Assembly: GCA_016788165.1 (NCBI GenBank)
Contig: JAEUTH010000017.1
Coordinates: 62,001-126,000, forward strand
Reading direction: 5' to 3'
From: Bacteroidia bacterium
Lineage (GTDB): Bacteria; Bacteroidota; Bacteroidia; AKYH767-A; OLB10
DNA: 64,000 nt
Shown: piece by piece, positions 1 to 64,000 of the stretch
How positions within the stretch are numbered: the stretch's first letter is position 1
Layout of the letters: every line of letters starts with the position of its first letter
Translations under genes and position numbers: made by a program
Notes under the pieces: generated by a model
The model's input: only the letters and a program-made list of their open reading frames with translations
Told to the model about the DNA's origin: nothing
The model's database searches: none

Positions 1-2
1 CA

Positions 3-1466
3 TTAGGCTTACTAAGCGATTTTTCTTTGTTTAAAATACCTGCTGCTGCAAGTTTACTTTTATTGTTTGCCATGTTTATTATGTTGGCCGGTGTTGTTAG
101 GTTTTGGCTCAGAGGTTGGGCTACATTGGTAATGTTGCTTTTTTTTATTTTCATAAACTACCTAACGCAGTTTCCTTTTTTTAATACAACCAGTAAAGCC
201 TATGGGCTTAATTATCACATCCGGCCTGCGGACTACAATTTACAAACATTGGCCGTTAATGCCGATAGCGTTGCATGCGTTAAATCATTAGATACTACAC
301 ATCAGATTTTAAATAACTGGTTAATAAATCAGCAACAGGCCAAACCTAAATTAGTGCTGCTCAATATTAGTGGTGGCGGTGTTAGGTCTATGTTGTTTTC
401 ATATAAAGCCTTAGCAGTTATTGATAGCACCTTGCAGGGTAATTTAATGCGCCATACAACTTTAATAGCAGGCTCGTCAGGTGGTATGATTGCCGCTACC
501 TATTTCAGACAACAATATGTAGCAAACAGGTTTAAGCCATTAGCAACAGCACAGTTACAGGAAGGGATTAATGCCGTTAGTAAAGATTTATTAAACGGTA
601 TTGCATTTAAACTTACCGTAAGCGATTTGTTTTTTAACTCGCAACGTGTTGTTGATGGCAGCTATCATTATGTAAAAGACAGAGGCACTGCCTGGGAAAA
701 GCAATTAACCGATAACCTGCCATTACTTTCAAATAAAAGGTTGATTGATTTTAAAACGATTGAATATGAGGCAAAGGTTCCTTTGATTGTTTATACCCCA
801 ACTGTTATTAATGACGGGCGTGCACTCTTTATCGCCTCACAACCGGTTACTTATTTATTGCAAGCGCCTACAACGACATTAGGTAATGATGCAACCATTG
901 TTAATGGCGTTGAGTATGCAACTTTTTTTGCAGCACAGGATGCAATGAATATAAAAATCAGCAGTGTGTTGCGTTTAAATTCTACATTCCCTTATGTATC
1001 GCCTGTAGTTTCATTACCATCTGTACCACCTATCGAGGTAATGGATTCGGGTATTCGCGATAATTTTGGTATTACAACATCGGCTCGTTATATGATGGTA
1101 TGTAAGCAATGGATAGAAGAAAACACTTCAGGTGTTATTGTATTACAAATACGTGATACTTATAAACAAGCAGCCATACAACAAAGTGGTGCACCTACAT
1201 ACATGCAAAAACTGGCCGCACCTTTTCGAAACTTATCAGGCAACTTTTTATTGATGCAGGATTATAGTAATGATGCATTAATAGCAATGGTTCAGTCGTC
1301 AATTAAAGTGCCGGTTTCAACTGTAAATTTCGAGTTGCCTGATAGTGAGCATAAAGTATCGCTAAGCTGGCATTTAACCAAGCGCGAACGCATGTTTACA
1401 TTAGCTCAAATGTACAATGCTTATAACCAAAATCAGTTACAACAACTAAAGCAGCTATTAAGATGA
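3..1466 (+). CDS. Patatin-like phospholipase, membrane-anchored (5' end outside window)
   Basis: A patatin-fold lipid acyl hydrolase. The frame is open to the left edge and the first possible start inside is a TTG at 27, so the true N-terminus probably lies outside. Counting from base 27, residues 5-24 and 31-50 are hydrophobic membrane segments. They are followed by the glycine-rich oxyanion loop SGGGVRS (115-121), the nucleophile elbow GSSGG with Ser151, and the dyad Asp340 in MDSG (the family usually has DGG or DGA). By family it would release fatty acids from phospholipids, here tethered to the inner membrane. Its stop overlaps the end of the convergent methyltransferase gene by 9 bases, with no terminator visible between them. 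The class is secure; the substrate is unknown. Confidence 0.85.
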   Translation, partial: LGLLSDFSLFKIPAAASLLLLFAMFIMLAGVVRFWLRGWATLVMLLFFIFINYLTQFPFFNTTSKAYGLNYHIRPADYNLQTLAVNADSVACVKSLDTTHQILNNWLINQQQAKPKLVLLNISGGGVRSMLFSYKALAVIDSTLQGNLMRHTTLIAGSSGGMIAATYFRQQYVANRFKPLATAQLQEGINAVSKDLLNGIAFKLTVSDLFFNSQRVVDGSYHYVKDRGTAWEKQLTDNLPLLSNKRLIDFKTIEYEAKVPLIVYTPTVINDGRALFIASQPVTYLLQAPTTTLGNDATIVNGVEYATFFAAQDAMNIKISSVLRLNSTFPYVSPVVSLPSVPPIEVMDSGIRDNFGITTSARYMMVCKQWIEENTSGVIVLQIRDTYKQAAIQQSGAPTYMQKLAAPFRNLSGNFLLMQDYSNDALIAMVQSSIKVPVSTVNFELPDSEHKVSLSWHLTKRERMFTLAQMYNAYNQNQLQQLKQLLR

Positions 1467-2582
1467 TTTTGTAAAAACGGCTCTAAACATAATGTCGGCA
1501 CCATAAACATTGCCATTTATAACCGTATGGCTTACATGGGCATTACAAAATTGATTTGCTTCATTAATAACATCTTCGTTTTCGGCAGCAAACATGCTAC
1601 AAGTAATGTAAATCAGTTTACCACCCGGTTTTAAATGAAGCCATGCGTTTTTAATTAAAGCTATTTGACGGTGCTTAAAACTATTTAGGCTTAAAACATC
1701 AAAGTGCCTATAATGTTCCGGTGCACGTTTCCAGGTGCCCGATCCACTGCAAGGTGCATCTACAATAATGCCGTCAAACCTTTGATCCAAAGGCATAACG
1801 GCATCGTGCATTTTAATTTCAATTTTTTTTAGCCCTGTTTTCTTGAAACGGTTTCCGGCTTCCTGCAGTACATCCTGTCTTATGTCGCTAACCAATAATT
1901 TCGTTTCCGGATTGTTTTGTTTAAAGTACAAACTCTTTCCACCGGCACCGGCACAACAATCCCACCAAAATTCTTCAGGTGTTGTATAAATATCTGCCAA
2001 ACATAATTGCGATGCATAGTCTTGAATTTCGAAACAACCATCGGCATAAACTTGTAGTTGTGTAAGCTTAGCTGCACTGGCTATACTTAAGGTTTTTGTA
2101 TCAATCTCAATAAATGCAATATTGTTTTTTGTCAATTCCGTTTTTACCAAATCGGCTTTATTTACTATGCGAACAAAAACCATTGGCTTAGTTAATTGAT
2201 AATACAAAGCATCGGTTACATTAATTGCTTTACTGAAGTATGTCGAAGTGTTATTGATATTAAATAAACTAAAGGCAGGATATGTGTTTTTAATGGCTTC
2301 CAACCTTTGGCTCAATAAATTGTAATGGGGTAAGTTAGGGTGTTTTACATTATCTATGGCATACAGGGCTAACTGTAAATTTTCAACAAAACTTAAGTTT
2401 GGCAATGCATTATTCCATCTAAAATAATTGAAGCAATAATTGCCGATAGTGCGCCTGTCGGAAGCGCCCATTTTTTTGTTTTTTTTAAAAAAGTCTTTTA
2501 AATAGTTTATAAATGGCTGTACAGGTTTATATGATGATATTAACTGCTCTGTAGCATTAGTATGGGCAAAATACATAAACAA
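1458..2582 (-). CDS. RsmB/NOP (NOL1/NOP2/Sun) family RNA cytosine-5 methyltransferase
   Basis: A SAM-dependent RNA m5C methyltransferase, probably acting on rRNA in the cytoplasm. The SAM-binding motif I is CCAGAGGK (209-216). The two family cysteines are both present: Cys278 in DAPCSGSG (motif IV) and the catalytic Cys328 in ITCSM (motif VI). The N-terminal ~190 residues are the poorly conserved NusB-like/RNA-binding part. Its 374 residues are a little shorter than E. coli RsmB, as is common in Bacteroidota members. ATGs at 2582 and 2576 are both usable. The small secreted protein gene ends 10 bases upstream on the same strand. Target nucleotide not predictable from sequence. Confidence 0.9.
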   Translation of the reverse strand: MFMYFAHTNATEQLISSYKPVQPFINYLKDFFKKNKKMGASDRRTIGNYCFNYFRWNNALPNLSFVENLQLALYAIDNVKHPNLPHYNLLSQRLEAIKNTYPAFSLFNINNTSTYFSKAINVTDALYYQLTKPMVFVRIVNKADLVKTELTKNNIAFIEIDTKTLSIASAAKLTQLQVYADGCFEIQDYASQLCLADIYTTPEEFWWDCCAGAGGKSLYFKQNNPETKLLVSDIRQDVLQEAGNRFKKTGLKKIEIKMHDAVMPLDQRFDGIIVDAPCSGSGTWKRAPEHYRHFDVLSLNSFKHRQIALIKNAWLHLKPGGKLIYITCSMFAAENEDVINEANQFCNAHVSHTVINGNVYGADIMFRAVFTKSS

Positions 2583-2592
2583 TATCCAATAT

Positions 2593-2907
2593 TTATAATG
2601 GTACTACCAACTCTAAAGCGCAGGTTGATTTGGTAAACACATCTCTGTTGCCATCTCTGTAAGTACATTCCACTTTTACACCGTTACCAATAACATGTTC
2701 CTTAATATACACGGTGCGGCCATCTTCCGATAATTCATATTTTACTTTTCGTTTGCTTTTACTATACTCAATTTTATCAATGCACTGAGCCGGAAAACGC
2801 AAGTCGAACTTGTAAATTTTATCGGAAATGGTTTCGGGTAAACTATCGGTTTGGCCAAACAAGGATGCCGAAATAAAAAACATTATTATTGACATTAAAA
2901 TTTTCAT
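2593..2907 (-). CDS. Small secreted protein of unknown function
   Basis: I do not recognise this 104-residue protein. It starts with a clear signal peptide (hydrophobic residues 3-17, cleavage probably after SLFGQ). The mature part of about 85 residues is mixed alpha/beta with two cysteines, consistent with a small periplasmic or secreted domain. It has no lipobox and no T9SS C-terminal domain. It lies 10 bases upstream of the RNA methyltransferase gene on the same strand and may share its transcript, but nothing links their functions. Confidence 0.7.
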   Translation of the reverse strand: MKILMSIIMFFISASLFGQTDSLPETISDKIYKFDLRFPAQCIDKIEYSKSKRKVKYELSEDGRTVYIKEHVIGNGVKVECTYRDGNRDVFTKSTCALELVVPL

Positions 2908-2990
2908 GTGGGCGCGTTTTTATGGTAAATTTATAAAATTGATTAATTCGAACCACTTTTTATACATACACACTTAATTAAAAAATATTT

Positions 2991-3395
2991 ATGCAAACAT
3001 TAGCTTCTACTATCAATAAGGTAAAACAATTTCATGAGGTTTTTGGCCTGCCAAGCAATGAAACGCCTACAGCCCATGTTGACGAAAAAATATACACGTT
3101 GCGGTACAACTTAATGAAAGAAGAAAATGAAGAGTATTTGGAAGCCGCACAACAAGGTGATTTAACGCAAATTGCCGATGCCCTTGGCGATAAGTTATAT
3201 ATATTGTGTGGAACCATTATTGCCCATGGTTTGCAGCATAAAATTGCCGAAGTGTTTAACGAAATACATCGAAGTAATATGAGTAAATTAGATGCAAACG
3301 GAAAACCTGTTTACCGCAGCGATGGCAAAATATTAAAGGGTGAAAATTATTTTTTGCCGGATATTGATTCGGTTTTAAATGCGAATTCATATTAG
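2991..3395 (+). CDS. MazG/HisE-like nucleoside triphosphate pyrophosphohydrolase
   Basis: An all-alpha NTP pyrophosphohydrolase (PRA-PH/MazG superfamily), which hydrolyses a nucleoside triphosphate to monophosphate and pyrophosphate. The metal-binding pattern is visible: E44, E45 and E48 in KEENEEYLE, then D63 and D67 in IADALGDKLY on the second helix. The length of 134 residues fits single-domain members. The C-terminal part (PVYRSDGKILKGENYFLPD) is typical of the phage- and Bacteroidota-type MazG-like proteins. It is followed after 32 bases by the histidine kinase gene on the same strand, so the two may be cotranscribed. Whether it cleans the nucleotide pool or acts on a damaged nucleotide cannot be told. 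Confidence 0.8.
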   Translation: MQTLASTINKVKQFHEVFGLPSNETPTAHVDEKIYTLRYNLMKEENEEYLEAAQQGDLTQIADALGDKLYILCGTIIAHGLQHKIAEVFNEIHRSNMSKLDANGKPVYRSDGKILKGENYFLPDIDSVLNANSY

Positions 3396-3427
3396 TTTTT
3401 TAAGCTTTTAAGTAGTTGCTTTTGGTA

Positions 3428-5527
3428 ATGAAGAATACGAAATGCCTTGCTTCTTTTTTTGTTGTACTTCATTTGGCTCTGCTTTGTAGCATAGCGGTTT
3501 TTTGTCAGTCGGAAAATATTCGCAAAAACCAATCGGATGCGGTTTCATTATGTGAACTAAGCAGATTAAGCACCAGTCGGGATTCAAGCATTTTATATGC
3601 AAAAATGGCATTACAACAGGCCAACCATTTGCAAAGCGATTCAATAAGGCTGTATGCGTTACGAACTTGTGTACAAGCTTATTTAAATAAACCGTATGCC
3701 GAAGATTCGGCATTGGTTTATATACCTGAAATTGAAAATCTGCTTACGCGAAATAAGTTTTATACGCTGCATATTTCATGTTGTCAAACAGTTGCAAGCT
3801 ATTATACTTTTTTGCACAGGTATGATGATGCAATACGGTTTGTACAACTTGGATTGGATATTGCAAAAAGCAATGGTACCATAACACAACAAAGCCAAAT
3901 GCGTATTGCCGAAGGGGAGATATATCGAAAATCGAATGCATTTGATTTTGCCAAACTTGCATTTACCGAAGCAGGACGTTTAGCGGTTATTGATAATAAT
4001 TCTCAAAATCAGATTTCGGCAAACCGTGGCTTGGGTATATGCTATGATATGACTAAAGATTACCAAAATGCAGAAAAATATTTCGGCCTTGCATTACAAG
4101 CAGCTTTGCTGGATAGTAATGAAAAAATGCACCATGGCTCATTGGGTAATTATGCAGTAGCAAAAATGCACCTCGATAAATATGACGAAGCCATTGTTTA
4201 TTTTAAATGGGCGGTTCGCTTAGCTGAAAAATATTTTAAGCCAAAATTAATTACAGAGTATAAAAACTTAGCTGATGTTTATTTAAAAAAGAAGGCATGC
4301 GATAGCTCTTTATATTATGGCAATTTATCATTACAAATTGCAATTGAAAGAAATGAAAAGCTAATGCAAACCATTGTGTATGAACTGTTAGATGAGGCCA
4401 GCAGTTGTTTGGGTAATTATCAGGATGCATATAAGTATGCTAAATTGGGAAGCATGGTTTCCGACACACTTAAGGCCAAGGAAAAGGATAATGCCATTGC
4501 TAAAGCTATTGCTACGTATAAATATAAAGAACAAGTTGCCGAAATTAATTTGTTGAATGCAGATAAAAATTTGCAACAATTAAAATTAAAGCAACAACAA
4601 AATGAATTGGAATTAGCCAATCTGTATAACTTAAAATCGGCTGATGCTATTAAAATTTTAAATCAAGACAAAGCAATAAGCGATTTAAAATTGCATGAAA
4701 ACGAAATTAATATGCATGCACAGACATTAAAAATTACGAATACAAGCATTGCATTAAAACTAGCACAAAACGAACAAGATTTACAACGTGCAACCCTAAA
4801 GGCTGAAAAACAATTACGATTTATAATGTTAGGTATTGCTGTAATATTGCTGTTGGCAGCAATTATGTTTTTTAACCGATACCGCTTCAAACAAAAATTA
4901 GCCCAGCAACATGCATTAATTAATCAGCGTAAACACATCAGTGCCGATTTGCATGACGATATAGGTGCCACACTTAGCAGCATAAACATATACAGTGAAG
5001 CCATAAAAAATAAACTTAAACAAAATGAAACCAATAAGGTAATGGATTTGGTTGATAAAATTGGCGATAATGCACGCGACACCATTACAAGCTTAAGTGA
5101 TATGGTGTGGAGTATTAATCCGAGCAACGATGCAGCCAATATGTTGTTTGAAAGGATGCAAAATTTTGCCATCCCACTTTTGGCTTCAAAAAATATTGAT
5201 ATGGAGTTTGAATACAATCAATCATTACAACAACAGTTGTTTTCGATGGAAGTGAAGCAAAATGTATTTTTAATTTTCAAAGAAATTGTAAACAACATTG
5301 CCAAATATTCTAAAGCAAGTCAGGTGTTGGTGCGTATTGAATCTGCTAACCCATTCATGGTACTAAAAATTATCGAAAACGGAGTAGGTTTTGATACATC
5401 AAAGACGTATGCAGGCAATGGGTTAAGAAATATGAAGCTTCGCGCTAACGAAATTAACTGCAACTTAAGTTGTCAAAGTACTGCTGGATTTACACAATAT
5501 ATCTTAGATATACCTTTGGCTGATTAA
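3428..5527 (+). CDS. TPR-repeat sensor histidine kinase (HisKA_3/HATPase_c)
   Basis: A membrane sensor kinase of the Bacteroidota TPR type. I take the ATG at 3428 because it gives a good signal peptide (MKNTKCLASFF...); a TTG 12 bases upstream is possible. Order of parts: signal peptide, periplasmic tetratricopeptide repeats (about 40-330), a long coiled coil rich in Gln, Lys and Leu (about 365-465), one transmembrane helix (about 470-488), HisKA_3 with phospho-acceptor His509 in DLHDDIG, and HATPase_c with N-box KEIVNNIAKYS, G1 ENGVGF and G2 GNGLRNM. Everything needed for autophosphorylation is present. The gene downstream encodes a receiver that has lost key residues, so its working partner may lie elsewhere or be the LuxR-type regulator near 15.5 kb. 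The ligand is unknown. Confidence 0.9.
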   Translation: MKNTKCLASFFVVLHLALLCSIAVFCQSENIRKNQSDAVSLCELSRLSTSRDSSILYAKMALQQANHLQSDSIRLYALRTCVQAYLNKPYAEDSALVYIPEIENLLTRNKFYTLHISCCQTVASYYTFLHRYDDAIRFVQLGLDIAKSNGTITQQSQMRIAEGEIYRKSNAFDFAKLAFTEAGRLAVIDNNSQNQISANRGLGICYDMTKDYQNAEKYFGLALQAALLDSNEKMHHGSLGNYAVAKMHLDKYDEAIVYFKWAVRLAEKYFKPKLITEYKNLADVYLKKKACDSSLYYGNLSLQIAIERNEKLMQTIVYELLDEASSCLGNYQDAYKYAKLGSMVSDTLKAKEKDNAIAKAIATYKYKEQVAEINLLNADKNLQQLKLKQQQNELELANLYNLKSADAIKILNQDKAISDLKLHENEINMHAQTLKITNTSIALKLAQNEQDLQRATLKAEKQLRFIMLGIAVILLLAAIMFFNRYRFKQKLAQQHALINQRKHISADLHDDIGATLSSINIYSEAIKNKLKQNETNKVMDLVDKIGDNARDTITSLSDMVWSINPSNDAANMLFERMQNFAIPLLASKNIDMEFEYNQSLQQQLFSMEVKQNVFLIFKEIVNNIAKYSKASQVLVRIESANPFMVLKIIENGVGFDTSKTYAGNGLRNMKLRANEINCNLSCQSTAGFTQYILDIPLAD

Positions 5528-5602
5528 AGCATAAAAATCACCGAATTAGGGGATAGGGTATCATACACATGCCACTATTTTTGTGCTTTAAATTATGGTA
5601 CT

Positions 5603-6136
5603 ATGGAAATCAGGATACTTTTGTTTAACAGCAACCTAAAATATTTAGATGCATTAAGTGCATTAATTACATCTGTTCAATGTTTCAAATTGGTAGGTGC
5701 ATTTTTAAAAATTGATGATGCCTTAAATCGCACGGTAAATTTGCAACCCAATGTGATATTAATAGATAATGGTTATGCACCCCAGGTATATATTAACACC
5801 ATTAATCTATTGCAGCAAAATTTGCCCGATTTAAAAATTTTGCCGGTTATAAATACACATAGAGGTTTTGATAGGCATATTAATCAAAATATAAAAGAAG
5901 GTGTTTGTGTTTTAACTGGTATGCCACCTGCCAAAATAGTAACTACCATAGTTAAGCTGGTGCTATCGAGTAAAAATGGTAAACTTAAAACTATTGAACT
6001 AACAAATAGCCAACAACATTTATTAGCGCCAACGCTTTTAAACAAAAAAGAATATGTGCCAACCAACAAAATAAAAAAATGGGTTATGGCATTAATTTTT
6101 AAGTGCAAATGTGCAAATGATTGGGTAGCTAATTAA
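5603..6136 (+). CDS. Degenerate response-regulator receiver (pseudo-receiver), no output domain
   Basis: A receiver-fold protein that looks decayed. Residues 1-115 align by eye with the intact LuxR-type regulator at 15219-15851 (IRILLFNSN against IRVLLFEDN; VILIDNG against VVLMDID; PPAKIV against SPEKIV). The phospho-acceptor aspartate survives (Asp55), but the two Mg2+-binding acidic residues are Asn9 and Ser10, and the conserved lysine is replaced by Thr (VLTG instead of LLKS). The C-terminal 60 residues are basic and show no recognisable LuxR helix-turn-helix. It lies 75 bases after the histidine kinase in the position of its partner. It could be a phosphorylation-independent regulator, a kinase-binding decoy, or a gene on the way to loss. 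Confidence 0.7.
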   Translation: MEIRILLFNSNLKYLDALSALITSVQCFKLVGAFLKIDDALNRTVNLQPNVILIDNGYAPQVYINTINLLQQNLPDLKILPVINTHRGFDRHINQNIKEGVCVLTGMPPAKIVTTIVKLVLSSKNGKLKTIELTNSQQHLLAPTLLNKKEYVPTNKIKKWVMALIFKCKCANDWVAN

Positions 6137-6242
6137 ATTGTGATTTATACAGTTTTAATTTTAGAAATACTTGTATTGAAATTTGGTTTTTTACCTAAGT
6201 TGAACTTGAATGATTAAAATCAATTGTAAAAAGTAGCTACTC

Positions 6243-6269
6243 AAAAAAAAAGCAGCCTTACCGGCTGCC
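6243..6269 (-). terminator. Rho-independent terminator of the 6275-6760 gene
   Basis: Read on the minus strand, a 6-bp GC-rich stem (GCAGCC/GGCTGC, bases 6052+200 to 6268, i.e. arms 6252-6257 and 6263-6268) with a 5-base loop is followed by a run of about nine T. It lies just after the stop of the gene at 6275. Confidence 0.8.
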
Positions 6270-6274
6270 TCTAA

Positions 6275-6760
6275 TTAATGTTGATGTGGAATGGTTCGAT
6301 CAATTTCGCCAATAAAGGGAATATCATCTTGCAATTCAGACTTTACGGTAGTTTGTAAATAAGCTTCTAATTGCACAAACTTAGCTGCGTTTAAGGCACC
6401 GGTTATTTTTTTGCATTTGCCATAATATTTATCTAACAATTTCTCATAAGCGATATTGTTTTTAATTACTGCCTTGGCTAATACATCTGTAGTAGCATCA
6501 TCTAAGGTTACATATTCTTTAGCGTATTGATTAATCAGTTTAAAACGTTCCTGGCCTAACACTTTACGTTCGGCCTCATAAGCATCATACATTGTCCAAA
6601 ATGCAGCCTGTTGCTCAGTGGGCAAGGTCATATATTTTGAAACCAAGTCTTTTTTCGATTTGCCATAAAGACTTTGAATAATGTCAACATCATCTTTACT
6701 GAGTTGCGCTATGCTAACATGCGATACGGCCAACATTAATACAAAAAGTAGTTTTTTCAT
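6275..6760 (-). CDS. Periplasmic protein of unknown function, helical
   Basis: A 161-residue secreted protein with a signal peptide (1-18, ending VSIAQ). The mature part is predicted to be mostly helical and charged (KKDLVSKYM, EAERKVLGQERFKLINQY). Its size and helical repeat pattern recall small Spy/LTXXQ-like periplasmic proteins, but I cannot find a clear LTxxQ motif, so this is only a resemblance. The tail ends in HQH, which might bind metal. It is a single-gene unit with its own terminator. The convergent pseudo-receiver ends at 6136. Confidence 0.7.
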   Translation of the reverse strand: MKKLLFVLMLAVSHVSIAQLSKDDVDIIQSLYGKSKKDLVSKYMTLPTEQQAAFWTMYDAYEAERKVLGQERFKLINQYAKEYVTLDDATTDVLAKAVIKNNIAYEKLLDKYYGKCKKITGALNAAKFVQLEAYLQTTVKSELQDDIPFIGEIDRTIPHQH

Positions 6761-6907
6761 AATAGATTTTAATTTATGTGATTTTAAAATTTAGGTTGCA
6801 ATAGTAAAATTATCGCCTGATATGTTGAATACGATTTAACCGTTAAATTTGAATTTACTAAAAAGGCAAAGCATGTTAACCTGAATACATTTTACCCTTA
6901 AAAGGCA

Positions 6908-6948
6908 TAAAAAAACGGAAGCATAAAAATTAATACACTTCCGTTTTA
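6908..6948 (-). terminator. Terminator of the secreted-protease operon
   Basis: Inverted repeat AAAACGGAAG/CTTCCGTTTT (6912-6921 and 6938-6947) with a 16-base loop. On the minus strand it is followed by a run of T, 20 bases after the last gene of the 11872-6968 operon. Confidence 0.75.
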
Positions 6949-6967
6949 AAATACAGTTTAAATAATT

Positions 6968-8497
6968 TTAGTGGTTAACAATAAACTTGGCTTTATGAGT
7001 TTGGCCAGCGCTTTGCGCATCTATAAAGTATATACCGGGCGATAAATCAGCAGTAGAAATTTGATTTTCAATTCCATTTTCGAAATTGAAGGTTTTCATC
7101 AACTGCATGGTGCTGTTGTAAATTTTCAATATGGTTTGTGAATCACTGTTTGTTTTGATTGTGATGAAGTCATTTGCAGGATTTGGGAATATGTTTAATT
7201 CCGTTGATTGGTTTTCATTTTCAATATCAACCTGATTTTCCAATCTTGGTGTCGCCACACAAGGGTCAGTATAAATAAACACATCACTACCATTGTAAGC
7301 CTTAAAGCCGGGATTAAGTATAATTTCATTATCTGCGATATAATTAACTCTCGAACCGCTATTGCATACCTCGGAGCTGTAAATATTGTTTCCGGCAATA
7401 CAACCCTGATGATTATTTACCGTTCCGGTTAAGGTATAGTCGGGTACACAACCTACTGTAAAATACTGCCGCATGGTTTGTTTAATAGTTTGATAGCCTG
7501 TGTAGCTATCGTACCATATACAGTCAACAGTGTATGTCCCCGGTATGATCATTACACCTGTTAATGGCACATCAAACTTGACGAATGCAGTTCTGTCCAT
7601 AAGATAATAAAATTGAAAATCCTCTCCCATTGTTGAAGTTATAGGAACACCGACCGGATTATAGATATTTAAAAGTAATGAATCATCTGCATTGGCAAGT
7701 TTGACTATTACGTCAACTAAGTCTCCATAATTAAAATGGCGCTTAAACCTGTCAGGGTAACTGCCGCAGCTATCAGTGATAAAGTTATTATCTAAATCAA
7801 CAGCTAACATGCGTGATTTCCAAACCTTGTCATCCATATATGAGGGATTTTTCCATAAAGAAATTCGTTGATGATAAAAGCAAATAGAATCACTCATATC
7901 AAATGGGTCGATAAATATATTACTGCTATTTTTCACTTCGAATGCAAAACCTCCATACTGCGCATTATTGTAACCGTTTAATGCGGATTGATTGCCGGGA
8001 TAACCCAAGAATTCGCCTTCATCTACAAAATCACCAATTGATTTATTCGTCAAACTGTTTTTTCTCAAGAATGAATACTTGGTAGTCATTCCGTTCGTAT
8101 GTTGAATTTGAATGTAATTACCTGTTGGACTACTGCCATTACAAGTTAAATCATCGTATGAATTATACTTGTCAATTATTTGTCCAGCGGCTGCAGCTAC
8201 CACCCGTGCTATTGGCGTGCTTACATATTGCCTTCCGGCAGGCACCAATTCAAAATGAGTTGCTGTTATTCCTAAGTCAGATTTATAAGGTGTGCAGTGG
8301 TAGTCAAGTACATAACCCAAATTATTAATGTGATAGGGCACGCGGTTTATTACAAATAACTCACTGAAATGATTGCCTGAGGTTTCTTCTAAAGGGCAAC
8401 GGAAAATACCTTGTGCTTTTACATTATGAACACTTGTTGTTGCGGATATAAGCAAAACAAGCAACGATTTGAAAATATTCTTGGACTGTAGTTTCAT
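6968..8497 (-). CDS. Secreted LytM/M23-like protein with lost zinc ligands, T9SS type A cargo
   Basis: A 509-residue secreted protein: signal peptide (1-29), a peptidase M23 (LytM) fold (about 65-200), a beta-rich middle part, a short domain ending NEIILNPGFKAYNGSDVF that is common before sorting signals, and a T9SS type A sorting domain starting LNIFPNPANDF. The M23 scaffold is clear from NYIQIQHTNGMTTKYSFL, GDFVDEGEFLGYPGN and FAFEV. The catalytic residues are not: the HxxxD motif reads HFELV (81-85), YxHL reads YSFL (141-144) and HLHFEV reads GFAFEV (183-188). At least three of the usual zinc or catalytic residues are gone, so it probably binds rather than cuts peptidoglycan. It is last in a three-gene operon, 12 bases after the M12 protease gene. 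Confidence 0.85.
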   Translation of the reverse strand: MKLQSKNIFKSLLVLLISATTSVHNVKAQGIFRCPLEETSGNHFSELFVINRVPYHINNLGYVLDYHCTPYKSDLGITATHFELVPAGRQYVSTPIARVVAAAAGQIIDKYNSYDDLTCNGSSPTGNYIQIQHTNGMTTKYSFLRKNSLTNKSIGDFVDEGEFLGYPGNQSALNGYNNAQYGGFAFEVKNSSNIFIDPFDMSDSICFYHQRISLWKNPSYMDDKVWKSRMLAVDLDNNFITDSCGSYPDRFKRHFNYGDLVDVIVKLANADDSLLLNIYNPVGVPITSTMGEDFQFYYLMDRTAFVKFDVPLTGVMIIPGTYTVDCIWYDSYTGYQTIKQTMRQYFTVGCVPDYTLTGTVNNHQGCIAGNNIYSSEVCNSGSRVNYIADNEIILNPGFKAYNGSDVFIYTDPCVATPRLENQVDIENENQSTELNIFPNPANDFITIKTNSDSQTILKIYNSTMQLMKTFNFENGIENQISTADLSPGIYFIDAQSAGQTHKAKFIVNH

Positions 8498-8509
8498 TTT
8501 ATATTTGTT

Positions 8510-10222
8510 TTATCTGTTAACCACAAGTTTCGTTTTATAGGATTGATTTCCTGATTGTGCATCAATAAAGTAAATGCCCGTAGATAAATCAGCCGTAGAG
8601 ATTTGATTTTCCAGCCCATTTTCAAATGGGATTGTTTTCAGTAACTGCATGGTGCTGTTGTAGATTTTCAAAATGGTTTGTGCATCGCTTGTTAATTTTA
8701 CAGTGATGAATTCGTTGGCGGGGTTGGGGAAAATGCTTAAATCAGCTGCGGTTATATGGACTTCGTTATCTGGCATTAATCTAAGGGGCAAGCAGGTATT
8801 CACCATATCGCTGATTCGGAGTAATACAGCGCTTCCTTCATTGGCAATAAATCCTGTTGTATTAAATACAGTTGGACTTAACACGATTTCATTCCCGGCC
8901 TCCAAGTGTGCAAAACCACTGTTGCTTATTTCAACCGGGCCGAGCGCGGAATTAATAGCAATTGAATTAATAGCAAGCACTTTCGCATAGCTAATTGGAA
9001 ACCCCGGACTTGGAAAGGTAATTGAATTGGGGAAAGACTCATCGAGGCAACTAATGGTATTGAGATGCGAATTAATTTCAGTTATTGAAGTTGCGGCCCA
9101 TCCTACTGAACCAGATTGGATATTAGGACACATAATACTTGATGGATTACAGGTAATATCGTGGCCAGCTCCAAAATTATGCCCTAACTCATGAGTTGAT
9201 AGATTGATGGTACTCATCGTAACGGGAGAGAAGTTAGTGACGGTACTGTAATACCAGTTGGCGTCACAAACAACGCCAATCCACGCAAATCCAACAGTTG
9301 TATTGCTTATTGAGCGGCCGGTAAACATGTGAGTAACATCCCTGTTAATTGATGTTCTATTTGCATTCCACCAATTTGTAAACTGTGGTAATATTCCTTG
9401 TAAGGTATCACCACTGTAAGGGTCCGCTGCTGTTGTCCATATTTGCTGATAACGCAACACGAATTTAACCTTAAATGTTCCTGTATAAAGGCCTTCTACC
9501 TGGTTCAAAATAGTTCTGATTCTATTTAGCGCAGTGTTTACATTGGAACTAAAATCCTGGTAATATTCAAAGTCAGCTTCGGTAGCAATTTCTAAAAATT
9601 TACACGGCCCTGTTGAGGACTCATTTTCAGGAGTTGGTTCATGTTCGAACAAATTATTTATTTCAGAATTTGCCTCGCTTACACCGCAGATGTGGTTGGG
9701 GTCAGATCTTACATCCACCGGTTCATAAACTACCACAAACTTCGAATTTGCACCGGGAATAAACCGATTCAGCAAATCGAAAAAAACACGTTTGCCATTC
9801 CTGCTGATGTATCCTTCAAACGTAGAATGGTCAATGGAAAGTCTTGTGACATTGGTTTCATCATTATCTACAAGGCCTTTATAAGTATTGGCTACGTGTT
9901 GTTGAATTTCAACCTCCCCATTTTCAGTCATCATTACAGCTTTAAAATCTTTGCCGCGTAAATCATTTAACTCCAGGGTGAGTGAATACTTATCCGCCCC
10001 CATTAATAGTTCAAAACTGATGTCGGAGGATTTCTGTGAGACAAAGTTTGCAATTTCTGAAGCAGGGATCTCATAGACTCTATATTTGTGAAAATAGTTG
10101 CTAAGCGCTGCATGAAATTGTCCAGTACGGGCCTCAACAAATTTGAATTCTTTTGCATGGCATACAGTAGCCAACAGAACCAAACAAGCTAAAAGCTTAT
10201 TTTTAATTTTAAAAGATTTCAT
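8510..10222 (-). CDS. Secreted M12 (reprolysin-like) zinc metalloprotease with cysteine switch, T9SS type A cargo
   Basis: A secreted metzincin protease. Parts in order: signal peptide (1-23), propeptide (about 24-205), catalytic domain (about 207-400), a short beta domain (NEIVLSPTVFNTTGF) and a T9SS type A sorting domain from LSIFPNPANEF. The zinc site is complete: HELGHNFGAGHD gives His344, Glu345, His348 and His354, with Met364 in SIMCPN as the Met-turn. The propeptide holds NHICGVSE with Cys179, which resembles the cysteine switch of ADAM/reprolysin zymogens. This suggests it is exported inactive across the outer membrane and then processed. The middle gene of the operon, it starts 30 bases after the tail-fibre-like gene ends. 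Its substrate is unknown. Confidence 0.92.
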   Translation of the reverse strand: MKSFKIKNKLLACLVLLATVCHAKEFKFVEARTGQFHAALSNYFHKYRVYEIPASEIANFVSQKSSDISFELLMGADKYSLTLELNDLRGKDFKAVMMTENGEVEIQQHVANTYKGLVDNDETNVTRLSIDHSTFEGYISRNGKRVFFDLLNRFIPGANSKFVVVYEPVDVRSDPNHICGVSEANSEINNLFEHEPTPENESSTGPCKFLEIATEADFEYYQDFSSNVNTALNRIRTILNQVEGLYTGTFKVKFVLRYQQIWTTAADPYSGDTLQGILPQFTNWWNANRTSINRDVTHMFTGRSISNTTVGFAWIGVVCDANWYYSTVTNFSPVTMSTINLSTHELGHNFGAGHDITCNPSSIMCPNIQSGSVGWAATSITEINSHLNTISCLDESFPNSITFPSPGFPISYAKVLAINSIAINSALGPVEISNSGFAHLEAGNEIVLSPTVFNTTGFIANEGSAVLLRISDMVNTCLPLRLMPDNEVHITAADLSIFPNPANEFITVKLTSDAQTILKIYNSTMQLLKTIPFENGLENQISTADLSTGIYFIDAQSGNQSYKTKLVVNR

Positions 10223-10252
10223 TTTTATGTTGGTTTTTGAGGTGGTAAAAAC

Positions 10253-11872
10253 TTACTTTTTGGTTTTCAATGCATCAACCTGCTTCTGTAAATCAATTAC
10301 GTATAAGGTCAATTCCTCAATTTTCTTAATCATCTGTGCAGATGTTTTGCCTACTTCCAAACCTTCACTTTCGATGATGGAACCTTTGGTTACATCAGGC
10401 AAATGCTTGTTTGTTTTAATAAACGCTTCTACTTCGCTAAGGGGTTTTAAGTTGTAATCGTCAGCAAATACATAATCGCACCAACCTGTTGCTACACGCA
10501 CTTCTTTAGCACGCATGGTTCCGCAAACGTCCAGCTTATACGCAGGTGTTGAAGTGCCGATTCCGACATTATTGGTTAAGTCAGCTATTATGACATTTGA
10601 AGTTGCTTTTCCTCCGCGTATATAGGTGTCCTCGTTAACTCCAAAAGCAAAATGCGAGAAAAAGTCAGTGCCTTCAAAACTTGCCACATCATCAGTGCCG
10701 CTTAATTTTGAAACGGTAAATGTGCTATTCACACCAGCCGAATTAATGCGAACTTTTCCATCAGCTTCAATGTCTAACCTGTCGGTTAATGTTAATGCAC
10801 CGTCATTAGCTCCAGCGCTTGCTCCGGTACGGAAATAAATCCTTCCTGATACGGGATCGGTTCCAATTAATGCACCATAGCCGGCTTTCATAGCTTTAAC
10901 GCCACCATTGTAATAAGAATTAAAATAAATTTCGGGCCAATCGGCAGCAATTGAAATACCTGCGCTTGATGCGCTCTTCTTAAACATGGCTACACTTTGA
11001 CCTACCGAACCTTGAACCATCAGCTTGGCCTTTGATGGGTCATTAGTACCAATCCCTACATTGCCGGCCTGAAATAAGCCTGAAGCAGTACTTAAAATCA
11101 GGTTACCGGGTGTACCACCATTAGGTGCATAAGGCAAAATGTTCAGATCGTTTCCATTCAATTTGATAATTGAAGAATTAACGGTCCCCATAGTTAAATA
11201 GCCGGAATTAATGGTTACAAAGTTGGAGTTACCGCCTATGGTAAGCGCATCACTATTTACAATTTCATTTTTGATTACAAAATCAGGTGTTCCGTTGCCA
11301 TTTACAGTAAGTCCTGTTTTCCATTGAGGTGTTCCGGTTTGTGTGTAGCGGGTTACTGCTTCATAGCCGTTGGCAGAGCGATCAAGTGTAAGTTGCGCAC
11401 CATTACCGGTTGATCTTACCAGCGCCTCGTTTAAACCGGAACGTTGCACGTGCAAAGAAGATGCAGGTGCATTGGTTCCTATACCGAAGTTGTTTGTTAG
11501 AGCATCAACAGCCATTGCCGGGCTACCCAAAGCAATATTTCTTATCACAAAATTATCCGTGCCCACTGTACCGGTTTGCCAAGTAGGTGTACCATTGGTG
11601 CGGTAGCTTACCGATGAAGTTGCCGTACTGTTTGCGCGGTCTAAAATTAAATTGGCCGTACCTGTAGTTGATTTAAAGTTCATACTGGCATTGCCTGCAC
11701 GTTGTACATCAATAACAAAAGCCGGATTGGCTGTGCCTATACCTACATTGTCGCCAATGTTTTGTAATATGGTTTTATTAGCACCACCGCTAATAAATTG
11801 CGCCAGACTACTAAAACAGTTGAACATTAAAAAAAAGCCAATGAGGCATCTTGAATTTTTAAAATTTTTCAT
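10253..11872 (-). CDS. Secreted tail-fibre-like repeat protein with C-terminal coiled coil
   Basis: A 539-residue exported protein (signal peptide to about residue 24). It carries at least four copies of the G-I-G-T phrase found in Bacteroidota fibre-like proteins (NVGIGTANPAFVIDV, NFGIGTNAPASSLHV, NVGIGTNDPSKAKLMV, NVGIGTSTPAYKLDV), spaced through beta-rich sequence. The C-terminal part (about 455-539) contains DYVFADDYNLKPLSEVEAF and NKHLPDV and ends in a coiled coil (KKIEELTLYVIDLQKQV). This end closely resembles that of the protein at 62383-63555. Such proteins are thought to form trimeric surface fibres, but that is inference. It has no FPNP sorting domain. First gene of the operon, behind the -7 box at 11913-11920 and the G11 run. 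Confidence 0.85.
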   Translation of the reverse strand: MKNFKNSRCLIGFFLMFNCFSSLAQFISGGANKTILQNIGDNVGIGTANPAFVIDVQRAGNASMNFKSTTGTANLILDRANSTATSSVSYRTNGTPTWQTGTVGTDNFVIRNIALGSPAMAVDALTNNFGIGTNAPASSLHVQRSGLNEALVRSTGNGAQLTLDRSANGYEAVTRYTQTGTPQWKTGLTVNGNGTPDFVIKNEIVNSDALTIGGNSNFVTINSGYLTMGTVNSSIIKLNGNDLNILPYAPNGGTPGNLILSTASGLFQAGNVGIGTNDPSKAKLMVQGSVGQSVAMFKKSASSAGISIAADWPEIYFNSYYNGGVKAMKAGYGALIGTDPVSGRIYFRTGASAGANDGALTLTDRLDIEADGKVRINSAGVNSTFTVSKLSGTDDVASFEGTDFFSHFAFGVNEDTYIRGGKATSNVIIADLTNNVGIGTSTPAYKLDVCGTMRAKEVRVATGWCDYVFADDYNLKPLSEVEAFIKTNKHLPDVTKGSIIESEGLEVGKTSAQMIKKIEELTLYVIDLQKQVDALKTKK

Positions 11873-11912
11873 GGTTTTACTTTTTTGGTTAATGATTAAT
11901 TTGAAATTTGTT

Positions 11913-11920
11913 CAAAAATA
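11913..11920 (-). promoter_or_regulatory. -7 promoter box (TATTTTTG) of the secreted-protease operon
   Basis: On the minus strand TATTTTTG matches the Bacteroidota -7 consensus TAnnTTTG in all fixed positions, 41 bases upstream of the ATG at 11872. No good TTG is seen at the -33 position, so the promoter may need an activator. The G11 run starts 34 bases further upstream. Confidence 0.55.
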
Positions 11921-11953
11921 AACTGCAGCCATGCGATAAAAAACCACATAAAA

Positions 11954-11964
11954 GGGGGGGGGGG
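11954..11964. repeat. G11 homopolymer run (possible phase-variation tract)
   Basis: Eleven consecutive G on the plus strand (C11 on the transcribed-gene side) in AT-rich intergenic DNA. It lies 34 bases upstream of the -7 box and about 82 bases upstream of the first gene of the secreted-protease operon. Runs of this kind change length by slipped-strand mispairing. Confidence 0.9.
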
Positions 11965-11973
11965 AGATAGTTT

Positions 11974-12001
11974 AGGTTCCAGGTTTAAAGTTTCAGGTTT
12001 G
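11974..12001. repeat. Four degenerate heptamer repeats (AGGTTTN-like)
   Basis: Four head-to-tail heptamers, AGGTTCC, AGGTTTA, AAGTTTC and AGGTTTG, end 7 bases before the stop of the 12009-12689 gene. The unit period is exact, the sequence is degenerate. Their role is unknown. Confidence 0.7.
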
Positions 12002-12008
12002 CCTGCGT

Positions 12009-12689
12009 TTAGCGAAACTCACTATTCTCCAATGTATTTTTTTCCTGCTGGAGAAAAATGTGAACAAGCGCTACCCAGACGAATATGTAACCGATGATGA
12101 AGCTATCCAGCTTAATATACCTGAAATAAAAAACGGCAATGCACACACACATGACTAATTGCCAAATCAAAAGCAGCGTTTGAACCAGAGAGTATTTTTT
12201 AAGCTTAAGGAGTTGTGCGATAGTTGATATTGCCAAAACCATCAGAGAAGAAAAGATTATGATATTGCCTCCCCGCCAATACATGTGCTTAAATAAGCAG
12301 CCCAATAAAATAAGTGGAATAAACCAAATCCAGTTACTGCTCCTGAAATCTGCGTAGTGCAAATAGACATAATGACCTAATGAAGCAATAGAAATTACAG
12401 CACCGGATACTCTGAATATTTCATTCAGTAAATCGAAACGCATTATTTGTAAGATTAGGCCAATCAGTATGGCTATTCCGCCTGTTACAATGTAAATCCA
12501 ATGTTTGCTTTTTACCAGTTTCTTTGTAAAAATGGACGCTCCGATGCCTGATGTGGCAGCAATAAACAATGAAGCAATCATCAATGTGTCTGAAACATTG
12601 CTTTGGGGCAAGACCATTGATATTATAAAACCACAAAGGGATGTTGTAAATGCAACAATGATGATTATTAATGTGGTACTTAATTTCAT
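12009..12689 (-). CDS. Polytopic membrane protein of unknown function
   Basis: A 226-residue integral membrane protein with about seven hydrophobic segments (roughly 5-27, 35-53, 62-82, 89-110, 118-135, 141-160 and 170-215). I recognise no family motif; short charged loops such as FTKKLVKSKH separate the helices. It is the last gene of the minus-strand two-component operon, starting 34 bases after the histidine kinase gene ends, so it may be part of or controlled by that system. Close spacing is the only evidence for this link. Confidence 0.75.
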   Translation of the reverse strand: MKLSTTLIIIIVAFTTSLCGFIISMVLPQSNVSDTLMIASLFIAATSGIGASIFTKKLVKSKHWIYIVTGGIAILIGLILQIMRFDLLNEIFRVSGAVISIASLGHYVYLHYADFRSSNWIWFIPLILLGCLFKHMYWRGGNIIIFSSLMVLAISTIAQLLKLKKYSLVQTLLLIWQLVMCVCIAVFYFRYIKLDSFIIGYIFVWVALVHIFLQQEKNTLENSEFR

Positions 12690-12723
12690 AGTGCTTAAAA
12701 TCTTGTCATGCTTTCGTTTCGTG

Positions 12724-14565
12724 TTAGCAATATCTTGGCATTGTCAATTCAATGCTCGTTCCTTTTTCAATTGATGAATTTATTTTAATCGAGCCATTAA
12801 TCTCTTCAGCACGATGTTTCATATTTCGCAATCCACCTCTGTGTTGTATTTCATCATCATTGAAGCCTTTACCATTATCTTCAATTTTAAGATGAATATT
12901 TTTCTCATCAAAAGTCAATGAGAGATTTGCTTTGCTGCAACCGGAATATTTTGAAAGATTATTTACTGCTTCTTTAAAAATCAAATACATGTTATTCTTT
13001 ACTTCCATATTAAGAGTACACTCCATTTTCTCCTTTGGGAAGTTGAAAGTGTAATCAATGTTTTTTGCTTCAAGTATGGTGGTTGCATATTCTCTCATGC
13101 GACTCATCACTTCTTCAATGGTATCGTTACCGGGATTAATGTTCCAGATAATATCGCGCATGTTATCCAACAGGCGCTGGCTGCGCTCATTAATTTTTTC
13201 TAATGAAGCTTTTGTTTTTTCGTCATGAGTTTGTTGCAGGTTGCTTTGCGCAGTGCGGCTTAAAATATTAATGCTGCTTAATGTACTGCCAATATCATCA
13301 TGCAAATCGCGGCTTAACCTGCTGCGCATACGTTCCATTTCTACAGTGCGTTTTAATTTGTTGCGGTTAATCAACACAACAATTAACAGCAGCAATAAAA
13401 TGGAGCCTGCTATAAATGAGTTACGTACAACTTTTTGTTTTTGAAGCTGCTGTTGTGCAAGCGCCTCTCTTTTTTCCTGCTGAATTTTTTCGGAAGCAAT
13501 TTTATTTTCAAATTCAATGCTTAAAGATTTTTTCTGATTTTCTGTATTAAAAAGAGAATCGTGTAAAGCTATGTACTTTTGATAGTATCGTAAAGCCTGC
13601 AACCGCATTTGTTCCCTATCCAGCTTGTTTATTCCATTGCTGTCTGGCAAGTTGATATCAGATTCGCTGTAAAGATTGCTTAAAGCCTCGTATGAATTTC
13701 TCTGGCATTCAGTGGCCTTAACCTCTATGGAAAGGTTTAAAGCCTTTTTCAAATAGTTGAAGCTGCTCTGATAATTCTTCTTAATGAAGTGCAATTTGCC
13801 AATATCAAGTATCGTTTCAGAATAGGTCCACCTATTGCCGATGGAATCAAAAATAGCAGCCGATTTCTCAAGATAAATGAGCGCTGAATCGTATTTTTCC
13901 ATTAGCAGGTAAGCACCGCCAATATTGCTAAGCCATACACCTGAACCATTTGTATTTCCGATTTTCTCAGTAAGCGTATATGCTTTATAATAATTTTGCA
14001 ATGCTTTGGCATATTCCTTTATGCTTTGATATTCGGTTCCGATAATGCCCTGGTTTCTTGCAATGCTCCATTCATCACCGATTTCCTGTGCAATTTTCAA
14101 TGCTTTCGTATTGTAATCAATACCTTTATGCGCATCGCCTTGCGAAAAATAGTTTTGACCAATGTTGCTGTATGCATATAAGATGATGAGTTGATTGTTT
14201 TCTTCCTCGCCCATCTTTAATGCCTTAAAATTACAAGCTAATGCAGCGGTGTAATTACCCATGACGTAATGACACCATCCTAATGCAATATTTGAATTTC
14301 CAATTCCTTTATTCCATCCGATTTGGGTTGCAATGTTTAAAGCAGAGTTTGCAATAGCATAAGAAGAATCAATATTATTAACGCTATATTCACGCGAAAG
14401 AAGAATCAGATAATTTACCCGTGTTGTATCGTTAATCTTCTGTGCGAGCAATGTTTTTAGCGTATCAATTTTATAATGCGGACCAAGAGATGAGAGTTGT
14501 GCGAAACAACTGGTAACTGAAATGAAACTTAGCAGGACAATTGAAATACAGGTTGACGTTTTCAT
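12724..14565 (-). CDS. TPR-repeat sensor histidine kinase (HisKA_3/HATPase_c)
   Basis: A 613-residue sensor kinase of the same architecture as the one at 3428-5527. Parts: signal peptide (1-22), five to seven periplasmic tetratricopeptide repeats (about 40-330), a charged coiled coil (about 345-378), one membrane helix (about 380-398), HisKA_3 with His422 in RDLHDDIGSTLSS, and HATPase_c with N-box KEAVNNLSKYS, G1 DNGKGF and G2 RGGLRNM. All kinase motifs are intact. The intact LuxR-type regulator at 15219-15851 is in the same operon and is the natural partner, separated from the kinase by the GRAM-domain gene. The signal sensed by the TPR domain is unknown; peptides or protein partners are typical guesses. 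Confidence 0.92.
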   Translation of the reverse strand: MKTSTCISIVLLSFISVTSCFAQLSSLGPHYKIDTLKTLLAQKINDTTRVNYLILLSREYSVNNIDSSYAIANSALNIATQIGWNKGIGNSNIALGWCHYVMGNYTAALACNFKALKMGEEENNQLIILYAYSNIGQNYFSQGDAHKGIDYNTKALKIAQEIGDEWSIARNQGIIGTEYQSIKEYAKALQNYYKAYTLTEKIGNTNGSGVWLSNIGGAYLLMEKYDSALIYLEKSAAIFDSIGNRWTYSETILDIGKLHFIKKNYQSSFNYLKKALNLSIEVKATECQRNSYEALSNLYSESDINLPDSNGINKLDREQMRLQALRYYQKYIALHDSLFNTENQKKSLSIEFENKIASEKIQQEKREALAQQQLQKQKVVRNSFIAGSILLLLLIVVLINRNKLKRTVEMERMRSRLSRDLHDDIGSTLSSINILSRTAQSNLQQTHDEKTKASLEKINERSQRLLDNMRDIIWNINPGNDTIEEVMSRMREYATTILEAKNIDYTFNFPKEKMECTLNMEVKNNMYLIFKEAVNNLSKYSGCSKANLSLTFDEKNIHLKIEDNGKGFNDDEIQHRGGLRNMKHRAEEINGSIKINSSIEKGTSIELTMPRYC

Positions 14566-14573
14566 CTATAAAA

Positions 14574-14622
14574 TTTAAACCATTCTATTTTGTATTGCTT
14601 TGGCTTCGCTTTTTGAATTTGT
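14574..14622 (-). pseudogene. Fossil 3' end of a LuxR-type response regulator gene
   Basis: On the minus strand this stretch reads NSKSEAKAIQNRMV then stop. That matches the C-terminus NSKSEAVAKAIQNKIA of the intact regulator at 15219-15851 with two codons deleted, and the match also holds at DNA level (bases 14585-14620 against 15224-15270, with a 6-base gap). No upstream receiver or helix-turn-helix remains; an in-frame stop lies just before it. It seems to be the tail of a duplicated regulator gene. Confidence 0.7.
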
Positions 14623-14651
14623 TTGAAGTTAATGAACATTCAGCATCTATT

Positions 14652-15161
14652 TCATTTCAACTTCCTGACCCATTCCTCGGCTTGTTCTACAGCAAATTTA
14701 TCAACGTTGTTATTTCTTGATGTAACAATTAATCCATTGTTCAGCAGACCTGCATTTTTATACCGGTCAATGCTTATGATATTTCCCAGGTCAATTGATA
14801 ACTCATGGTTCTGCACGTTCAATTTATGAGATATAAACACCAGTCTTTTGTTAGTCAGATAAAGTCTGCCACCAACTCCTTCCATTCCTTTAAAATGATT
14901 TGCCGGTGTCTGAAATAAAATGTTTTCATCCGGCCTTGTTTCTATCCTGGTAGTTCTGTCCACAAATTTTGAAGAACTGAAATACCCGATGATAAGTCCA
15001 AAAAGAAAACCCGAAACAATTCCCAACACCAGTCCGATAACCAATGATTTTATAATTGAATTCGCGTTAATGTTATCATTGAGCAAGAGGTTTTGAATCA
15101 CAAAAAATACTGCCATGGTTGGGCCAAAATAAAGTCCGGCTTTCCAATTGAATTTTTTCAT
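14652..15161 (-). CDS. GRAM-domain membrane protein
   Basis: A 169-residue protein with two membrane segments (about 10-27 and 37-61) followed by a cytoplasmic GRAM/PH-like domain (about 77-169). The domain is recognisable from the pattern DENILFQTPANHF, GGRLYLTNKRLVFISHK, ELSIDLGNIISIDRY and NGLIVTSRN. In eukaryotes GRAM domains bind membrane lipids; in bacteria their role is little known. It is encoded between the LuxR-type regulator (57 bases upstream) and the histidine kinase (86 bases downstream). It thus splits what is normally an adjacent kinase-regulator pair, and may sense or modify the membrane signal of that system. Confidence 0.8.
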   Translation of the reverse strand: MKKFNWKAGLYFGPTMAVFFVIQNLLLNDNINANSIIKSLVIGLVLGIVSGFLFGLIIGYFSSSKFVDRTTRIETRPDENILFQTPANHFKGMEGVGGRLYLTNKRLVFISHKLNVQNHELSIDLGNIISIDRYKNAGLLNNGLIVTSRNNNVDKFAVEQAEEWVRKLK

Positions 15162-15218
15162 CTGTTTAAATGTTATAGTTCATAGAATGTTAAGTAATGT
15201 GTTTAAAGTACTGATGCG

Positions 15219-15851
15219 TCAGGCTATTTTATTCTGTATTGCTTTAGCAACAGCTTCGCTTTTTGAATTTACATGCAGCTTGGTGTAAATGTTTTTGATA
15301 TGAAAGCGCAGTGTTTCAATACTTATTTCCAATTCGGAAGCAGCCAGCTTGTAACTGTAACCGCGCACCAGGCAGGATAGCACCTCGTGCTCACGTGCAG
15401 TTAAGGCTTGTATTTCGGATGATTTACTAAATGGCTGTGAAAACAACTTAAGCACCTGCTTTGCCACAGTAGGCGTCATAGGCGCTCCTCCTGAATGCGC
15501 TTCCCGTATGGCTTCCACTATTTTTTCCGGTGAGGTACTCTTTAAAAGATAACCTGATGCACCATTACACACAGCTTGAAACACGCGGTCGTTATCATCA
15601 AAAACCGTGAGTATTAATATAATTACATCATCGCCTGTGGCTCTGATACTGCGTAAACCGTCCAAGCCGTTTTTGCCCGGCATGTCAATGTCCATTAAAA
15701 CCACTTGGGGTTTATGCTGTTGTACATTTTTAACTGCATTAAGGCAATTTGAATACGTTCCACAAAACTCCATTCCATCTGAATTAGCTATTAATTCTTT
15801 AATACTGTCGGCAAAATCTAAGTTGTCTTCAAATAATAATACGCGTATCAT
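15219..15851 (-). CDS. LuxR/NarL-family response regulator
   Basis: A complete two-component regulator of 210 residues. The receiver domain (1-120) has the acidic pair Glu8/Asp9, phospho-acceptor Asp54 in VLMDIDMPG, Thr83 region LTVFDD and Lys104 in YLLKS. The LuxR helix-turn-helix (about 145-208) is recognised by LTAREHEVLSCLVRGYSYKL and FHIKNIYTKLHVNSKSEA. It should bind DNA as a dimer once phosphorylated, most likely by the kinase encoded at 12724-14565 in the same operon. The operon may be autoregulated, but I see no clear operator in the 90 bases upstream. A partial copy of its 3' end is found at 14574-14622. Confidence 0.95.
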   Translation of the reverse strand: MIRVLLFEDNLDFADSIKELIANSDGMEFCGTYSNCLNAVKNVQQHKPQVVLMDIDMPGKNGLDGLRSIRATGDDVIILILTVFDDNDRVFQAVCNGASGYLLKSTSPEKIVEAIREAHSGGAPMTPTVAKQVLKLFSQPFSKSSEIQALTAREHEVLSCLVRGYSYKLAASELEISIETLRFHIKNIYTKLHVNSKSEAVAKAIQNKIA

Positions 15852-15941
15852 GGTTGATAATAAGTTACTTTTTACAAAGGTGGTAAAAGCAATTGGTGAT
15901 TATACTCCCATAAATATGTAGGTGAAATAGTTACTGCACTT

Positions 15942-16610
15942 TTATTCCCAAAGCACATCTATATTTTTTTGGGCTTGCAGCTTTAAGTTACTTATAAAGG
16001 CATTAAAATTATGATGTTGAATTTCTTCACTAATAGTGCCTTGTTTTATAACAAACAGTGTGTCACAAATAGGTGTCAGCGTATCAATTATATGTGACGA
16101 TATAAGTATTGTATGCCCCTTTGCTTTTAATTTTTCAATTACAGCCATAATTAATTGACAACCCTGATGATCAACTCCATTGTAGGGTTCATCAAAAATA
16201 AAGGTTTCATTTTGTTGTATTAAAACACCAGTTAATGCCAGTTTTTTTTTCATGCCTGTACTATAATTTGCAGCGTATTGATTTAACGGCAAATTGAAAA
16301 TGTTTGACTTACTAAAGTCTGGTGGATTTATATTTCGGGCTTTGCATAATAAGGTCAGATACTCATATCCGGTTAGGTATGGCATAAAAAAAGGTTCGGT
16401 TAACAGTAAACCGGTTTTATAATTGCTACTTTGTTTTTGTGAGATTTCACCCTGATAGGTTTCGATACCGGCTATGCATTTAAATAGTGTGGTTTTGCCA
16501 CTTCCATTATCGCCAATTAAACCTATTACTTGCTTATCGCTTTTTAAGTTTAAATTGTTTAGCACTATTTGGTTGCCATATTTTTTTATTAAATTTTTAA
16601 TCTCTAACAT
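15942..16610 (-). CDS. ABC transporter ATP-binding protein
   Basis: The ATPase subunit of an ABC transporter. Walker A is GDNGSGKT (33-40), the signature is YSTGMKKK (usual form LSGGQ; YSxGM is common in ABC-2 type exporters), Walker B is FIFDEP and the H-loop is ISSHI. At 222 residues it is a minimal nucleotide-binding domain. Its start codon lies inside the end of the permease gene (7-base overlap), so the two are translationally coupled and should form one transporter. The YSTGM signature and the neighbour's topology favour export. The substrate is unknown. Confidence 0.9.
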   Translation of the reverse strand: MLEIKNLIKKYGNQIVLNNLNLKSDKQVIGLIGDNGSGKTTLFKCIAGIETYQGEISQKQSSNYKTGLLLTEPFFMPYLTGYEYLTLLCKARNINPPDFSKSNIFNLPLNQYAANYSTGMKKKLALTGVLIQQNETFIFDEPYNGVDHQGCQLIMAVIEKLKAKGHTILISSHIIDTLTPICDTLFVIKQGTISEEIQHHNFNAFISNLKLQAQKNIDVLWE

Positions 16611-17542
16611 GGTAACAACAGTTTAAGTTTTTTGCGCGCTATTAAAAAGTAATAGGGAATAGCAAATAGCAGTAAAGGAGGCTGATAAACACAAAGCGAC
16701 AAAATAATTATAGCCGGCAACTGCACGTTTTGCGGGTAGCTTGCATAACGAGCCACAATAAACGTGGTTAGAAATATCTGACTGGCCACCACAAAAAATA
16801 ATGTTTGCCAAAATGATGTAGTGAAGTATAAAAGCATTACAATAACCGGTAGTGCAAGTACTACAGCAAGTATATTGGCAGTACACAACTTTTTAAAAAT
16901 AAATGAGTTTGGACTTTCATTATAAATCCAAACATAGAATGGGTTTTCGGCATCTTGATAAAAGCTCATACATAAAATGTAATGTGCCATTAATGCAAAT
17001 AATCCCAAATTATAATTGTTATAAGCAATACTTATGGCAGTTAGCAAATACAAAATAAATATTGTTGCAACGTTTTTTCTAAATCCAATTATAAATTCAA
17101 ACGGATAATTGTAAAATGGAGTTGGCGTAGCAATTGAACTTTTACCGGTAACTGCAACTGCAAAAACAATTACTATAATGGGCAGCAATAAAACAAGCAA
17201 GCATTTTAATATAAATAGTAAGAGCAGAAGCGGCAAGCATATTATAACATTTTCGAAGAGCCTCACTGATATGAAATTGCCCGAGCCAAAAATTAATTTT
17301 ATAAAAGCAATTCGTTTTATATCGGCAGCCATCCAAAGTATATAGCAGGTGGTTGTAAAAAATATATAAGGCGCATAGTTGGTTTTAATACTTACTGCAA
17401 TTGCTGCACCTGCAACAACAAGTACAATTAATAAAAATCCTAAAAGCGGATGCAAACCAAAATGCCTGATTGCCCGCCAGGCAATTTTAAAATGCAAATG
17501 CAGATAATATTTAAAGCCGTTGGCTAATTTATGAGTGTACAA
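16604..17542 (-). CDS. ABC transporter permease-like membrane protein
   Basis: A 312-residue polytopic membrane protein with about nine hydrophobic helices and no recognised catalytic motif. Overlap with the ATPase gene and general layout make it the membrane partner of that ATPase, of the poorly conserved ABC-2 exporter type seen in Bacteroidota. Its own start is 12 bases after the YitT gene ends, so the three genes form one minus-strand operon. The cargo cannot be inferred. Confidence 0.75.
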   Translation of the reverse strand: MYTHKLANGFKYYLHLHFKIAWRAIRHFGLHPLLGFLLIVLVVAGAAIAVSIKTNYAPYIFFTTTCYILWMAADIKRIAFIKLIFGSGNFISVRLFENVIICLPLLLLLFILKCLLVLLLPIIVIVFAVAVTGKSSIATPTPFYNYPFEFIIGFRKNVATIFILYLLTAISIAYNNYNLGLFALMAHYILCMSFYQDAENPFYVWIYNESPNSFIFKKLCTANILAVVLALPVIVMLLYFTTSFWQTLFFVVASQIFLTTFIVARYASYPQNVQLPAIIILSLCVYQPPLLLFAIPYYFLIARKKLKLLLPC

Positions 17543-17554
17543 ACTGTTTGCTAT

Positions 17555-18463
17555 TTAGTGCATAGGTCTTTTTTTAATCATGCCACCTTTTGTATCGCTA
17601 ATGGTATGTTGTACCACAAATGCACGTTGATCAATTTTTTCTATTTCCAAAATAATTTTAGTTACCTCTAAACGGGTAACAACACAAAATAAAATTTTAC
17701 CACCATCTTCAAACTCACCTCTTGAGCCAAAACCTTTGTCGGCTTTAAAGCTGGTAACGCCTCGTCCTAAATTATAGGTTATCATGTGACGTATCTCATC
17801 CGATTTGTCTGAAACAATCATTACACCAATATAGCCTTCGATACCATTTATTATAAAGTCAACTGTTTTTGATGCCGATAAATAAGTGAGCATACTATAC
17901 ATGGCTGTTTCTACATTTATCAAGGCCATTGCTGCTATAAATAGAAAAACATTAAACAATGCAATAAAGTCGCCAATGCTTAAACTGCTTTTTCGGCTTA
18001 CAGTAATTGCCAGTACTTCAGTTCCATCAATTACAGCACCACCGCGCATAGCAAATCCAATACCTGCACCTAAAAAAAATCCACCAAAAACCGATATAAG
18101 TAACTTGTCGTTGGTTACACTGGGTATTTGAATAAAATGTACCAACACCGCTAAAGTGAATATGGCTAATGCGCTTTTTACCGCAAACGGAATTGAAATT
18201 TGCTTCGCACCAATTAGTATAAATGGCAGGTTAACTATTACGATTAATAAACTTAAATCAAAACGCGTAATTATCTCTAACAACAGTGACACACCCATAG
18301 CACCACCATCTAAAAATTTATTGGGTAATAAAAAACCTTTTAAACCAATGCTTGCCATGGTAACGCCTATTGCCAAGAAAAAAATGTCTTTAAGGTTTTG
18401 GCGGAATATCAGCTTTTGGGTACTGATAACATTATTTAAAGCATGTTTTATTTGTTTAGACAT
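17555..18463 (-). CDS. YitT family membrane protein (DUF161-DUF2179)
   Basis: A YitT-family protein of 302 residues. The N-terminal membrane part has about five helices and carries the family phrases GLKGFLLPNKFLDGGAMGVS and GIGFAMRGGAVIDGTE. The C-terminal cytoplasmic DUF2179 domain (about 215-300) contains TYNLGRGVTSFKADKGFG and ILFCVVTRLEV. The fold of the DUF2179 part resembles small-ligand-binding domains of the PII type, but the family's transported or sensed molecule is not known. It is first in an operon with the ABC transporter genes. Confidence 0.9.
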   Translation of the reverse strand: MSKQIKHALNNVISTQKLIFRQNLKDIFFLAIGVTMASIGLKGFLLPNKFLDGGAMGVSLLLEIITRFDLSLLIVIVNLPFILIGAKQISIPFAVKSALAIFTLAVLVHFIQIPSVTNDKLLISVFGGFFLGAGIGFAMRGGAVIDGTEVLAITVSRKSSLSIGDFIALFNVFLFIAAMALINVETAMYSMLTYLSASKTVDFIINGIEGYIGVMIVSDKSDEIRHMITYNLGRGVTSFKADKGFGSRGEFEDGGKILFCVVTRLEVTKIILEIEKIDQRAFVVQHTISDTKGGMIKKRPMH

Positions 18464-18697
18464 AATACAATTTCAAAATTTATAAAGTAGGACTTACCTG
18501 TGTTGCGCAAAATGATAATTATAAATTAATAATGTTTGTATCTGTTCCACAAAAAATGAGATAACTTTTAAAGTGTTTTTGTGCAAAGCATAAGACCCAA
18601 TATAAAGTCTATACCTGATGGAAATATCCTATTTGGACTATTAATGTATTCGCTTAAGTTTTTATGGCTGATTTATTAATTCTTGAAAAATATCTTG

Positions 18698-18714
18698 TTT
18701 AGAATAATTCTAAA
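18698..18714. promoter_or_regulatory. 7-1-7 inverted repeat resembling a Fur/PerR-family operator
   Basis: TTTAGAATAATTCTAAA is perfectly palindromic around a central A and contains the 7-1-7 layout (TTAGAAT-A-ATTCTAA) used by Fur-family repressors; E. coli Fur is TGATAAT-n-ATTATCA and Bacillus PerR TTATAAT-n-ATTATAA. It ends 38 bases before the porin start, ahead of the imelysin/di-haem operon. No second copy was noticed in the window. Confidence 0.65.
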
Positions 18715-18752
18715 TAGTTAATTCGCGGCCGAAATTTAAAATTTATTATTGC

Positions 18753-20000
18753 GTGCGTTATATTTTAGGATTGTTGCTGATTATAGGTTTAGCACAAAAG
18801 TCAGGTGCACAAACCGATACTACAAAGACGGATGCAGTGCAACAAGTTTGGCAAAAATTTAAGGTGAGCGGTTATGGCGTAACCAATTATTACAATTACG
18901 ATTGGGAAACCATACCTGATAAAAGAAACGAGGTTGATGTAGAGCGTTTTAATTTTTACATCTACTATCATTTTAGCGAGCTTATCGAATTTAAATCTGA
19001 AATTGAATTCGAACATGGCGGTACCGGTGTTACCATGTCGTTTGATCCGTTAGAAGAGTTTGGTGAGTTTGAAAGTGAAATTGAGAAGGGTGGGGAAGTG
19101 GTTTTAGAGCAGATGAATTTGTTGTTTAAGCTACACCCTCATTTTAAAATTCGAGTTGGTAAGATGCGGTTTTATATGGGCAATGCAGCCAAGTTAGATA
19201 AGCCCAAAAATTATTTTACGGCCTACCGCCCCGAAGTTGAAAACAGCATACTTCCATTAGGTTGGTATGAAACCGGTGTTGAGTTTAGTGGCGATTTTAA
19301 GTTAACCGAAAGTACATTACCTGCTATTTCGTATAAAGCGTATGTAGTTACCGGGTTGGATAACAGTGCTTTTTCATCAGCACAATGGGTGAGACGTGGT
19401 TATCAAACCCGATTCGAAACCATTAATGCTAATGATTTGGCTGCAGCATTACGTTTGGATTATGTATTTACCAATAAATCAGAATTGGGATTTTGTTTAT
19501 ATGCAGGCAACACAACCGGCAACAGACCTAAAAACGATTTTACACTACCGGCCTGGTTAACTTTTGGTGATATTCACTTTACTTATAACGTGCAGCCTAT
19601 ACGCATAAGTGCTTATGGCATGCTGGGGCATTTGCAAAACTCGGAAGCATTGAGTTTGGCCAATCAAAATTTGTCAAACAATTTAAATGTAAAACGTACT
19701 CCGGTGGGTAAAGCTGCAATGGGCGTTTCATTAGAAGCCGGTTATAATCTGCTTCATAATTTTAATAAAACAACCCATCAACAACTGTTTGTTTTCGGTC
19801 GCTATGATAATTATGACAGTATGTATAAAACCGAAGGTAATATCAGTAACAACCCGCGTTACCAACGCGAAGTGATAACAGCCGGAATTAATTATATGCC
19901 TTTACCCAATATCGTTTTTAAGGGCCACTATGCCATGCGTAAATTAGGTAGTGGCGAATACGAACGTACTACTGCTATAGGATTTGGATTTGATTTTTAA
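18753..20000 (+). CDS. Outer-membrane porin, phosphate-selective porin O/P-like
   Basis: A beta-barrel outer-membrane protein of 415 residues. The GTG at 18753 is chosen because it gives a signal peptide (MRYILGLLLIIGLAQKSGAQ) and no ATG fits upstream. The mature part shows alternating amphipathic strands with many aromatic residues at strand ends (RFNFYIYYHFSELIEF, FKIRVGKMRFYMG) and ends in the Phe of FGFDF, typical for barrel assembly. It resembles the porin O/P family, though its solute need not be phosphate. It leads the operon with imelysin (35-base gap) and the di-haem protein, behind the Fur-like palindrome, so passage of a metal chelate is a reasonable inference. Confidence 0.8.
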   Translation: MRYILGLLLIIGLAQKSGAQTDTTKTDAVQQVWQKFKVSGYGVTNYYNYDWETIPDKRNEVDVERFNFYIYYHFSELIEFKSEIEFEHGGTGVTMSFDPLEEFGEFESEIEKGGEVVLEQMNLLFKLHPHFKIRVGKMRFYMGNAAKLDKPKNYFTAYRPEVENSILPLGWYETGVEFSGDFKLTESTLPAISYKAYVVTGLDNSAFSSAQWVRRGYQTRFETINANDLAAALRLDYVFTNKSELGFCLYAGNTTGNRPKNDFTLPAWLTFGDIHFTYNVQPIRISAYGMLGHLQNSEALSLANQNLSNNLNVKRTPVGKAAMGVSLEAGYNLLHNFNKTTHQQLFVFGRYDNYDSMYKTEGNISNNPRYQREVITAGINYMPLPNIVFKGHYAMRKLGSGEYERTTAIGFGFDF

Positions 20001-20035
20001 AACAACTTACTATTTATATAATACAATATACATTT

Positions 20036-21091
20036 ATGAAAAAACATTATCTGATAATTGCTTTGGCCTTTGCCACAACATTTACTGCATGTAAGAAAGA
20101 CGAAAGCGATGCGAATAAAAATAACTATACCGATGTACTAAATAAAGTAAGTGATGATGTAATACTGGCAACCTACAGTGATTTATCATTAAAAGCAGCC
20201 TTGCTTAAACAAGCAACAACCACACTTGAAACGGCACCAACAACAGCCAATTTAGATGCCGCAAAAACTGCATGGGTAAATGCACGTAAGCCCTGGGAGC
20301 AAAGCGAAGGGTTTTTATTCGGGCCGGTAGATCAAGCCGGTATTGATCCGGCTTTGGATTCATGGCCTGTAAATATTGTTGATTTAGAAAATGTACTTAA
20401 CAGTGGTAATGCTATAACACCTGCGTTTTTGCAAGCACAAGACGGAACATTGAAGGGTTTTCACACCATTGAATTTTTATTGTGGGGCAGTAGCAGCAAT
20501 AAGCAAGTTACTGATTTTACAGCGCGCGAGTTTGAATATCTGGCAGCCGCAGCAACTGTATTAGCCAGCGATGCAAAAACGCTTTATGATATGTGGCAAC
20601 CGGCATCGGGTAATTTTATTGCACAAGTACAGCATGCAGGCCATGGCAGCAATATTTATATTAGTCAAAAGGCCGCTATCGAAGAGATGACAAGTGCCTT
20701 AGTTATTATTGCTGATGAAGTAGGAAATGGCAAAATAAATGAACCCTTCTCGCAAAGCGATTTATCGCTGGAAGAATCACGCTTCAGCGCCAATTCAAAA
20801 ACCGATTTTGCGGATAACATGCGCAGCATACAAAACATCTATACCGGTACGTATGGTGCAATGCCTGCAGGTAATGGAATTGGAGCCATAATTCAATCAA
20901 AAAACAATGCACTGCATCAGCAAGTATTAACGCATATTAATAATGCAATAACATCTATAGAAGCAATACCAGGCACTTTTTCTGATGCTGTAATTAATAA
21001 CAGACCGGCAATCGAAAATGCACAAAAGGCAGTTCGCGATTTACAAAAGTTATTAGAAGAACAGGTAACACCACTTATCAGTAATTTATAA
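20036..21091 (+). CDS. Imelysin family (M75-like) lipoprotein
   Basis: An imelysin-family protein of 351 residues, predicted lipoprotein (lipobox TFTAC, Cys19). The family signature GxHxxE is GFHTIE (Gly141, His143, Glu146) within GFHTIEFLLWG. The C-terminal half has the second helical repeat (DMWQPASGNF, LSLEESRFSAN). Imelysins such as EfeO/EfeM, IrpA and the Pseudomonas and Bacteroides homologues are linked to iron uptake; proteolysis is doubted for the family. It is 1 base before the di-haem gene, so the two are surely cotranscribed. Imelysin next to a di-haem oxidoreductase is a recurrent pairing in Gram-negative bacteria. Confidence 0.92.
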   Translation: MKKHYLIIALAFATTFTACKKDESDANKNNYTDVLNKVSDDVILATYSDLSLKAALLKQATTTLETAPTTANLDAAKTAWVNARKPWEQSEGFLFGPVDQAGIDPALDSWPVNIVDLENVLNSGNAITPAFLQAQDGTLKGFHTIEFLLWGSSSNKQVTDFTAREFEYLAAAATVLASDAKTLYDMWQPASGNFIAQVQHAGHGSNIYISQKAAIEEMTSALVIIADEVGNGKINEPFSQSDLSLEESRFSANSKTDFADNMRSIQNIYTGTYGAMPAGNGIGAIIQSKNNALHQQVLTHINNAITSIEAIPGTFSDAVINNRPAIENAQKAVRDLQKLLEEQVTPLISNL

Positions 21092-21092
21092 T

Positions 21093-22454
21093 ATGTATAG
21101 GCTGACGGTTGTTGCACTTATCATTATTTTCTTCTTTGGTAGTTGTACCAAAGAAGAAAGTAAAGATGTTACAGTTTTTGAAGCAGGTGGAAAAACTACC
21201 ATTTATAGTAGTGGCCCCGATGCTTATACATTTCCATTAGCCAATGCAAGTGCATCAACCATTGATGCGCATTTTAAAGCCGATGCCGATTTTGCACAGC
21301 AATTTGTTTCAGCACCTGCATTGTTTGGTGGCTTGGGACCTGTGTTTAATCAAAATGCCTGCGAAAGTTGCCATATCAGAAACGGGCGTTCGGCAGTACC
21401 ACAATTTAATGGCGATATGCAAAGTGGTTTGCTGTTAAAAATTTCGATGCCTGGTCACACAATTCAAGGGGCTCCCAATCCGGTGCCTGATTTTGGTTTG
21501 CAATTGCAAACCAAAAGTATTTTTGGCACCGTTGCCGAAGGGCAAATTCATAAATCAAATGTTTCAAACACTTTTACATATCCTGACGGTGAAACTAGCA
21601 CACTGCACAAACCAATATACCAAATAGTACAAACTTATAAGCCTTTGCCCCCTCACGTAGTTGTATCGGCACGCAATGCACCACCTGTTTTTGGTATGGG
21701 ATTACTAGAAGCAATTTCGATAAGTGCTATGCAAGCTGTTGCCGATGAAACAGATGCGGATTTTAATGGCATAAGCGGCAAAATAAACTGGGTATGGGAT
21801 ATTGCATCGGCTTCGTTAATGCGCGGTAAGTTTGGCTACAAAGCATCGCACACTACGGCATTACAACAAACAGCAGGCGCTTTTAATGAAGACATGGGTT
21901 TAACTAATAGCTATTTTGATGCTGAAAATGCACATGGACAAAGCAATGCCCAAATTGGTTTACAAACACACATTGATGTTTCGGATGCGCTATTGGAAAG
22001 CGCTGCTTTTTATGTAAGAACAATTGCAGTACCGGCAGCGCGTAATACAACAAATCAGGCATTTGTTGCTGGCAAACAGTTATTTAAAAGTTTAAATTGC
22101 AATGCATGTCATAAAGAACAATGGATAACAGGGCCGGCATTTATTCCCGAACTCAGTCATCAAAAAATTGAGCCTTATACTGATTTATTGCTGCACGATA
22201 TGGGTGATGATTTAGCCGACAACAGACCTGAATTTTCGGCCTCAGGCAATGAGTGGCGCACGGCACCTTTATGGGGCATTGGGTTAACACAAGTTGTAAA
22301 TCCGAAAGCAACATTTTTGCATGACGGCCGTGCGCATACCATTGAAGAGGCCATTTTATGGCATGGTGGCGAAGCTCAAAAATCGAAAGATGATTTTGTA
22401 AGATTAAGTAAAGCCGAGCGCGAAAAGTTATTGTTATTTTTAAAAAACCTTTAG
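21093..22454 (+). CDS. Di-haem oxidoreductase (DHOR/thiol oxidoreductase-like) lipoprotein
   Basis: A c-type cytochrome of 453 residues with two haem sites: CESCH (Cys90, Cys93, His94) and CNACH (Cys336, Cys339, His340). A lipobox (FFGSC, Cys18) suggests a lipid anchor. Around the haems are the DHOR family phrases FGGLGPVFNQNACESCH, RNAPPVFGMGLLEAI, DADFNGISGKINWVWD and FLHDGRAHTIEEAILWHGG. The family is related to MauG and di-haem peroxidases. Placed with imelysin and a porin under a Fur-like palindrome, it may reduce or oxidise iron during uptake, though the family's substrate is not established. Confidence 0.92.
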   Translation: MYRLTVVALIIIFFFGSCTKEESKDVTVFEAGGKTTIYSSGPDAYTFPLANASASTIDAHFKADADFAQQFVSAPALFGGLGPVFNQNACESCHIRNGRSAVPQFNGDMQSGLLLKISMPGHTIQGAPNPVPDFGLQLQTKSIFGTVAEGQIHKSNVSNTFTYPDGETSTLHKPIYQIVQTYKPLPPHVVVSARNAPPVFGMGLLEAISISAMQAVADETDADFNGISGKINWVWDIASASLMRGKFGYKASHTTALQQTAGAFNEDMGLTNSYFDAENAHGQSNAQIGLQTHIDVSDALLESAAFYVRTIAVPAARNTTNQAFVAGKQLFKSLNCNACHKEQWITGPAFIPELSHQKIEPYTDLLLHDMGDDLADNRPEFSASGNEWRTAPLWGIGLTQVVNPKATFLHDGRAHTIEEAILWHGGEAQKSKDDFVRLSKAEREKLLLFLKNL

Positions 22455-22494
22455 CAGTAAATAAAGTTTTCTTGCTTAGCTGCTTGTTTTATTG

Positions 22495-22518
22495 GCCACT
22501 TAAAAAGTGGCAACGTTT
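22495..22518 (+). terminator. Possible terminator after the di-haem gene
   Basis: GCCACTT-AAA-AAGTGGC stem-loop (22495-22511) followed by a short T-rich stretch, 40 bases after the di-haem stop. The T-tract is weak, so termination is likely partial. Confidence 0.4.
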
Positions 22519-22657
22519 TACATTTTTGTGGCTTTGATGCATTAGGGTATTTTAAAAAAATAAGCACATTTAACTTCATTTAATCTATATTAATTATTTT
22601 GCATAGCAGGCAGCGTTCTGATAAAAAACGAACACTGCTTTAATAAGCAGGGCATCT

Positions 22658-23209
22658 ATGCAAACATATACTGATGTTGAACTTATTAATGGTTGTATTA
22701 AAGGTATTGCTCATTATGAGCATGCACTTTACAATGCGTATGCAGCCAAATTATTTGCAGTAGCACTGCGTTACACACACATACATGCCGAAGCCGAAGA
22801 TGTGTTACAGAATGCATTTGTAGAAATTTTTAAAAGCATCGAAAAATTTAAGTATGAAGGATCATTCGAAGGATGGATGCGCAGAATTGTGGCACGTGCT
22901 GCCATTCATGCTTATAAAAACAGGTTGCAATTTGATGCGGAAGATACACTCATTAACATGCCCGATTTGAGTGCTGACGCATTAAGCCAACTAAATTGTA
23001 ACGATATAATTAAATGTATTTCATGCATGCCTGATGGTTACCGGATTATTTTTAATCTGGCTGTGATTGAAGGATATGCACATGCCGAAATCGCAACTTT
23101 GCTTCAAATTAAAGAAGCTACATCCAGATCGCAACTTACCAAAGCCAGAGCTTATTTAAGAAACCAATTGCAAGCCACGTTGAAGCCCATTTCTATTAAA
23201 CAAATTTAA
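22658..23209 (+). CDS. ECF-family RNA polymerase sigma factor
   Basis: An extracytoplasmic-function sigma-70 factor of 183 residues. Region 2 (about 22-90) shows YAAKLFAVALRY, AEDVLQNAFVEIFKSIEKF and FEGWMRRIVARAAIHAYK; region 4 (about 118-168) shows MPDGYRIIFNLAVIEGYAHAEI and SRSQLTKARAYLR. Regions 1.1 and 3 are missing, as expected. Thirteen bases downstream starts a single-span membrane protein that is the likely anti-sigma factor. In Bacteroidota this arrangement often controls a nearby outer-membrane or secreted protein, here plausibly the T9SS cargo at 24638. Confidence 0.93.
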   Translation: MQTYTDVELINGCIKGIAHYEHALYNAYAAKLFAVALRYTHIHAEAEDVLQNAFVEIFKSIEKFKYEGSFEGWMRRIVARAAIHAYKNRLQFDAEDTLINMPDLSADALSQLNCNDIIKCISCMPDGYRIIFNLAVIEGYAHAEIATLLQIKEATSRSQLTKARAYLRNQLQATLKPISIKQI

Positions 23210-23222
23210 TTAAACCAAGCAG

Positions 23223-24581
23223 ATGAAAGACGAATTGTTTGACGATGAAATACGCAAAATATTAGATGATGCCAGTAGTCCACCACCGCAACAAACCTGG
23301 GCGCATATTATGGCAAAGCGTAAGCAAAACCGAAGGCGTTTATTTTTTATTTGGCTAATGGTATCTACCTCAGCCACTATTTTTTGTATCTATTGCTTTG
23401 ACTTAAATTTTATGCAGACGTTGTATAAATCACCTTCAGCAAGCAAGGTATCCAACCATACCGCTATTAGGACAGCCAGAAATATGTTTAATAATGAAAT
23501 AAGTATTGCATCAGCATTAAACAAAAAAGTTGGTGATAATCTTTACCCGACAAATAAAACAGACCTGCTCAATAATGAAGCTTATCACCACCGTTACAGG
23601 ACGTTAACAACTGCGTTCAATTCGAAAAAACAAAATAATAGCAAGTCCATTGCGAGCAATAATCAGCATAATGAAGTATCTAATAGCCTTATTTTAAATG
23701 ATCTGTTGTTTTTAAAACCTATTTATAATTTAAATCGAAATGACGAAGTAAAGCAATTGTGCATGCGTGATGAATTGGTTACAGAATTTTCGATAGCAAC
23801 AACAACTATAGATAAATTATTTTTTGAAGCTTCAATTGGCTTAGCTGCGCCATTTAGTTTATTAAGAAGTACAGATAGTTTAAGTGCCGTTTTTATTGAA
23901 CGAAGAAAACAGGCTGGTAATTTTGTGTTGCAAAAAAATTTACAACTACGAATGGGTTATAACTACAAAGGTTACATAATTAAAACAGGAATAACCTTGC
24001 AGCAGTGGACTGAAAAATTTGACCTTGAGTGGAAAAACCAATACAGGATTTTTGACAGAATTGATACCGTTACCTATGCTATACTTCAGCCCTTTACACC
24101 ACCGTATTATATAAATAAATTAGATTCTGTTTTTATTCAAACTGATACCCTCTTTAATGTACACCACAATTTAAATTTCAGGTCCCTCGTCATTCCGTTC
24201 GAGTTTGGATACCAATGGCAAAAAGGGCAACTCGTTTATGCTGTACAGGCAGGCATTGCTTGCCAATGGTTTAAAGCCAACGGAACTATCGGCTTGCCGG
24301 TATATCCTTTCGAAGATTCGGAAAGAAACTTAAAATATATACGTAGTCAGGTTAATTTGAATATAAGTATAGGTGCAATGGTTGGATATAATTTGAACGA
24401 ATACGTAATGCTTACACTGCAGCCACAATTAAGTTATAGTAGTGGTAATACGGCACCAACAGCGTTTTACAAACAACATATAATTACTACAGGAATGCAA
24501 GCTGGCATTCGATATACACCATTTATTTCACTTAAGAAGCAGCGTTATAACACTATTAATCCACTTATAGTTAACAAGTAA
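23223..24581 (+). CDS. Anti-sigma-like membrane protein with beta-rich C-terminal domain
   Basis: A 452-residue protein with the layout of Bacteroidota ECF partners. It has a short acidic cytoplasmic start (MKDELFDDEIRKILDDAS) containing SPPPQQTWAHI, a basic stretch KRKQNRRRLFF, one membrane helix (about 40-62), a long Asn/Lys-rich linker (about 65-190) and a C-terminal domain (about 190-445) with amphipathic strands. The last part looks like an outer-membrane beta-barrel (LQPQLSYSSGNTAP, GMQAGIRYTPFISL). By position it should hold the sigma factor at the membrane. How one protein could combine an inner-membrane helix with a porin-like domain is unresolved. Confidence 0.75.
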   Translation: MKDELFDDEIRKILDDASSPPPQQTWAHIMAKRKQNRRRLFFIWLMVSTSATIFCIYCFDLNFMQTLYKSPSASKVSNHTAIRTARNMFNNEISIASALNKKVGDNLYPTNKTDLLNNEAYHHRYRTLTTAFNSKKQNNSKSIASNNQHNEVSNSLILNDLLFLKPIYNLNRNDEVKQLCMRDELVTEFSIATTTIDKLFFEASIGLAAPFSLLRSTDSLSAVFIERRKQAGNFVLQKNLQLRMGYNYKGYIIKTGITLQQWTEKFDLEWKNQYRIFDRIDTVTYAILQPFTPPYYINKLDSVFIQTDTLFNVHHNLNFRSLVIPFEFGYQWQKGQLVYAVQAGIACQWFKANGTIGLPVYPFEDSERNLKYIRSQVNLNISIGAMVGYNLNEYVMLTLQPQLSYSSGNTAPTAFYKQHIITTGMQAGIRYTPFISLKKQRYNTINPLIVNK

Positions 24582-24582
24582 A

Positions 24583-24600
24583 TTTTGTTGCGCAACAAAA
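24583..24600. promoter_or_regulatory. Perfect 18-bp palindrome
   Basis: TTTTGTTGCGCAACAAAA is self-complementary over all 18 bases, starts 1 base after the anti-sigma stop and ends 37 bases before the T9SS gene. It lacks a following T-tract, so it looks more like a dimeric protein-binding site or RNA-processing hairpin than a terminator. Confidence 0.55.
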
Positions 24601-24637
24601 CACTTCATTTAATTTCAAACAATAAATTAAACAGATT

Positions 24638-26179
24638 ATGAAAAAAATTATTATAACAGCATGTATCGGTTTGTTTGCGGTTCAGGCAATGGCTCAATTT
24701 GTTTCGAGCAATGCAGTGTCAAATCTTGATGTAAATAATATTAATTGTAAAATTCTAAATCAGGGCGATGCCTATTGGGAGCCTGCAAACGTTGCATTGG
24801 GTTTTGAAGTGCCCAAAGGCAGTAACAAGCATGCTATATTTAATCAAGGTTTGTGGTTAGCTGGTGTTGATGGTGGTGGCAATTTACACACTGCCTGTAT
24901 GACTTACAGGCAAACAGGTGTAGATTTTTGGCCCGGCCCAATTGACAACAATGGCAATGCAGCACCACTAAGTATGTTTGATGCCGTATATTGTGTGTCG
25001 CAGTCTGATATAATTTATCACATGCAAAATTTTAATACACCCGGATATACGGTACCTGCCGAAATTGCAAACTGGCCAGGCTCGGGTCAGCAAGGTTTCG
25101 CACAAGTTTTGGCGCCCTTTGGAGATTATAACAACAACTTAATTTATGATCCGCAACATGGAGATTATCCATATATTTTAGGCGATAAAGCATGTTATAC
25201 AATGAGTAATGATGTTTACGCTGCACATACCGAAACCGGTGGTAATGCATTAGGGGTAGAGTTGCATACCATGACTTATGCTTTTAGTAATCCGGCTGAT
25301 ACCTTATTGGATAATACAATTTTTACGCGCTATCAATTGGTTAACAAAAGTGCTAATACTTATACCGATTTTTATTTTGGATTATATGTAGATTTTGATT
25401 TGGGTAATTATCTGGATGATTATGTGGGTACTGATGTACTTCAAAATACATTTTATGCTTATAACGGTGATGCCTTTGACGATGGAGCAAATGGTTACGG
25501 TGCAAACCCACCGGCTATTGGTGTAAAATTTTTAAATCATAATTTGGCAAATGCAGTTACTTATAGCAACGTTAATAATACGCCTTTCGGAAATCCTGCT
25601 ACTGCAATTGACTATTACAATTATTTAAGAGGATTTTGGCTTGATGGTCAATCTATTACTTATGGCGATGATGGTCGTAATCCGGCTAATCCGGTGGCAC
25701 ATTTCATGTATCCGGGCATTACCGACCCTGCATTTCCGGGAATTAACTGGACTGAAGGCTCGGCAGGTAATGCGCCTGAAGATAGAAGGATGATGGGCAG
25801 TATTGGCCCCATGGCATTTGACCAAGGATATGTTATATCTGTGGATGTAGCTACATTGTTTGTAAATGGTGGGCAACCCGCAATGCGCACTGCAGCAGCT
25901 TATGTTGATTCCATTTTTCAGAACAATATTGCTTTGCAGGTACCTGTTGTATTAGCAGAACCTCAGTTAAATTTGTTTCCAAACCCTGCAGTAAACTCGT
26001 TTAAAATTACCGGCAATGCCGAAAGAATTAATATAATAAATGCGCAAGGTGTCATTGTTCAAACTGTTGATAACTACCAACAACAGTTTATTAATATCCA
26101 GCATTTACCATCGGGCGTTTATGCAGTGCAGTGTATTAATGGTGCTAAGATTAACACCATTAGATTATGTAAAAGATAA
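24638..26179 (+). CDS. Secreted T9SS type A cargo protein of unknown function
   Basis: A 513-residue exported protein: signal peptide (1-19, VQAMAQ), a large extracellular beta-rich region (about 20-430) and a T9SS type A sorting domain starting LNLFPNPAVNSF and ending in a basic tail (IRLCKR). The middle contains phrases seen in surface proteins of this phylum (GDAYWEPANVALGFEVPKG, FGDYNNNLIYDPQHGDYP, YVDFDLGNYLDDYVGTD), with many Asp/Asn-rich turns that could bind calcium. No enzymatic motif is visible. It follows the ECF sigma/anti-sigma pair by 56 bases, so it may be their main target. Confidence 0.85.
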   Translation: MKKIIITACIGLFAVQAMAQFVSSNAVSNLDVNNINCKILNQGDAYWEPANVALGFEVPKGSNKHAIFNQGLWLAGVDGGGNLHTACMTYRQTGVDFWPGPIDNNGNAAPLSMFDAVYCVSQSDIIYHMQNFNTPGYTVPAEIANWPGSGQQGFAQVLAPFGDYNNNLIYDPQHGDYPYILGDKACYTMSNDVYAAHTETGGNALGVELHTMTYAFSNPADTLLDNTIFTRYQLVNKSANTYTDFYFGLYVDFDLGNYLDDYVGTDVLQNTFYAYNGDAFDDGANGYGANPPAIGVKFLNHNLANAVTYSNVNNTPFGNPATAIDYYNYLRGFWLDGQSITYGDDGRNPANPVAHFMYPGITDPAFPGINWTEGSAGNAPEDRRMMGSIGPMAFDQGYVISVDVATLFVNGGQPAMRTAAAYVDSIFQNNIALQVPVVLAEPQLNLFPNPAVNSFKITGNAERINIINAQGVIVQTVDNYQQQFINIQHLPSGVYAVQCINGAKINTIRLCKR

Positions 26180-26193
26180 ATTGAAATTATAAA

Positions 26194-26235
26194 ACAAGAG
26201 CAGGTAACTTACGCGGTTACCTGCTCTTGTCTTAT
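26194..26235. terminator. Bidirectional terminator between convergent genes
   Basis: A perfect 15-bp stem (26194-26208 with 26216-26230, arm ACAAGAGCAGGTAAC) with a 7-base loop between the T9SS gene and the unknown secreted protein gene. The flanking tracts are only modestly T-rich on each side, but the stem is very strong. Confidence 0.85.
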
Positions 26236-27159
26236 TTAGGGCCTTATAATCCAATTAAAGAATTTTAATTGAAAGTCGGCTTTCTCTTCTTTTTTAAAAG
26301 CCACATCCCAATTGCCCATGTATGAAATATAGGTTGGAACAAAAACGCCATTAACGGGACTTATTTTTATATCCATAGTAACATCAAAATCAAAAGCAAC
26401 ACTTGCATATTGCATTTCATATTTACGTGCAATTACCTGAAACGTTTTTTTATCGAAGTACGTAACCAGATTTTTTATTATGGCATTTCCATTACTTTGA
26501 CCGGTTGCATTGGTTTTTGCTGTGCATGTAAAAACATAACATACTAAAGAGTCGTTATATTTTGCTGTGTTTAAAAAGTAATCGTAATATTTTTGTTGCG
26601 TATCAAAAACTTGCAACTTGTTGCCAACCAACGGTACACCCTTTACCGAAGTACCCGGACTAAACAAAAGGGTCTTTAATTGTTCGATGTGTTTATTTCT
26701 TTTTCCGGCAGTTTTACTTTCAATTAATTTTACCGGTGTATTTTCAAAAAATATATCATTAAACAATTGTGCAGTATAGTAGTTATAGTTGCCTTTTTTA
26801 TCCAGTATGCTACCACTAAATTTATCCTCATCAATAACCATTACCCTATGCGTAGTTCCGGTGGTTTGATGTGCTTTACGCGCAATGCCGGCAATAACAT
26901 TTTCGGTTTTATCATACACATTTAAGTTGCCATTAACCTGGTATGCATAGCGATGCAGGTTTTTAAAACTTTGATAAAAACTGGTATCAGCTTTTACCAA
27001 AGCAATAAAATCAGCAACAACAAAACCTTGTCGTTGTGCGATAATCATAGCCGTATCCAATGTAACATGTTCGGTTTGCGCCTGTGTGTTTTTAAAACCA
27101 GCACAACACAAAACCAACAATACAATAGCAAAACATTTATGGCAGGTTGTAAACTTCAC
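26236..27159 (-). CDS. Secreted protein of unknown function, last gene of redoxin operon
   Basis: I do not recognise this protein of about 307 residues. The frame extends to a TTG at 27168, but the GTG at 27159 gives the more normal signal peptide (MKFTTCHKCFAIVLLVL, cleavage near NTQAQ); no ATG is available. Either start overlaps the amidohydrolase gene by 23-32 bases, so translation is coupled. The mature protein is mixed alpha/beta with a conserved-looking end (FDFDVTMDIKISPVNGVFVPTY, then FQLKFFNWIIRP). No lipobox, sorting domain or enzyme motif is seen. It ends right at the strong bidirectional terminator. Confidence 0.7.
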   Translation of the reverse strand: MKFTTCHKCFAIVLLVLCCAGFKNTQAQTEHVTLDTAMIIAQRQGFVVADFIALVKADTSFYQSFKNLHRYAYQVNGNLNVYDKTENVIAGIARKAHQTTGTTHRVMVIDEDKFSGSILDKKGNYNYYTAQLFNDIFFENTPVKLIESKTAGKRNKHIEQLKTLLFSPGTSVKGVPLVGNKLQVFDTQQKYYDYFLNTAKYNDSLVCYVFTCTAKTNATGQSNGNAIIKNLVTYFDKKTFQVIARKYEMQYASVAFDFDVTMDIKISPVNGVFVPTYISYMGNWDVAFKKEEKADFQLKFFNWIIRP

Positions 27160-28765
27160 GCCCACCAATATAGGTTTGTTTTACTTTTAACTGCCATAAT
27201 AATTGGGGTTGTGCCGTAATTAAATCTTTGTCAAGCACAACAAAGTCGGCTAATTTATTTACCTCCAAACTACCTTTAATATTTTCGTCAAACTGTGCAT
27301 ATGCGGCCCAAATGGTCATGGCTTTTAATGCTTCTATACGTGATAATGCATTTTGCATTTCAAAACCCGCATCCGGAAAGTTGTTTTTGTCTTTCCTAAC
27401 TACAGCTGCATAAAATCCATAAAGCGGATTAATGTCTTCGACCGGAAAATCGCTACCGGCAGCCACCATGCCATAACTATTTAAAAGTTTTTTATAAGCA
27501 TAAGCGCCTTGCAATCTGTTTTTCCCTATTCGGTTTTCGGCCCAGTACATATCGCTGGTTGCATGTGTAGGTTGTACAGATGGTATGATGCTGTATTTAT
27601 CGAACAAATGAAAATCATTGCTATCAACTACTTGTGCATGTTCAATGCGCCAACGGAGATTTTTGCCTGCAGTAGCTTGTCCATATAAATTTAGTAAATG
27701 CCGGTTAGCCGAATCGCCAATGGCATGTGTGCATAATTGAAAATTATGAGCAGCAATTTCGTTTGCAATTAATTTAAAGCTATCTAAAGGATGTAACATA
27801 AAACCATGGTGATGGGCGCTATCGCTATACGGTTGCAACATACAGGCTCCACGCGAGCCCATGGCACCATCGCCATATAATTTAAAAGAGCTAACACGCA
27901 GCATAGGTGTTTCAATTTTGCCTTGCTTGTAAAAATATTCGGCATTGGCTCGGTTGTAAGCAATCATTGCATTGTACCGTATTTTTAAGTCGTTTGTTTT
28001 TTGTAATGAGTCTATTAATAAAATAGTAGCTACGTCTAAACCGGCATCGGTAATACTTGTAAGGCCAACAGCGAAACAATTTTTTTGTGCAGCAAGTAGT
28101 GCTTCAACTTGGGCTTGTTTAGATGGCAACGGAATTTTTTGTTTTACAATTTCTAATGCATTGTCGATTAGCATTCCGGTAAATGCATTGTTTTTTCTTT
28201 CAAAATATCCGCCAATAATTGAAGTGTCGTTCTTTATTTGTGCTAGGTCTAATGCTTTTTGATTAACTAAGGCTGCATGCCCGTCAATGCGCATTAAGAA
28301 AACGGGCGTATCAGGAAACAATGAGTCGAGTTTGCTTTTATCCGGATAGGTTTTGTTAGTCCAATCATTCTGATCCCAACCGCGGCCAAAAATCCAGCCC
28401 GAAAATTTTTTATCCTGATATAAAATTAGCGAGTCAATTATGGCATTAAATGATTGTGTACCGGTTAAGTTTATAAGTTTTAAGTCAACACCATAACCAT
28501 AGAAGTGACAATGCGCATCGGCAAATCCCGGATAAACAAAACGGCCTTGTAAATCAATTTTATTTGTAGCATCATATTTTAAAATATCGGCTTTGCTACC
28601 AATGGCAATAATTTTTCCATCGGCAACTGCAAAAGCTTCGGCAACAGAAAATGTGCTGTCAACGGTGTAAACAACAGCATTGTAAAAAATTGCATCGGCT
28701 TTTTTCTTTTCAGTGCATGCATTAAAAAGAAGCATTATACAACTGTAAAAAAATAATAATCTCAT
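27137..28765 (-). CDS. Amidohydrolase family (YtcJ/Amidohydro_3) lipoprotein
   Basis: A metal-dependent amidohydrolase of 542 residues, with a lipobox (LFNAC, Cys17) that puts it in the periplasm or on the outer membrane. The TIM-barrel metal motif is DAHCH (His85, His87), following the typical RFVYPGFADAH approach strand. Later signatures are GDGAMGSRGA, CTHAIGDSAN, WRIEHAQVVD and AAGSDFPVEDINPLYGFYAAV. The closest group is YtcJ-like, whose substrates are amide-bond compounds of mostly unknown identity. It starts 16 bases after the haem/copper monooxygenase gene and belongs to the same four-gene operon. Confidence 0.9.
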   Translation of the reverse strand: MRLLFFYSCIMLLFNACTEKKKADAIFYNAVVYTVDSTFSVAEAFAVADGKIIAIGSKADILKYDATNKIDLQGRFVYPGFADAHCHFYGYGVDLKLINLTGTQSFNAIIDSLILYQDKKFSGWIFGRGWDQNDWTNKTYPDKSKLDSLFPDTPVFLMRIDGHAALVNQKALDLAQIKNDTSIIGGYFERKNNAFTGMLIDNALEIVKQKIPLPSKQAQVEALLAAQKNCFAVGLTSITDAGLDVATILLIDSLQKTNDLKIRYNAMIAYNRANAEYFYKQGKIETPMLRVSSFKLYGDGAMGSRGACMLQPYSDSAHHHGFMLHPLDSFKLIANEIAAHNFQLCTHAIGDSANRHLLNLYGQATAGKNLRWRIEHAQVVDSNDFHLFDKYSIIPSVQPTHATSDMYWAENRIGKNRLQGAYAYKKLLNSYGMVAAGSDFPVEDINPLYGFYAAVVRKDKNNFPDAGFEMQNALSRIEALKAMTIWAAYAQFDENIKGSLEVNKLADFVVLDKDLITAQPQLLWQLKVKQTYIGGREVYNLP

Positions 28766-28781
28766 AAAAGTGTAAGTGTTT

Positions 28782-30131
28782 TTAAGGGTTTTGTAGGCTT
28801 ATATTTTCATCGCCTTTTTGATAGGGTAGGTAAGTCATAATCAACTGAAACATTTCGTCAGTGGTTTTCATATTGCCGCCAACCGGTTCGCGTATTTCGC
28901 GTGGTGGGTAAAAGGGATTGTTCGGATTATTGGCCGTATTATCATAAACGCCTACTACATAAATGGTAGCTCCTTTAGGTATTTTAAGCATGGTTTTAAA
29001 AGTATAAAAGTATTGCCATCTGAAATCCCATTTGGGTATGCGTATAATAGGTATGGTATCGCCATTGGGTTTAACAGCATAAGCCCAAAACGATTTACCT
29101 ATTAAATGCATGTGTGGATTAATAGTTAATAACGAAATATCAACCGGTAAGGTAGCTTGTGTTCTAAACGTGTCAATTTTATTGGGGCGTACTACTAACG
29201 GAGGTGTAATTTGCGAAATGCCTAAGGTGCCTAACTGCCGTTCGATAGTAGGACGTTTGGGAGGTTTATCAGCATAAAAAATATTGAAGTATGACGAGTC
29301 CCAGGTATCAACTGTGGTGGCACCGTAATGAATATCGCGTAATAAAAGTGCTGCATGTTTGTTTACTTTATATGTGCCTATACCATCCGGAAAAATTAAT
29401 GTTTCCATACCGGGTAAGTAGTTTGTAACACTTCCTATAAATGCAGGTTCGCTGCCATCGTTAGCAGTTAAGTTTAAGTTGTGAAACGACTCGGCAATTT
29501 CGTAAGCCGTATCTCTGTCAATTACAAATGGGGGCTTGTATAAATTAGTAGTTTGATGGGGTAAATAATTTAATAAATGACCATTTACATGATGTACTAA
29601 CTTTTTATTGTTGGTTACAAATTCAATGGCTCTTATAAAAGTATCGGCAACATTTTCGAATGGTATTTTCATCATTATAAAACGCTCATGTTTATCGCCT
29701 TTAATAAAAAATGGCGTTGCTTTTACAACCAAATCGGGCTTGCCCAACATAGAGTGGGCATAAAAATGAGGTGGTGCCGGTATCTTATCCGAATCGCCCA
29801 TTAAAGCGCCATCATCAACCCAGTTACAAATACGGTTTATTTCAGCAACCGTTAAATACTTTTCGCCAATGTAATGTTGGTACGTATAATCAGCAGGCCA
29901 GGGTGGCATAAAGCGGGTTTCTACAGTATATTTAATAGTGGCTGCTTTGTTACGGCAATCGCTGTAACTTAATAATGAAAACGGGCCACTTTGATTGGGC
30001 CGGTGGCAATTGCTGCAGTTCTTATAAATTATTGGTGCTACTTCAACAAAAGTAACGGGTGCTTTACTACAGCCCACTACGAGTAAACATAAAAACGGCA
30101 ATAAAAAGATATAGAAATTACATTTATTCAT
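28782..30131 (-). CDS. Haem c/copper type II ascorbate-dependent monooxygenase-like (PHM-like) lipoprotein
   Basis: A predicted lipoprotein (lipobox LVVGC) with a cytochrome c site followed by a peptidylglycine hydroxylating monooxygenase-like copper core. Numbering from the ATG at 30143, the haem motif CSNCH is Cys43/Cys46/His47, followed by the RFMPPWP motif common in this group. Candidate copper ligands are complete: His184 and His185 (LVHHVNGH), His272 (RDIHYG), His344 and His346 (NPHMHLIG) and Met425 (GGNMK). I prefer the ATG at 30131, which overlaps the redoxin stop by 8 bases; the ATG at 30143 is also possible. By family it hydroxylates a C-H bond with O2 and electrons, here perhaps fed through its own haem. 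The substrate is unknown. Confidence 0.85.
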   Translation of the reverse strand: MNKCNFYIFLLPFLCLLVVGCSKAPVTFVEVAPIIYKNCSNCHRPNQSGPFSLLSYSDCRNKAATIKYTVETRFMPPWPADYTYQHYIGEKYLTVAEINRICNWVDDGALMGDSDKIPAPPHFYAHSMLGKPDLVVKATPFFIKGDKHERFIMMKIPFENVADTFIRAIEFVTNNKKLVHHVNGHLLNYLPHQTTNLYKPPFVIDRDTAYEIAESFHNLNLTANDGSEPAFIGSVTNYLPGMETLIFPDGIGTYKVNKHAALLLRDIHYGATTVDTWDSSYFNIFYADKPPKRPTIERQLGTLGISQITPPLVVRPNKIDTFRTQATLPVDISLLTINPHMHLIGKSFWAYAVKPNGDTIPIIRIPKWDFRWQYFYTFKTMLKIPKGATIYVVGVYDNTANNPNNPFYPPREIREPVGGNMKTTDEMFQLIMTYLPYQKGDENISLQNP

Positions 30132-30684
30132 TTGGTACTTCAATAAAACAACCGGCAGGTTTTGTATAAGTAACTTCTATTTGTTTTTGTGATAAGGCAG
30201 CATCTAAAGCATCTGCCAAAAAATGTTGCTGCACTCTTTGGCGCGTTATACCCGGTGCCACAGCAAAATCATCAATTTTGCCACTATATATAACCGTGTT
30301 GCCGCTAATTAAAAAACATTCGGGCGTAACGGTAGCATTAATGGCTTTGGTTAATTGATAATATGAGTCGGCATAAATTTGAAATGGCAAATTATAAGTT
30401 TGTTTATATGATATGATGCCATCTGTAAGCGGGCCGGGTACTACTGCTATCATTTGCACCTCTTTGTAAGTTTGCGCTAAATTTTTTAGGGTTAATGAAT
30501 ATTGTTGGCTTATGGGGCAATCGGTACCTAAGAAATAAATTACCGTTAGCTTGTTGTTGGCCAATACAGCTATACTAGTAGGTTTGTTCTGTGTATCTGT
30601 AATCGTAGCGTTTATAAAATCTTTAGGCGCTTTGTTGCAGGCACAGCAATTAATTAAAATAAGCAGTAGCAGTAGTTTTTTCAT
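30124..30684 (-). CDS. Redoxin (AhpC/TSA-like) lipoprotein
   Basis: A thioredoxin-fold protein of 186 residues. The ATG at 30684 is chosen over one at 30729 because it starts a lipoprotein signal (MKKLLLLLILINCCAC). The active-site region is FLGTDCPISQQY with one cysteine (Cys56), the cis-proline site is TPECF, and the tail has KPAGCFIE, a phrase seen in redoxins that sit beside the haem/PHM-like monooxygenases. It overlaps that gene by 8 bases and is the first of four in the operon. A role in reducing or maturing the neighbouring metalloenzyme fits, but is inferred from position. Confidence 0.85.
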   Translation of the reverse strand: MKKLLLLLILINCCACNKAPKDFINATITDTQNKPTSIAVLANNKLTVIYFLGTDCPISQQYSLTLKNLAQTYKEVQMIAVVPGPLTDGIISYKQTYNLPFQIYADSYYQLTKAINATVTPECFLISGNTVIYSGKIDDFAVAPGITRQRVQQHFLADALDAALSQKQIEVTYTKPAGCFIEVPNE

Positions 30685-30743
30685 AATAAAATACGGTGCC
30701 AAATTGAAAAATATTTTGGCTAAACACATATACGGTGGTTAAG

Positions 30744-30773
30744 TTGCTTTTGCAGGTTAAAAATCTACTTTTG
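30744..30773 (+). promoter_or_regulatory. Promoter of sucC (TTG - 19 bases - TACTTTTG)
   Basis: TTG at 30744-30746 and TACTTTTG at 30766-30773 match the Bacteroidota -33/-7 consensus (TTG, 19-20 bases, TAnnTTTG) in every fixed base and in spacing. Transcription should start near 30780, about 60 bases before the sucC ATG. Confidence 0.75.
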
Positions 30774-30838
30774 CGCGGCCTAAAAAATTAATTGCCCATA
30801 AGTTTGAGGCATAAATAATTGAAACAAAATTAAAAGCT

Positions 30839-32050
30839 ATGAATTTACACGAGTATCAAGGCAAACAAATTTTAAAAAAATTTGGAGTAGCCATTCAGGA
30901 AGGTATAGTTGCAGAAACACCGGAGCAAGCTGTTGAAGCAGCTAAAGAATTACAAAAACAAACCGGCACCGGTTGGTGGGTTGTAAAAGCACAAATACAT
31001 GCCGGTGGACGTGGCAAAGGAAAAATAGTTGGTTCAGAACAGCGCGGTGTTGCTTTAGCCAAATCGTTAGACGATGTAGCAGCTATTTCGAAAAATATTT
31101 TAGGCAATACTTTGGTAACCATACAAACAGGCGATGCCGGCAAGGTTGTAAACAAGGTTTTAATTGCACAGGATGTGTATTATCCCGGCCCTTCAGAAGT
31201 AAAAGAGTTTTACATGAGTGTATTACTTAACCGTGCTACCAACCGCAACATAATTATGTATTCAACCGAAGGCGGAATGAGTATTGAAGATGTTGCACAT
31301 GACACACCCGAAAAAATATTTAAAGAAGAAATAGATCCTAAAGTTGGATTACAACCGTTTCAGGCGCGCAAAATTGCATTTAACCTGGGTGTAAGTGGCA
31401 ATGCATTTAAAGAGATGGTAAAATTTGTATCGGCTTTATACAAAGCTTATGAAAGCACCGATGCATCTATGTTCGAAATAAATCCCTTGTTTAAAACCAG
31501 CGATGACAAAATTATAGCGGTTGACTCGAAGGTAAACATTGATGATAATGCATTGTACCGTCACCCGGATTATGCAGCTATGCGCGATAAATCAGAAGAA
31601 GATCCTACAGAAGTTGAAGCTAGCGAACATGAATTAAATTATGTAAAGTTAGATGGCAATGTGGGCTGTATGGTTAATGGCGCAGGTTTGGCAATGGCTA
31701 CCATGGATATAATTAAACTTGCAGGTGGCGACCCTGCTAATTTTTTAGATGTAGGTGGTACAGCCAATGCAGCACGTGTTGAACGTGCATTTCGTATTAT
31801 TTTGAAAGACAAAAACGTAAAAGCCATTTTGGTAAATATTTTTGGAGGCATTGTACGTTGCGACAGAGTAGCGCAGGGAATAGTTGATGCCTATAAAAAT
31901 ATTGGCGAGATAAGAGTGCCGATTATAATTCGTTTGCAAGGCACCAATGCAGTAGAAGCAAAAAAGATAATTGACGAATCGGGTCTTAAGGTTTATTCTG
32001 CCATACAATTAAAAGAGGCAGCACAACTGGTATCAGAAGTTTTAAAATAA
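30839..32050 (+). CDS. sucC: Succinyl-CoA synthetase beta subunit
   Basis: The ATP-grasp subunit of succinyl-CoA synthetase, which makes succinate and ATP (or GTP) from succinyl-CoA in the citric acid cycle. It starts with the diagnostic MNLHEYQGKQILKKFGV and contains VVKAQIHAGGRGKGK (nucleotide-binding lysines), FEINPLF, the GNVGCMVNGAGLAMATMD segment and FLDVGGTANAARV. The end LVNIFGGIVRCD is typical of the subunit interface. Its 403 residues are standard length. The alpha subunit gene sucD is not in this window, as often in Bacteroidota. It is a single-gene unit with its own promoter and terminator. Confidence 0.97.
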   Translation: MNLHEYQGKQILKKFGVAIQEGIVAETPEQAVEAAKELQKQTGTGWWVVKAQIHAGGRGKGKIVGSEQRGVALAKSLDDVAAISKNILGNTLVTIQTGDAGKVVNKVLIAQDVYYPGPSEVKEFYMSVLLNRATNRNIIMYSTEGGMSIEDVAHDTPEKIFKEEIDPKVGLQPFQARKIAFNLGVSGNAFKEMVKFVSALYKAYESTDASMFEINPLFKTSDDKIIAVDSKVNIDDNALYRHPDYAAMRDKSEEDPTEVEASEHELNYVKLDGNVGCMVNGAGLAMATMDIIKLAGGDPANFLDVGGTANAARVERAFRIILKDKNVKAILVNIFGGIVRCDRVAQGIVDAYKNIGEIRVPIIIRLQGTNAVEAKKIIDESGLKVYSAIQLKEAAQLVSEVLK

Positions 32051-32070
32051 GCTTATTAAAATGTTACGGA

Positions 32071-32100
32071 ACCGTTGAATTTTTATTCAACGGTTTTTTT
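32071..32100 (+). terminator. Rho-independent terminator of sucC
   Basis: Ten-bp stem AACCGTTGAA/TTCAACGGTT (32071-32080 and 32087-32096) with a 6-base loop and a T-tract, 20 bases after the sucC stop. Confidence 0.9.
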
Positions 32101-32186
32101 GTTCATTTTTTTAATCATCAATTACGAATTAAATTGCTTAGCCAAAGTTCGTAATGAATAACTATTCAAAATAAAGTCTACTAATT

Positions 32187-32218
32187 TTGTAGAATGTATG
32201 TTTTTTGTTTTATGTTTG
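32187..32218 (+). promoter_or_regulatory. Promoter of the cation/proton antiporter gene
   Basis: TTG (32187-32189), 21 bases, TATGTTTG (32211-32218), a full -7 match 22 bases before the GTG start. A second -7-like box, TAATTTTG, overlaps the TTG at 32182-32189. Confidence 0.55.
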
Positions 32219-32240
32219 GCCGCGTTAAAAACAAAACTGC

Positions 32241-33593
32241 GTGGAACAAGCACTTACAAAAGACGAAGTAAAAGCCCTATTAAAACAAGGTACCGATAGT
32301 TTAGATACCTCACAATTAAAAGCTTTAGTTAGTAGTGGTATTCAAAAACTAAATGGCGATGAAGTATTGCATTTTCTGATAATTGTTAGTGTAGTTCTGA
32401 TTTCATCACGCTTATTAGGCGAAATTTTTCGAAAATTTAAACAGCCTGTAGTTGTGGGCGAAATATTAGCCGGTATTATTATAGGCCCAAGTTTAATAGG
32501 TACTTATTTCCCCGAGTTTTTTATCAACACCTTTATGGCACAACCACGTGCATTTGGTGCATTTGATGGTTTGGCTAACGTAGGTGTTATACTATTAATG
32601 TTTGTTGCAGGTATGGAAGTAGATATACAACAAATACGCAAACAAGGTAAACAAGCTTCCATCATAAGTTTATCAGGTATTGCCTTTCCGTTTGCTTTAG
32701 GCTTTGCCACTATTTGGTTTTTTCATGATTATGTTTTAAGCACACCTAATGAAAATAAATTGGTGGCCTCCATGTTTTTTGGTACAGCGCTTTCCATTAC
32801 AGCATTAGCAGTTATTGTAAAAGTACTTTTTGATTTAAGGATGATTAGAACAAGAGTAGGGGGCTTGGTTTTAACAGCAGCTATGGTTGATGATTTTTTG
32901 GGATGGATATTGTTTTCAATCATTCTTCAGATGATGCATTCATCCCATTCTGAAGGAACACCCTACAGTGTGTTAATTGTTTTAGGTTTTGCGGTTTTTA
33001 TGGTAACCATCGGACGATGGATAATTGATAAAATATTAGAATACACAGCAAAGTTTTTATCGCCACCCGGTGGCATTATAACCGTAGGCATTTGCCTTTG
33101 TTTTTTAGGTGCCGTGTTTACGGAGTATTTGGGTATCCGTGGTGTGTTTGGTGCTTTTTTAATAGGCTTGGCCGTAGGCGATTCGAAACATTTTTCAGAA
33201 ACCACACAACACGTTTTACAACAGTTTATTATTAACATCATTGCGCCCTTATTCTTTGCATCAGTAGGTTTACGTGTAAACTTTGTTACCAATTTCGATT
33301 GGCAGGTTGTACTTATTATTTTGTCAATTGCATGTATTGCAAAAATTGTTGGTGCAGGTGTGGGCAGTCGTTTAAGCGGTTTAACCAAAAACGAATCAAT
33401 GGCAATTGCTTTTGGTATGAATGCACGTGGTTCGCAAGAAATTGTTTTGGGAATGATTGCTTTACAAGCGGGTATTATTGATGAAAAAGTGTTTGTTGCT
33501 TTAGTTGTAATGACAATGGTTACCATTGTTGCCGCAGGCCCATTGATGCGTTATTATATGGAGCGTCATTTAAAAACACAACCTGCAGCTTAA
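32241..33593 (+). CDS. Cation:proton antiporter, CPA2 (KefB/NapA-like)
   Basis: A CPA2-type monovalent cation/proton antiporter of 450 residues starting at GTG 32241. After a hydrophilic N-terminal stretch (1-42) come about 12-13 membrane helices. Family marks are FKQPVVVGEILAGIIIGPSL, GLANVGVILLMFVAGMEVDI, the ion-binding helix MVDDFLGWILF, and RGVFGAFLIGLAVGD and MNARGSQEIVLGMIALQAG. No C-terminal RCK/TrkA-N regulatory domain is present, so gating by nucleotides is unlikely. It exchanges Na+ or K+ for H+ across the inner membrane, with the specific ion unknown. Confidence 0.93.
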   Translation: MEQALTKDEVKALLKQGTDSLDTSQLKALVSSGIQKLNGDEVLHFLIIVSVVLISSRLLGEIFRKFKQPVVVGEILAGIIIGPSLIGTYFPEFFINTFMAQPRAFGAFDGLANVGVILLMFVAGMEVDIQQIRKQGKQASIISLSGIAFPFALGFATIWFFHDYVLSTPNENKLVASMFFGTALSITALAVIVKVLFDLRMIRTRVGGLVLTAAMVDDFLGWILFSIILQMMHSSHSEGTPYSVLIVLGFAVFMVTIGRWIIDKILEYTAKFLSPPGGIITVGICLCFLGAVFTEYLGIRGVFGAFLIGLAVGDSKHFSETTQHVLQQFIINIIAPLFFASVGLRVNFVTNFDWQVVLIILSIACIAKIVGAGVGSRLSGLTKNESMAIAFGMNARGSQEIVLGMIALQAGIIDEKVFVALVVMTMVTIVAAGPLMRYYMERHLKTQPAA

Positions 33594-33616
33594 CCGGTGC
33601 AATTAGCACTATAAAC

Positions 33617-34180
33617 ATGCACCACCATTATTTTATTTATAAGCCTTATGGTGTGCTCAGTCAGTTTAAATGCGAATTACCCAAAAAGAAACTATTGGGC
33701 AGTTTGTATGCTTTTGCTCCGGCAACAATGGCTATCGGCCGATTAGACGAAGACAGCGAAGGGTTGTTATACCTAACCACTGATGGTATGGTAAGTGAAA
33801 AAATCCGTTCGAAAAATGTGCCTAAAGAATATTTTGTACAAGTAGATGGCATAATTACAAACGAAGCGCTTACGCATCTTGCTGATGGGGTTTTTATTAC
33901 TATCAATAAACAACAGTATAACACAAAAAAATGTAACGTTTATTTATTAGAGTCGGAACCGGTTTTACCTAAACGTGCAAAAAACATCAGGCATGCCAAG
34001 CACGGCCCCACCAGTTGGATAAGCATTACCTTACATGAAGGAAAGTTCAGGCAAATAAGACGTATGACTGCCGCTGTTGGGTTTCCAACTTTGCGTTTGG
34101 TTCGTGTACGCATTGGCTCCTTTTGGATGCCCTACCTGGATGCAGGTCAGGTAATTGAAGTTGATCAATTATATTATTGA
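33617..34180 (+). CDS. rluE: 23S rRNA pseudouridine synthase, RluE type
   Basis: An RsuA/RluB/E-family pseudouridine synthase of 187 residues. The catalytic aspartate is in GRLDEDSEGLLYLTTDG. Other family blocks are IYKPYGVLSQF at the start, KEYFVQVDG, SWISITLHEGKFRQIRRMTA and VGFPTLRLVRVRIG. It has no N-terminal S4 domain, which fits RluE rather than RsuA, RluB or RluF. RluE of E. coli modifies U2457 of 23S rRNA; the same site is assumed here. It starts 23 bases after the antiporter, probably on the same transcript. Confidence 0.9.
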   Translation: MHHHYFIYKPYGVLSQFKCELPKKKLLGSLYAFAPATMAIGRLDEDSEGLLYLTTDGMVSEKIRSKNVPKEYFVQVDGIITNEALTHLADGVFITINKQQYNTKKCNVYLLESEPVLPKRAKNIRHAKHGPTSWISITLHEGKFRQIRRMTAAVGFPTLRLVRVRIGSFWMPYLDAGQVIEVDQLYY

Positions 34181-34238
34181 AACTTTTTTATTCTGAATCA
34201 AAAGGTTAAGTTTACTGCAACATTTAAAAACTACTATT

Positions 34239-34838
34239 ATGAAAAAACCACTAATTACTTTAGCAGCATGCTTGTTTGCAGCCAATGTACTTTGGGCGCA
34301 AACAGATGCCAAAAAACCTGAAATGAGCAAAGAAGAAATGGCTGCCATGAAAGCATGGGAAGCTTTTGCTACACCAGGTGCCGTACATAAAATGTTAGCC
34401 AAAGATGATGGACAATGGGACGAAGAAATTACCATGTGGTATGCACCCGGTGCACCTCCGGAAACTATGAAAGCTACCTGTGTAAACAGTATGATTTTAG
34501 GTGGCCGATACCAACAATCAGTACATCGCGGTAATTTCCAAGGTCAGCCGTTTGAGGGTATTTCAACCTTGGCATACGATAATACGCGTAAGGTTTTTAT
34601 TAGTTCCTGGATTGACAACATGGGCACCGGTATGATGATTATGGAAGGTATTTCTAAAGGCGATAATGTAGTTGCATTTGAAGGCAAGCAAACCGATCCG
34701 GTTTCGGGCAAAGAATTAAAAATGAGCGAAGAGTTTATTATGGTTGATGCAAATACACAACGCATGATAATGTATCAAACTACAGCCGAAGGAAAAACTT
34801 TTAAAAACATGGAAATTACTTTTAAGAGAAAGAAATAA
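34239..34838 (+). CDS. DUF1579 family secreted protein
   Basis: A 199-residue secreted protein with a signal peptide (1-20, VLWAQ). The mature part matches the DUF1579 family: a start with PGAVHKMLAKDDGQWDEEI, then GGRYQQSVHRGNFQGQPFEGI, AYDNTRKVFISSWIDNMGTG and EGKQTDPVSGKELKMSEE. The family has a lipocalin-like predicted fold and no known biochemical function. Methionine is unusually frequent near the N-terminus and in GTGMMIMEG. It is followed by a terminator shared with the convergent MFS gene. Confidence 0.85.
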   Translation: MKKPLITLAACLFAANVLWAQTDAKKPEMSKEEMAAMKAWEAFATPGAVHKMLAKDDGQWDEEITMWYAPGAPPETMKATCVNSMILGGRYQQSVHRGNFQGQPFEGISTLAYDNTRKVFISSWIDNMGTGMMIMEGISKGDNVVAFEGKQTDPVSGKELKMSEEFIMVDANTQRMIMYQTTAEGKTFKNMEITFKRKK

Positions 34839-34868
34839 CAGCAGTTTTGAATAAAAAATTATAAAAAG

Positions 34869-34893
34869 CCCACTTGAAAAAAGTGGGTTTTTT
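34869..34893. terminator. Terminator between DUF1579 and MFS genes
   Basis: CCCACTT-GAAAA-AAGTGGG stem-loop (34869-34887) followed by T6 on the plus strand and flanked by A5 on the other side, so it can serve both convergent genes. Confidence 0.85.
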
Positions 34894-36085
34894 ATTGCCT
34901 GATGTTTTGTAAATGTTTCTGAATACTATAAAATCCAAATGCCAAAAAAATACTGGCAATTGTAATAACACCAAATAATGATTTAAAGCCATATTGTTCG
35001 GCTATATTTAACCCAATAGCAGGCGCTGCAATAAACGATAAACCATAAGCCATGGAGTATAAAGCAGCATATTGACCTTTTCGATCTTTGGTTGGGCGGC
35101 TCAATGTAAAGTTCATCATAAAAGGCATGGCAAATACTTCCGACAAGGTGATGATTACAATATAAATTATTGCCGTGGACAAACCTTGATGCACGTATAA
35201 TGCCGCATACGATAGTGTTAAACAAAATACACCACAAATAATATAACGCATCGGAAATTTGGTGTGCTCAATTTTCGAAATTATGGGCATTTCTATTAAT
35301 ACTACCAATAAGCCATTTAAAGCCATTAAAAGGCCAATTATATCTTCTGCATAATGCGATTGGGTTTTAAAATATTGCGGTATGCTGGATATTAATTGAA
35401 AAAAACAAGTGCCATAAAAAGCCACCAACCCAATAAAAAATAAATAAGGCAAATCAGTATATGCCGAAGGTGACTTAACTTCTGTATTATCTTTTTGTTT
35501 ATGAATTTCGATATGTGGTAAATATTTGTATAACATAAAAGCTGCTGCATAACCCGAACAGGCATCTAAAACAAAAAGCCATTGATAACCTAAATGCATT
35601 GCAATAAAGCCGCCCATTGCCGGCCCTACAGTAAAACCTAAATTTATAGCCAACCTTACTAACGATACCGACCGTGTAAGTGTTTCCGGTGTGCTGTAAA
35701 ACGAAATGGCTGCACTATTTGCAGGCCGAAACATATCGGCAGTTAATGCATATAAAAAAACAATTGCCGCAGCAGCTATTGGCGAGGTTGTTACACAAAG
35801 TGGCAATAAAATAGTACTGCTAACCAGTAAAGCAGTAATCATTATATAACGCGGATGATACCTGTCGGTTAACCAGCCACCAATGTAAGCACCTAAAATA
35901 CTGCCAACACCGTACATACTCATAACCCAACCGGCCTGAGCAATTGTAAAATGCAATGTTTGGGTAAAGTATAACGATGCAAACAATAATACCATCGAAC
36001 CGCTTCGATTTATAAACAGGGTTATAGCTAATTTCCAAACAGATGGATGCAGGTTTGCAAATGCCTGACGATAGGTTTTAAGCAT
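34892..36085 (-). CDS. Major facilitator superfamily transporter
   Basis: A 12-helix MFS permease of 397 residues, starting at ATG 36085 (a TTG 6 bases upstream is less likely). MFS marks are the loop 2-3 motif GGWLTDRYHPR with GAYIGGWL before it and AINLGFTVGPAMGGFIA in helix 5, which resembles the antiporter-type motif C of drug exporters. This points to export of small molecules driven by protons. Substrate unknown. The inverted arrangement with the DUF1579 gene suggests no functional tie. Confidence 0.9.
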   Translation of the reverse strand: MLKTYRQAFANLHPSVWKLAITLFINRSGSMVLLFASLYFTQTLHFTIAQAGWVMSMYGVGSILGAYIGGWLTDRYHPRYIMITALLVSSTILLPLCVTTSPIAAAAIVFLYALTADMFRPANSAAISFYSTPETLTRSVSLVRLAINLGFTVGPAMGGFIAMHLGYQWLFVLDACSGYAAAFMLYKYLPHIEIHKQKDNTEVKSPSAYTDLPYLFFIGLVAFYGTCFFQLISSIPQYFKTQSHYAEDIIGLLMALNGLLVVLIEMPIISKIEHTKFPMRYIICGVFCLTLSYAALYVHQGLSTAIIYIVIITLSEVFAMPFMMNFTLSRPTKDRKGQYAALYSMAYGLSFIAAPAIGLNIAEQYGFKSLFGVITIASIFLAFGFYSIQKHLQNIRQ

Positions 36086-36217
36086 GCACAAACCTAAAAA
36101 TTATACCTGTTATGCATCAATTTTAAAAGTATGTATAGTATTTGATTAATATGACTCAAGGCATGTTTTTGAAGACTATTTTTTTTGGTTTAGTTTCGCG
36201 CATTATATTTTTAATGT

Positions 36218-36829
36218 ATGCCCGCTTATAAATTCCGCTTAAAATTTGAAGAGTACGATGAAGTTAGTCGCGACTATGAAATTAAACCCGCACAAAACTT
36301 TTACGACCTACATCAAATTATTCAACAATCCATCAAATTTGATGGCAGCAAACCTGCATCGTTTATTCTAAGCAACGATCAATGGATACGCGGGCGTGAA
36401 ATCCCATCAGCACCAAAAAATAATAAGGATGGTACGGCCATGATTGTTATGCAAGATGCTGTGCTTAATAAATTTATTGCTGACCCGCATCAAAAGATGT
36501 ATTACATTTTCGACACATGGGTTTTTTATTTAGAGCTAATTAAAATTGTGATGGATGTGGATAAGAATGCTACCTATCCACGCTGTATTAAATCAACTGG
36601 TGATGCACCACCACAGTATAAAAAAGTTTTAATTGCTGCAAATCAAGCCGAGGCCGAATTGGAAGAAGATGATATAGAAGATGACATTGAACCGGAAAAT
36701 GATTTAGCTACCGAAGAAACCTTTGATGAAGAGCATGGCTTTGAAAGCGAAGAAGGCGAATCAGATGCTGATGAAAATGAGGAAACCGATGAAGCTGACG
36801 ATAACAATGCTTTTTACGAAGCTGACTAA
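36218..36829 (+). CDS. Plasmid pRiA4b ORF-3-like (IS1096 passenger TnpR-like) protein with acidic tail
   Basis: A cytoplasmic protein of 203 residues. Residues 1-140 match the pRiA4b ORF-3-like domain (MPAYKFRLKFEEYDEVSRDY, FYDLHQIIQQSIKFDGSKPA, YYIFDTWVFYLELIKI, YPRCIKSTGDAPPQY). The last 55 residues are a low-complexity acidic tail of Glu and Asp. The family name comes from mobile elements, but many members, like this one, stand alone with no transposase or inverted repeats. Function unknown. The acidic tail suggests interaction with a basic partner. Confidence 0.85.
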   Translation: MPAYKFRLKFEEYDEVSRDYEIKPAQNFYDLHQIIQQSIKFDGSKPASFILSNDQWIRGREIPSAPKNNKDGTAMIVMQDAVLNKFIADPHQKMYYIFDTWVFYLELIKIVMDVDKNATYPRCIKSTGDAPPQYKKVLIAANQAEAELEEDDIEDDIEPENDLATEETFDEEHGFESEEGESDADENEETDEADDNNAFYEAD

Positions 36830-36870
36830 CCTTTTTTTGCTTTTTGCCATTCCCAGCTTTGTAACCGTTA

Positions 36871-36894
36871 CAATATACGATGTATAGTATATTG
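36871..36894. repeat. Inverted repeat CAATATAC-n8-GTATATTG
   Basis: Perfect 8-bp arms separated by 8 bases in the gap between two convergent genes, 42 bases after the upstream stop. No T-tract follows. It could be a weak hairpin or a binding site; no gene start lies nearby. Confidence 0.4.
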
Positions 36895-37020
36895 AATGTT
36901 GAAGTAATTAAATATCAGACCTGTTTTTGAAAGTAATGAATTTACTTACTTGTAAATCCATTTTTATAAATTCCCGAACACACAGTAGTTTCTTGATTTC
37001 AAAATGCAGTGATTAATAAA

Positions 37021-37062
37021 TAAGAAAGCCGCTACAACCTTTTGATTGTAGCGGCTTTCTTA
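37021..37062. terminator. Bidirectional terminator between convergent genes
   Basis: A perfect 17-bp stem (37021-37037 with 37046-37062) with an 8-base loop containing AAAGCCGCTACAA. It lies between the pRiA4b-like gene and the Omp28-like gene, 15 bases after the latter's stop. Confidence 0.9.
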
Positions 37063-37076
37063 TTGGTTTGTTTTAT

Positions 37077-39131
37077 TTAGAGCTTAACAATACGCTTTAC
37101 AAAAGCATTGTTTTTACTATCGCTAACCGATACATGGAATACACCTGCAGGTAAATTACTTACATCAAACGATTGTTTTAACAATCCGGCAGAAGCATTA
37201 ACAGTTTTAGATTCAATTAAACGACCAGCAACATCAATTACTTGAATTTTAAGTGTCTCGTTGGCAGTTAAGTTGATGTTTATATTTACCAAATCAGTTG
37301 CCGGGCTTGGGTAAATGGTAATGGCATCAATGCTTGCATTCATAGGATAAATACCCGAGATGGTTGACTTGCTTAAATTAATTGATTGAAATACTTGCTT
37401 GTCATTACCGGGCGATTGTATCCAGCTAATCATAGCCAAGTCGCCAAACTCTTCAACACTGTGTTCGGTATTATTATCAATAATATTAGCAGCCTGACCA
37501 TTAGAAGGTAAACGATAATTGCCATTAAAAGTATAAGTTAATGAAACGCTATCCCAGGCATTTACAGCAACAGTTGGTAAAGTAGTACCTGCATCGCTTG
37601 GTAACATTTTTTTCATTACCTGATAAAATTCAGTTTCGCCATTTGTTTTTTCGTTTAAGTACGTTGTGTTTTCAACAATAGCTGTTTGCAATACTGCATT
37701 AGATGCATTAAACAATGGCGAGTAGTGAATCATTGCCGAATAAGTACGTGCAACGGTATCTGCTGTAAAACTGCCGTACATTTTAAATTGAGCAGGTACA
37801 CTACGCGCAGCTTCATACAATCCATACGTAAATGAGTTGGCATTACCGTCCCATCCACCATCATTTTCCATACGAGGTATTGAGTTTATGTTGTAGTAGT
37901 ATCTGCGATTTAAACTCTCATCGGTTGTGTATGGATCACCCGTACCCGGAAAATCTTGCTGATACTTAATATAGGTATGTTGATTTGCCGGTATGGTATC
38001 AATAATATTATGGAAATTTATATTACCCGGTTCGCAAGGCGGACAAGTTGAACTTGTAAATATTTCGAAAAATGGGTTGCGTTGTTCTAATTGTGATAAC
38101 ACATTTATCGTTTTGCTAAAATCATCATTTATTGGATTTTGATCACTGCTTCCATTTGGATTGCTTGCGTAAACATTGATAGTAAAGGCACCGGGTGTGT
38201 TTGCATTCCATTGTACCGGATGTGTAAAGCTATAAGTACCTAAAGTGGGTATTGATATACCGTTAATTGTACCGGTAACTGCAGCACCGCCATTTATTGT
38301 GTAGTTAATATCAAACGATGTAACGGTTGCAGTACCTAAGTTGGTAATTGTACCGGTAATATCCTGATTGCCAAATGCTACATACGGATTGGTTGTAATA
38401 TCAATTGCTGATAAATCAAGAGCTACCTGCGTTCCATAATTAAACTCATAGTAGTTATTGTCGGCAACGGTGGCACCATTTGCCGAAAGGGTATTTATAT
38501 TTGGCGAGCCTGCAACGCTTGTGGCTGTTGTACTATTGATTTGTACACCCAACGACATGTTTAAGGTACCGTTGGTACGTTGGTCAACAATGTAAATTTT
38601 GTTTGTTGTTTCCTCTAAAACTATGCTCCAATACGTCCAACCACTGGGATTGCCCGGGATGGTGTATGAAGTGAAGAAAACCCAGTGCTGACGGTTAGGT
38701 GCCGTACCAAATGTTTTAGCAACTACATTATCGTTAGCCCCTGTACCCTGAAGCCCCCAAACGCACACTGAATTATCAGGAATACTTGCCGATGGCAATG
38801 CCTGTGAAGTTGATGAAGGTGGTGCCATAGCCGATGCAACACTAAAAGTTAAAATACCAGTAGTACTTACTTTAAAGTTTGTAACCGGAGCTCCGTTAAA
38901 ATTAAAGGCAAACGGAATTGTTTGCGAAATACTCCAGGCCGGTGTAGCACTTGATGATCGGATTGTAGTCCAACTTGCATCTAAACCACCACCAACGGGA
39001 TATTCGTCATCATTGTTGAGGTTACCGGGATTTTGGCCCGGGTTATTTGTAAATGGTAAGTAATAATACTGTGCTTGTACACAAACTACACTAACCAATA
39101 AGGCGAATGCCAACGTAATTTTTTTCATCAT
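37077..39131 (-). CDS. Omp28-like thioredoxin-fold surface protein, T9SS type A cargo
   Basis: A 684-residue exported protein. Parts: signal peptide (1-20, VCVQAQ), beta-sandwich repeats (about 25-345) including ITTNPYVAFGNQDITGTIT typical of T9SS cargo, a thioredoxin-like domain of the Omp28 type (about 350-590) with the CPPC site (Cys363, Cys366), and a T9SS type A sorting domain beginning ITIYPSPATDLVN. Omp28-like proteins are common on the surface of Bacteroidota; their role is not settled. The CPPC pair would allow disulfide chemistry outside the cell. It neighbours two further thioredoxin-fold genes on its right. Confidence 0.88.
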   Translation of the reverse strand: MMKKITLAFALLVSVVCVQAQYYYLPFTNNPGQNPGNLNNDDEYPVGGGLDASWTTIRSSSATPAWSISQTIPFAFNFNGAPVTNFKVSTTGILTFSVASAMAPPSSTSQALPSASIPDNSVCVWGLQGTGANDNVVAKTFGTAPNRQHWVFFTSYTIPGNPSGWTYWSIVLEETTNKIYIVDQRTNGTLNMSLGVQINSTTATSVAGSPNINTLSANGATVADNNYYEFNYGTQVALDLSAIDITTNPYVAFGNQDITGTITNLGTATVTSFDINYTINGGAAVTGTINGISIPTLGTYSFTHPVQWNANTPGAFTINVYASNPNGSSDQNPINDDFSKTINVLSQLEQRNPFFEIFTSSTCPPCEPGNINFHNIIDTIPANQHTYIKYQQDFPGTGDPYTTDESLNRRYYYNINSIPRMENDGGWDGNANSFTYGLYEAARSVPAQFKMYGSFTADTVARTYSAMIHYSPLFNASNAVLQTAIVENTTYLNEKTNGETEFYQVMKKMLPSDAGTTLPTVAVNAWDSVSLTYTFNGNYRLPSNGQAANIIDNNTEHSVEEFGDLAMISWIQSPGNDKQVFQSINLSKSTISGIYPMNASIDAITIYPSPATDLVNININLTANETLKIQVIDVAGRLIESKTVNASAGLLKQSFDVSNLPAGVFHVSVSDSKNNAFVKRIVKL

Positions 39132-39344
39132 ATAGCGGGTTTTAAATTAGGCTGCGAATGTAATTTTAGTTCTAAAACAAAAAAGTGATTTTAGTCAACA
39201 ACAAACTGCCTTTTGTAATATTTAGCACAATTAAAATTTCATTAAGACCCTTTAAATTTACTTAAGATAGTAAACTGACCTATTGTGTTACATTTAATTT
39301 GTAATGATGTTTGTGCCATTGTAATTGTTACATATTGTTACCAA

Positions 39345-40337
39345 GTGAAATCGAAAAAAACAATTATTGTTTTATTATTAATGGCAAGCACTACTTTTTG
39401 CCTGGCTCAAACAAAAATCAAAATGAACAACAAAAATCCTTTATTATGTAAACCCGATAGTGGCATTTGCGAAGTTGTAAGTAATGAGTTGGCTGATAAA
39501 AAAACGCGTAAAATTATAAGTACAACAAAACCCATAAGACTCATTTACTTTACCGACCCTATTTGCTCATCTTGTTGGGGAATTGAGCCACAAATTCGAA
39601 AACTGAAATTAGAATACGGCAGCAGTATTGACGTTGAATACAAGATGGGTGGCTTATTACCCGACTGGAGTTATAACAGCGGTGGAATTAGCAAACCTTC
39701 AGATGTGGCGCACCATTGGGACGAAGTAAGTGTTTACTACGATATGCCTATTGATGGCGATGTTTGGCTCGAAGACCCTTTGCATTCGTCCTATCCGCCT
39801 TCAATTGCATTTAAGGCTGCACAAATGCAAGATATCAACAAAGCTGTTTTGTTTTTACGCGAAATACGTGAAATGGTTTTTCTGCAAAAAAAGAATATTA
39901 CCAAGCCGGAACATTTAATTGCTGCAGTACATAAGGTAGGTTTGGATACTTCAAAATTTAAATCAGATTTCGAAGGCCCTGCCCATCAACTTTTTAATGA
40001 CGATTTGAAGTTGGCAAAGCAGTTAGGCGTGCGTGGCTTTCCCACCATATTTTTTGCAGATAGTGCCGGAAATAATGAAATGGTTTATGGCGCGAAACCT
40101 TACACTGATTATCAGACGGCTTTAATGAAATTGTACCCTGAAATTGAAAAAGAAAGTTTTGATAAAAGTCTGGATACTGTGTTTTCAAAATACCATTCAT
40201 TAACTGCTAATGAGTATGCATTAATTACCAATACGCCCAGAACGGAAGCAGAAAATACGCTTAATAATTATACGCGTAGTGGTGTGCTAAAAAAAATAAT
40301 TACCAAGAATGGCGACTTGTGGATGTTTGAAAAGTAA
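39345..40337 (+). CDS. Secreted DsbA/SpxH-like protein with CSSC site and C-terminal winged-helix-like tail
   Basis: A DsbA-superfamily protein of 330 residues. The GTG at 39345 is chosen because it begins a good signal peptide (MKSKKTIIVLLLMASTTFCL); an upstream GTG at 39285 would add 20 odd residues. The active site is Cys74-Ser-Ser-Cys77 in TDPICSSCWG, with the cis-proline loop GFPTIFF. This CxxC-W form and the following helical insertion resemble FrnE/YjbH/SpxH proteins. The last 55 residues (LTANEYALITNTPRTEAE through GDLWMFEK) look like a small winged helix, odd for a protein with a signal peptide. It may handle disulfides of secreted proteins. Confidence 0.8.
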   Translation: MKSKKTIIVLLLMASTTFCLAQTKIKMNNKNPLLCKPDSGICEVVSNELADKKTRKIISTTKPIRLIYFTDPICSSCWGIEPQIRKLKLEYGSSIDVEYKMGGLLPDWSYNSGGISKPSDVAHHWDEVSVYYDMPIDGDVWLEDPLHSSYPPSIAFKAAQMQDINKAVLFLREIREMVFLQKKNITKPEHLIAAVHKVGLDTSKFKSDFEGPAHQLFNDDLKLAKQLGVRGFPTIFFADSAGNNEMVYGAKPYTDYQTALMKLYPEIEKESFDKSLDTVFSKYHSLTANEYALITNTPRTEAENTLNNYTRSGVLKKIITKNGDLWMFEK

Positions 40338-40483
40338 AACTGTTATCTTGAATATTTCAATAAATCAGCTAACAGGATTTGGTTATGCTGTTTAATCGTT
40401 TTAATCAAATTTGCGTACACTTTGTAACAATTACCTAAATTAAGTTTCAATTTATAGTGTGCTTTATTTTAAAAAGTAAAATG

Positions 40484-41056
40484 CTAGCTAAGCGTTTTAA
40501 ACAATTTCAGCAATTCTTCTTGTACTGCCACCGATTTGTTTTTAGCATACCAGGTATGCAAAGCTTCGGCATAATTTTCGGCTGTTTCCGGTTTCGATTT
40601 TAGTTCTAAAACCAATTGTTGTGCTGCTTTTGGGCGCGGGCCGTAGGTTGCAAGTAACTGATAATTGCTATCTAAAATTAAAAGCAATGGAATAGATTTG
40701 CTGCCATTGGTTAAATGTGCATCAATTAATGAAGGGAATTCATCACGATAGATGGTGCGGAATTTTATTTGCGAATTAAGTGCGCTTAATTTATAAAGTA
40801 CAGGTACAATTTGTGATGCATCGCCACACCAGTGTTCAGAAATTACCAGCCAGTTTTGTTGCGGTAGTTTTTCAATTACATCTTGTAATTGGGGTTCTGC
40901 TTTAAAAGTTTTTAAAATACGTTTACTACGCTGAATGTTTAGCGGAATATACAATGCATGCTGTTCTGTTGTTTGCGGATTTATGGGCCCTTGCATGGAC
41001 TCAAAGTAATTGTCGAATACTAATCCGTTTTCAAAATAATATTTATAGTCAATCAT
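40484..41056 (-). CDS. Thioredoxin-family protein with single-cysteine WCGDA site
   Basis: A cytoplasmic thioredoxin-fold protein of 190 residues (no signal peptide). The active site is EHWCGDASQIVPV with one cysteine (Cys77), followed by the RTIYRDEFPSLIDAHLTNG segment and the cis-proline loop SIPLLLI. This WCGD group is widespread in Firmicutes and Bacteroidota and lacks the second catalytic cysteine, so it probably forms mixed disulfides or binds a thiol. It starts 23 bases after the M48 protease gene ends and likely shares its transcript. Function otherwise unknown. Confidence 0.85.
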   Translation of the reverse strand: MIDYKYYFENGLVFDNYFESMQGPINPQTTEQHALYIPLNIQRSKRILKTFKAEPQLQDVIEKLPQQNWLVISEHWCGDASQIVPVLYKLSALNSQIKFRTIYRDEFPSLIDAHLTNGSKSIPLLLILDSNYQLLATYGPRPKAAQQLVLELKSKPETAENYAEALHTWYAKNKSVAVQEELLKLFKTLS

Positions 41057-41079
41057 TTTTATTAATTGTTTGGTTCCAA

Positions 41080-41877
41080 TTATTGTGGTTTATAGTATTT
41101 CATGGCTTCGGGCAAAAATTTATCCATATCATTTTTGCGCTTAGCGTCTGATGGATGTGTGCTTAATATCTCCGGTGGTTTTTGCCCACCTCCCGCAGCC
41201 ATACGTGCCCATACATTTGATGCATTGGTTGGGTTGTAGCCGGCCAGGGCCATAAATATCATTCCTAATTTGTCGGCTTCGCTTTCGTGTAAACGCGAAA
41301 AAGGAAGCATAGCACCCAGGTTAGAACCCAAACCATAAGCCATATTAAATAATTGGCGTGTCTCATTGGGTTGTTGCATCATAGCAATATCTAAAGCCAT
41401 GCCGCCCGATTGTACTGCCAATTGCTGGCTCATACGTTCATTTCCGTGGCGTGCAACTGCATGTGCAATTTCATGGCCCATTACGAAAGCAAGTCCTGTT
41501 TCGTCCTTTGTTATGGGCAACAAGCCTGTATAAACAACTACTTTACCGCCCGGCATGCACCAGGCATTTGCTTCTTTATTTTCAACTAAATTAAATTCCC
41601 ATTTAAAACCAGCTACACGTTGGCTTTGTTTTTTTTCGGCTAAAAATTTTACTACAGCAATACTTAACTTGTTTCCCAATCTGTTTACCATATCAGCATT
41701 GTTGTTTGATAATGCTACCGGAGGGTTTTTAACTAAAAACTCGTTGTACTGTGCTAATGCCGTTGCAACCATTTGATCTTCGGGCAATAAATTAAGTTGC
41801 CTGCGGCCTGTTATGGGTACCTTGGTACAACTTGTCAATATCAATATGCTTGAAAGAACAATAATCCAATTTTTCAT
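41080..41877 (-). CDS. M48 family metalloprotease lipoprotein
   Basis: A zinc peptidase of 265 residues with a lipobox (LTSC, Cys17), so it is anchored in the periplasm. The zinc site is HEIAHAVARH (His135, Glu136, His139) with the third ligand in HESEADKLG about 70 residues later. The lead-in GGKVVVYTGLLP is typical of BepA/LoiP-type proteases. Unlike BepA it has no TPR domain, so it is closer to E. coli LoiP/YggG in size. It would degrade misassembled envelope proteins. Followed by the single-cysteine thioredoxin gene. Confidence 0.9.
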   Translation of the reverse strand: MKNWIIVLSSILILTSCTKVPITGRRQLNLLPEDQMVATALAQYNEFLVKNPPVALSNNNADMVNRLGNKLSIAVVKFLAEKKQSQRVAGFKWEFNLVENKEANAWCMPGGKVVVYTGLLPITKDETGLAFVMGHEIAHAVARHGNERMSQQLAVQSGGMALDIAMMQQPNETRQLFNMAYGLGSNLGAMLPFSRLHESEADKLGMIFMALAGYNPTNASNVWARMAAGGGQKPPEILSTHPSDAKRKNDMDKFLPEAMKYYKPQ

Positions 41878-41958
41878 TTTTTTTTACTTTACTTATCTAA
41901 CGACAATTTTGTTTATTAATATGCTGATTCTTGGTTGATCATTTAAAATTAATCTCGG

Positions 41959-42249
41959 CTAAACTTGTTCTACGTGTGCATGCAATCCTTCGTTTTGCAA
42001 TTTATTGCACATGCCGTTTAAAAGGTACATACTACCTTCTTTAACTATGCATTTACCTTTGTAATGTACCAAATACGCACATTGTGTTGCTTGTTCGGTA
42101 CTATGCCTGCAAATTTTTATCAAACAAACTATAACGTGATCAAAAGTGTTGTAGTCGTCATTATAAAGGGTTAAGCTAAAACCAAAACTATAATCAACTT
42201 CCGACTCTTTAACCTGAACTTCCAAATCTGTTTCTGTGGATGAAGCCAT
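41959..42249 (-). CDS. clpS: ATP-dependent Clp protease adaptor ClpS
   Basis: A 96-residue ClpS, which delivers N-degron substrates to ClpAP or ClpCP. The ATG at 42249 (MASSTETDLEV) is chosen since the longer frame to 42330 is hydrophobic and unlike the family. Signatures are LYNDDYNTFDHVI, which contains the N-degron pocket residues, then HSTEQATQCAYLVHYKGKC and a C-terminal NEGLHAHVEQ. The N-terminal 20 residues are the usual flexible extension. Single gene; divergent from the large T9SS gene at 42377. Confidence 0.93.
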   Translation of the reverse strand: MASSTETDLEVQVKESEVDYSFGFSLTLYNDDYNTFDHVIVCLIKICRHSTEQATQCAYLVHYKGKCIVKEGSMYLLNGMCNKLQNEGLHAHVEQV

Positions 42250-42349
42250 TTTATTTTTGACGCAAATGTATATAAGCTTGTGAATTCTTAGGTGAATAAA
42301 CTTAATGAAAATGTAAACATTAATACACAAATTGATATTCGAACTTTAT

Positions 42350-42357
42350 TATATTTG
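42350..42357 (+). promoter_or_regulatory. -7 promoter box (TATATTTG) of the 42377 gene
   Basis: TATATTTG matches TAnnTTTG fully and lies 19 bases before the ATG. A TTG is present at 42332-42334, a spacing of 15 bases, shorter than usual. Confidence 0.45.
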
Positions 42358-42376
42358 GTTCAAATAATTTAGTGCG

Positions 42377-45300
42377 ATGAGGCTTAGACATTACTTGTTA
42401 ACTACATTTTTACTTTTATCAGTTAATGCAAATGCGCAACGCATATTAGCTGAATGGAATTTTCCGATAACACCGGATAATAATTTGGTTGATATCGCCT
42501 CAACTGTTCCTAATAATACAGCATCAACAATTTATACAACAGGTGGCACCTCAGCATTAGGTTTTACTTTTGTTGGTGCAGCCTCATTTTGTGCATCGGC
42601 CAATACATGGAATGCCGGTATGGGTACTAAAGGGTGGGAAATTGCTATCTCAACAATAGGATGCAGTACCATTGATGTTTGCTCAAAACAGCGTAGCAGT
42701 GGTACAGGTCCACGCGATTTTAAACTTCAATATAGAATTGGTGCAGGGCCTTATGTAGATGTAACCGGAGCAACTGTAACCTGTGCCGATAATTTTACAT
42801 CCGGTGTATTGGCAAATATTGCACTACCTGCCGCTTGTGAAAATGTACCGGTTTTATTTTTAAGGTGGGTTATGAATAGCAATACCAGCGTTGGCGGAGG
42901 CGTAGTTGCTGCAGGTGGCACATCTCGTATGGATGAGTTAGTGGTTAGTGCCAACAGTATTGGTTTTTATAGGTCGGTAGCTTCTGGTAAATGGCGTAAC
43001 ACCGCTATTTGGGAATACTCTCCTGATGGTATGGTTCCATTTATTCCGGCCGATACCATACCCAATTCATTTTGCCAGCAAATTAACATCCGCAATGGGC
43101 ATACCGTTGTTATTGATGATAATAACTACCCTGCTGTTACCTGTAATTTTAGTTTAGATGATGTATATATTGAAAGCGGTGGTGCCCTGCATATAAACTC
43201 TGGTTATGTTTATTTCAGAGATGGGAGTTTGGTTGATATTAATGTTGAAGGTGAGTTTATGGACTCATTAACCAATATTGCTACACCCAATGCTTTGGGT
43301 TATATTAATTGGAGTGTCGGTGCTACCTGGATATTGGGCAACAATGGAACTTTTATTAAAACACGGGCAAGTACAAATGCTTTTTATCAAGGTAATTTTG
43401 CCGGTGGTATTAGTAATGTGCCTAATACCGCTAATTGGATACTTCGTAAAACTGCAACTCAAAATCCAACACTTATAACAGCCAATGCCTATTATCCAAA
43501 TTTAATTTTCGAAAATCAGGCTGGCGGTATATATATAACAAATGGCGTGGGCACTTTTTTTTCGGGCAATAGTGCATGTAATGTTTTAGGTAATTTAGAA
43601 ATTAGGTCGGCAGGCATTAATGCCATTATTGTTTACGATAGTATTTTAACCAATGCTTTGATTGTAAGGGGCGATTTAATAATTAATGCTTCGGGCAGCT
43701 TGGTATTGGTTGGAGATAGTATCAGGCTTGAAGGCGATTTAAATGTTAATGGCAGTTTGATTTATTCTACTACGTCACCCTATGCACGCCAATTAAATTT
43801 TGCTGGTAGCAACAATCAACAAGTAGGTGCAGGCACCGGTTTAATAGAACTGTACAATACAGCCATTGATAAAAGTGCAAATAACCTAACACTGTTTCAA
43901 CCAGTTTATTTGTTTAACAGACTTTATTTTTCTAATGGCTTAATAAACACCACCACTGCCAATACCCTTGAGTTTACACAAGCTGCGCAAGCCATCGGCT
44001 TTAACAACAATAGTTTTATTAATGGGCCATGTAATAAATGGGGTAATGCAGCTTTTACTTTTCCAATTGGCAAACTGGCTAACTTGCAACCATTGGCAAT
44101 AAATGCATCGGCATCGGCTAATCCTTTTTGGACTGAAAATTTTAATAACGGATGTACAACCGGATGCTTAGCAAGCAGTTATTCGAGCGGAAATGGAAGT
44201 TGGACAGAAGTTGATTTTTCGCCACCAGGTGCTTGCGGTACCTCTGTAACCAATATGTGGTATGTGAGCTGTGCCGAAAATGGCAATGCCGTAGGAACTT
44301 GTGGTACAGGTTGTGGAAATAATGCAACCATGCATGTAGGCAGTCAGTCAACTTCGCCTGTACTGTCTGCTTTATGTCCTGGCGGAGACTGTGGTGCTGC
44401 TTATGATCCGGGTGGCTTATGCCCTTTATTGGGGCCGCCATTTCCATCAACAGAAACCGATATACAAATGGAGTCGCCTTTAATAGATTGCAGTGCTCAA
44501 AGTAATATAACACTTTCGTTTAATTATATAGCCGGTGGCGATGCTAACGATACTGCTTCACTTTGGTTTTATGATGGGGCTACCTGGTATTGGATTACCA
44601 AATTTACACCCTTAACCTGCGGAACCGGCCAAGGGCAATGGCGAAACTATACAGTTGCCGTTCCCAACTATGCCGACTACAATTCAAACTTTCAGATTGC
44701 ATTCAGATGGAGCAATAATGATGATGGTGCCGGCCAAGCGCTTTCATTTGCTGTTGATGATATTCAGCTAACAGCCTTAGATATTTTTCAGTCGGAGTAT
44801 TTTTATGCAAATCCGCAATTGGTTTATGGCACCAATTACGAAACAGGCATACATCACATCAGTGCTTGCGAGTATTGGCATTTAAACCGGCTTAACGGCT
44901 TAGGTAACCGCCAGGTTACATTAACATGGGACGCAAATAGTTGTGGGGTAACCTCTATGCCTGATTTGAGGGTAGTACGTTTTGATAATGGGCTAACGCA
45001 ATGGCGCAATCATGGTAATGCAAGTACAACAGGGGCCTTAGCTGCAGGTACCATTACCACTTCGTTAATATCAAGTACGTTTGGCCCTTATACATTGGCT
45101 TCGGTTAATGGCTTAAATCCGTTACCCGTTGAGTGGTTAAATTTTAATGCGAAAAAAATTGAAAACCATGTTGCTATTAATTGGCAAGCACTTATAAAAC
45201 CATTGCATCAGTATTTTATGGTACAACGCAGTAGCGATTTAAAATCAATCGAAACCATTAGCGAAGTTCACGATTTGCAAACTGCCGGTAATTATGTAAG

Positions 45301-45652
45301 TTATAGCGTAACTGATACGCAACCTATGGAGCAAAATTATTACCGTATTGTACAAATTGATTTTAATGGAGAGCAAGCATTTACAGAGTGGAAAAAAGTT
45401 TATTTCGAATCCGAAAAGTTTACAGCCTGGGCCTACAATGGAAATTTATATTTTACTATTGAGCCCTGTTGTTCAGGTCAAAAATTACAAGTTGCCTTAA
45501 TTGATATGTTTGGGCATCAGGTTTATGCCAATACTGTAAAAGCAAGTACAGCAAACGTGGTCAGGCTACCTGATTTGGTTAAGGGTATTTATATTTTAAA
45601 AATAGAAGATGGCCATGCATTATGGCAACAAAAACTATTATTAGGCGAGTAG
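42377..45652 (+). CDS. Large secreted T9SS type A protein with Cys-rich MAM-like region
   Basis: A 1,091-residue surface protein: signal peptide (1-20, NANAQ), an N-terminal beta domain (about 25-195), parallel beta-helix-like repeats (about 200-585), a cysteine-rich jelly-roll or MAM-like segment (about 590-795) and a C-terminal region with PVEWLNFNAKK, then the sorting domain ending GIYILKIEDGHALWQQKLL. The Cys-rich part holds at least eleven cysteines (GCTTGC, GTCGTGCG, LCPGGDCG, GLCP), suggesting many disulfides. No catalytic motif is recognised. An adhesin or cell-surface matrix role is likely by analogy only. Confidence 0.85.
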   Translation: MRLRHYLLTTFLLLSVNANAQRILAEWNFPITPDNNLVDIASTVPNNTASTIYTTGGTSALGFTFVGAASFCASANTWNAGMGTKGWEIAISTIGCSTIDVCSKQRSSGTGPRDFKLQYRIGAGPYVDVTGATVTCADNFTSGVLANIALPAACENVPVLFLRWVMNSNTSVGGGVVAAGGTSRMDELVVSANSIGFYRSVASGKWRNTAIWEYSPDGMVPFIPADTIPNSFCQQINIRNGHTVVIDDNNYPAVTCNFSLDDVYIESGGALHINSGYVYFRDGSLVDINVEGEFMDSLTNIATPNALGYINWSVGATWILGNNGTFIKTRASTNAFYQGNFAGGISNVPNTANWILRKTATQNPTLITANAYYPNLIFENQAGGIYITNGVGTFFSGNSACNVLGNLEIRSAGINAIIVYDSILTNALIVRGDLIINASGSLVLVGDSIRLEGDLNVNGSLIYSTTSPYARQLNFAGSNNQQVGAGTGLIELYNTAIDKSANNLTLFQPVYLFNRLYFSNGLINTTTANTLEFTQAAQAIGFNNNSFINGPCNKWGNAAFTFPIGKLANLQPLAINASASANPFWTENFNNGCTTGCLASSYSSGNGSWTEVDFSPPGACGTSVTNMWYVSCAENGNAVGTCGTGCGNNATMHVGSQSTSPVLSALCPGGDCGAAYDPGGLCPLLGPPFPSTETDIQMESPLIDCSAQSNITLSFNYIAGGDANDTASLWFYDGATWYWITKFTPLTCGTGQGQWRNYTVAVPNYADYNSNFQIAFRWSNNDDGAGQALSFAVDDIQLTALDIFQSEYFYANPQLVYGTNYETGIHHISACEYWHLNRLNGLGNRQVTLTWDANSCGVTSMPDLRVVRFDNGLTQWRNHGNASTTGALAAGTITTSLISSTFGPYTLASVNGLNPLPVEWLNFNAKKIENHVAINWQALIKPLHQYFMVQRSSDLKSIETISEVHDLQTAGNYVSYSVTDTQPMEQNYYRIVQIDFNGEQAFTEWKKVYFESEKFTAWAYNGNLYFTIEPCCSGQKLQVALIDMFGHQVYANTVKASTANVVRLPDLVKGIYILKIEDGHALWQQKLLLGE

Positions 45653-45667
45653 TTTTATTTCAGGAGG

Positions 45668-46678
45668 TTATTCATTGCTCAAATACTCATCGTAATATAT
45701 TTCGACTAAAATTACAAACCACGATAGCATCAAAGGGCCAAAAACTAATCCCACCAAACCAAATAAATTAAAACCTACAATTACACCAAATACCGTAATT
45801 AATGGAGGCACATCGGCAAATTTCTTTTGAAACACAAAACGAAAAATATTGTCGATACTTCCAATAACAATAAAGCCATATAATACGGTTGCAATTGCTT
45901 GCCATGTATGGCCAATGCCAAAAAGATAAATGGCAGCAGGCAACCAAATTATAGCCGAGCCAACAAAAGGCACAAATGAAAAGAAGCCAGTCATAATGCC
46001 CCAAAAAAGCGGTTCGGTTAATCCAAAAATCCAATAACCTAAACTTGCCATTAAGCCCTGTATAATTGCTAAAACAGGCGAGCCTATTGCATTACTATAA
46101 GTTTGTGCTTCTAACTCTTTTCCAAACCTGGCAATGTTTTCGCTGCGCAGTGGTACATATTTAGCAATAGCATCTTCAATTTCGCCAACATGTATCAACA
46201 TAAAATATAATATAAAATACATAATAGCTATATAGCCAAACACATTAACTGTCGAACTTAATACTGCACTTACTGCTGTTGCTGCATGCGTTTGAATGGC
46301 TTTTAAATTTTCATCACTTAAAATTTCGAAACCAACAAAAGACTTAATCGTTTGGTCAATGTTTTCAATAGTATGTATCAGGTATGATGCATTATCAAAG
46401 AACATGTTAAGCTTAGGAATAAACAAAGTTGTTACAATAACCAAAGGCACCAGTACAATTAAAAATGTTGCCAGAATAATGAGTATAGCAGCACTACTCC
46501 GCGACCATTTGCGCACCTGACATAAATTAAGCATTATGTTTCTGAAAAGTACATACACCACCACAGCTCCTAAAAAGGATTCTAAAAAACCTTTTAACGC
46601 ATATAAAATAAAGAGACCTAAAAAAATAATTACGATTAAAGTGGCTGCTTGTACAACCTTTGGTTTAATTTTCTTCAT
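45668..46678 (-). CDS. AI-2E/PerM family permease
   Basis: A member of the AI-2E (PerM/UPF0118) transporter family, 336 residues, about eight membrane helices. Matching features are the N-terminal helix pair (VVQAATLIVIIFLGLFILYAL), the central soluble coiled part (about 85-145), the segment SPVLAIIQGLMASLGYWIFGL and the C-terminal GFFSFVPFVGSAIIWLPAA and LFGLVGLVFGPLML. The family exports varied small molecules; some members are Na+/H+ antiporters, so quorum-signal transport must not be assumed. It converges with the large T9SS gene, only 15 bases apart, with no terminator between. Confidence 0.92.
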   Translation of the reverse strand: MKKIKPKVVQAATLIVIIFLGLFILYALKGFLESFLGAVVVYVLFRNIMLNLCQVRKWSRSSAAILIILATFLIVLVPLVIVTTLFIPKLNMFFDNASYLIHTIENIDQTIKSFVGFEILSDENLKAIQTHAATAVSAVLSSTVNVFGYIAIMYFILYFMLIHVGEIEDAIAKYVPLRSENIARFGKELEAQTYSNAIGSPVLAIIQGLMASLGYWIFGLTEPLFWGIMTGFFSFVPFVGSAIIWLPAAIYLFGIGHTWQAIATVLYGFIVIGSIDNIFRFVFQKKFADVPPLITVFGVIVGFNLFGLVGLVFGPLMLSWFVILVEIYYDEYLSNE

Positions 46679-46776
46679 AGAATAAACGGTATTATACTCT
46701 TAAAAAACTTAAAATTGCAGGGTTGTTTTTGGTGTAACAAATGAAATAACATAGTTTTAAAACCCAACCAAAAAAT

Positions 46777-46992
46777 ATGGAAAATTCGAAATCAAATTTA
46801 TTAGTAGGATTAGTAATAGGCGCGGCCGTAGGTGCTGCTATCGGTTATTTTTTAGCCAGCGATAACAAAGAGAAAATAATTGAAGAGTTAAAAGATACGG
46901 CTAACAATTTGAAAAAGGACTTTGATACGCATTTTGAAAAAGGAAAAAAAGCAGTGGATGATTTTATAACTGGTAGCGAACAACAAGTTTAG
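46777..46992 (+). CDS. YtxH-domain small membrane protein
   Basis: A 71-residue YtxH protein: one Gly/Ala-rich membrane helix (8-26, GLVIGAAVGAAIGYFLA) followed by a charged amphipathic helix (EELKDTANNLKKDFDTHFEKGKK). YtxH proteins are stress-linked in Firmicutes and are common in Bacteroidota, function unknown. It starts a three-to-four gene plus-strand cluster with a holin-like membrane protein and two small genes. Confidence 0.88.
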   Translation: MENSKSNLLVGLVIGAAVGAAIGYFLASDNKEKIIEELKDTANNLKKDFDTHFEKGKKAVDDFITGSEQQV

Positions 46993-47019
46993 TTATTGCA
47001 TACTACACAGGTAAATGTT

Positions 47020-47364
47020 ATGGAGCAAAAAAATTTTTTAGCAGCCCTCAAATCAGATATTATAAAATATGTTGATTTAAAATTTCAATACATAAAACTT
47101 AGCAGTTTTGAAAAAACAGCGCGTATAGCTTCTGCTGCTACCAGTTATTTAATTATTGGCTTTTTAAGTTTGTTTGGTATAATATTTTTAAGTTTTACAA
47201 CAGCCATTTTTTTGGGAGATATGCTGGGTAATGCTGTATCAGGTTATGCTTTAGTTGCCGCTTTTTTTGTATTGGCATTACTTGGTTTTCTTTTTTGGGG
47301 ACGCAAAAATCTGGAGAGAAAAATTTCGAATGCAATAATTAAAATACTTACCGATGATGAATAA
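47020..47364 (+). CDS. Phage-holin-superfamily-like (Hol_X) membrane protein
   Basis: A 114-residue membrane protein. I prefer the ATG at 47020 (MEQKNFLAAL); a TTG at 46996 is also in frame. An amphipathic N-terminal helix (about 1-42) is followed by two membrane helices (about 43-70 and 76-97) and a basic tail (RKNLERKISNAIIK). This matches the PF07332-type family usually named phage holin, which in free-living Bacteroidota is chromosomal and sits beside YtxH genes. There is no prophage here. Probable role in envelope homeostasis (inferred). Confidence 0.75.
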   Translation: MEQKNFLAALKSDIIKYVDLKFQYIKLSSFEKTARIASAATSYLIIGFLSLFGIIFLSFTTAIFLGDMLGNAVSGYALVAAFFVLALLGFLFWGRKNLERKISNAIIKILTDDE

Positions 47365-47671
47365 AACATGTTACAATATGGAACAATTGCTTGCCGAAAA
47401 ACAACGCATTTTACAGTTAAGCAAAGCGCATGAGGAAACATTAAACCAAAAGGTTAATTATTTGCAGGATAATTTATTAGGCATATTATGGCAATCGGTT
47501 TCGAAAAGAACGGATGGTAAAAATAGTTTTACAGAATTACTGAATTCATTTGCCGGGATAAATAATGAAACAGGCAAGGGCAGCATCTTGCGAAATACTT
47601 TAGGTGCAATACTGCCAACATTAATTATAGCAGCACTTAAAAATTTTGTGTTTAATAAAATAAAAAAATAA
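47354..47671 (+). CDS. Small protein of unknown function in YtxH cluster
   Basis: A 105-residue protein with a coiled-coil N-terminal half (EQLLAEKQRILQLSKAHEETLNQKVNYL) and a C-terminal hydrophobic helix (ILPTLIIAALKNFVF). The ATG at 47354 overlaps the end of the holin-like gene by 11 bases; an ATG at 47378 is an alternative. The conserved order YtxH, holin-like and this protein suggests they work together at the membrane. I do not recognise its family. Confidence 0.65.
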   Translation: MMNKTCYNMEQLLAEKQRILQLSKAHEETLNQKVNYLQDNLLGILWQSVSKRTDGKNSFTELLNSFAGINNETGKGSILRNTLGAILPTLIIAALKNFVFNKIKK

Positions 47672-47672
47672 T

Positions 47673-48077
47673 ATGCGTATTTATGTAATCATGTTTGTTT
47701 TGTTTGCGGCTTGCTCGGCAAAGCATGCCACAAAAACCGAAGTAATGAAAAACGATATGTCTGATACAACAGCCATAGCAGTTAACGATACATTGCCACT
47801 TGTTGTACAGTTTTATAGTATTGGAGAAGGTATAAACCCACAATCGCAGGTGCTTTTAGATATTTTTATTGCGGCACAATCGAAAAAGTATAGTGTAAGT
47901 ATCAGATCAGTAATTGTACCTTGGGGACGTGAGGGCGAGTATGATGCTTGTTTTAGGTTATCATTATTAAACGAGCAACAAAAGGCTGCACTTTTAAAAG
48001 AAGTATCCCAATTGTTTAATGAATCAAGTCGTGTACATGTTTTGTTAAACCAGCCATGCAAATTTGCGAAACAGTAG
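47673..48077 (+). CDS. Small lipoprotein of unknown function
   Basis: A 134-residue lipoprotein (lipobox LFAAC, Cys15). The mature part has a compact mixed fold: VVQFYSIGEGINPQSQVLL, then VSIRSVIVPWGREGEYDACF and LNEQQKAALLKEVSQLF. It contains two further cysteines, perhaps forming one disulfide. The gene starts 1 base after the previous stop, so it is cotranscribed with the YtxH cluster. The family is not recognised. Confidence 0.75.
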   Translation: MRIYVIMFVLFAACSAKHATKTEVMKNDMSDTTAIAVNDTLPLVVQFYSIGEGINPQSQVLLDIFIAAQSKKYSVSIRSVIVPWGREGEYDACFRLSLLNEQQKAALLKEVSQLFNESSRVHVLLNQPCKFAKQ

Positions 48078-48096
48078 TTTTAAGTTTTTTAAGGGT

Positions 48097-48900
48097 TTAA
48101 AAACTAAGGTATAAATACACAAAGGGCATAGCTCCAAAAACACCGTCAAACCTGTCTAATATGCCACCATGGCCGGGTATAATGTTGCCCGAGTCTTTAA
48201 CCCCTACACTTCGCTTGAGCATACTTTCTATCAAGTCGCCTAAAGTGCCAAAAACCACAATTATTGCTGCACAAACCATCCACTGCGTTACTGTAAAACA
48301 GTTGTTGTAAGGTGCTATGAAATAGGCCAAAGCAATGCAACATAATCCACCACCGATGAAGCCTTCTACCGATTTTTTGGGTGATATACGCTCAAATAAT
48401 TTATGCTTGCCCATAGTAACACCAAAAATATATTGACAAGTATCACTGGTCCATTGCAATATAAAAAGGCCAAGTATGCGCCATGGCTGGTAGTTACCGT
48501 CAACAAAGCCAATTTGCCATAGTAAAACAAAAGGTGTTAGCAAATAGAGCCAGGCAATTGCAGCAGATGCAATGTTTAAAAAAGGTTTGTCTAAATTACG
48601 ATACAATTCATTGATTAGTAGTAAAAACATAGCTGCCAACGCTATGGGCATTATTGAAACTTGAATAAAGTTGAGGCTATTGCCGGCAATAATTGCAAAA
48701 CAAAGTAATGCCAACATTGTATTAAGATATAAAGGAGGCTTAACATTATAATGAAGCATCATATTATTAAACTCAAAAAAACTTACGCCTACTATGAATA
48801 AAAAAAGTAGAAAACATGTTATGGGCCCAAACCAAATTGCAGTTATTAATACAGCAACAAATACGGCACCACTCAGGGTGCGGGTAATAAAATTATTCAA
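48097..48900 (-). CDS. cdsA: Phosphatidate cytidylyltransferase
   Basis: CDP-diacylglycerol synthase, an inner-membrane enzyme making CDP-diacylglycerol from phosphatidic acid and CTP for phospholipid synthesis. About seven helices precede the C-terminal signature, which reads SPKKSVEGFIGG and FGTLGDLIESMLKRSVGVKD followed by PGHGGILDRFDG, the CDP-alcohol/CdsA motif with its metal-binding Asp pair. Length 267 is normal. It overlaps the DUF2007 gene by 8 bases and is last in the LUD-DUF2007-cdsA group. Confidence 0.95.
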   Translation of the reverse strand: MNNFITRTLSGAVFVAVLITAIWFGPITCFLLFLFIVGVSFFEFNNMMLHYNVKPPLYLNTMLALLCFAIIAGNSLNFIQVSIMPIALAAMFLLLINELYRNLDKPFLNIASAAIAWLYLLTPFVLLWQIGFVDGNYQPWRILGLFILQWTSDTCQYIFGVTMGKHKLFERISPKKSVEGFIGGGLCCIALAYFIAPYNNCFTVTQWMVCAAIIVVFGTLGDLIESMLKRSVGVKDSGNIIPGHGGILDRFDGVFGAMPFVYLYLSF

Positions 48901-49099
48901 GGTTATTTTGAGTTAAGAGTAAGCGTACAAAAATTTCATTTGCAACAGGTACAAATATTTCAAGTTCGCCAATTGTAACCACGGTACTGTCTATTTTATT
49001 TAGCTCTTGATAGGGTATATTATATTCATCGAGCAATGCTTTTACAAAGTTGCATTTGTATGGTTGCTCACTGCTATAAATTTTTATCCAGTCGCTCAT
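48893..49099 (-). CDS. DUF2007 family small protein (putative signal-transducing domain)
   Basis: A 68-residue DUF2007 protein: WIKIYSSEQPYKCNFVKALL, then DEYNIPYQELNKIDSTV and IEIFV-like strand (GELEIFVPVANE). The fold is ferredoxin-like, as in PII-like proteins. It often stands next to cdsA in Bacteroidota. The gene overlaps cdsA by 8 bases, so the two are translated together. Function unknown. Confidence 0.85.
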   Translation of the reverse strand: MSDWIKIYSSEQPYKCNFVKALLDEYNIPYQELNKIDSTVVTIGELEIFVPVANEIFVRLLLTQNNLE

Positions 49100-49136
49100 G
49101 TTTCAATGTTACAGAGTTTAATTTTTAGTAAGTATT

Positions 49137-49781
49137 TTATAATAAGTTATCAGTACTTAGGTTTTGTACAAAGTTATCTTCAATTAAAAAAACATAAACT
49201 TCTTGCATAAGGTCGGGTTGGGTTTCGCATTTAAAAGGCCCGCTTAATGCATGTACTTCGGCAGGATATTGATTATTGTATTTTAATCGGATGTTTTGTA
49301 TGGCATCTTTCAAGTCGTTAACCACTTGTGCTATATCAATAATTACTACCAAAGCTTTGGCTTGGGCAATAGCGCGCATGTTAGCTTGTTTGTTGCTAAA
49401 AATTAGCGAAGCTGTACGTGCGGTTGCACATTCAGCATTTGTAAAATACACTTCAATATTATTAGATAGGTTCACATCATGTTTAAATGCTACCTGGTTT
49501 AATACATTTTGTAATGACTTATCAGTACATAAAAATTGTTGCCATTTTTTATTCTCACACAGTTTTAAAAAATCTTCTGCAAAATCGAGATGGTTTTGGC
49601 AATACAAAAAGTAGCCGCCATGTTGGGTTAAGTTTTGTGCAAATTGCAATTCCTTTTCTTCATCGCTAACACCAAAAAAGGCATAATCAATATCAAGTTT
49701 AGGGTAGGGGTTAGCCGTTTTTTCAATTAAGGCGGAGCGTATTTTTTTTAATATCTTCTCTTTTGTTAGACTTTCTTGCAT
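49137..49781 (-). CDS. LUD-domain protein (LutC/YkgG-like)
   Basis: A 214-residue LUD domain protein with the segments LTQHGGYFLYC, IEVYFTNAECATARTASLIF, IAQAKALVVIIDIAQVVNDL and KDAIQNI. LutC-type LUD proteins help lactate oxidation together with LutA and LutB, neither of which is here; a stand-alone LUD gene next to ftsH and cdsA is normal in Bacteroidota. A predicted terminator separates it from ftsH on its left side upstream. Biochemical role unknown in this context. Confidence 0.88.
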   Translation of the reverse strand: MQESLTKEKILKKIRSALIEKTANPYPKLDIDYAFFGVSDEEKELQFAQNLTQHGGYFLYCQNHLDFAEDFLKLCENKKWQQFLCTDKSLQNVLNQVAFKHDVNLSNNIEVYFTNAECATARTASLIFSNKQANMRAIAQAKALVVIIDIAQVVNDLKDAIQNIRLKYNNQYPAEVHALSGPFKCETQPDLMQEVYVFLIEDNFVQNLSTDNLL

Positions 49782-49840
49782 TTTATAAATTGCTTTTGCA
49801 GTTTAATTTATTAAGCTGTTGTGCAGCTTCAAACATAAAT

Positions 49841-49870
49841 AAAAAACCCCTTATCGTTCGATAAAGGGTT
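49841..49870 (-). terminator. Terminator downstream of ftsH
   Basis: On the minus strand an 11-bp stem with one mismatch (arms 49845-49855 and 49860-49870, GAACG-like loop) is followed by T6. It lies 27 bases after the ftsH stop, between ftsH and the LUD gene. Confidence 0.75.
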
Positions 49871-49896
49871 GTTGTTTGTTACTGTGTTTTACACAA

Positions 49897-51987
49897 TTAA
49901 CTATTGCCATTTTCCGGCATGGCTGTTTCGGTTTCGGGGGCAATGTTTCCGGTTGTGTTTTGGGTATTCTCATGTGCATTACCGTTTAAAGTTGCTGCAG
50001 GCTTACTGGAATTTGCATCAGTCTTTTCTTCTTCTTTATCAAAGGGGCGTTTGCCAAATATTTCTTCCAAATCTTCTTTAAAAATAACTTCTCGCTCCAT
50101 AAGCAGTTTTGCTAATGCATCTAATTTACTTCTGTTTATGGTAAGTAAACTAAGGGTACGTTCGTAGGCACGGTCAATTAATTTTTTTACTTCTTCATCA
50201 ATTATTTCAGCAGTTTTATCGCTGTATGGTTTGGTAAAGCCATAATCTTGTTGACCGCTTGAATCATAAAAACTAACATTTCCAATGCGCTCATTCAAAC
50301 CAAATATTGAAACATTTGCATAAGCTTGTTTGGTTATTTTTTCAAGGTCGCTGAGGGCTCCTGTTGAAATGGTGTTAAACACAACTTGCTCGGCTGCACG
50401 GCCTCCTAATGCCGCACATATTTCATCAAAAATCTGTTCCTGGGTTGTTATTTGCCTTTCATGTGGTAAATACCAGGCTGCACCTAATGAGTTGCCGCGT
50501 GGTACTATGGTAACTTTAATTAATGGATTAGCATGTTCAAGCAACCAACTAACCGAAGCGTGGCCGGCTTCATGGTATGCAATTACTTTTTTCTCATGTG
50601 CTGAAATGATTTTGTTTTTCTTTTCAAGCCCACCAACAATTCTATCAACGGCATCTAAGAAGTCTTGTTTGTCAATTGAGGTTTTGTTTTTGCGTGCAGC
50701 AATAAGAGCAGCTTCATTACATAGGTTAGCAATATCGGCACCACTAAAGCCCGGTGTTTGTTTAGCCAAAAAGTCCACTTCAACATCGGCACTTAATTTT
50801 GTAAGTGGTTTTAAATGCACTTTAAAAATTTCTTTACGGCCATTTAAATCGGGTAACTCTACATAAATCTGTCTGTCAAACCGGCCTGGACGTAGTAATG
50901 CTTTATCTAATACATCGGCTCTATTGGTTGCGGCAATAATTATTACACCGTTGTTGCTGCCAAAGCCATCCATTTCGGTTAATAGTTGGTTTAGTGTGCT
51001 TTCGCGCTCGTCATTACTGCTAAAGGATGCATTTTTTCCACGTGCACGGCCAATGGCATCAATTTCATCAATAAAAATAATGCTGGGCGATTTTTCTTTA
51101 GCTTGTCTGAATAAATCGCGCACACGCGATGCACCAACGCCTACAAACATCTCAACAAAATCAGAACCTGACAGGGAGAAGAAGGGAACCTGTGCTTCGC
51201 CTGCAACTGCTTTTGCTAATAAAGTTTTACCGGTTCCGGGTGGGCCAACTAATAGTGCACCACGTGGAATTTTGGCGCCTAAGGCAGTGTATTTTTTTGG
51301 ATTTTTTAAAAAGTCAACAACTTCCATCACTTCCACTTTTGCTTCTTCAAGCCCTGCAACATCATTAAATGTTACTTTTACATTCAAGTCTTTGTCGAAC
51401 AAAGTTGCCTTGCTCTTACCAATGTTAAAAATCTGACTGCCACCGGCACCACCACCCATTTTGCGGATTAGTACCATCCAGATAATAACAATAATTGCCA
51501 ATGGTAGTATCCAACTAATAACATATTCCATTAAACCACGCTCATACGGTTTGTACACAACAGTAATACGTTGATTCTCGGGGTAGTTTTTTTGTACTTC
51601 TTCAAGTTGTTTTTCGAATGTACCGTTTTTACTAATGTTCATGTAAAAATGTGGGCCCTCGTTAAGGGTATTGGTAAATGGCTTATTTCTTACTTTCTTA
51701 TATTTATCTAAAGCAAGCTTATCTTTCTTAATTGTGATTTCGGCCCGGGTTTCGTTAATAATTTCAATTTTATCTACATCACCACTATCAAGCATGCTGG
51801 TTTTAAACTGTTGCCAATAAATTTCTTCCGGTTTGCTGCCCCAATCAATAAATTGAAGGCCAATAAAAAGTATAATTACTACACCGTAAATCCAATAAGG
51901 GTTAAACTTTGGTGTGCCCGGCTTTTTTCCGAAAGGGTTGTCTTTTTTCGATTCATTACCCGGCTTTTGCTCCTGCTGGTTTGTCAT
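49897..51987 (-). CDS. ftsH: ATP-dependent zinc metalloprotease FtsH
   Basis: The membrane-bound AAA+ quality-control protease, 696 residues. Two membrane helices (about 32-50 and 158-176) flank the periplasmic part. The AAA module has Walker A GPPGTGKT (about 246-253), Walker B IIFIDEID, the SRH arginines (LRPGRFDRQ) and the pore loop FVEMFVGVGASR. The zinc protease site is HEAGH (about 471-475). The tail after residue 650 is low complexity and acidic. It follows rsfS by 41 bases, a conserved pair in this phylum, and is followed by a terminator. Confidence 0.98.
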   Translation of the reverse strand: MTNQQEQKPGNESKKDNPFGKKPGTPKFNPYWIYGVVIILFIGLQFIDWGSKPEEIYWQQFKTSMLDSGDVDKIEIINETRAEITIKKDKLALDKYKKVRNKPFTNTLNEGPHFYMNISKNGTFEKQLEEVQKNYPENQRITVVYKPYERGLMEYVISWILPLAIIVIIWMVLIRKMGGGAGGSQIFNIGKSKATLFDKDLNVKVTFNDVAGLEEAKVEVMEVVDFLKNPKKYTALGAKIPRGALLVGPPGTGKTLLAKAVAGEAQVPFFSLSGSDFVEMFVGVGASRVRDLFRQAKEKSPSIIFIDEIDAIGRARGKNASFSSNDERESTLNQLLTEMDGFGSNNGVIIIAATNRADVLDKALLRPGRFDRQIYVELPDLNGRKEIFKVHLKPLTKLSADVEVDFLAKQTPGFSGADIANLCNEAALIAARKNKTSIDKQDFLDAVDRIVGGLEKKNKIISAHEKKVIAYHEAGHASVSWLLEHANPLIKVTIVPRGNSLGAAWYLPHERQITTQEQIFDEICAALGGRAAEQVVFNTISTGALSDLEKITKQAYANVSIFGLNERIGNVSFYDSSGQQDYGFTKPYSDKTAEIIDEEVKKLIDRAYERTLSLLTINRSKLDALAKLLMEREVIFKEDLEEIFGKRPFDKEEEKTDANSSKPAATLNGNAHENTQNTTGNIAPETETAMPENGNS

Positions 51988-52028
51988 TTCTAATCTTTAA
52001 TAATCTGATTTTATATTGTAATTTGTTT

Positions 52029-52532
52029 TTAGGCATTGTGGTTGGTAATATCGGCATCGGCCCACATTTGTTCTAAACGATAGAAGTTACGTTTTTCTTC
52101 TAAAAAAACATGCACTACAACGTTGAAATAATCCAGTAATATCCATTCGGCATTTTGATAACCTTCGGTATGTAGGGCTTTTTCTTGTAGTTGCTTTTTT
52201 ACCTCATCTTCAACATTGGCAGCTATGGCTTCTACTTGTGTACTATTACCTGCATGTGCAATTACAAAGTAATCGGTGCTGGCACTTTCAATGGCACGCA
52301 AATCCATACTGGTAATTTGTTGCGCTTTTTTATCGGCCATGGCGGCAATAATTACTTCAATTAATGAAGGGGTACTTGTTTTAGCTGTTTTGTTCGAACC
52401 TTTAGTTGAACGCTTACTTGCAACTTTTGGTGCTTTAACGCTGCTGCTTTTAGATCTTATACTTTCTTTCTTGATTGCTGTCTTTTTGGTAACGTTTTTA
52501 ACCGTTGCCTGATGCGTTTTTTTTACCGCCAT
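52029..52532 (-). CDS. rsfS: Ribosome silencing factor RsfS
   Basis: RsfS binds uL14 on the large ribosomal subunit and blocks subunit joining in starved cells. The RsfS domain (about 55-160) shows MDLRAIESASTDYFVIAHAG, STQVEAIAANVEDEVKKQL and AEWILLDYFNVVVHVFLEEKR. Ahead of it is a Lys/Ser/Thr-rich extension of about 52 residues, absent from E. coli RsfS (105 residues) and possibly RNA-binding. The -7 box at 52556-52563 is just upstream. It is in an operon with ftsH. Confidence 0.93.
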   Translation of the reverse strand: MAVKKTHQATVKNVTKKTAIKKESIRSKSSSVKAPKVASKRSTKGSNKTAKTSTPSLIEVIIAAMADKKAQQITSMDLRAIESASTDYFVIAHAGNSTQVEAIAANVEDEVKKQLQEKALHTEGYQNAEWILLDYFNVVVHVFLEEKRNFYRLEQMWADADITNHNA

Positions 52533-52555
52533 TTTGTGTTTTTTGATAATAGCTG

Positions 52556-52563
52556 CAAATGTA
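52556..52563 (-). promoter_or_regulatory. -7 promoter box (TACATTTG) of rsfS-ftsH
   Basis: On the minus strand TACATTTG fits TAnnTTTG, 24 bases before the rsfS ATG. No TTG at -33 is evident. Confidence 0.45.
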
Positions 52564-52714
52564 TTCTTTTTTACTGCATGCTACATTGACGGTACCTACG
52601 CGGCTAAATTTTGTAGCTTTTCGTTTTTTTAGTTAAAAAATTGTTTAGGTATGGTGGGTAGAAAAGGGCAAAACTTTACGTATGCTGTGCATTTATGTTT
52701 GATTGGATAGGCTA

Positions 52715-53179
52715 TTAAATTATTTTTTTTAATGTTTTAGCCATTTGGCGTTTATCGTCTTTTTCTTTTAACGATTGACGCTTGTCATAGTTCTTTTTGC
52801 CTTTGGCTATGGCAATTTCAAGCTTTGCAAAACCATTTTCATTTAATAGAAGTTTGGTAGCTACTACGGTAGTCCCTTTTTCTTTTAGTTTACTTTCAAT
52901 TTTACGCAACTCGTTTTTATTCAACAATAATTTGCGTTGGCGTTTGGTGTCAACATTGTTATAGGCGCCTTCTTTATAGGGAGCAATGTGCATGTTTTTA
53001 ATCCACAATTCATTGTCTTTTAAAAAGCAAAATGCGTCTTGTAAATTGGCTTCGCCATTACGCACCGATTTTATTTCAGTACCTGTTAATACCAAACCGG
53101 CTTCATACGTTGTCAGAAAAAAATATTCGAACGATGCTTTTCTGTTCGTTACCAAAATAATTGGTTTTTCGGATTTCAT
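52715..53179 (-). CDS. smpB: SsrA-binding protein SmpB
   Basis: SmpB binds tmRNA and rescues stalled ribosomes. All conserved blocks are there: KKASFEYFF-like start (NRKASFEYFFLTTYEAGLVL), TGTEIKSVRNGEANLQDAF, the HIAPYKEGAYNNVDTKRQR loop, KLLLNKNELRKIESKLKEKG and a basic C-terminal tail (KKNYDKRQSLKEKD). At 154 residues it is standard. The tmRNA gene itself is not in the window. Divergent from the UbiA-family gene, with start regions 53 bases apart. Confidence 0.97.
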   Translation of the reverse strand: MKSEKPIILVTNRKASFEYFFLTTYEAGLVLTGTEIKSVRNGEANLQDAFCFLKDNELWIKNMHIAPYKEGAYNNVDTKRQRKLLLNKNELRKIESKLKEKGTTVVATKLLLNENGFAKLEIAIAKGKKNYDKRQSLKEKDDKRQMAKTLKKII

Positions 53180-53231
53180 GCTTGCAAAGAAAATTCTTTT
53201 AACACCTTTGTCAAACTTTAGTATTTACAAT

Positions 53232-54098
53232 ATGCGTTTTATTGCCAAGGCTTTGCCTTATTTTTCATTAGTAAAATTTAGCCATTCGGTTTTTGCTTTA
53301 CCTTTTGCAGCCATAGGTTTTGCATTGGGTTTGCAAGCACAGCATGCAATGCCTGTAACATTGGGCATTAAAGTGGTGTTATGTATGGTGTTTGCGCGCA
53401 ATGCTGCCATGGCTTTTAACCGTTGGGCTGATAAATATATTGATGCACAAAATTCGCGTACAAGCATTCGCGAAATTCCGGCTGGTATTATAAAACCAAG
53501 TGCAGCAGCTTGGTTTACCTTGCTTAATAGTATGGCATTTATTTTTACAACTTATTTTATTAATAGCGCTTGCTTTTATTTGTCGTTTGTGGCATTGGCT
53601 GTTGTTTTGGGTTACAGTTATACCAAACGGTTTACACCATTATGTCATTTGGTTTTAGGTTTGGGGTTAAGCCTGGCACCCATTGGTGCTTACATTGCCG
53701 TAACAGGCGTTTTTAATTTTATTCCACTAATGTTTTCGGCAATTGTTTTGTTTTGGGTATGTGGGTTTGATATTATTTATGCTTTACAGGATATTGACTT
53801 TGATAGAAGTCAACAACTAAAATCAATACCTGTTTTGTTAGGAATAAACGGTGCTTTAACCTTTGCGCGTATTTGCCATTTTATGTGTGCTGTATTGTTA
53901 ATTGCTACAGGTGTATATGCAGGGTTTGCAATTTGGTATTGGGTAGGAACTGCTTTGTTTATAGCTCTATTAATTTACCAGCACTTATTGGTTAAAGCTG
54001 ATGATTTCAGTAAAATTAATTTGGCATTTTTTACAACCAATGGCATTGGTAGTTTGGTGTTTGGTTTTTTTGTGATTATAGATATAAGTTTATCATAA
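53232..54098 (+). CDS. UbiA-family prenyltransferase
   Basis: An integral-membrane aromatic prenyltransferase of 288 residues. The ATG at 53232 (MRFIAKALPYFSLVKFSHSV) is chosen because it begins the known family start; the frame runs further upstream across smpB. The first Asp-rich motif is NRWADKYID (Asn63, Asp67, Asp71) and the second is DIDFDRSQQ. Eight or nine membrane helices are present. It could be MqnP/UbiA of the quinone pathway (Bacteroidota usually make menaquinone, partly by the futalosine route), so the aromatic substrate is left open. Confidence 0.85.
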   Translation: MRFIAKALPYFSLVKFSHSVFALPFAAIGFALGLQAQHAMPVTLGIKVVLCMVFARNAAMAFNRWADKYIDAQNSRTSIREIPAGIIKPSAAAWFTLLNSMAFIFTTYFINSACFYLSFVALAVVLGYSYTKRFTPLCHLVLGLGLSLAPIGAYIAVTGVFNFIPLMFSAIVLFWVCGFDIIYALQDIDFDRSQQLKSIPVLLGINGALTFARICHFMCAVLLIATGVYAGFAIWYWVGTALFIALLIYQHLLVKADDFSKINLAFFTTNGIGSLVFGFFVIIDISLS

Positions 54099-54213
54099 AC
54101 AGCATCTTTTACTCCATACATTTAGATGTATTTTAATAACAGACTTATTTATCCGGTTTATAATACTGCTAATATTTCATTTGCACGAATAGCGAACTCA
54201 GCTTAAAACACAT

Positions 54214-55380
54214 TTAATAGCATACGGCTGCATAACTACGTATAGCGTTAAAGTTATTTGTAAACGAAATATTTGCTGGTGATGTTTTTTGGTTGTTAAT
54301 GCGCAAATCCATTGCTTTTTCAATACATCGCATTACGGCATTGTTTTCGGATGTGGTGCCAATACTTATACGGACGGTTTGGTTAAGTTTTACAAAGTTT
54401 GATGTGTCTAATACCTTAATGCCGGCATGGCTAAATGATTGAATCAACTTATTGTGATTTGATTTGATTTTGATGAGCAAGAAGTTTCCTTCTGATGGAT
54501 AAACATAAATTTGATTAGCACTAAAATTACTTGTTAAATATGTTTTCATACGATTACGTTCGCTAATTATGTTTTTAACGCATTGTTTTGAATCGTGCAT
54601 AAATTTTGCATCGAAAAGTATATAACGTGCAAACAATAATGTAAACGGATTGATGGCAAATTGAAGTAACAGCTTTTTTACATTAGCCGTAATAGTTGCC
54701 GATGCGCATAAATAACCTAACCGCAAGCCTGCAACCGGAAATGCTTTTGAAAACGAACGTAGCACCATTAAATTTTCATACTGATTAATCAAAGGCGTAA
54801 AATCTGTTTTACTAAATTCGCAATACACACCATCAAGCACTATCAAAGCAGTGGGGTTTTGTTTAAGTATGTTTTCCAATTGCTTCATCGAAATATTGGT
54901 ACCTGTTGGATTATTAGGTGCAGTAATAATTAGTACGGAGTTTGAATGTAGCGCAGGCAATGTTTTTAAATTAAAATTTAAATTGTCATCTAACATCCAG
55001 GGCGTATATTCAATATTGTATGATTTGCAGTGATAATCGAAAAGCGAATACGAAGGCTGCGTTATTACTATACTTTTTCGGTTTATCGCAAAATAGTTTA
55101 ACAAAGTTGTAATAAGCGTGGCCGAGCCTGAGCTTAGCGCAATATTTTGAGCAGTTAAGCCACAATAATTTGCAACATTTTGCTCTATATCACTTAAATC
55201 GTTTGAAGGATAGCGATTCCAATTTGTTTGAATTAAAAGCGCTGCGAGTTTTTCTTTATAATTCAATGCAACATCATCCGATTGTTCGTTTTTATCGAGA
55301 TATATTTTTGATTTCGACTTGGATACAACCAGGCGGCTATTCATGTTTTGAAGCTGTGTATTAAATAAGGACTGATTCAT
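54214..55380 (-). CDS. HisC-like PLP aminotransferase in a GRAS cassette
   Basis: A fold-type I, class I/II aminotransferase of 388 residues, closest in pattern to histidinol-phosphate aminotransferase. The Schiff-base lysine is Lys212 in SFSKAF. Other PLP contacts are SSGSATLI (83-90), APNNPTG (154-160), Asp183/Tyr186 in LDGVYCEF and the RLGY that follows. It has an extra C-terminal tail of about 25 residues (NQKTSPANISFTNNFNAI...). No other his gene is nearby, so it need not act in histidine synthesis. It lies 49 bases downstream of the GRAS-like methyltransferase gene in the same operon. Confidence 0.88.
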   Translation of the reverse strand: MNQSLFNTQLQNMNSRLVVSKSKSKIYLDKNEQSDDVALNYKEKLAALLIQTNWNRYPSNDLSDIEQNVANYCGLTAQNIALSSGSATLITTLLNYFAINRKSIVITQPSYSLFDYHCKSYNIEYTPWMLDDNLNFNLKTLPALHSNSVLIITAPNNPTGTNISMKQLENILKQNPTALIVLDGVYCEFSKTDFTPLINQYENLMVLRSFSKAFPVAGLRLGYLCASATITANVKKLLLQFAINPFTLLFARYILFDAKFMHDSKQCVKNIISERNRMKTYLTSNFSANQIYVYPSEGNFLLIKIKSNHNKLIQSFSHAGIKVLDTSNFVKLNQTVRISIGTTSENNAVMRCIEKAMDLRINNQKTSPANISFTNNFNAIRSYAAVCY

Positions 55381-55429
55381 CAGATTGTATATTAAGTAGT
55401 GTGGTTATTATTTAAAAGTTAGTTTAAAA

Positions 55430-56497
55430 CTATATGGCTTTAATTATAGCGAGTATGTTTTCGGTATCATATTTAAATCCAATAAATCCATCCGGTTGCA
55501 TAACTATGTTTAATCCGGTTTCATTCAACGATACGTGCTTAAATTGCATTTCATCAATTTCAAAGCAGCTTTGAGTAAGCATTTTTATCCATTCTATTGC
55601 CGGTTCATGTTTTTCGAATCTATCGGTTTCGGCTTTGCCTAAAATATCTTCAATCTCACGGCCAAAAAATAACTTCAATCCGTTTTTATACTTACGTTCA
55701 ATGTCCAGGTTATCAATAACTTTAAACAAGGCAATAAAGTGGTGGTAACAGTTGTTTATGCGTTGTTTATAGTCGGGTTCAAAATGATCTACATTAGGTT
55801 CTGTAATAAAAAATGCAACCGGGTTAATGGCCTTAATGCGTTGTAAGGTAACCAGCCGTTGCGCTTTTTGCTGAATATGATGCAAAGCCAATGATGCATT
55901 TACAATTACAGCGCCTTGCAGTTTGGGTATGGAATTAAAATTTACATTTTCGGCATAGTCAGCTATTTTTACAATTTCAATTTCAAAGTGAGCGGTGTTT
56001 TTTATTGCCTTAATATTGGCTTCGGCAATATTTAAGGCATCTTCAAAAGGCTCAATGCCAACAATGGTTACTTTTTTAAGGTTGGATAAACCTGAGGCCA
56101 TACTGATAATGTTAACCATTTGGGTACCCAAGCCAATGCCAATATCAACCAGTGTTACTTCATCATAATGGCTCATGGTTTCGATAATTGAATTGTTTAC
56201 CATTTGTTGGCCGTATTTTACAAATGGAAATTTATCAATTAGTATATCAAACAATTCTATTTGCGAAACTTCATATTGTTTATCATAGATGTTATTATTT
56301 AGTAATTCAGGATTAAATTTCCGATTGATTGCATGGATTAAAATGGCAGCTAAAAATTTTTCAGAATCATGCTCCATACCATCACTACAGTATGCTGCTA
56401 ATGAATTAAGCTCCAATTGCATCAAGGTTTCATTTGTATTATTGTTTAATATTTCAACAATGGTTTGTAGTAAGGTAGCTGTGCCGGTGTTGTTCAT
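55430..56497 (-). CDS. Bacterial GRAS-family protein, Rossmann methyltransferase-like
   Basis: A 355-residue protein that matches the GRAS family of plant gibberellin-signalling proteins, which also occurs in a few bacteria. A helical part (1-110) precedes the SAM-like site DIGIGLGTQ (118-126) within VTLVDIGIGLGTQMVNIISM, corresponding to the VHIID motif. Then come IEPFEDALNIAEANI, LALHHIQ (203-209), EPNVDHFEPDYKQRINNCYH (233-252), REIEDILGKAETDRFEKHEP and EWIKMLTQSCF, matching the PFYRE and SAW-like end. Bacterial GRAS proteins are predicted small-molecule methylases or binding proteins. It is first in a two-gene operon with the aminotransferase. This family call is from pattern recognition only. 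Confidence 0.75.
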   Translation of the reverse strand: MNNTGTATLLQTIVEILNNNTNETLMQLELNSLAAYCSDGMEHDSEKFLAAILIHAINRKFNPELLNNNIYDKQYEVSQIELFDILIDKFPFVKYGQQMVNNSIIETMSHYDEVTLVDIGIGLGTQMVNIISMASGLSNLKKVTIVGIEPFEDALNIAEANIKAIKNTAHFEIEIVKIADYAENVNFNSIPKLQGAVIVNASLALHHIQQKAQRLVTLQRIKAINPVAFFITEPNVDHFEPDYKQRINNCYHHFIALFKVIDNLDIERKYKNGLKLFFGREIEDILGKAETDRFEKHEPAIEWIKMLTQSCFEIDEMQFKHVSLNETGLNIVMQPDGFIGFKYDTENILAIIKAI

Positions 56498-56652
56498 TTG
56501 TTAGTTTATTTGGTTTATGGATACAAACATACAATGCACAAACCCCGACAAAATTATTGTTGCCTAAAACGTGGTAAAATGGAACTGAGGTGTATTATTT
56601 TAGTGATGTAGTGCTATTACATCTACGTTTAAAAACACTAAAAGCCTTCCCT

Positions 56653-56682
56653 AAACAGCATAAAATGCTTGCTGTTTTTTTT
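56653..56682 (+). terminator. Orphan rho-independent terminator in the GRAS/RND intergenic region
   Basis: AAACAGCA (56653-56660) pairs with TGCTGTTT (56670-56677) across a 9-base loop, and T8 follows. It works only on the plus strand, where no gene is annotated upstream for 2.5 kb. Confidence 0.65.
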
Positions 56683-56816
56683 GAAGCAATTTTAGATTCA
56701 TACTAAAACAGATTAACTCAAGGAATAGGTATTGTTAAAAATGGGATATTGATTTTATTTGCACCGTTACATGCAAATACCTTTTTAATTAGTTAAACAC
56801 TAAACGCATTGTATTT

Positions 56817-56824
56817 TAAATTTG
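56817..56824 (+). promoter_or_regulatory. -7 promoter box (TAAATTTG) of the RND gene
   Basis: TAAATTTG fits TAnnTTTG and lies 46 bases before the ATG at 56871. No clear TTG at the -33 position. Confidence 0.45.
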
Positions 56825-56870
56825 TTTAGACATCATGTTGAGATAAAAGTATTTGCAACACAATTGAACT

Positions 56871-59252
56871 ATGTGGAATTACTTTGCCAATAAATTATTA
56901 CGTAACCGGTTAGCTTTTATTCTGGTGCTGGGTGCTTTAACCGCTTTTATGGCCTACCGCGCCACCCAAATAGAACTTTCTTATGAATTTGCTAAGGTTT
57001 TGCCGGCCACCGATCCGGCTTATGCTGATTACGAGAACTTTAAAAAAATGTTTGGCGAAGATGGCAGCGTTATGGTTATTGGCCTTCAAGACACAAACTT
57101 GTTTAATTTAAATGTGCTTAATGATTGGTATGCCCTTAGCAATGACATAAAAAGTATTGATGGCGTGCAAGACGTGTTATCACTAACCACGCTTTACAAT
57201 GTAATTCGTAACGATAGTTTACAGCGCTTCGATTTTAAACCTGTTATGACTAAGCCGCTGCAAACACAAGCAGAAGCCGATAGTTTACGTAACTTAATTT
57301 ACAATTTACCTTTTTACAACGATTTGGTGATTAACCAAAAAACCAATGCCACACTTATTGCTATTACTTTTAAAAAGGTTGATTTAAATTCGAAGCACCG
57401 CATACAAATGGTGGAGCAGATTAAAGCGGTTTCACAAAAGTTTGAAGCCGGGCATCAATTAAAGCTGCATTACTCCGGTATGCCTTACATCCGTACGGCT
57501 ATTATGAACAAGGTTTCGGGCGAGATGAAATTATTTTTAATACTTGGAATAATTATCACAACCATTATTCTAGGGCTGTTTTTTAAAAGTTTTACTTCAG
57601 TTGTTTTTTCAGTGGTGGTGGTTATTGCCGGAGTAATCTGGTCAATGGGCACTATCGAACTGCTTAATTATAAAATTACCATACTAACCGGTTTAATTCC
57701 GCCACTGATTATGGTAATTGGCGTTCCTAATTGTATTTTTCTTATCAATAAATATCATAGCGAATTTGCCTTGCACGGCAACAAAGTAAAAGCCTTAACA
57801 CGCATGATTACTACCATAGGTGTATCATTGTTTTTGGCAAACATTACCACTTCAATTGGTTTTGGTGTATTGTACTTTACCAATAGCTCCTTTCTTACCG
57901 AGTTTGGTGTTATTGCTGCTGTTAATGTAATGCTTACCTACATTATTACGCTTATTTTTATTCCGATTATATTAAGCTATTTGCCGGTGCCAAATGCTAA
58001 AGATTTGATCCATTTAGAGGCTAAACGCATAAACTTTGTGCTTGATATTATTGATACGCTCGTACACCGGTATCGTAACTGGATTTATGGAGTAACCGCT
58101 GTTGTTACCGCAGTTTTTATTTATGGCATGATGCAAATAAACATGAATGGTTTTGTGGTTGACGACTTGCCTGCTGATGACCCGGTTTATGCCGACCTTC
58201 GTTTTTTTGAGTCGAATTTTAAAGGCATACTGCCATTCGAAATTTATATTGATACCAAAAAGCCCAACGGTGTTTTCGAAAATAATGCACGTGTACTTTA
58301 CAAAATAAAAACTCTTCAAAAAACATTAGAACAATATCCCGAACTATCCAGAGCTTTGTCAGTTACCGAAGCTATAAAATTCTCATACCAAGCATACAGG
58401 GGCGGAGATAAAAAGTTTTATGTACTACCAGGCATTAGCGAATTAAAAAACCTTAATGATTATGTAGCCACCGTAAAAGGTGGCGATAACAGATTGAAAT
58501 CGTTTATTGACTCGACCAAACAATACACACGTGTAAGTATTCAAATGGCTGATGTGGGTTCGGTAAGAATTAAAGAACTGCTTACCGAAATTAAGCCGCG
58601 CATTGATTCGATTTTTGACAACAACAATTACCATGTAAAATTAACCGGCCACAGTTTGGTGTTTTTAAAAGGTAACGATTATTTGTTGCACAACTTGCTC
58701 GAAAGTCTTTTAATTGAAATTGTGCTCATTGCACTTGTTGGTCTTGCATTGTTTCGTTCGACCCGGATTATATTATTGTCAAAACTACCTTGCCTTATAC
58801 CGCTTTTAATTACGGCCGGCATAATGGGTTTTATGGGCATACGGTTTAAACCATCCACAATATTAATTTTCAGTATTGCTTTTGGCATTGCATCAGATGG
58901 TACTATTTATTTTCTGGCTAAGTATCGCCTTGAGTTAAAACAACATCGTAAGAGTATTGCCGATGCAGTTTCCGCTGCAATAAAAGATACCGGTTTAAGT
59001 ATGATTTATACAGCGGTAATTTTATTTTTTGGTTTCGGCATTTTTGCTGCATCAGGCTTTGGTGGCATAAAAGCTTTAGGTATTTTAATCTCCATTACCT
59101 TACTGGTTTCTATGATTACCAATTTATTATTGTTGCCAAGCATTTTGCTTTCTATTGATAAATGGGTAAGCCGAAAGGAAATTATCTCAACACCATTAAT
59201 TGAAATTGAAGCTCCTGAAGATGGCGAACCTACCGGTGATGAAAAACTTTAA
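56871..59252 (+). CDS. RND superfamily (MMPL) transporter
   Basis: A 793-residue RND permease of the MMPL/SSD type with two halves, each one helix, a large periplasmic domain and five helices. Helices are visible at about 13-31, 215-380 (GIIITTIILGLFF, GVIWSMGTIELL, IPPLIMVIGVPNCIFLINKY) and 605-770 (SIAFGIASDGTIYFLAKYRL). The internal duplication is clear: IMVIGVPNCIFLINKYHSE in half one and SIAFGIASDGTIYFL in half two. Such proteins export lipids, hopanoids or other hydrophobic compounds using proton motive force. It is a single gene, transcribed divergently from the GRAS operon. Substrate unknown. Confidence 0.9.
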   Translation: MWNYFANKLLRNRLAFILVLGALTAFMAYRATQIELSYEFAKVLPATDPAYADYENFKKMFGEDGSVMVIGLQDTNLFNLNVLNDWYALSNDIKSIDGVQDVLSLTTLYNVIRNDSLQRFDFKPVMTKPLQTQAEADSLRNLIYNLPFYNDLVINQKTNATLIAITFKKVDLNSKHRIQMVEQIKAVSQKFEAGHQLKLHYSGMPYIRTAIMNKVSGEMKLFLILGIIITTIILGLFFKSFTSVVFSVVVVIAGVIWSMGTIELLNYKITILTGLIPPLIMVIGVPNCIFLINKYHSEFALHGNKVKALTRMITTIGVSLFLANITTSIGFGVLYFTNSSFLTEFGVIAAVNVMLTYIITLIFIPIILSYLPVPNAKDLIHLEAKRINFVLDIIDTLVHRYRNWIYGVTAVVTAVFIYGMMQINMNGFVVDDLPADDPVYADLRFFESNFKGILPFEIYIDTKKPNGVFENNARVLYKIKTLQKTLEQYPELSRALSVTEAIKFSYQAYRGGDKKFYVLPGISELKNLNDYVATVKGGDNRLKSFIDSTKQYTRVSIQMADVGSVRIKELLTEIKPRIDSIFDNNNYHVKLTGHSLVFLKGNDYLLHNLLESLLIEIVLIALVGLALFRSTRIILLSKLPCLIPLLITAGIMGFMGIRFKPSTILIFSIAFGIASDGTIYFLAKYRLELKQHRKSIADAVSAAIKDTGLSMIYTAVILFFGFGIFAASGFGGIKALGILISITLLVSMITNLLLLPSILLSIDKWVSRKEIISTPLIEIEAPEDGEPTGDEKL

Positions 59253-59356
59253 ACGGTTTTATTCAGATAATCAGCATGCACATTTAAATGCATCTTGCCG
59301 TATTTGATTTGCTTCGAAACACCCTAGTTGTTAGTGTTTCCTATTTACATTGATAA

Positions 59357-59391
59357 ATTAAAAAACAGCCGGCTCTTTCGAAACCGGCTGT
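59357..59391 (-). terminator. Terminator of the 59459-61078 gene
   Basis: ACAGCCGG/CCGGCTGT stem (59365-59372 and 59384-59391) with an 11-base loop, followed on the minus strand by a run of T (59356-59364 region). It lies about 70 bases after the gene's stop; on the plus strand no T-tract follows. Confidence 0.7.
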
Positions 59392-59458
59392 GTGTTGCCA
59401 AACAAAATTTACAATGTGTAGTATATAGGTATAGTTATAAAAGCGTATTGGATATTGC

Positions 59459-61078
59459 TTACTGCTTTACTATTTTCAGTATGCTTATATGTTCATTACA
59501 TGCTAACCTTACAAAGTACATACCCGGAGTTAGTGTTTCAATATTTATAGTTTGGTTTAATGGATGGCCTTGCATTTTTACAAGGCCACTTAAATCAAAA
59601 ATTGTAAAGCGGTAGTTTGTTAGTGCTGTTTCTATTGATATAAAATTACTTGCCGGGTTAGGCATTATGCTTACTGTAAAATCGGATGCAGGTAGTTGCT
59701 GTTTTAATATTGGAAGCATATTTTTTTCATAACTATCAACCACATAATAATCGGTGGTTCCTATAGGCTTATAATCGCGTCTTTCGCCTACTAAATAAGC
59801 ATTGCCATTACTTTTTATTACAACATCATTATATTTGGAGTAGGATGAATCAACGGTTGAAGTATTGTAATTATGGATTTGATTTTCCTTTCCGATTGTA
59901 TTGCCGTTAGCATCTAATTGTAAAAAACGCGAACGGTAACCGGGCGTAAGTGTTTGCGTAAAGTAATGATCGCCTGCTAAATATAAAAATCCATTGTTAG
60001 CCACTTTCATAGAAGAAGCTCTGAAATTTGACAATGTTCGTTGCCATAATTTATTCCCATTTTTATCATATTTAAATACAATGGTTGATGGATAATTTTG
60101 TACACCTATTAAATGTGTGGCTGTATATACATTGTTTAAACCATCGGTACCTAACCAAACTTTATTCGAAAGCGTATCAATATTTTCTTGCTTACTCCAT
60201 AACAAAGTTCCGTCTGCAGCATGGCAGTAGAGGTTTAGTTTATTTGCATTGTTATTAATGCTTCGCGATGCGGTAATAACATTTTGTTCATCATTAACAA
60301 CAAGTTTGGTAAAAAGCCAATCGTTCCAATCTAAGTTTGGGTGTATATATTGGTTTACCCATTCTTTTTGGCCGGCTGCATTTAATTTTAATACAAACAA
60401 ACGAAGTCCAACACCACTCTTTTCAGTACAACCGGTAAGGTAGGTATTGTTGCTGCTATCAACCTTAATGTCGGACACCATCCTTATTTGAGAACCCGGA
60501 AAATATATTGCTGTTGACCAGTCGGACAAAACTAAATTGGCTTGGTCTAATTTGTTTACAATTAACGTTTCGCCAAACGAAGGCGCACTGCTTAATTGGG
60601 TAAGAATTACATCGCCATCGTTTGCAAATGCAATTAAGCGGTTGGTAACACTATTGCCCAAAACCAAACTACTTATTTGATTAAGCATTGAGTCGAGCAC
60701 AAAAAAATAATTATACCCGGGCCAGTTTGTGTCAAAATAGCGTATGCCTACTTTATTATCATTACTAACTATTACCTGCATTTCGGCTGTGGCAGGTGGC
60801 CCCGAATAATATGGAAATATAAAGGTTGACGCTAATGAACATGTAGCGGCATCATAACGATCGGCTACTATGCTATTAACGCCATTTACAACCCGAAAAC
60901 CGGTTGATACCAAGTCATCATTTCCAAGTACAACCGATTTAAATGCTTTAGCCTGAATGGTATTTCTGTTCTCTTTAAAGTTATGCATGCAAACCGATTG
61001 TGCATAAAGCAAGCCTGTGTTTACACAACTTATAAGTACAAATACAACAGCCACATAAAGTTTGTTTTTTGTTTTCAT
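59459..61078 (-). CDS. Secreted T9SS type A cargo with WD/PQQ-like beta-propeller
   Basis: A 539-residue exported protein with signal peptide (1-27, LLYAQ). The body (about 40-440) is made of beta-propeller-like repeats carrying Asp/Gly turns (LNAAGQKEWVNQYIHPN, KYDKNGNKLWQRTLSNFRAS, QLDANGNTIGKENQ), resembling PQQ-type or SBBP blades. It ends with a T9SS type A domain (VSIMPNPASNFISI, then YRFTIFDLSGLV and GMYFVRL). No active site is seen, so a binding role is likely. A -7 box on the minus strand lies at 61153-61160, and the terminator at 59357-59391 closes the unit. Confidence 0.82.
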   Translation of the reverse strand: MKTKNKLYVAVVFVLISCVNTGLLYAQSVCMHNFKENRNTIQAKAFKSVVLGNDDLVSTGFRVVNGVNSIVADRYDAATCSLASTFIFPYYSGPPATAEMQVIVSNDNKVGIRYFDTNWPGYNYFFVLDSMLNQISSLVLGNSVTNRLIAFANDGDVILTQLSSAPSFGETLIVNKLDQANLVLSDWSTAIYFPGSQIRMVSDIKVDSSNNTYLTGCTEKSGVGLRLFVLKLNAAGQKEWVNQYIHPNLDWNDWLFTKLVVNDEQNVITASRSINNNANKLNLYCHAADGTLLWSKQENIDTLSNKVWLGTDGLNNVYTATHLIGVQNYPSTIVFKYDKNGNKLWQRTLSNFRASSMKVANNGFLYLAGDHYFTQTLTPGYRSRFLQLDANGNTIGKENQIHNYNTSTVDSSYSKYNDVVIKSNGNAYLVGERRDYKPIGTTDYYVVDSYEKNMLPILKQQLPASDFTVSIMPNPASNFISIETALTNYRFTIFDLSGLVKMQGHPLNQTINIETLTPGMYFVRLACNEHISILKIVKQ

Positions 61079-61152
61079 GGCAAAGTTTTGTGTTAAGTAA
61101 AAAAGTATCCGAAATCAAATTCCAACAGAAAGAAAGATAAACACTATTTGTC

Positions 61153-61160
61153 AAAACTAT
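61153..61160 (-). promoter_or_regulatory. -7 promoter box (TAGTTTTG) of the 59459-61078 gene
   Basis: TAGTTTTG on the minus strand fits TAnnTTTG, 75 bases before the ATG at 61078. The same octamer occurs on the plus strand at 61332-61339. Confidence 0.4.
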
Positions 61161-61169
61161 CTGTAAAGT

Positions 61170-61184
61170 AACTTATAAAGTTAT
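61170..61184. repeat. Short inverted repeat TAACTT-n3-AAGTTA
   Basis: A 6-3-6 palindrome in the divergent promoter region between the T9SS gene and the LytTR gene, 9 bases from the minus-strand -7 box. It could be an operator; LytTR regulators often bind such regions, but no match to a known LytTR site is claimed. Confidence 0.35.
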
Positions 61185-61331
61185 TGGCTGCTTAAACTAC
61201 TAAAAATAACTTATCTGATAAAATTGCTGCAACTTAAATTCACAAGTAAAATTCTATAGCAGCTACAATTTTTATCAAATATAAAATTAAAAGGATGTGT
61301 TCTGATATTAAATTTATGAGGTAACAAATTA

Positions 61332-61339
61332 TAGTTTTG
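61332..61339 (+). promoter_or_regulatory. -7 promoter box (TAGTTTTG) of the LytTR regulator gene
   Basis: TAGTTTTG matches TAnnTTTG, 29 bases before the ATG at 61368. No TTG at the proper distance upstream. Confidence 0.5.
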
Positions 61340-61367
61340 AATATTTATTTCGCATTGCAACTCACAC

Positions 61368-62093
61368 ATGATTTTAAAAGCATTGATTATTGACGACCAA
61401 CAGCATTTTATTGATATGCTTATTGATACCTGCAAGGTTGCCAAATTACCTGTAACAGTTGTTGCTACTGCACTTAATGCACATGATGGTTTTATTGCCA
61501 TACGAAATCAGAAACCTGATCTGGTTTTTTTAGATGTAGAGATGCCCGGCAAGACTGGGCTTGAAATGATAAATGAAATAAAGGAAAAGGATTTTGAAAT
61601 TATAGTTACCACCTCGCATGATAAGTATGCATTACAAGCTATTAAAACCCAAGCTATTGATTACCTCTTAAAACCTGTTGACCTAATCGAACTATCAAAA
61701 GCGGTTGACAGTGTTTTAAGTCGTAAGAGAGAAAAACTCATGCACACAACCGTGCAGCATACTGATTATAAAAAATTGACGGTAAGCACCAGCGATGGCA
61801 TGCTGTTTATCGAAATTGGCAAATTGGTTAGACTCGAAGCCGACAATGTTTATACTACTATTTATTGTATTGACGGATCAAAAGTAATAGCCTCAAAGCC
61901 TTTAAAAGATTTTGATGAACGACTGCAAAGCTATGGCTTTGTAAGAGTACATAAATCACACCTGATTAATATGAACTGCATCAAGAAATTTTACCGTGGC
62001 GAAAACGCTTACCTGGTTATGAGTGATGAGGGTATAGTTCCCGTATCGAAAACCGGCCGCGATACCTTGCAACAATTTACAGGTATTGTTTAG
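61368..62093 (+). CDS. LytTR-family response regulator
   Basis: A complete AgrA/LytR-type regulator of 241 residues. The receiver (1-120) has Asp9/Asp10 in LIIDDQ, phospho-acceptor Asp56 in LVFLDVEMPG, and Lys102 in YLLKPVD. The LytTR DNA-binding domain (about 142-238) shows IEIGKLVRLEADNVYTTIY, PLKDFDERLQSYGFVRVHKS and LINMNCIKKF. No LytS/histidine kinase gene is adjacent, so it is an orphan here. The -7 box at 61332 drives it. Targets may include the secreted proteins that follow. Confidence 0.95.
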   Translation: MILKALIIDDQQHFIDMLIDTCKVAKLPVTVVATALNAHDGFIAIRNQKPDLVFLDVEMPGKTGLEMINEIKEKDFEIIVTTSHDKYALQAIKTQAIDYLLKPVDLIELSKAVDSVLSRKREKLMHTTVQHTDYKKLTVSTSDGMLFIEIGKLVRLEADNVYTTIYCIDGSKVIASKPLKDFDERLQSYGFVRVHKSHLINMNCIKKFYRGENAYLVMSDEGIVPVSKTGRDTLQQFTGIV

Positions 62094-62095
62094 TG

Positions 62096-62124
62096 TTAGC
62101 ATATTCCTGCATGCTACTGTTTTA
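62096..62124 (+). terminator. Possible weak terminator after the LytTR gene
   Basis: TAGCAT/ATGCTA arms (62097-62102 and 62111-62116) with an 8-base loop followed by TTTT. Stem short, T-tract short; tentative. Confidence 0.35.
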
Positions 62125-62338
62125 TCGAAACACTTTAAACAAATTTTTTAAAATGTGTTGCCGGGTTGTACATTCTTTAATTGCATCTGTTAGCATGAAT
62201 ATCAGAAAATACAATCAACTGTTATTGCATATAAATTGAATCGCTGCAAAAAAAGTATTGCCTTATATTAACAAAGTAAAACGGTTCATTCACAAAGCCA
62301 TTTTGCTCAGAAACAAATCGGGCATGCCTTACGGCTTT

Positions 62339-62385
62339 CATAGTATTTACGTTTGACTTAACAAATCAAACACTTAAATACTATG
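62339..62385. promoter_or_regulatory. Long inverted repeat enclosing the start codon of the 62383 gene
   Basis: CATAGTATTT (62339-62348) pairs perfectly with AAATACTATG (62376-62385), and inside GTTTGA (62351-62356) pairs with TCAAAC (62366-62371). The right arm contains the ATG at 62383-62385. In mRNA this would hide the start codon; in DNA it could be an operator. Confidence 0.6.
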
Positions 62386-63555
62386 AACTTACTTAAACAA
62401 GCAACCGTTTCAACACTTATTGCATTACTTGCACAAACTGCCAATCTTTTAGCACAATCGGGGCCACCAACGCCTTGGGTATTAGAGGGTAATGCAAATG
62501 TTAATCACCATATACATTGGTTAGGTACTACCAATACGCAAGATTTGGTTATAAAAACCAATTCGGTGCAACGCATGGTTGTAAATGGATTAAATGGCAA
62601 TATTGGCATAGGTACCGGTGTGCCTGCTTACACATTGCACGTAACTAATGCCGATAATATCCGCACTGCCAGTTTCGAAAACACGGCTAATGGCACCGGC
62701 AATCGTTCGGCAGTTTATGCCGAATCAAAAGGTGCCGGTACAGGTGCTAAATATGGGGGTTACTTTGAAGCCAAAAACGGAACAGGGTTAAATCATGGTG
62801 TTTATGCGCGTGCCACAGGTACAGGTAACGCATACGGTGTACGTAGTGTGGCCAATGGACAGGCAACTAATTATGGCCTATATAGCGTTGCCCAAGGTAA
62901 TGGTACCAATTATGCCGTATATGGCAAAGCCTTAGGCTTATTAGCAGGCTTAGGTTCAAATTATGCTATTTATGGCGAGGTAGATGCCAGTAACTTAACT
63001 GGATGGGCAGGCTATTTTAAAGGCCGCGGCTATTTTAGTGAGCGTGTAGGAATTGGCACCAATAATCCCGGGGCTTATCTACATGTTAATGCCGATGATG
63101 TAACCTTGCCATTTGCTGTACAGATAAACGGAGCTTCAAAATTAAAAACCAATACCAATGGCAGCGTGTCAATTGGTGGTGTACCATCGGGCCCAACCAA
63201 TGGATTATATGTAAATGGCGATGTAGTAATCGGAACTTCAACTCCGGCAGCAGGTTATAAGTTATCCGTAAACGGCAAGGTTATGTGTACAGAGTTACGC
63301 GTAGAGCTAAACAATAGCTGGCCTGATTATGTTTTTAATGACACCTACAAATTGCCAACTATTAAAGAGATGGAACAACATATTAATCAATATAAACATT
63401 TGCCAGGCATTCCTTCGGCTGCACAAATGGAAAGTAATGGTGGCTTTGATGTTGGTGTAATGCAAACTAAAATGATGGAGAAAATCGAAGAACTGTCGCT
63501 TTACATAATTCAATTGGAAAAGAAAATTGAAAAACTAGAAGCAACCCATCAGTGA
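62383..63555 (+). CDS. Secreted fibre-like repeat protein with C-terminal coiled coil
   Basis: A 390-residue exported protein (signal peptide 1-27, NLLAQ). Residues about 100-215 hold some six repeats of about 19-20 residues with a Gly-Tyr pattern (KYGGYFEAKNGTG, NHGVYARATGTGNAYGVRS, NYGLYSVAQGNGTNYAVYG), predicted to form a triangular beta-structure. The G-I-G-T phrases (NIGIGTGVPAYTLHV, RVGIGTNNPGAYLHV) flank them. The C-terminus (WPDYVFNDTYKLPTIKEME, then HLPGIPS and KIEELSLYIIQLEKKIEKL) closely resembles that of the 10253-11872 protein. A surface trimeric fibre is inferred. Its start codon is inside the 62339-62385 inverted repeat. Confidence 0.85.
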   Translation: MNLLKQATVSTLIALLAQTANLLAQSGPPTPWVLEGNANVNHHIHWLGTTNTQDLVIKTNSVQRMVVNGLNGNIGIGTGVPAYTLHVTNADNIRTASFENTANGTGNRSAVYAESKGAGTGAKYGGYFEAKNGTGLNHGVYARATGTGNAYGVRSVANGQATNYGLYSVAQGNGTNYAVYGKALGLLAGLGSNYAIYGEVDASNLTGWAGYFKGRGYFSERVGIGTNNPGAYLHVNADDVTLPFAVQINGASKLKTNTNGSVSIGGVPSGPTNGLYVNGDVVIGTSTPAAGYKLSVNGKVMCTELRVELNNSWPDYVFNDTYKLPTIKEMEQHINQYKHLPGIPSAAQMESNGGFDVGVMQTKMMEKIEELSLYIIQLEKKIEKLEATHQ

Positions 63556-63601
63556 TTTAAAATGAAAATTTTTAAAAATGTTCCATAACAAATACAGAAC
63601 T

Positions 63602-64000
63602 ATGAAATCACTAATTAAAAAATTGCACTTGTTTGCTTGTTTTGCACTAACGTTACATACAGGTTTAACAACAGCACAGTTAAACATAGAGCAGCCTGCC
63701 ATGGGCCACCGCATTATTGAACAATCACAACATTCATGCACTGCACATGAATTGTACGATGCATTAGATGCCGAAACAAATAGAAACATAACACAACTTA
63801 AAAGCGAAGGCAAACTTATTTTTAATGCAGGTAAAGTATTACTGCCACAAACGTTTGAATGGCCGCTAACGTATGAAACCAACTTTTTGGGAAACGATTA
63901 TTTCTTTATCCAAAACTATGTTGACCACGATACTACAACGGGCAGTATATCAGAATTTATGTGTGGTACACGATCATACGATTTGGCATCAGGCTACGAC
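63602..64000 (+). CDS. Secreted protein, probably M23-type N-terminal region (3' end outside window)
   Basis: The first 133 codons of a gene cut by the right edge. It starts with a signal peptide (MKSLIKKLHLFACFALTLHTG, cleavage near TTAQ). The sequence YFFIQNYVDHDTTTGSISEF followed by MCGTRSYDLASGYD resembles the segment that precedes the first zinc motif (HxGxD) in Bacteroidota M23 peptidases, and the corresponding part of the dead M23-like protein at 6968-8497 (VLDYHCTPYKSD). The catalytic domain is not in view, so this is a guess. It lies 46 bases after the fibre-like gene. Confidence 0.45.
   Translation, partial: MKSLIKKLHLFACFALTLHTGLTTAQLNIEQPAMGHRIIEQSQHSCTAHELYDALDAETNRNITQLKSEGKLIFNAGKVLLPQTFEWPLTYETNFLGNDYFFIQNYVDHDTTTGSISEFMCGTRSYDLASGYD

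Follow-up and report, generated by a model that had tools for sequence, protein, structure and literature searches.

The window, by which we mean the whole 64,000-nucleotide stretch of DNA from a Bacteroidia bacterium that was analysed, carries a GRAS-domain gene followed by a gene for a PLP-dependent aminotransferase (Table 1), and both open reading frames lie where an earlier note, made from the sequence alone, had placed them. The genome is 3.34 Mb in size, 99.8% complete and contains this single GRAS gene. The divergent neighbour (56871-59252) is, as also noted earlier, an RND protein of the MMPL/RND, HAE3-like type, which had been taken to favour a metabolite made or modified by the pair. 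Because the exporter is not conserved beside the pair in relatives, it provides no evidence for export and was rejected as a component of the system.

Table 1. Features of the GRAS-aminotransferase gene pair (positions in the window; strand given as + or -)
Feature	Position	Strand	Basis
GRAS-domain SAM-dependent methyltransferase gene (predicted activity), 355 aa, first of pair	55430..56497	-	PF03514; AlphaFold2 model compared with plant GRAS structures
HisC-derived PLP aminotransferase gene, 388 aa, second of pair, not a histidine enzyme	54214..55380	-	PF00155; TIGR01141 below cut-off; GRAS-linked clade; genome without hisD
49-bp spacer between GRAS and aminotransferase genes, same strand, operon-like	55381..55429	-	Sequence
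SAM-binding glycine loop DIGIGLGTQ, GRAS residues 118-126	56120..56146	-	G120 and G122 in all 64 prokaryotic GRAS proteins
His206-His207 after strand beta-4, candidate catalytic or metal-binding pair	55877..55882	-	H206 in 63/64, H207 in 64/64 prokaryotic GRAS proteins
PFYRE-like segment KLFFGREIED, GRAS residues 275-284	55646..55675	-	Alignment
PLP lysine K212 of the aminotransferase	54745..54747	-	35/35; aligns with E. coli HisC K214
Leu324 of the aminotransferase, at the position of HisC phosphate-binding Arg322	54409..54411	-	Arg in 25/26 HisC controls, 0/35 GRAS-linked enzymes
Cys118, hallmark of GRAS-linked aminotransferases	55027..55029	-	35/35 versus 0/26 HisC controls
Trp128, hallmark of GRAS-linked aminotransferases	54997..54999	-	35/35 versus 0/26 HisC controls

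The first protein belongs to the GRAS family, as the earlier note had recognised: PF03514 matches with 101.2 bits (E 7.8e-29) against a curated cut-off of 27, whereas profiles of ordinary methyltransferase families score under their own cut-offs on 55430-56497. Plant GRAS proteins rank first in the profile search of solved structures, and they are the sole full-length structural matches of the AlphaFold2 model (pLDDT 92.9, pTM 0.91), with Z-scores of 33-37 over 332-351 residues; a wide gap separates them from methyltransferases, which reach about 18 or lower. The PFYRE/SAW-like end described earlier was found in the form of the PFYRE-like segment and W303. The window protein shares the profile match, the full-length fold, the PFYRE-like segment and a conserved tryptophan with plant DELLA, SCL, SCR and SHR proteins (PF03514), but differs from them in retaining the glycine SAM loop and in lacking an N-terminal regulatory extension such as the DELLA region. 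It also stands apart from the GRAS family at large, that is the plant proteins and the bacterial proteins of Zhang, Iyer and Aravind (2012), in being paired with an aminotransferase. The SAM-type motif reported earlier could be located precisely, and E149 is retained alongside it; the intact loop indicates a potential for SAM binding only. In addition to the near-invariant histidine pair, H238, H253, D262 and the R280-E281 segment are highly conserved in the prokaryotic GRAS alignment.

GRAS genes are rare. The window's own genome was alone positive among 61 searched as close relatives, and among 395 genomes of the class seven gave GRAS matches, six of them above the cut-off and one below. A profile scan of genome contigs yielded 70 GRAS loci, 54 from Bacteroidota and 16 from other phyla, and the aminotransferase is encoded downstream on the same strand in 35 of the former and none of the latter. 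This is far beyond chance, and the two genes form a real, conserved unit. Culturable relatives with the pair include Emticicia, Runella limosa and R. defluvii. The aminotransferase is mostly the next gene after GRAS, with one or two small open reading frames in between in L032 and L034. In a tree that also includes 26 HisC controls and three paralogues from the window genome, all 35 GRAS-linked aminotransferases fall into a separate clade (support 100/97), which divides into a main group and a deep group of Cytophagales type. Within the 395 class genomes, three give scores of 526-574 bits for this clade; in a fourth, the gene is divided between two contigs and the score is 240 bits over 218 positions. 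All four genomes bear GRAS, and everything else scores at most 229 bits. The probability of four out of four, given the six above-cut-off GRAS genomes among 395, is ~1.5e-8 if the relatedness of the genomes is ignored, and because the cut for clade membership was set from GRAS-linked sequences, very divergent members without GRAS might escape it. Aminotransferase presence requires few changes on the GRAS tree, and nested absences, as in Marinilabiliaceae, point to losses of the gene. Apart from Breznakibacter, whose gene is split, genomes with a GRAS locus lacking the aminotransferase contain only ordinary HisC-like matches in other places, none above 213 bits. Carriage by phages or plasmids was rejected: phage records and viral contigs gave no GRAS match, and plasmids only two distant GRAS proteins from Skermanella (25% identity). 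A defence system was rejected as well, PADLOC giving only a marginal match to a generic methyltransferase.

The second protein is a fold-type I aminotransferase (PF00155, 4.3e-40, 138 bits), and its PLP lysine is intact, as had been claimed. It shares with HisC the fold (TM 0.73-0.81 by query length) and the PLP residues N157, D183, Y186, K212 and R220, all present in 35/35 GRAS-linked enzymes, as well as R337. It differs from HisC in scoring 229.7 bits with the TIGR01141 hisC model, below the curated cut-off of 276.55, in forming a separate clade, and in single residues: Arg322 (E. coli HisC numbering) is lost, Asp85 is replaced by Ala, Ser or Gly, and Cys118 and Trp128 are gained. HspAT of M. 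tuberculosis binds the phosphate group of histidinol phosphate through Arg337, Arg346 and Asn176 (PMC4703992), which we take as equivalent to Arg322, Arg335 and Asn157 of the E. coli enzyme. Given the loss of Arg322, a ligand of this phosphate in HisC, the substrate of the GRAS-linked aminotransferases is likely to be non-phosphorylated. Similarly, the earlier proposal of an imidazole-type product lost its support, since the likeness to HisC reflects descent only and both the phosphate-binding arginine and the pocket aspartate are gone. The distribution of histidine genes points the same way: no other his gene lies near the pair, in agreement with the earlier note, and neither a hisD match nor a hisC above cut-off was found in the whole window genome. 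Among 29 pair-bearing genomes, 16 contain hisD and exactly the same 16 contain a canonical hisC above the cut-off, while all remaining HisC-like matches fall below it.

Building on the identities of the two proteins, their conserved pairing, their intact cofactor motifs, the exclusion of a histidine role and the loss of the HisC phosphate ligand, we propose, with a probability of about 0.6, that the pair is a two-enzyme cassette in which a working PLP aminotransferase and a working GRAS methylase would act on a common amino acid or 2-oxo acid. The aminotransferase would descend from a HisC-type ancestor and would have shifted its specificity to an amino acid or 2-oxo acid without a phosphate group. 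In the best-fitting order, it would make the 2-oxo acid in the first step, the SAM-dependent GRAS enzyme would then methylate the same molecule, and the aminotransferase may return the amino group after methylation. A point against the proposal is that some Bacteroidota GRAS genes lack the aminotransferase, so that GRAS can also act without it. MppJ, SgvM and MrsA are methyltransferases that work with aminotransferases to produce beta-methyl amino acids, and methylation at C-beta as in these enzymes is our leading specific guess, although we hold it only tentatively. Like the GRAS protein, they possess a methyltransferase core with histidines after strand beta-4, and the two alpha-keto-acid C-methyltransferases MppJ and SgvM are the first non-GRAS matches of the GRAS model in Foldseek, MrsA ranking lower. 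The E-values are about 5e-8, but TM-scores are low (0.37-0.45), sequence identity is 10-15%, and the conserved histidines of the GRAS protein are candidates for a metal site only. MppJ and SgvM act on keto acids, and in SgvM the keto acid is bound at a metal ligated by two histidines (PMC10502145). These comparisons would fit a methylation, assisted by a metal, of a keto acid or carboxylate that the aminotransferase supplies, although the scores of the candidate folds are tied.

Because of these ties, we do not commit to the methylated atom. A variant of the same proposal, in which an amino acid or keto acid is modified by N- or O-methylation, is quite conceivable, though we would not bet on it; examples would be metal-assisted O-methylation of a carboxyl group as by CysG and BelI, the O-methyltransferases of cystargolide and belactosin synthesis, or alpha-N-methylation as by EgtD. 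We know of no aminotransferase partner of CysG or BelI, and both lack an N-terminal helical part like that of GRAS. When matches to the GRAS model are ordered by Z-score, CysG and BelI are the best outside the GRAS family (18.4, ~206 residues), SgvM and EgtD are tied, and keto-acid C-methyltransferases tie with O- and N-methyltransferases, whereas Foldseek places the keto-acid C-methyltransferases first. CysG and BelI bind metal through a His-His-Asp motif (PMC11408123), and the near-invariant His-His pair of the GRAS proteins occupies a similar place by sequence order; however, no counterpart of the aspartate, which would be the third metal ligand, was identified in the GRAS protein.

The genes surrounding the pair raise the question of a role in signalling. 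At 17 of 25 pair loci, LytTR response regulators are encoded no further than about 10 kb away, compared to 2.2 expected; as the loci are related to each other and hence not independent, the probability attached to this enrichment is overstated. At four loci (L020, L028, L044 and L087), one same-strand run comprises a histidine kinase of the Reg_prop/Y_Y_Y type, a LytTR regulator, GRAS and the aminotransferase, the regulators sharing 64-71% mutual identity. This neighbourhood enrichment makes a signalling metabolite from the pair possible. A more specific reading would make the pair an as yet undescribed synthase of two enzymes in Bacteroidota, producing a diffusible or intracellular methylated signal derived from an amino acid; nearby LytTR two-component systems would read this signal out, accompanied by globins and SpoIIAA-like proteins in some lineages. 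To us this appears unlikely. Closeness may mean that the pair is just a regulated target, and the same LytTR type (67-68% identical) is also present in two genomes of the class that lack a GRAS match, for which reason a single obligatory two-component partner was rejected. Moreover, the window has a lone LytTR regulator gene (61368-62093), 4.9 kb from GRAS, with no globin, SpoIIAA-like protein or kinase-LytTR run near the pair. Of the metabolic or signalling system suggested in the earlier note, the GRAS protein with its SAM motif, the active-looking PLP enzyme, its place outside histidine synthesis and the conserved unit have held up, and the metabolic or signalling role is what we infer from them. 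Both outcomes that the note had named as refuting, a profile match to an ordinary methyltransferase family and a pair not conserved together, failed to occur. A soil-bacterial origin by horizontal transfer is assumed for the GRAS proteins of plants, among them the DELLA repressors of gibberellin signalling (PMC9942845). If the pair were indeed a signal synthase, GRAS would first have served bacteria as a signal-making enzyme, and its plant descendants would have turned into signal-responding regulators later.

Similar to its plant relatives, the bacterial GRAS protein could itself be a non-enzymatic binder or regulator, with the aminotransferase supplying or removing its ligand. The whole-length fold near plant GRAS regulators and the signalling proteins that adjoin GRAS in several lineages agree with this scenario, but the glycine SAM loop is whole in 64/64 prokaryotic proteins and no domain has been added, and we regard it as quite improbable. 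That the aminotransferase is simply the genome's histidinol-phosphate aminotransferase, placed beside GRAS incidentally, has next to no probability: HisC is the curated model that fits it best and also its nearest fold, but its score below the hisC cut-off, the missing hisD, the separate canonical hisC wherever hisD exists, the lost Arg322 and the conserved pairing all contradict a role in histidine biosynthesis.

The notion of bacterial GRAS methylases is not in itself new, given that Zhang, Iyer and Aravind reportedly predicted bacterial GRAS proteins to be small-molecule methylases in 2012. Their work on bacterial GRAS proteins is cited in later publications (PMC4279901; PMC9942845). Leaving that study aside, the literature searched contained no report that we could find of the pairing of GRAS with an aminotransferase, and the same search returned no experimental function for any bacterial GRAS protein. 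The pair as a specialised and conserved enzymatic unit with a bacterial GRAS protein is a real finding. Where the substrate of GRAS could have been any small molecule, a conserved enzymatic partner of known chemistry narrows the search to amino acids and keto acids, and the pair makes the chemistry of ancestral GRAS proteins testable, as its two genes are open to expression, deletion and assay in common laboratory strains.

Several further observations concern the individual genomes and loci. Since the window genome is 99.8% complete and yielded no hisD, the organism probably cannot make its own histidine; 13 of the 29 pair-bearing genomes likewise show no hisD. The LytTR regulator gene of the window has no histidine kinase gene immediately beside it, and its product shares 34-35% identity with those regulators that immediately precede GRAS in relatives and 40% with one in L043. 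At six pair loci, genes for single-domain globins (PF00042) lie no more than about 10 kb away; they occur near the pair or beside associated LytTR regulators in L025, L032, L034, L036, L062 and L063, and in L036 the globin gene is directly next to the aminotransferase, starting 17 bp behind it. By eye, a globin-like open reading frame was also seen beside the same regulator type in L126, from a genome without a GRAS match. In Bacteroidales, SpoIIAA-like proteins are neighbours of GRAS whether or not the aminotransferase is there. In Marinilabiliaceae (L041, L042, L048, L049 and L050, at about 9300-11500), which have no aminotransferase, small proteins of ~130-150 aa with a weak SpoIIAA likeness (PF11964, 21.9 bits, below cut-off) stand on either side of GRAS, and a CRP-type regulator and two-component proteins are encoded further out. 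GRAS genes without the aminotransferase in two other lineages each have a fixed neighbour, which is a phosphotriesterase-like protein (PF02126) in Runella (L066-L069 and L084) and a seven-bladed lactonase (PF10282) in Larkinella (L053-L055 and L057). Finally, the aminotransferase gene is split in L045/L018 (Breznakibacter) and L093/L121, where a part of 165 aa adjoins GRAS and the rest lies elsewhere, and an IS66-like transposase fragment, recognised by eye, is located at the break.
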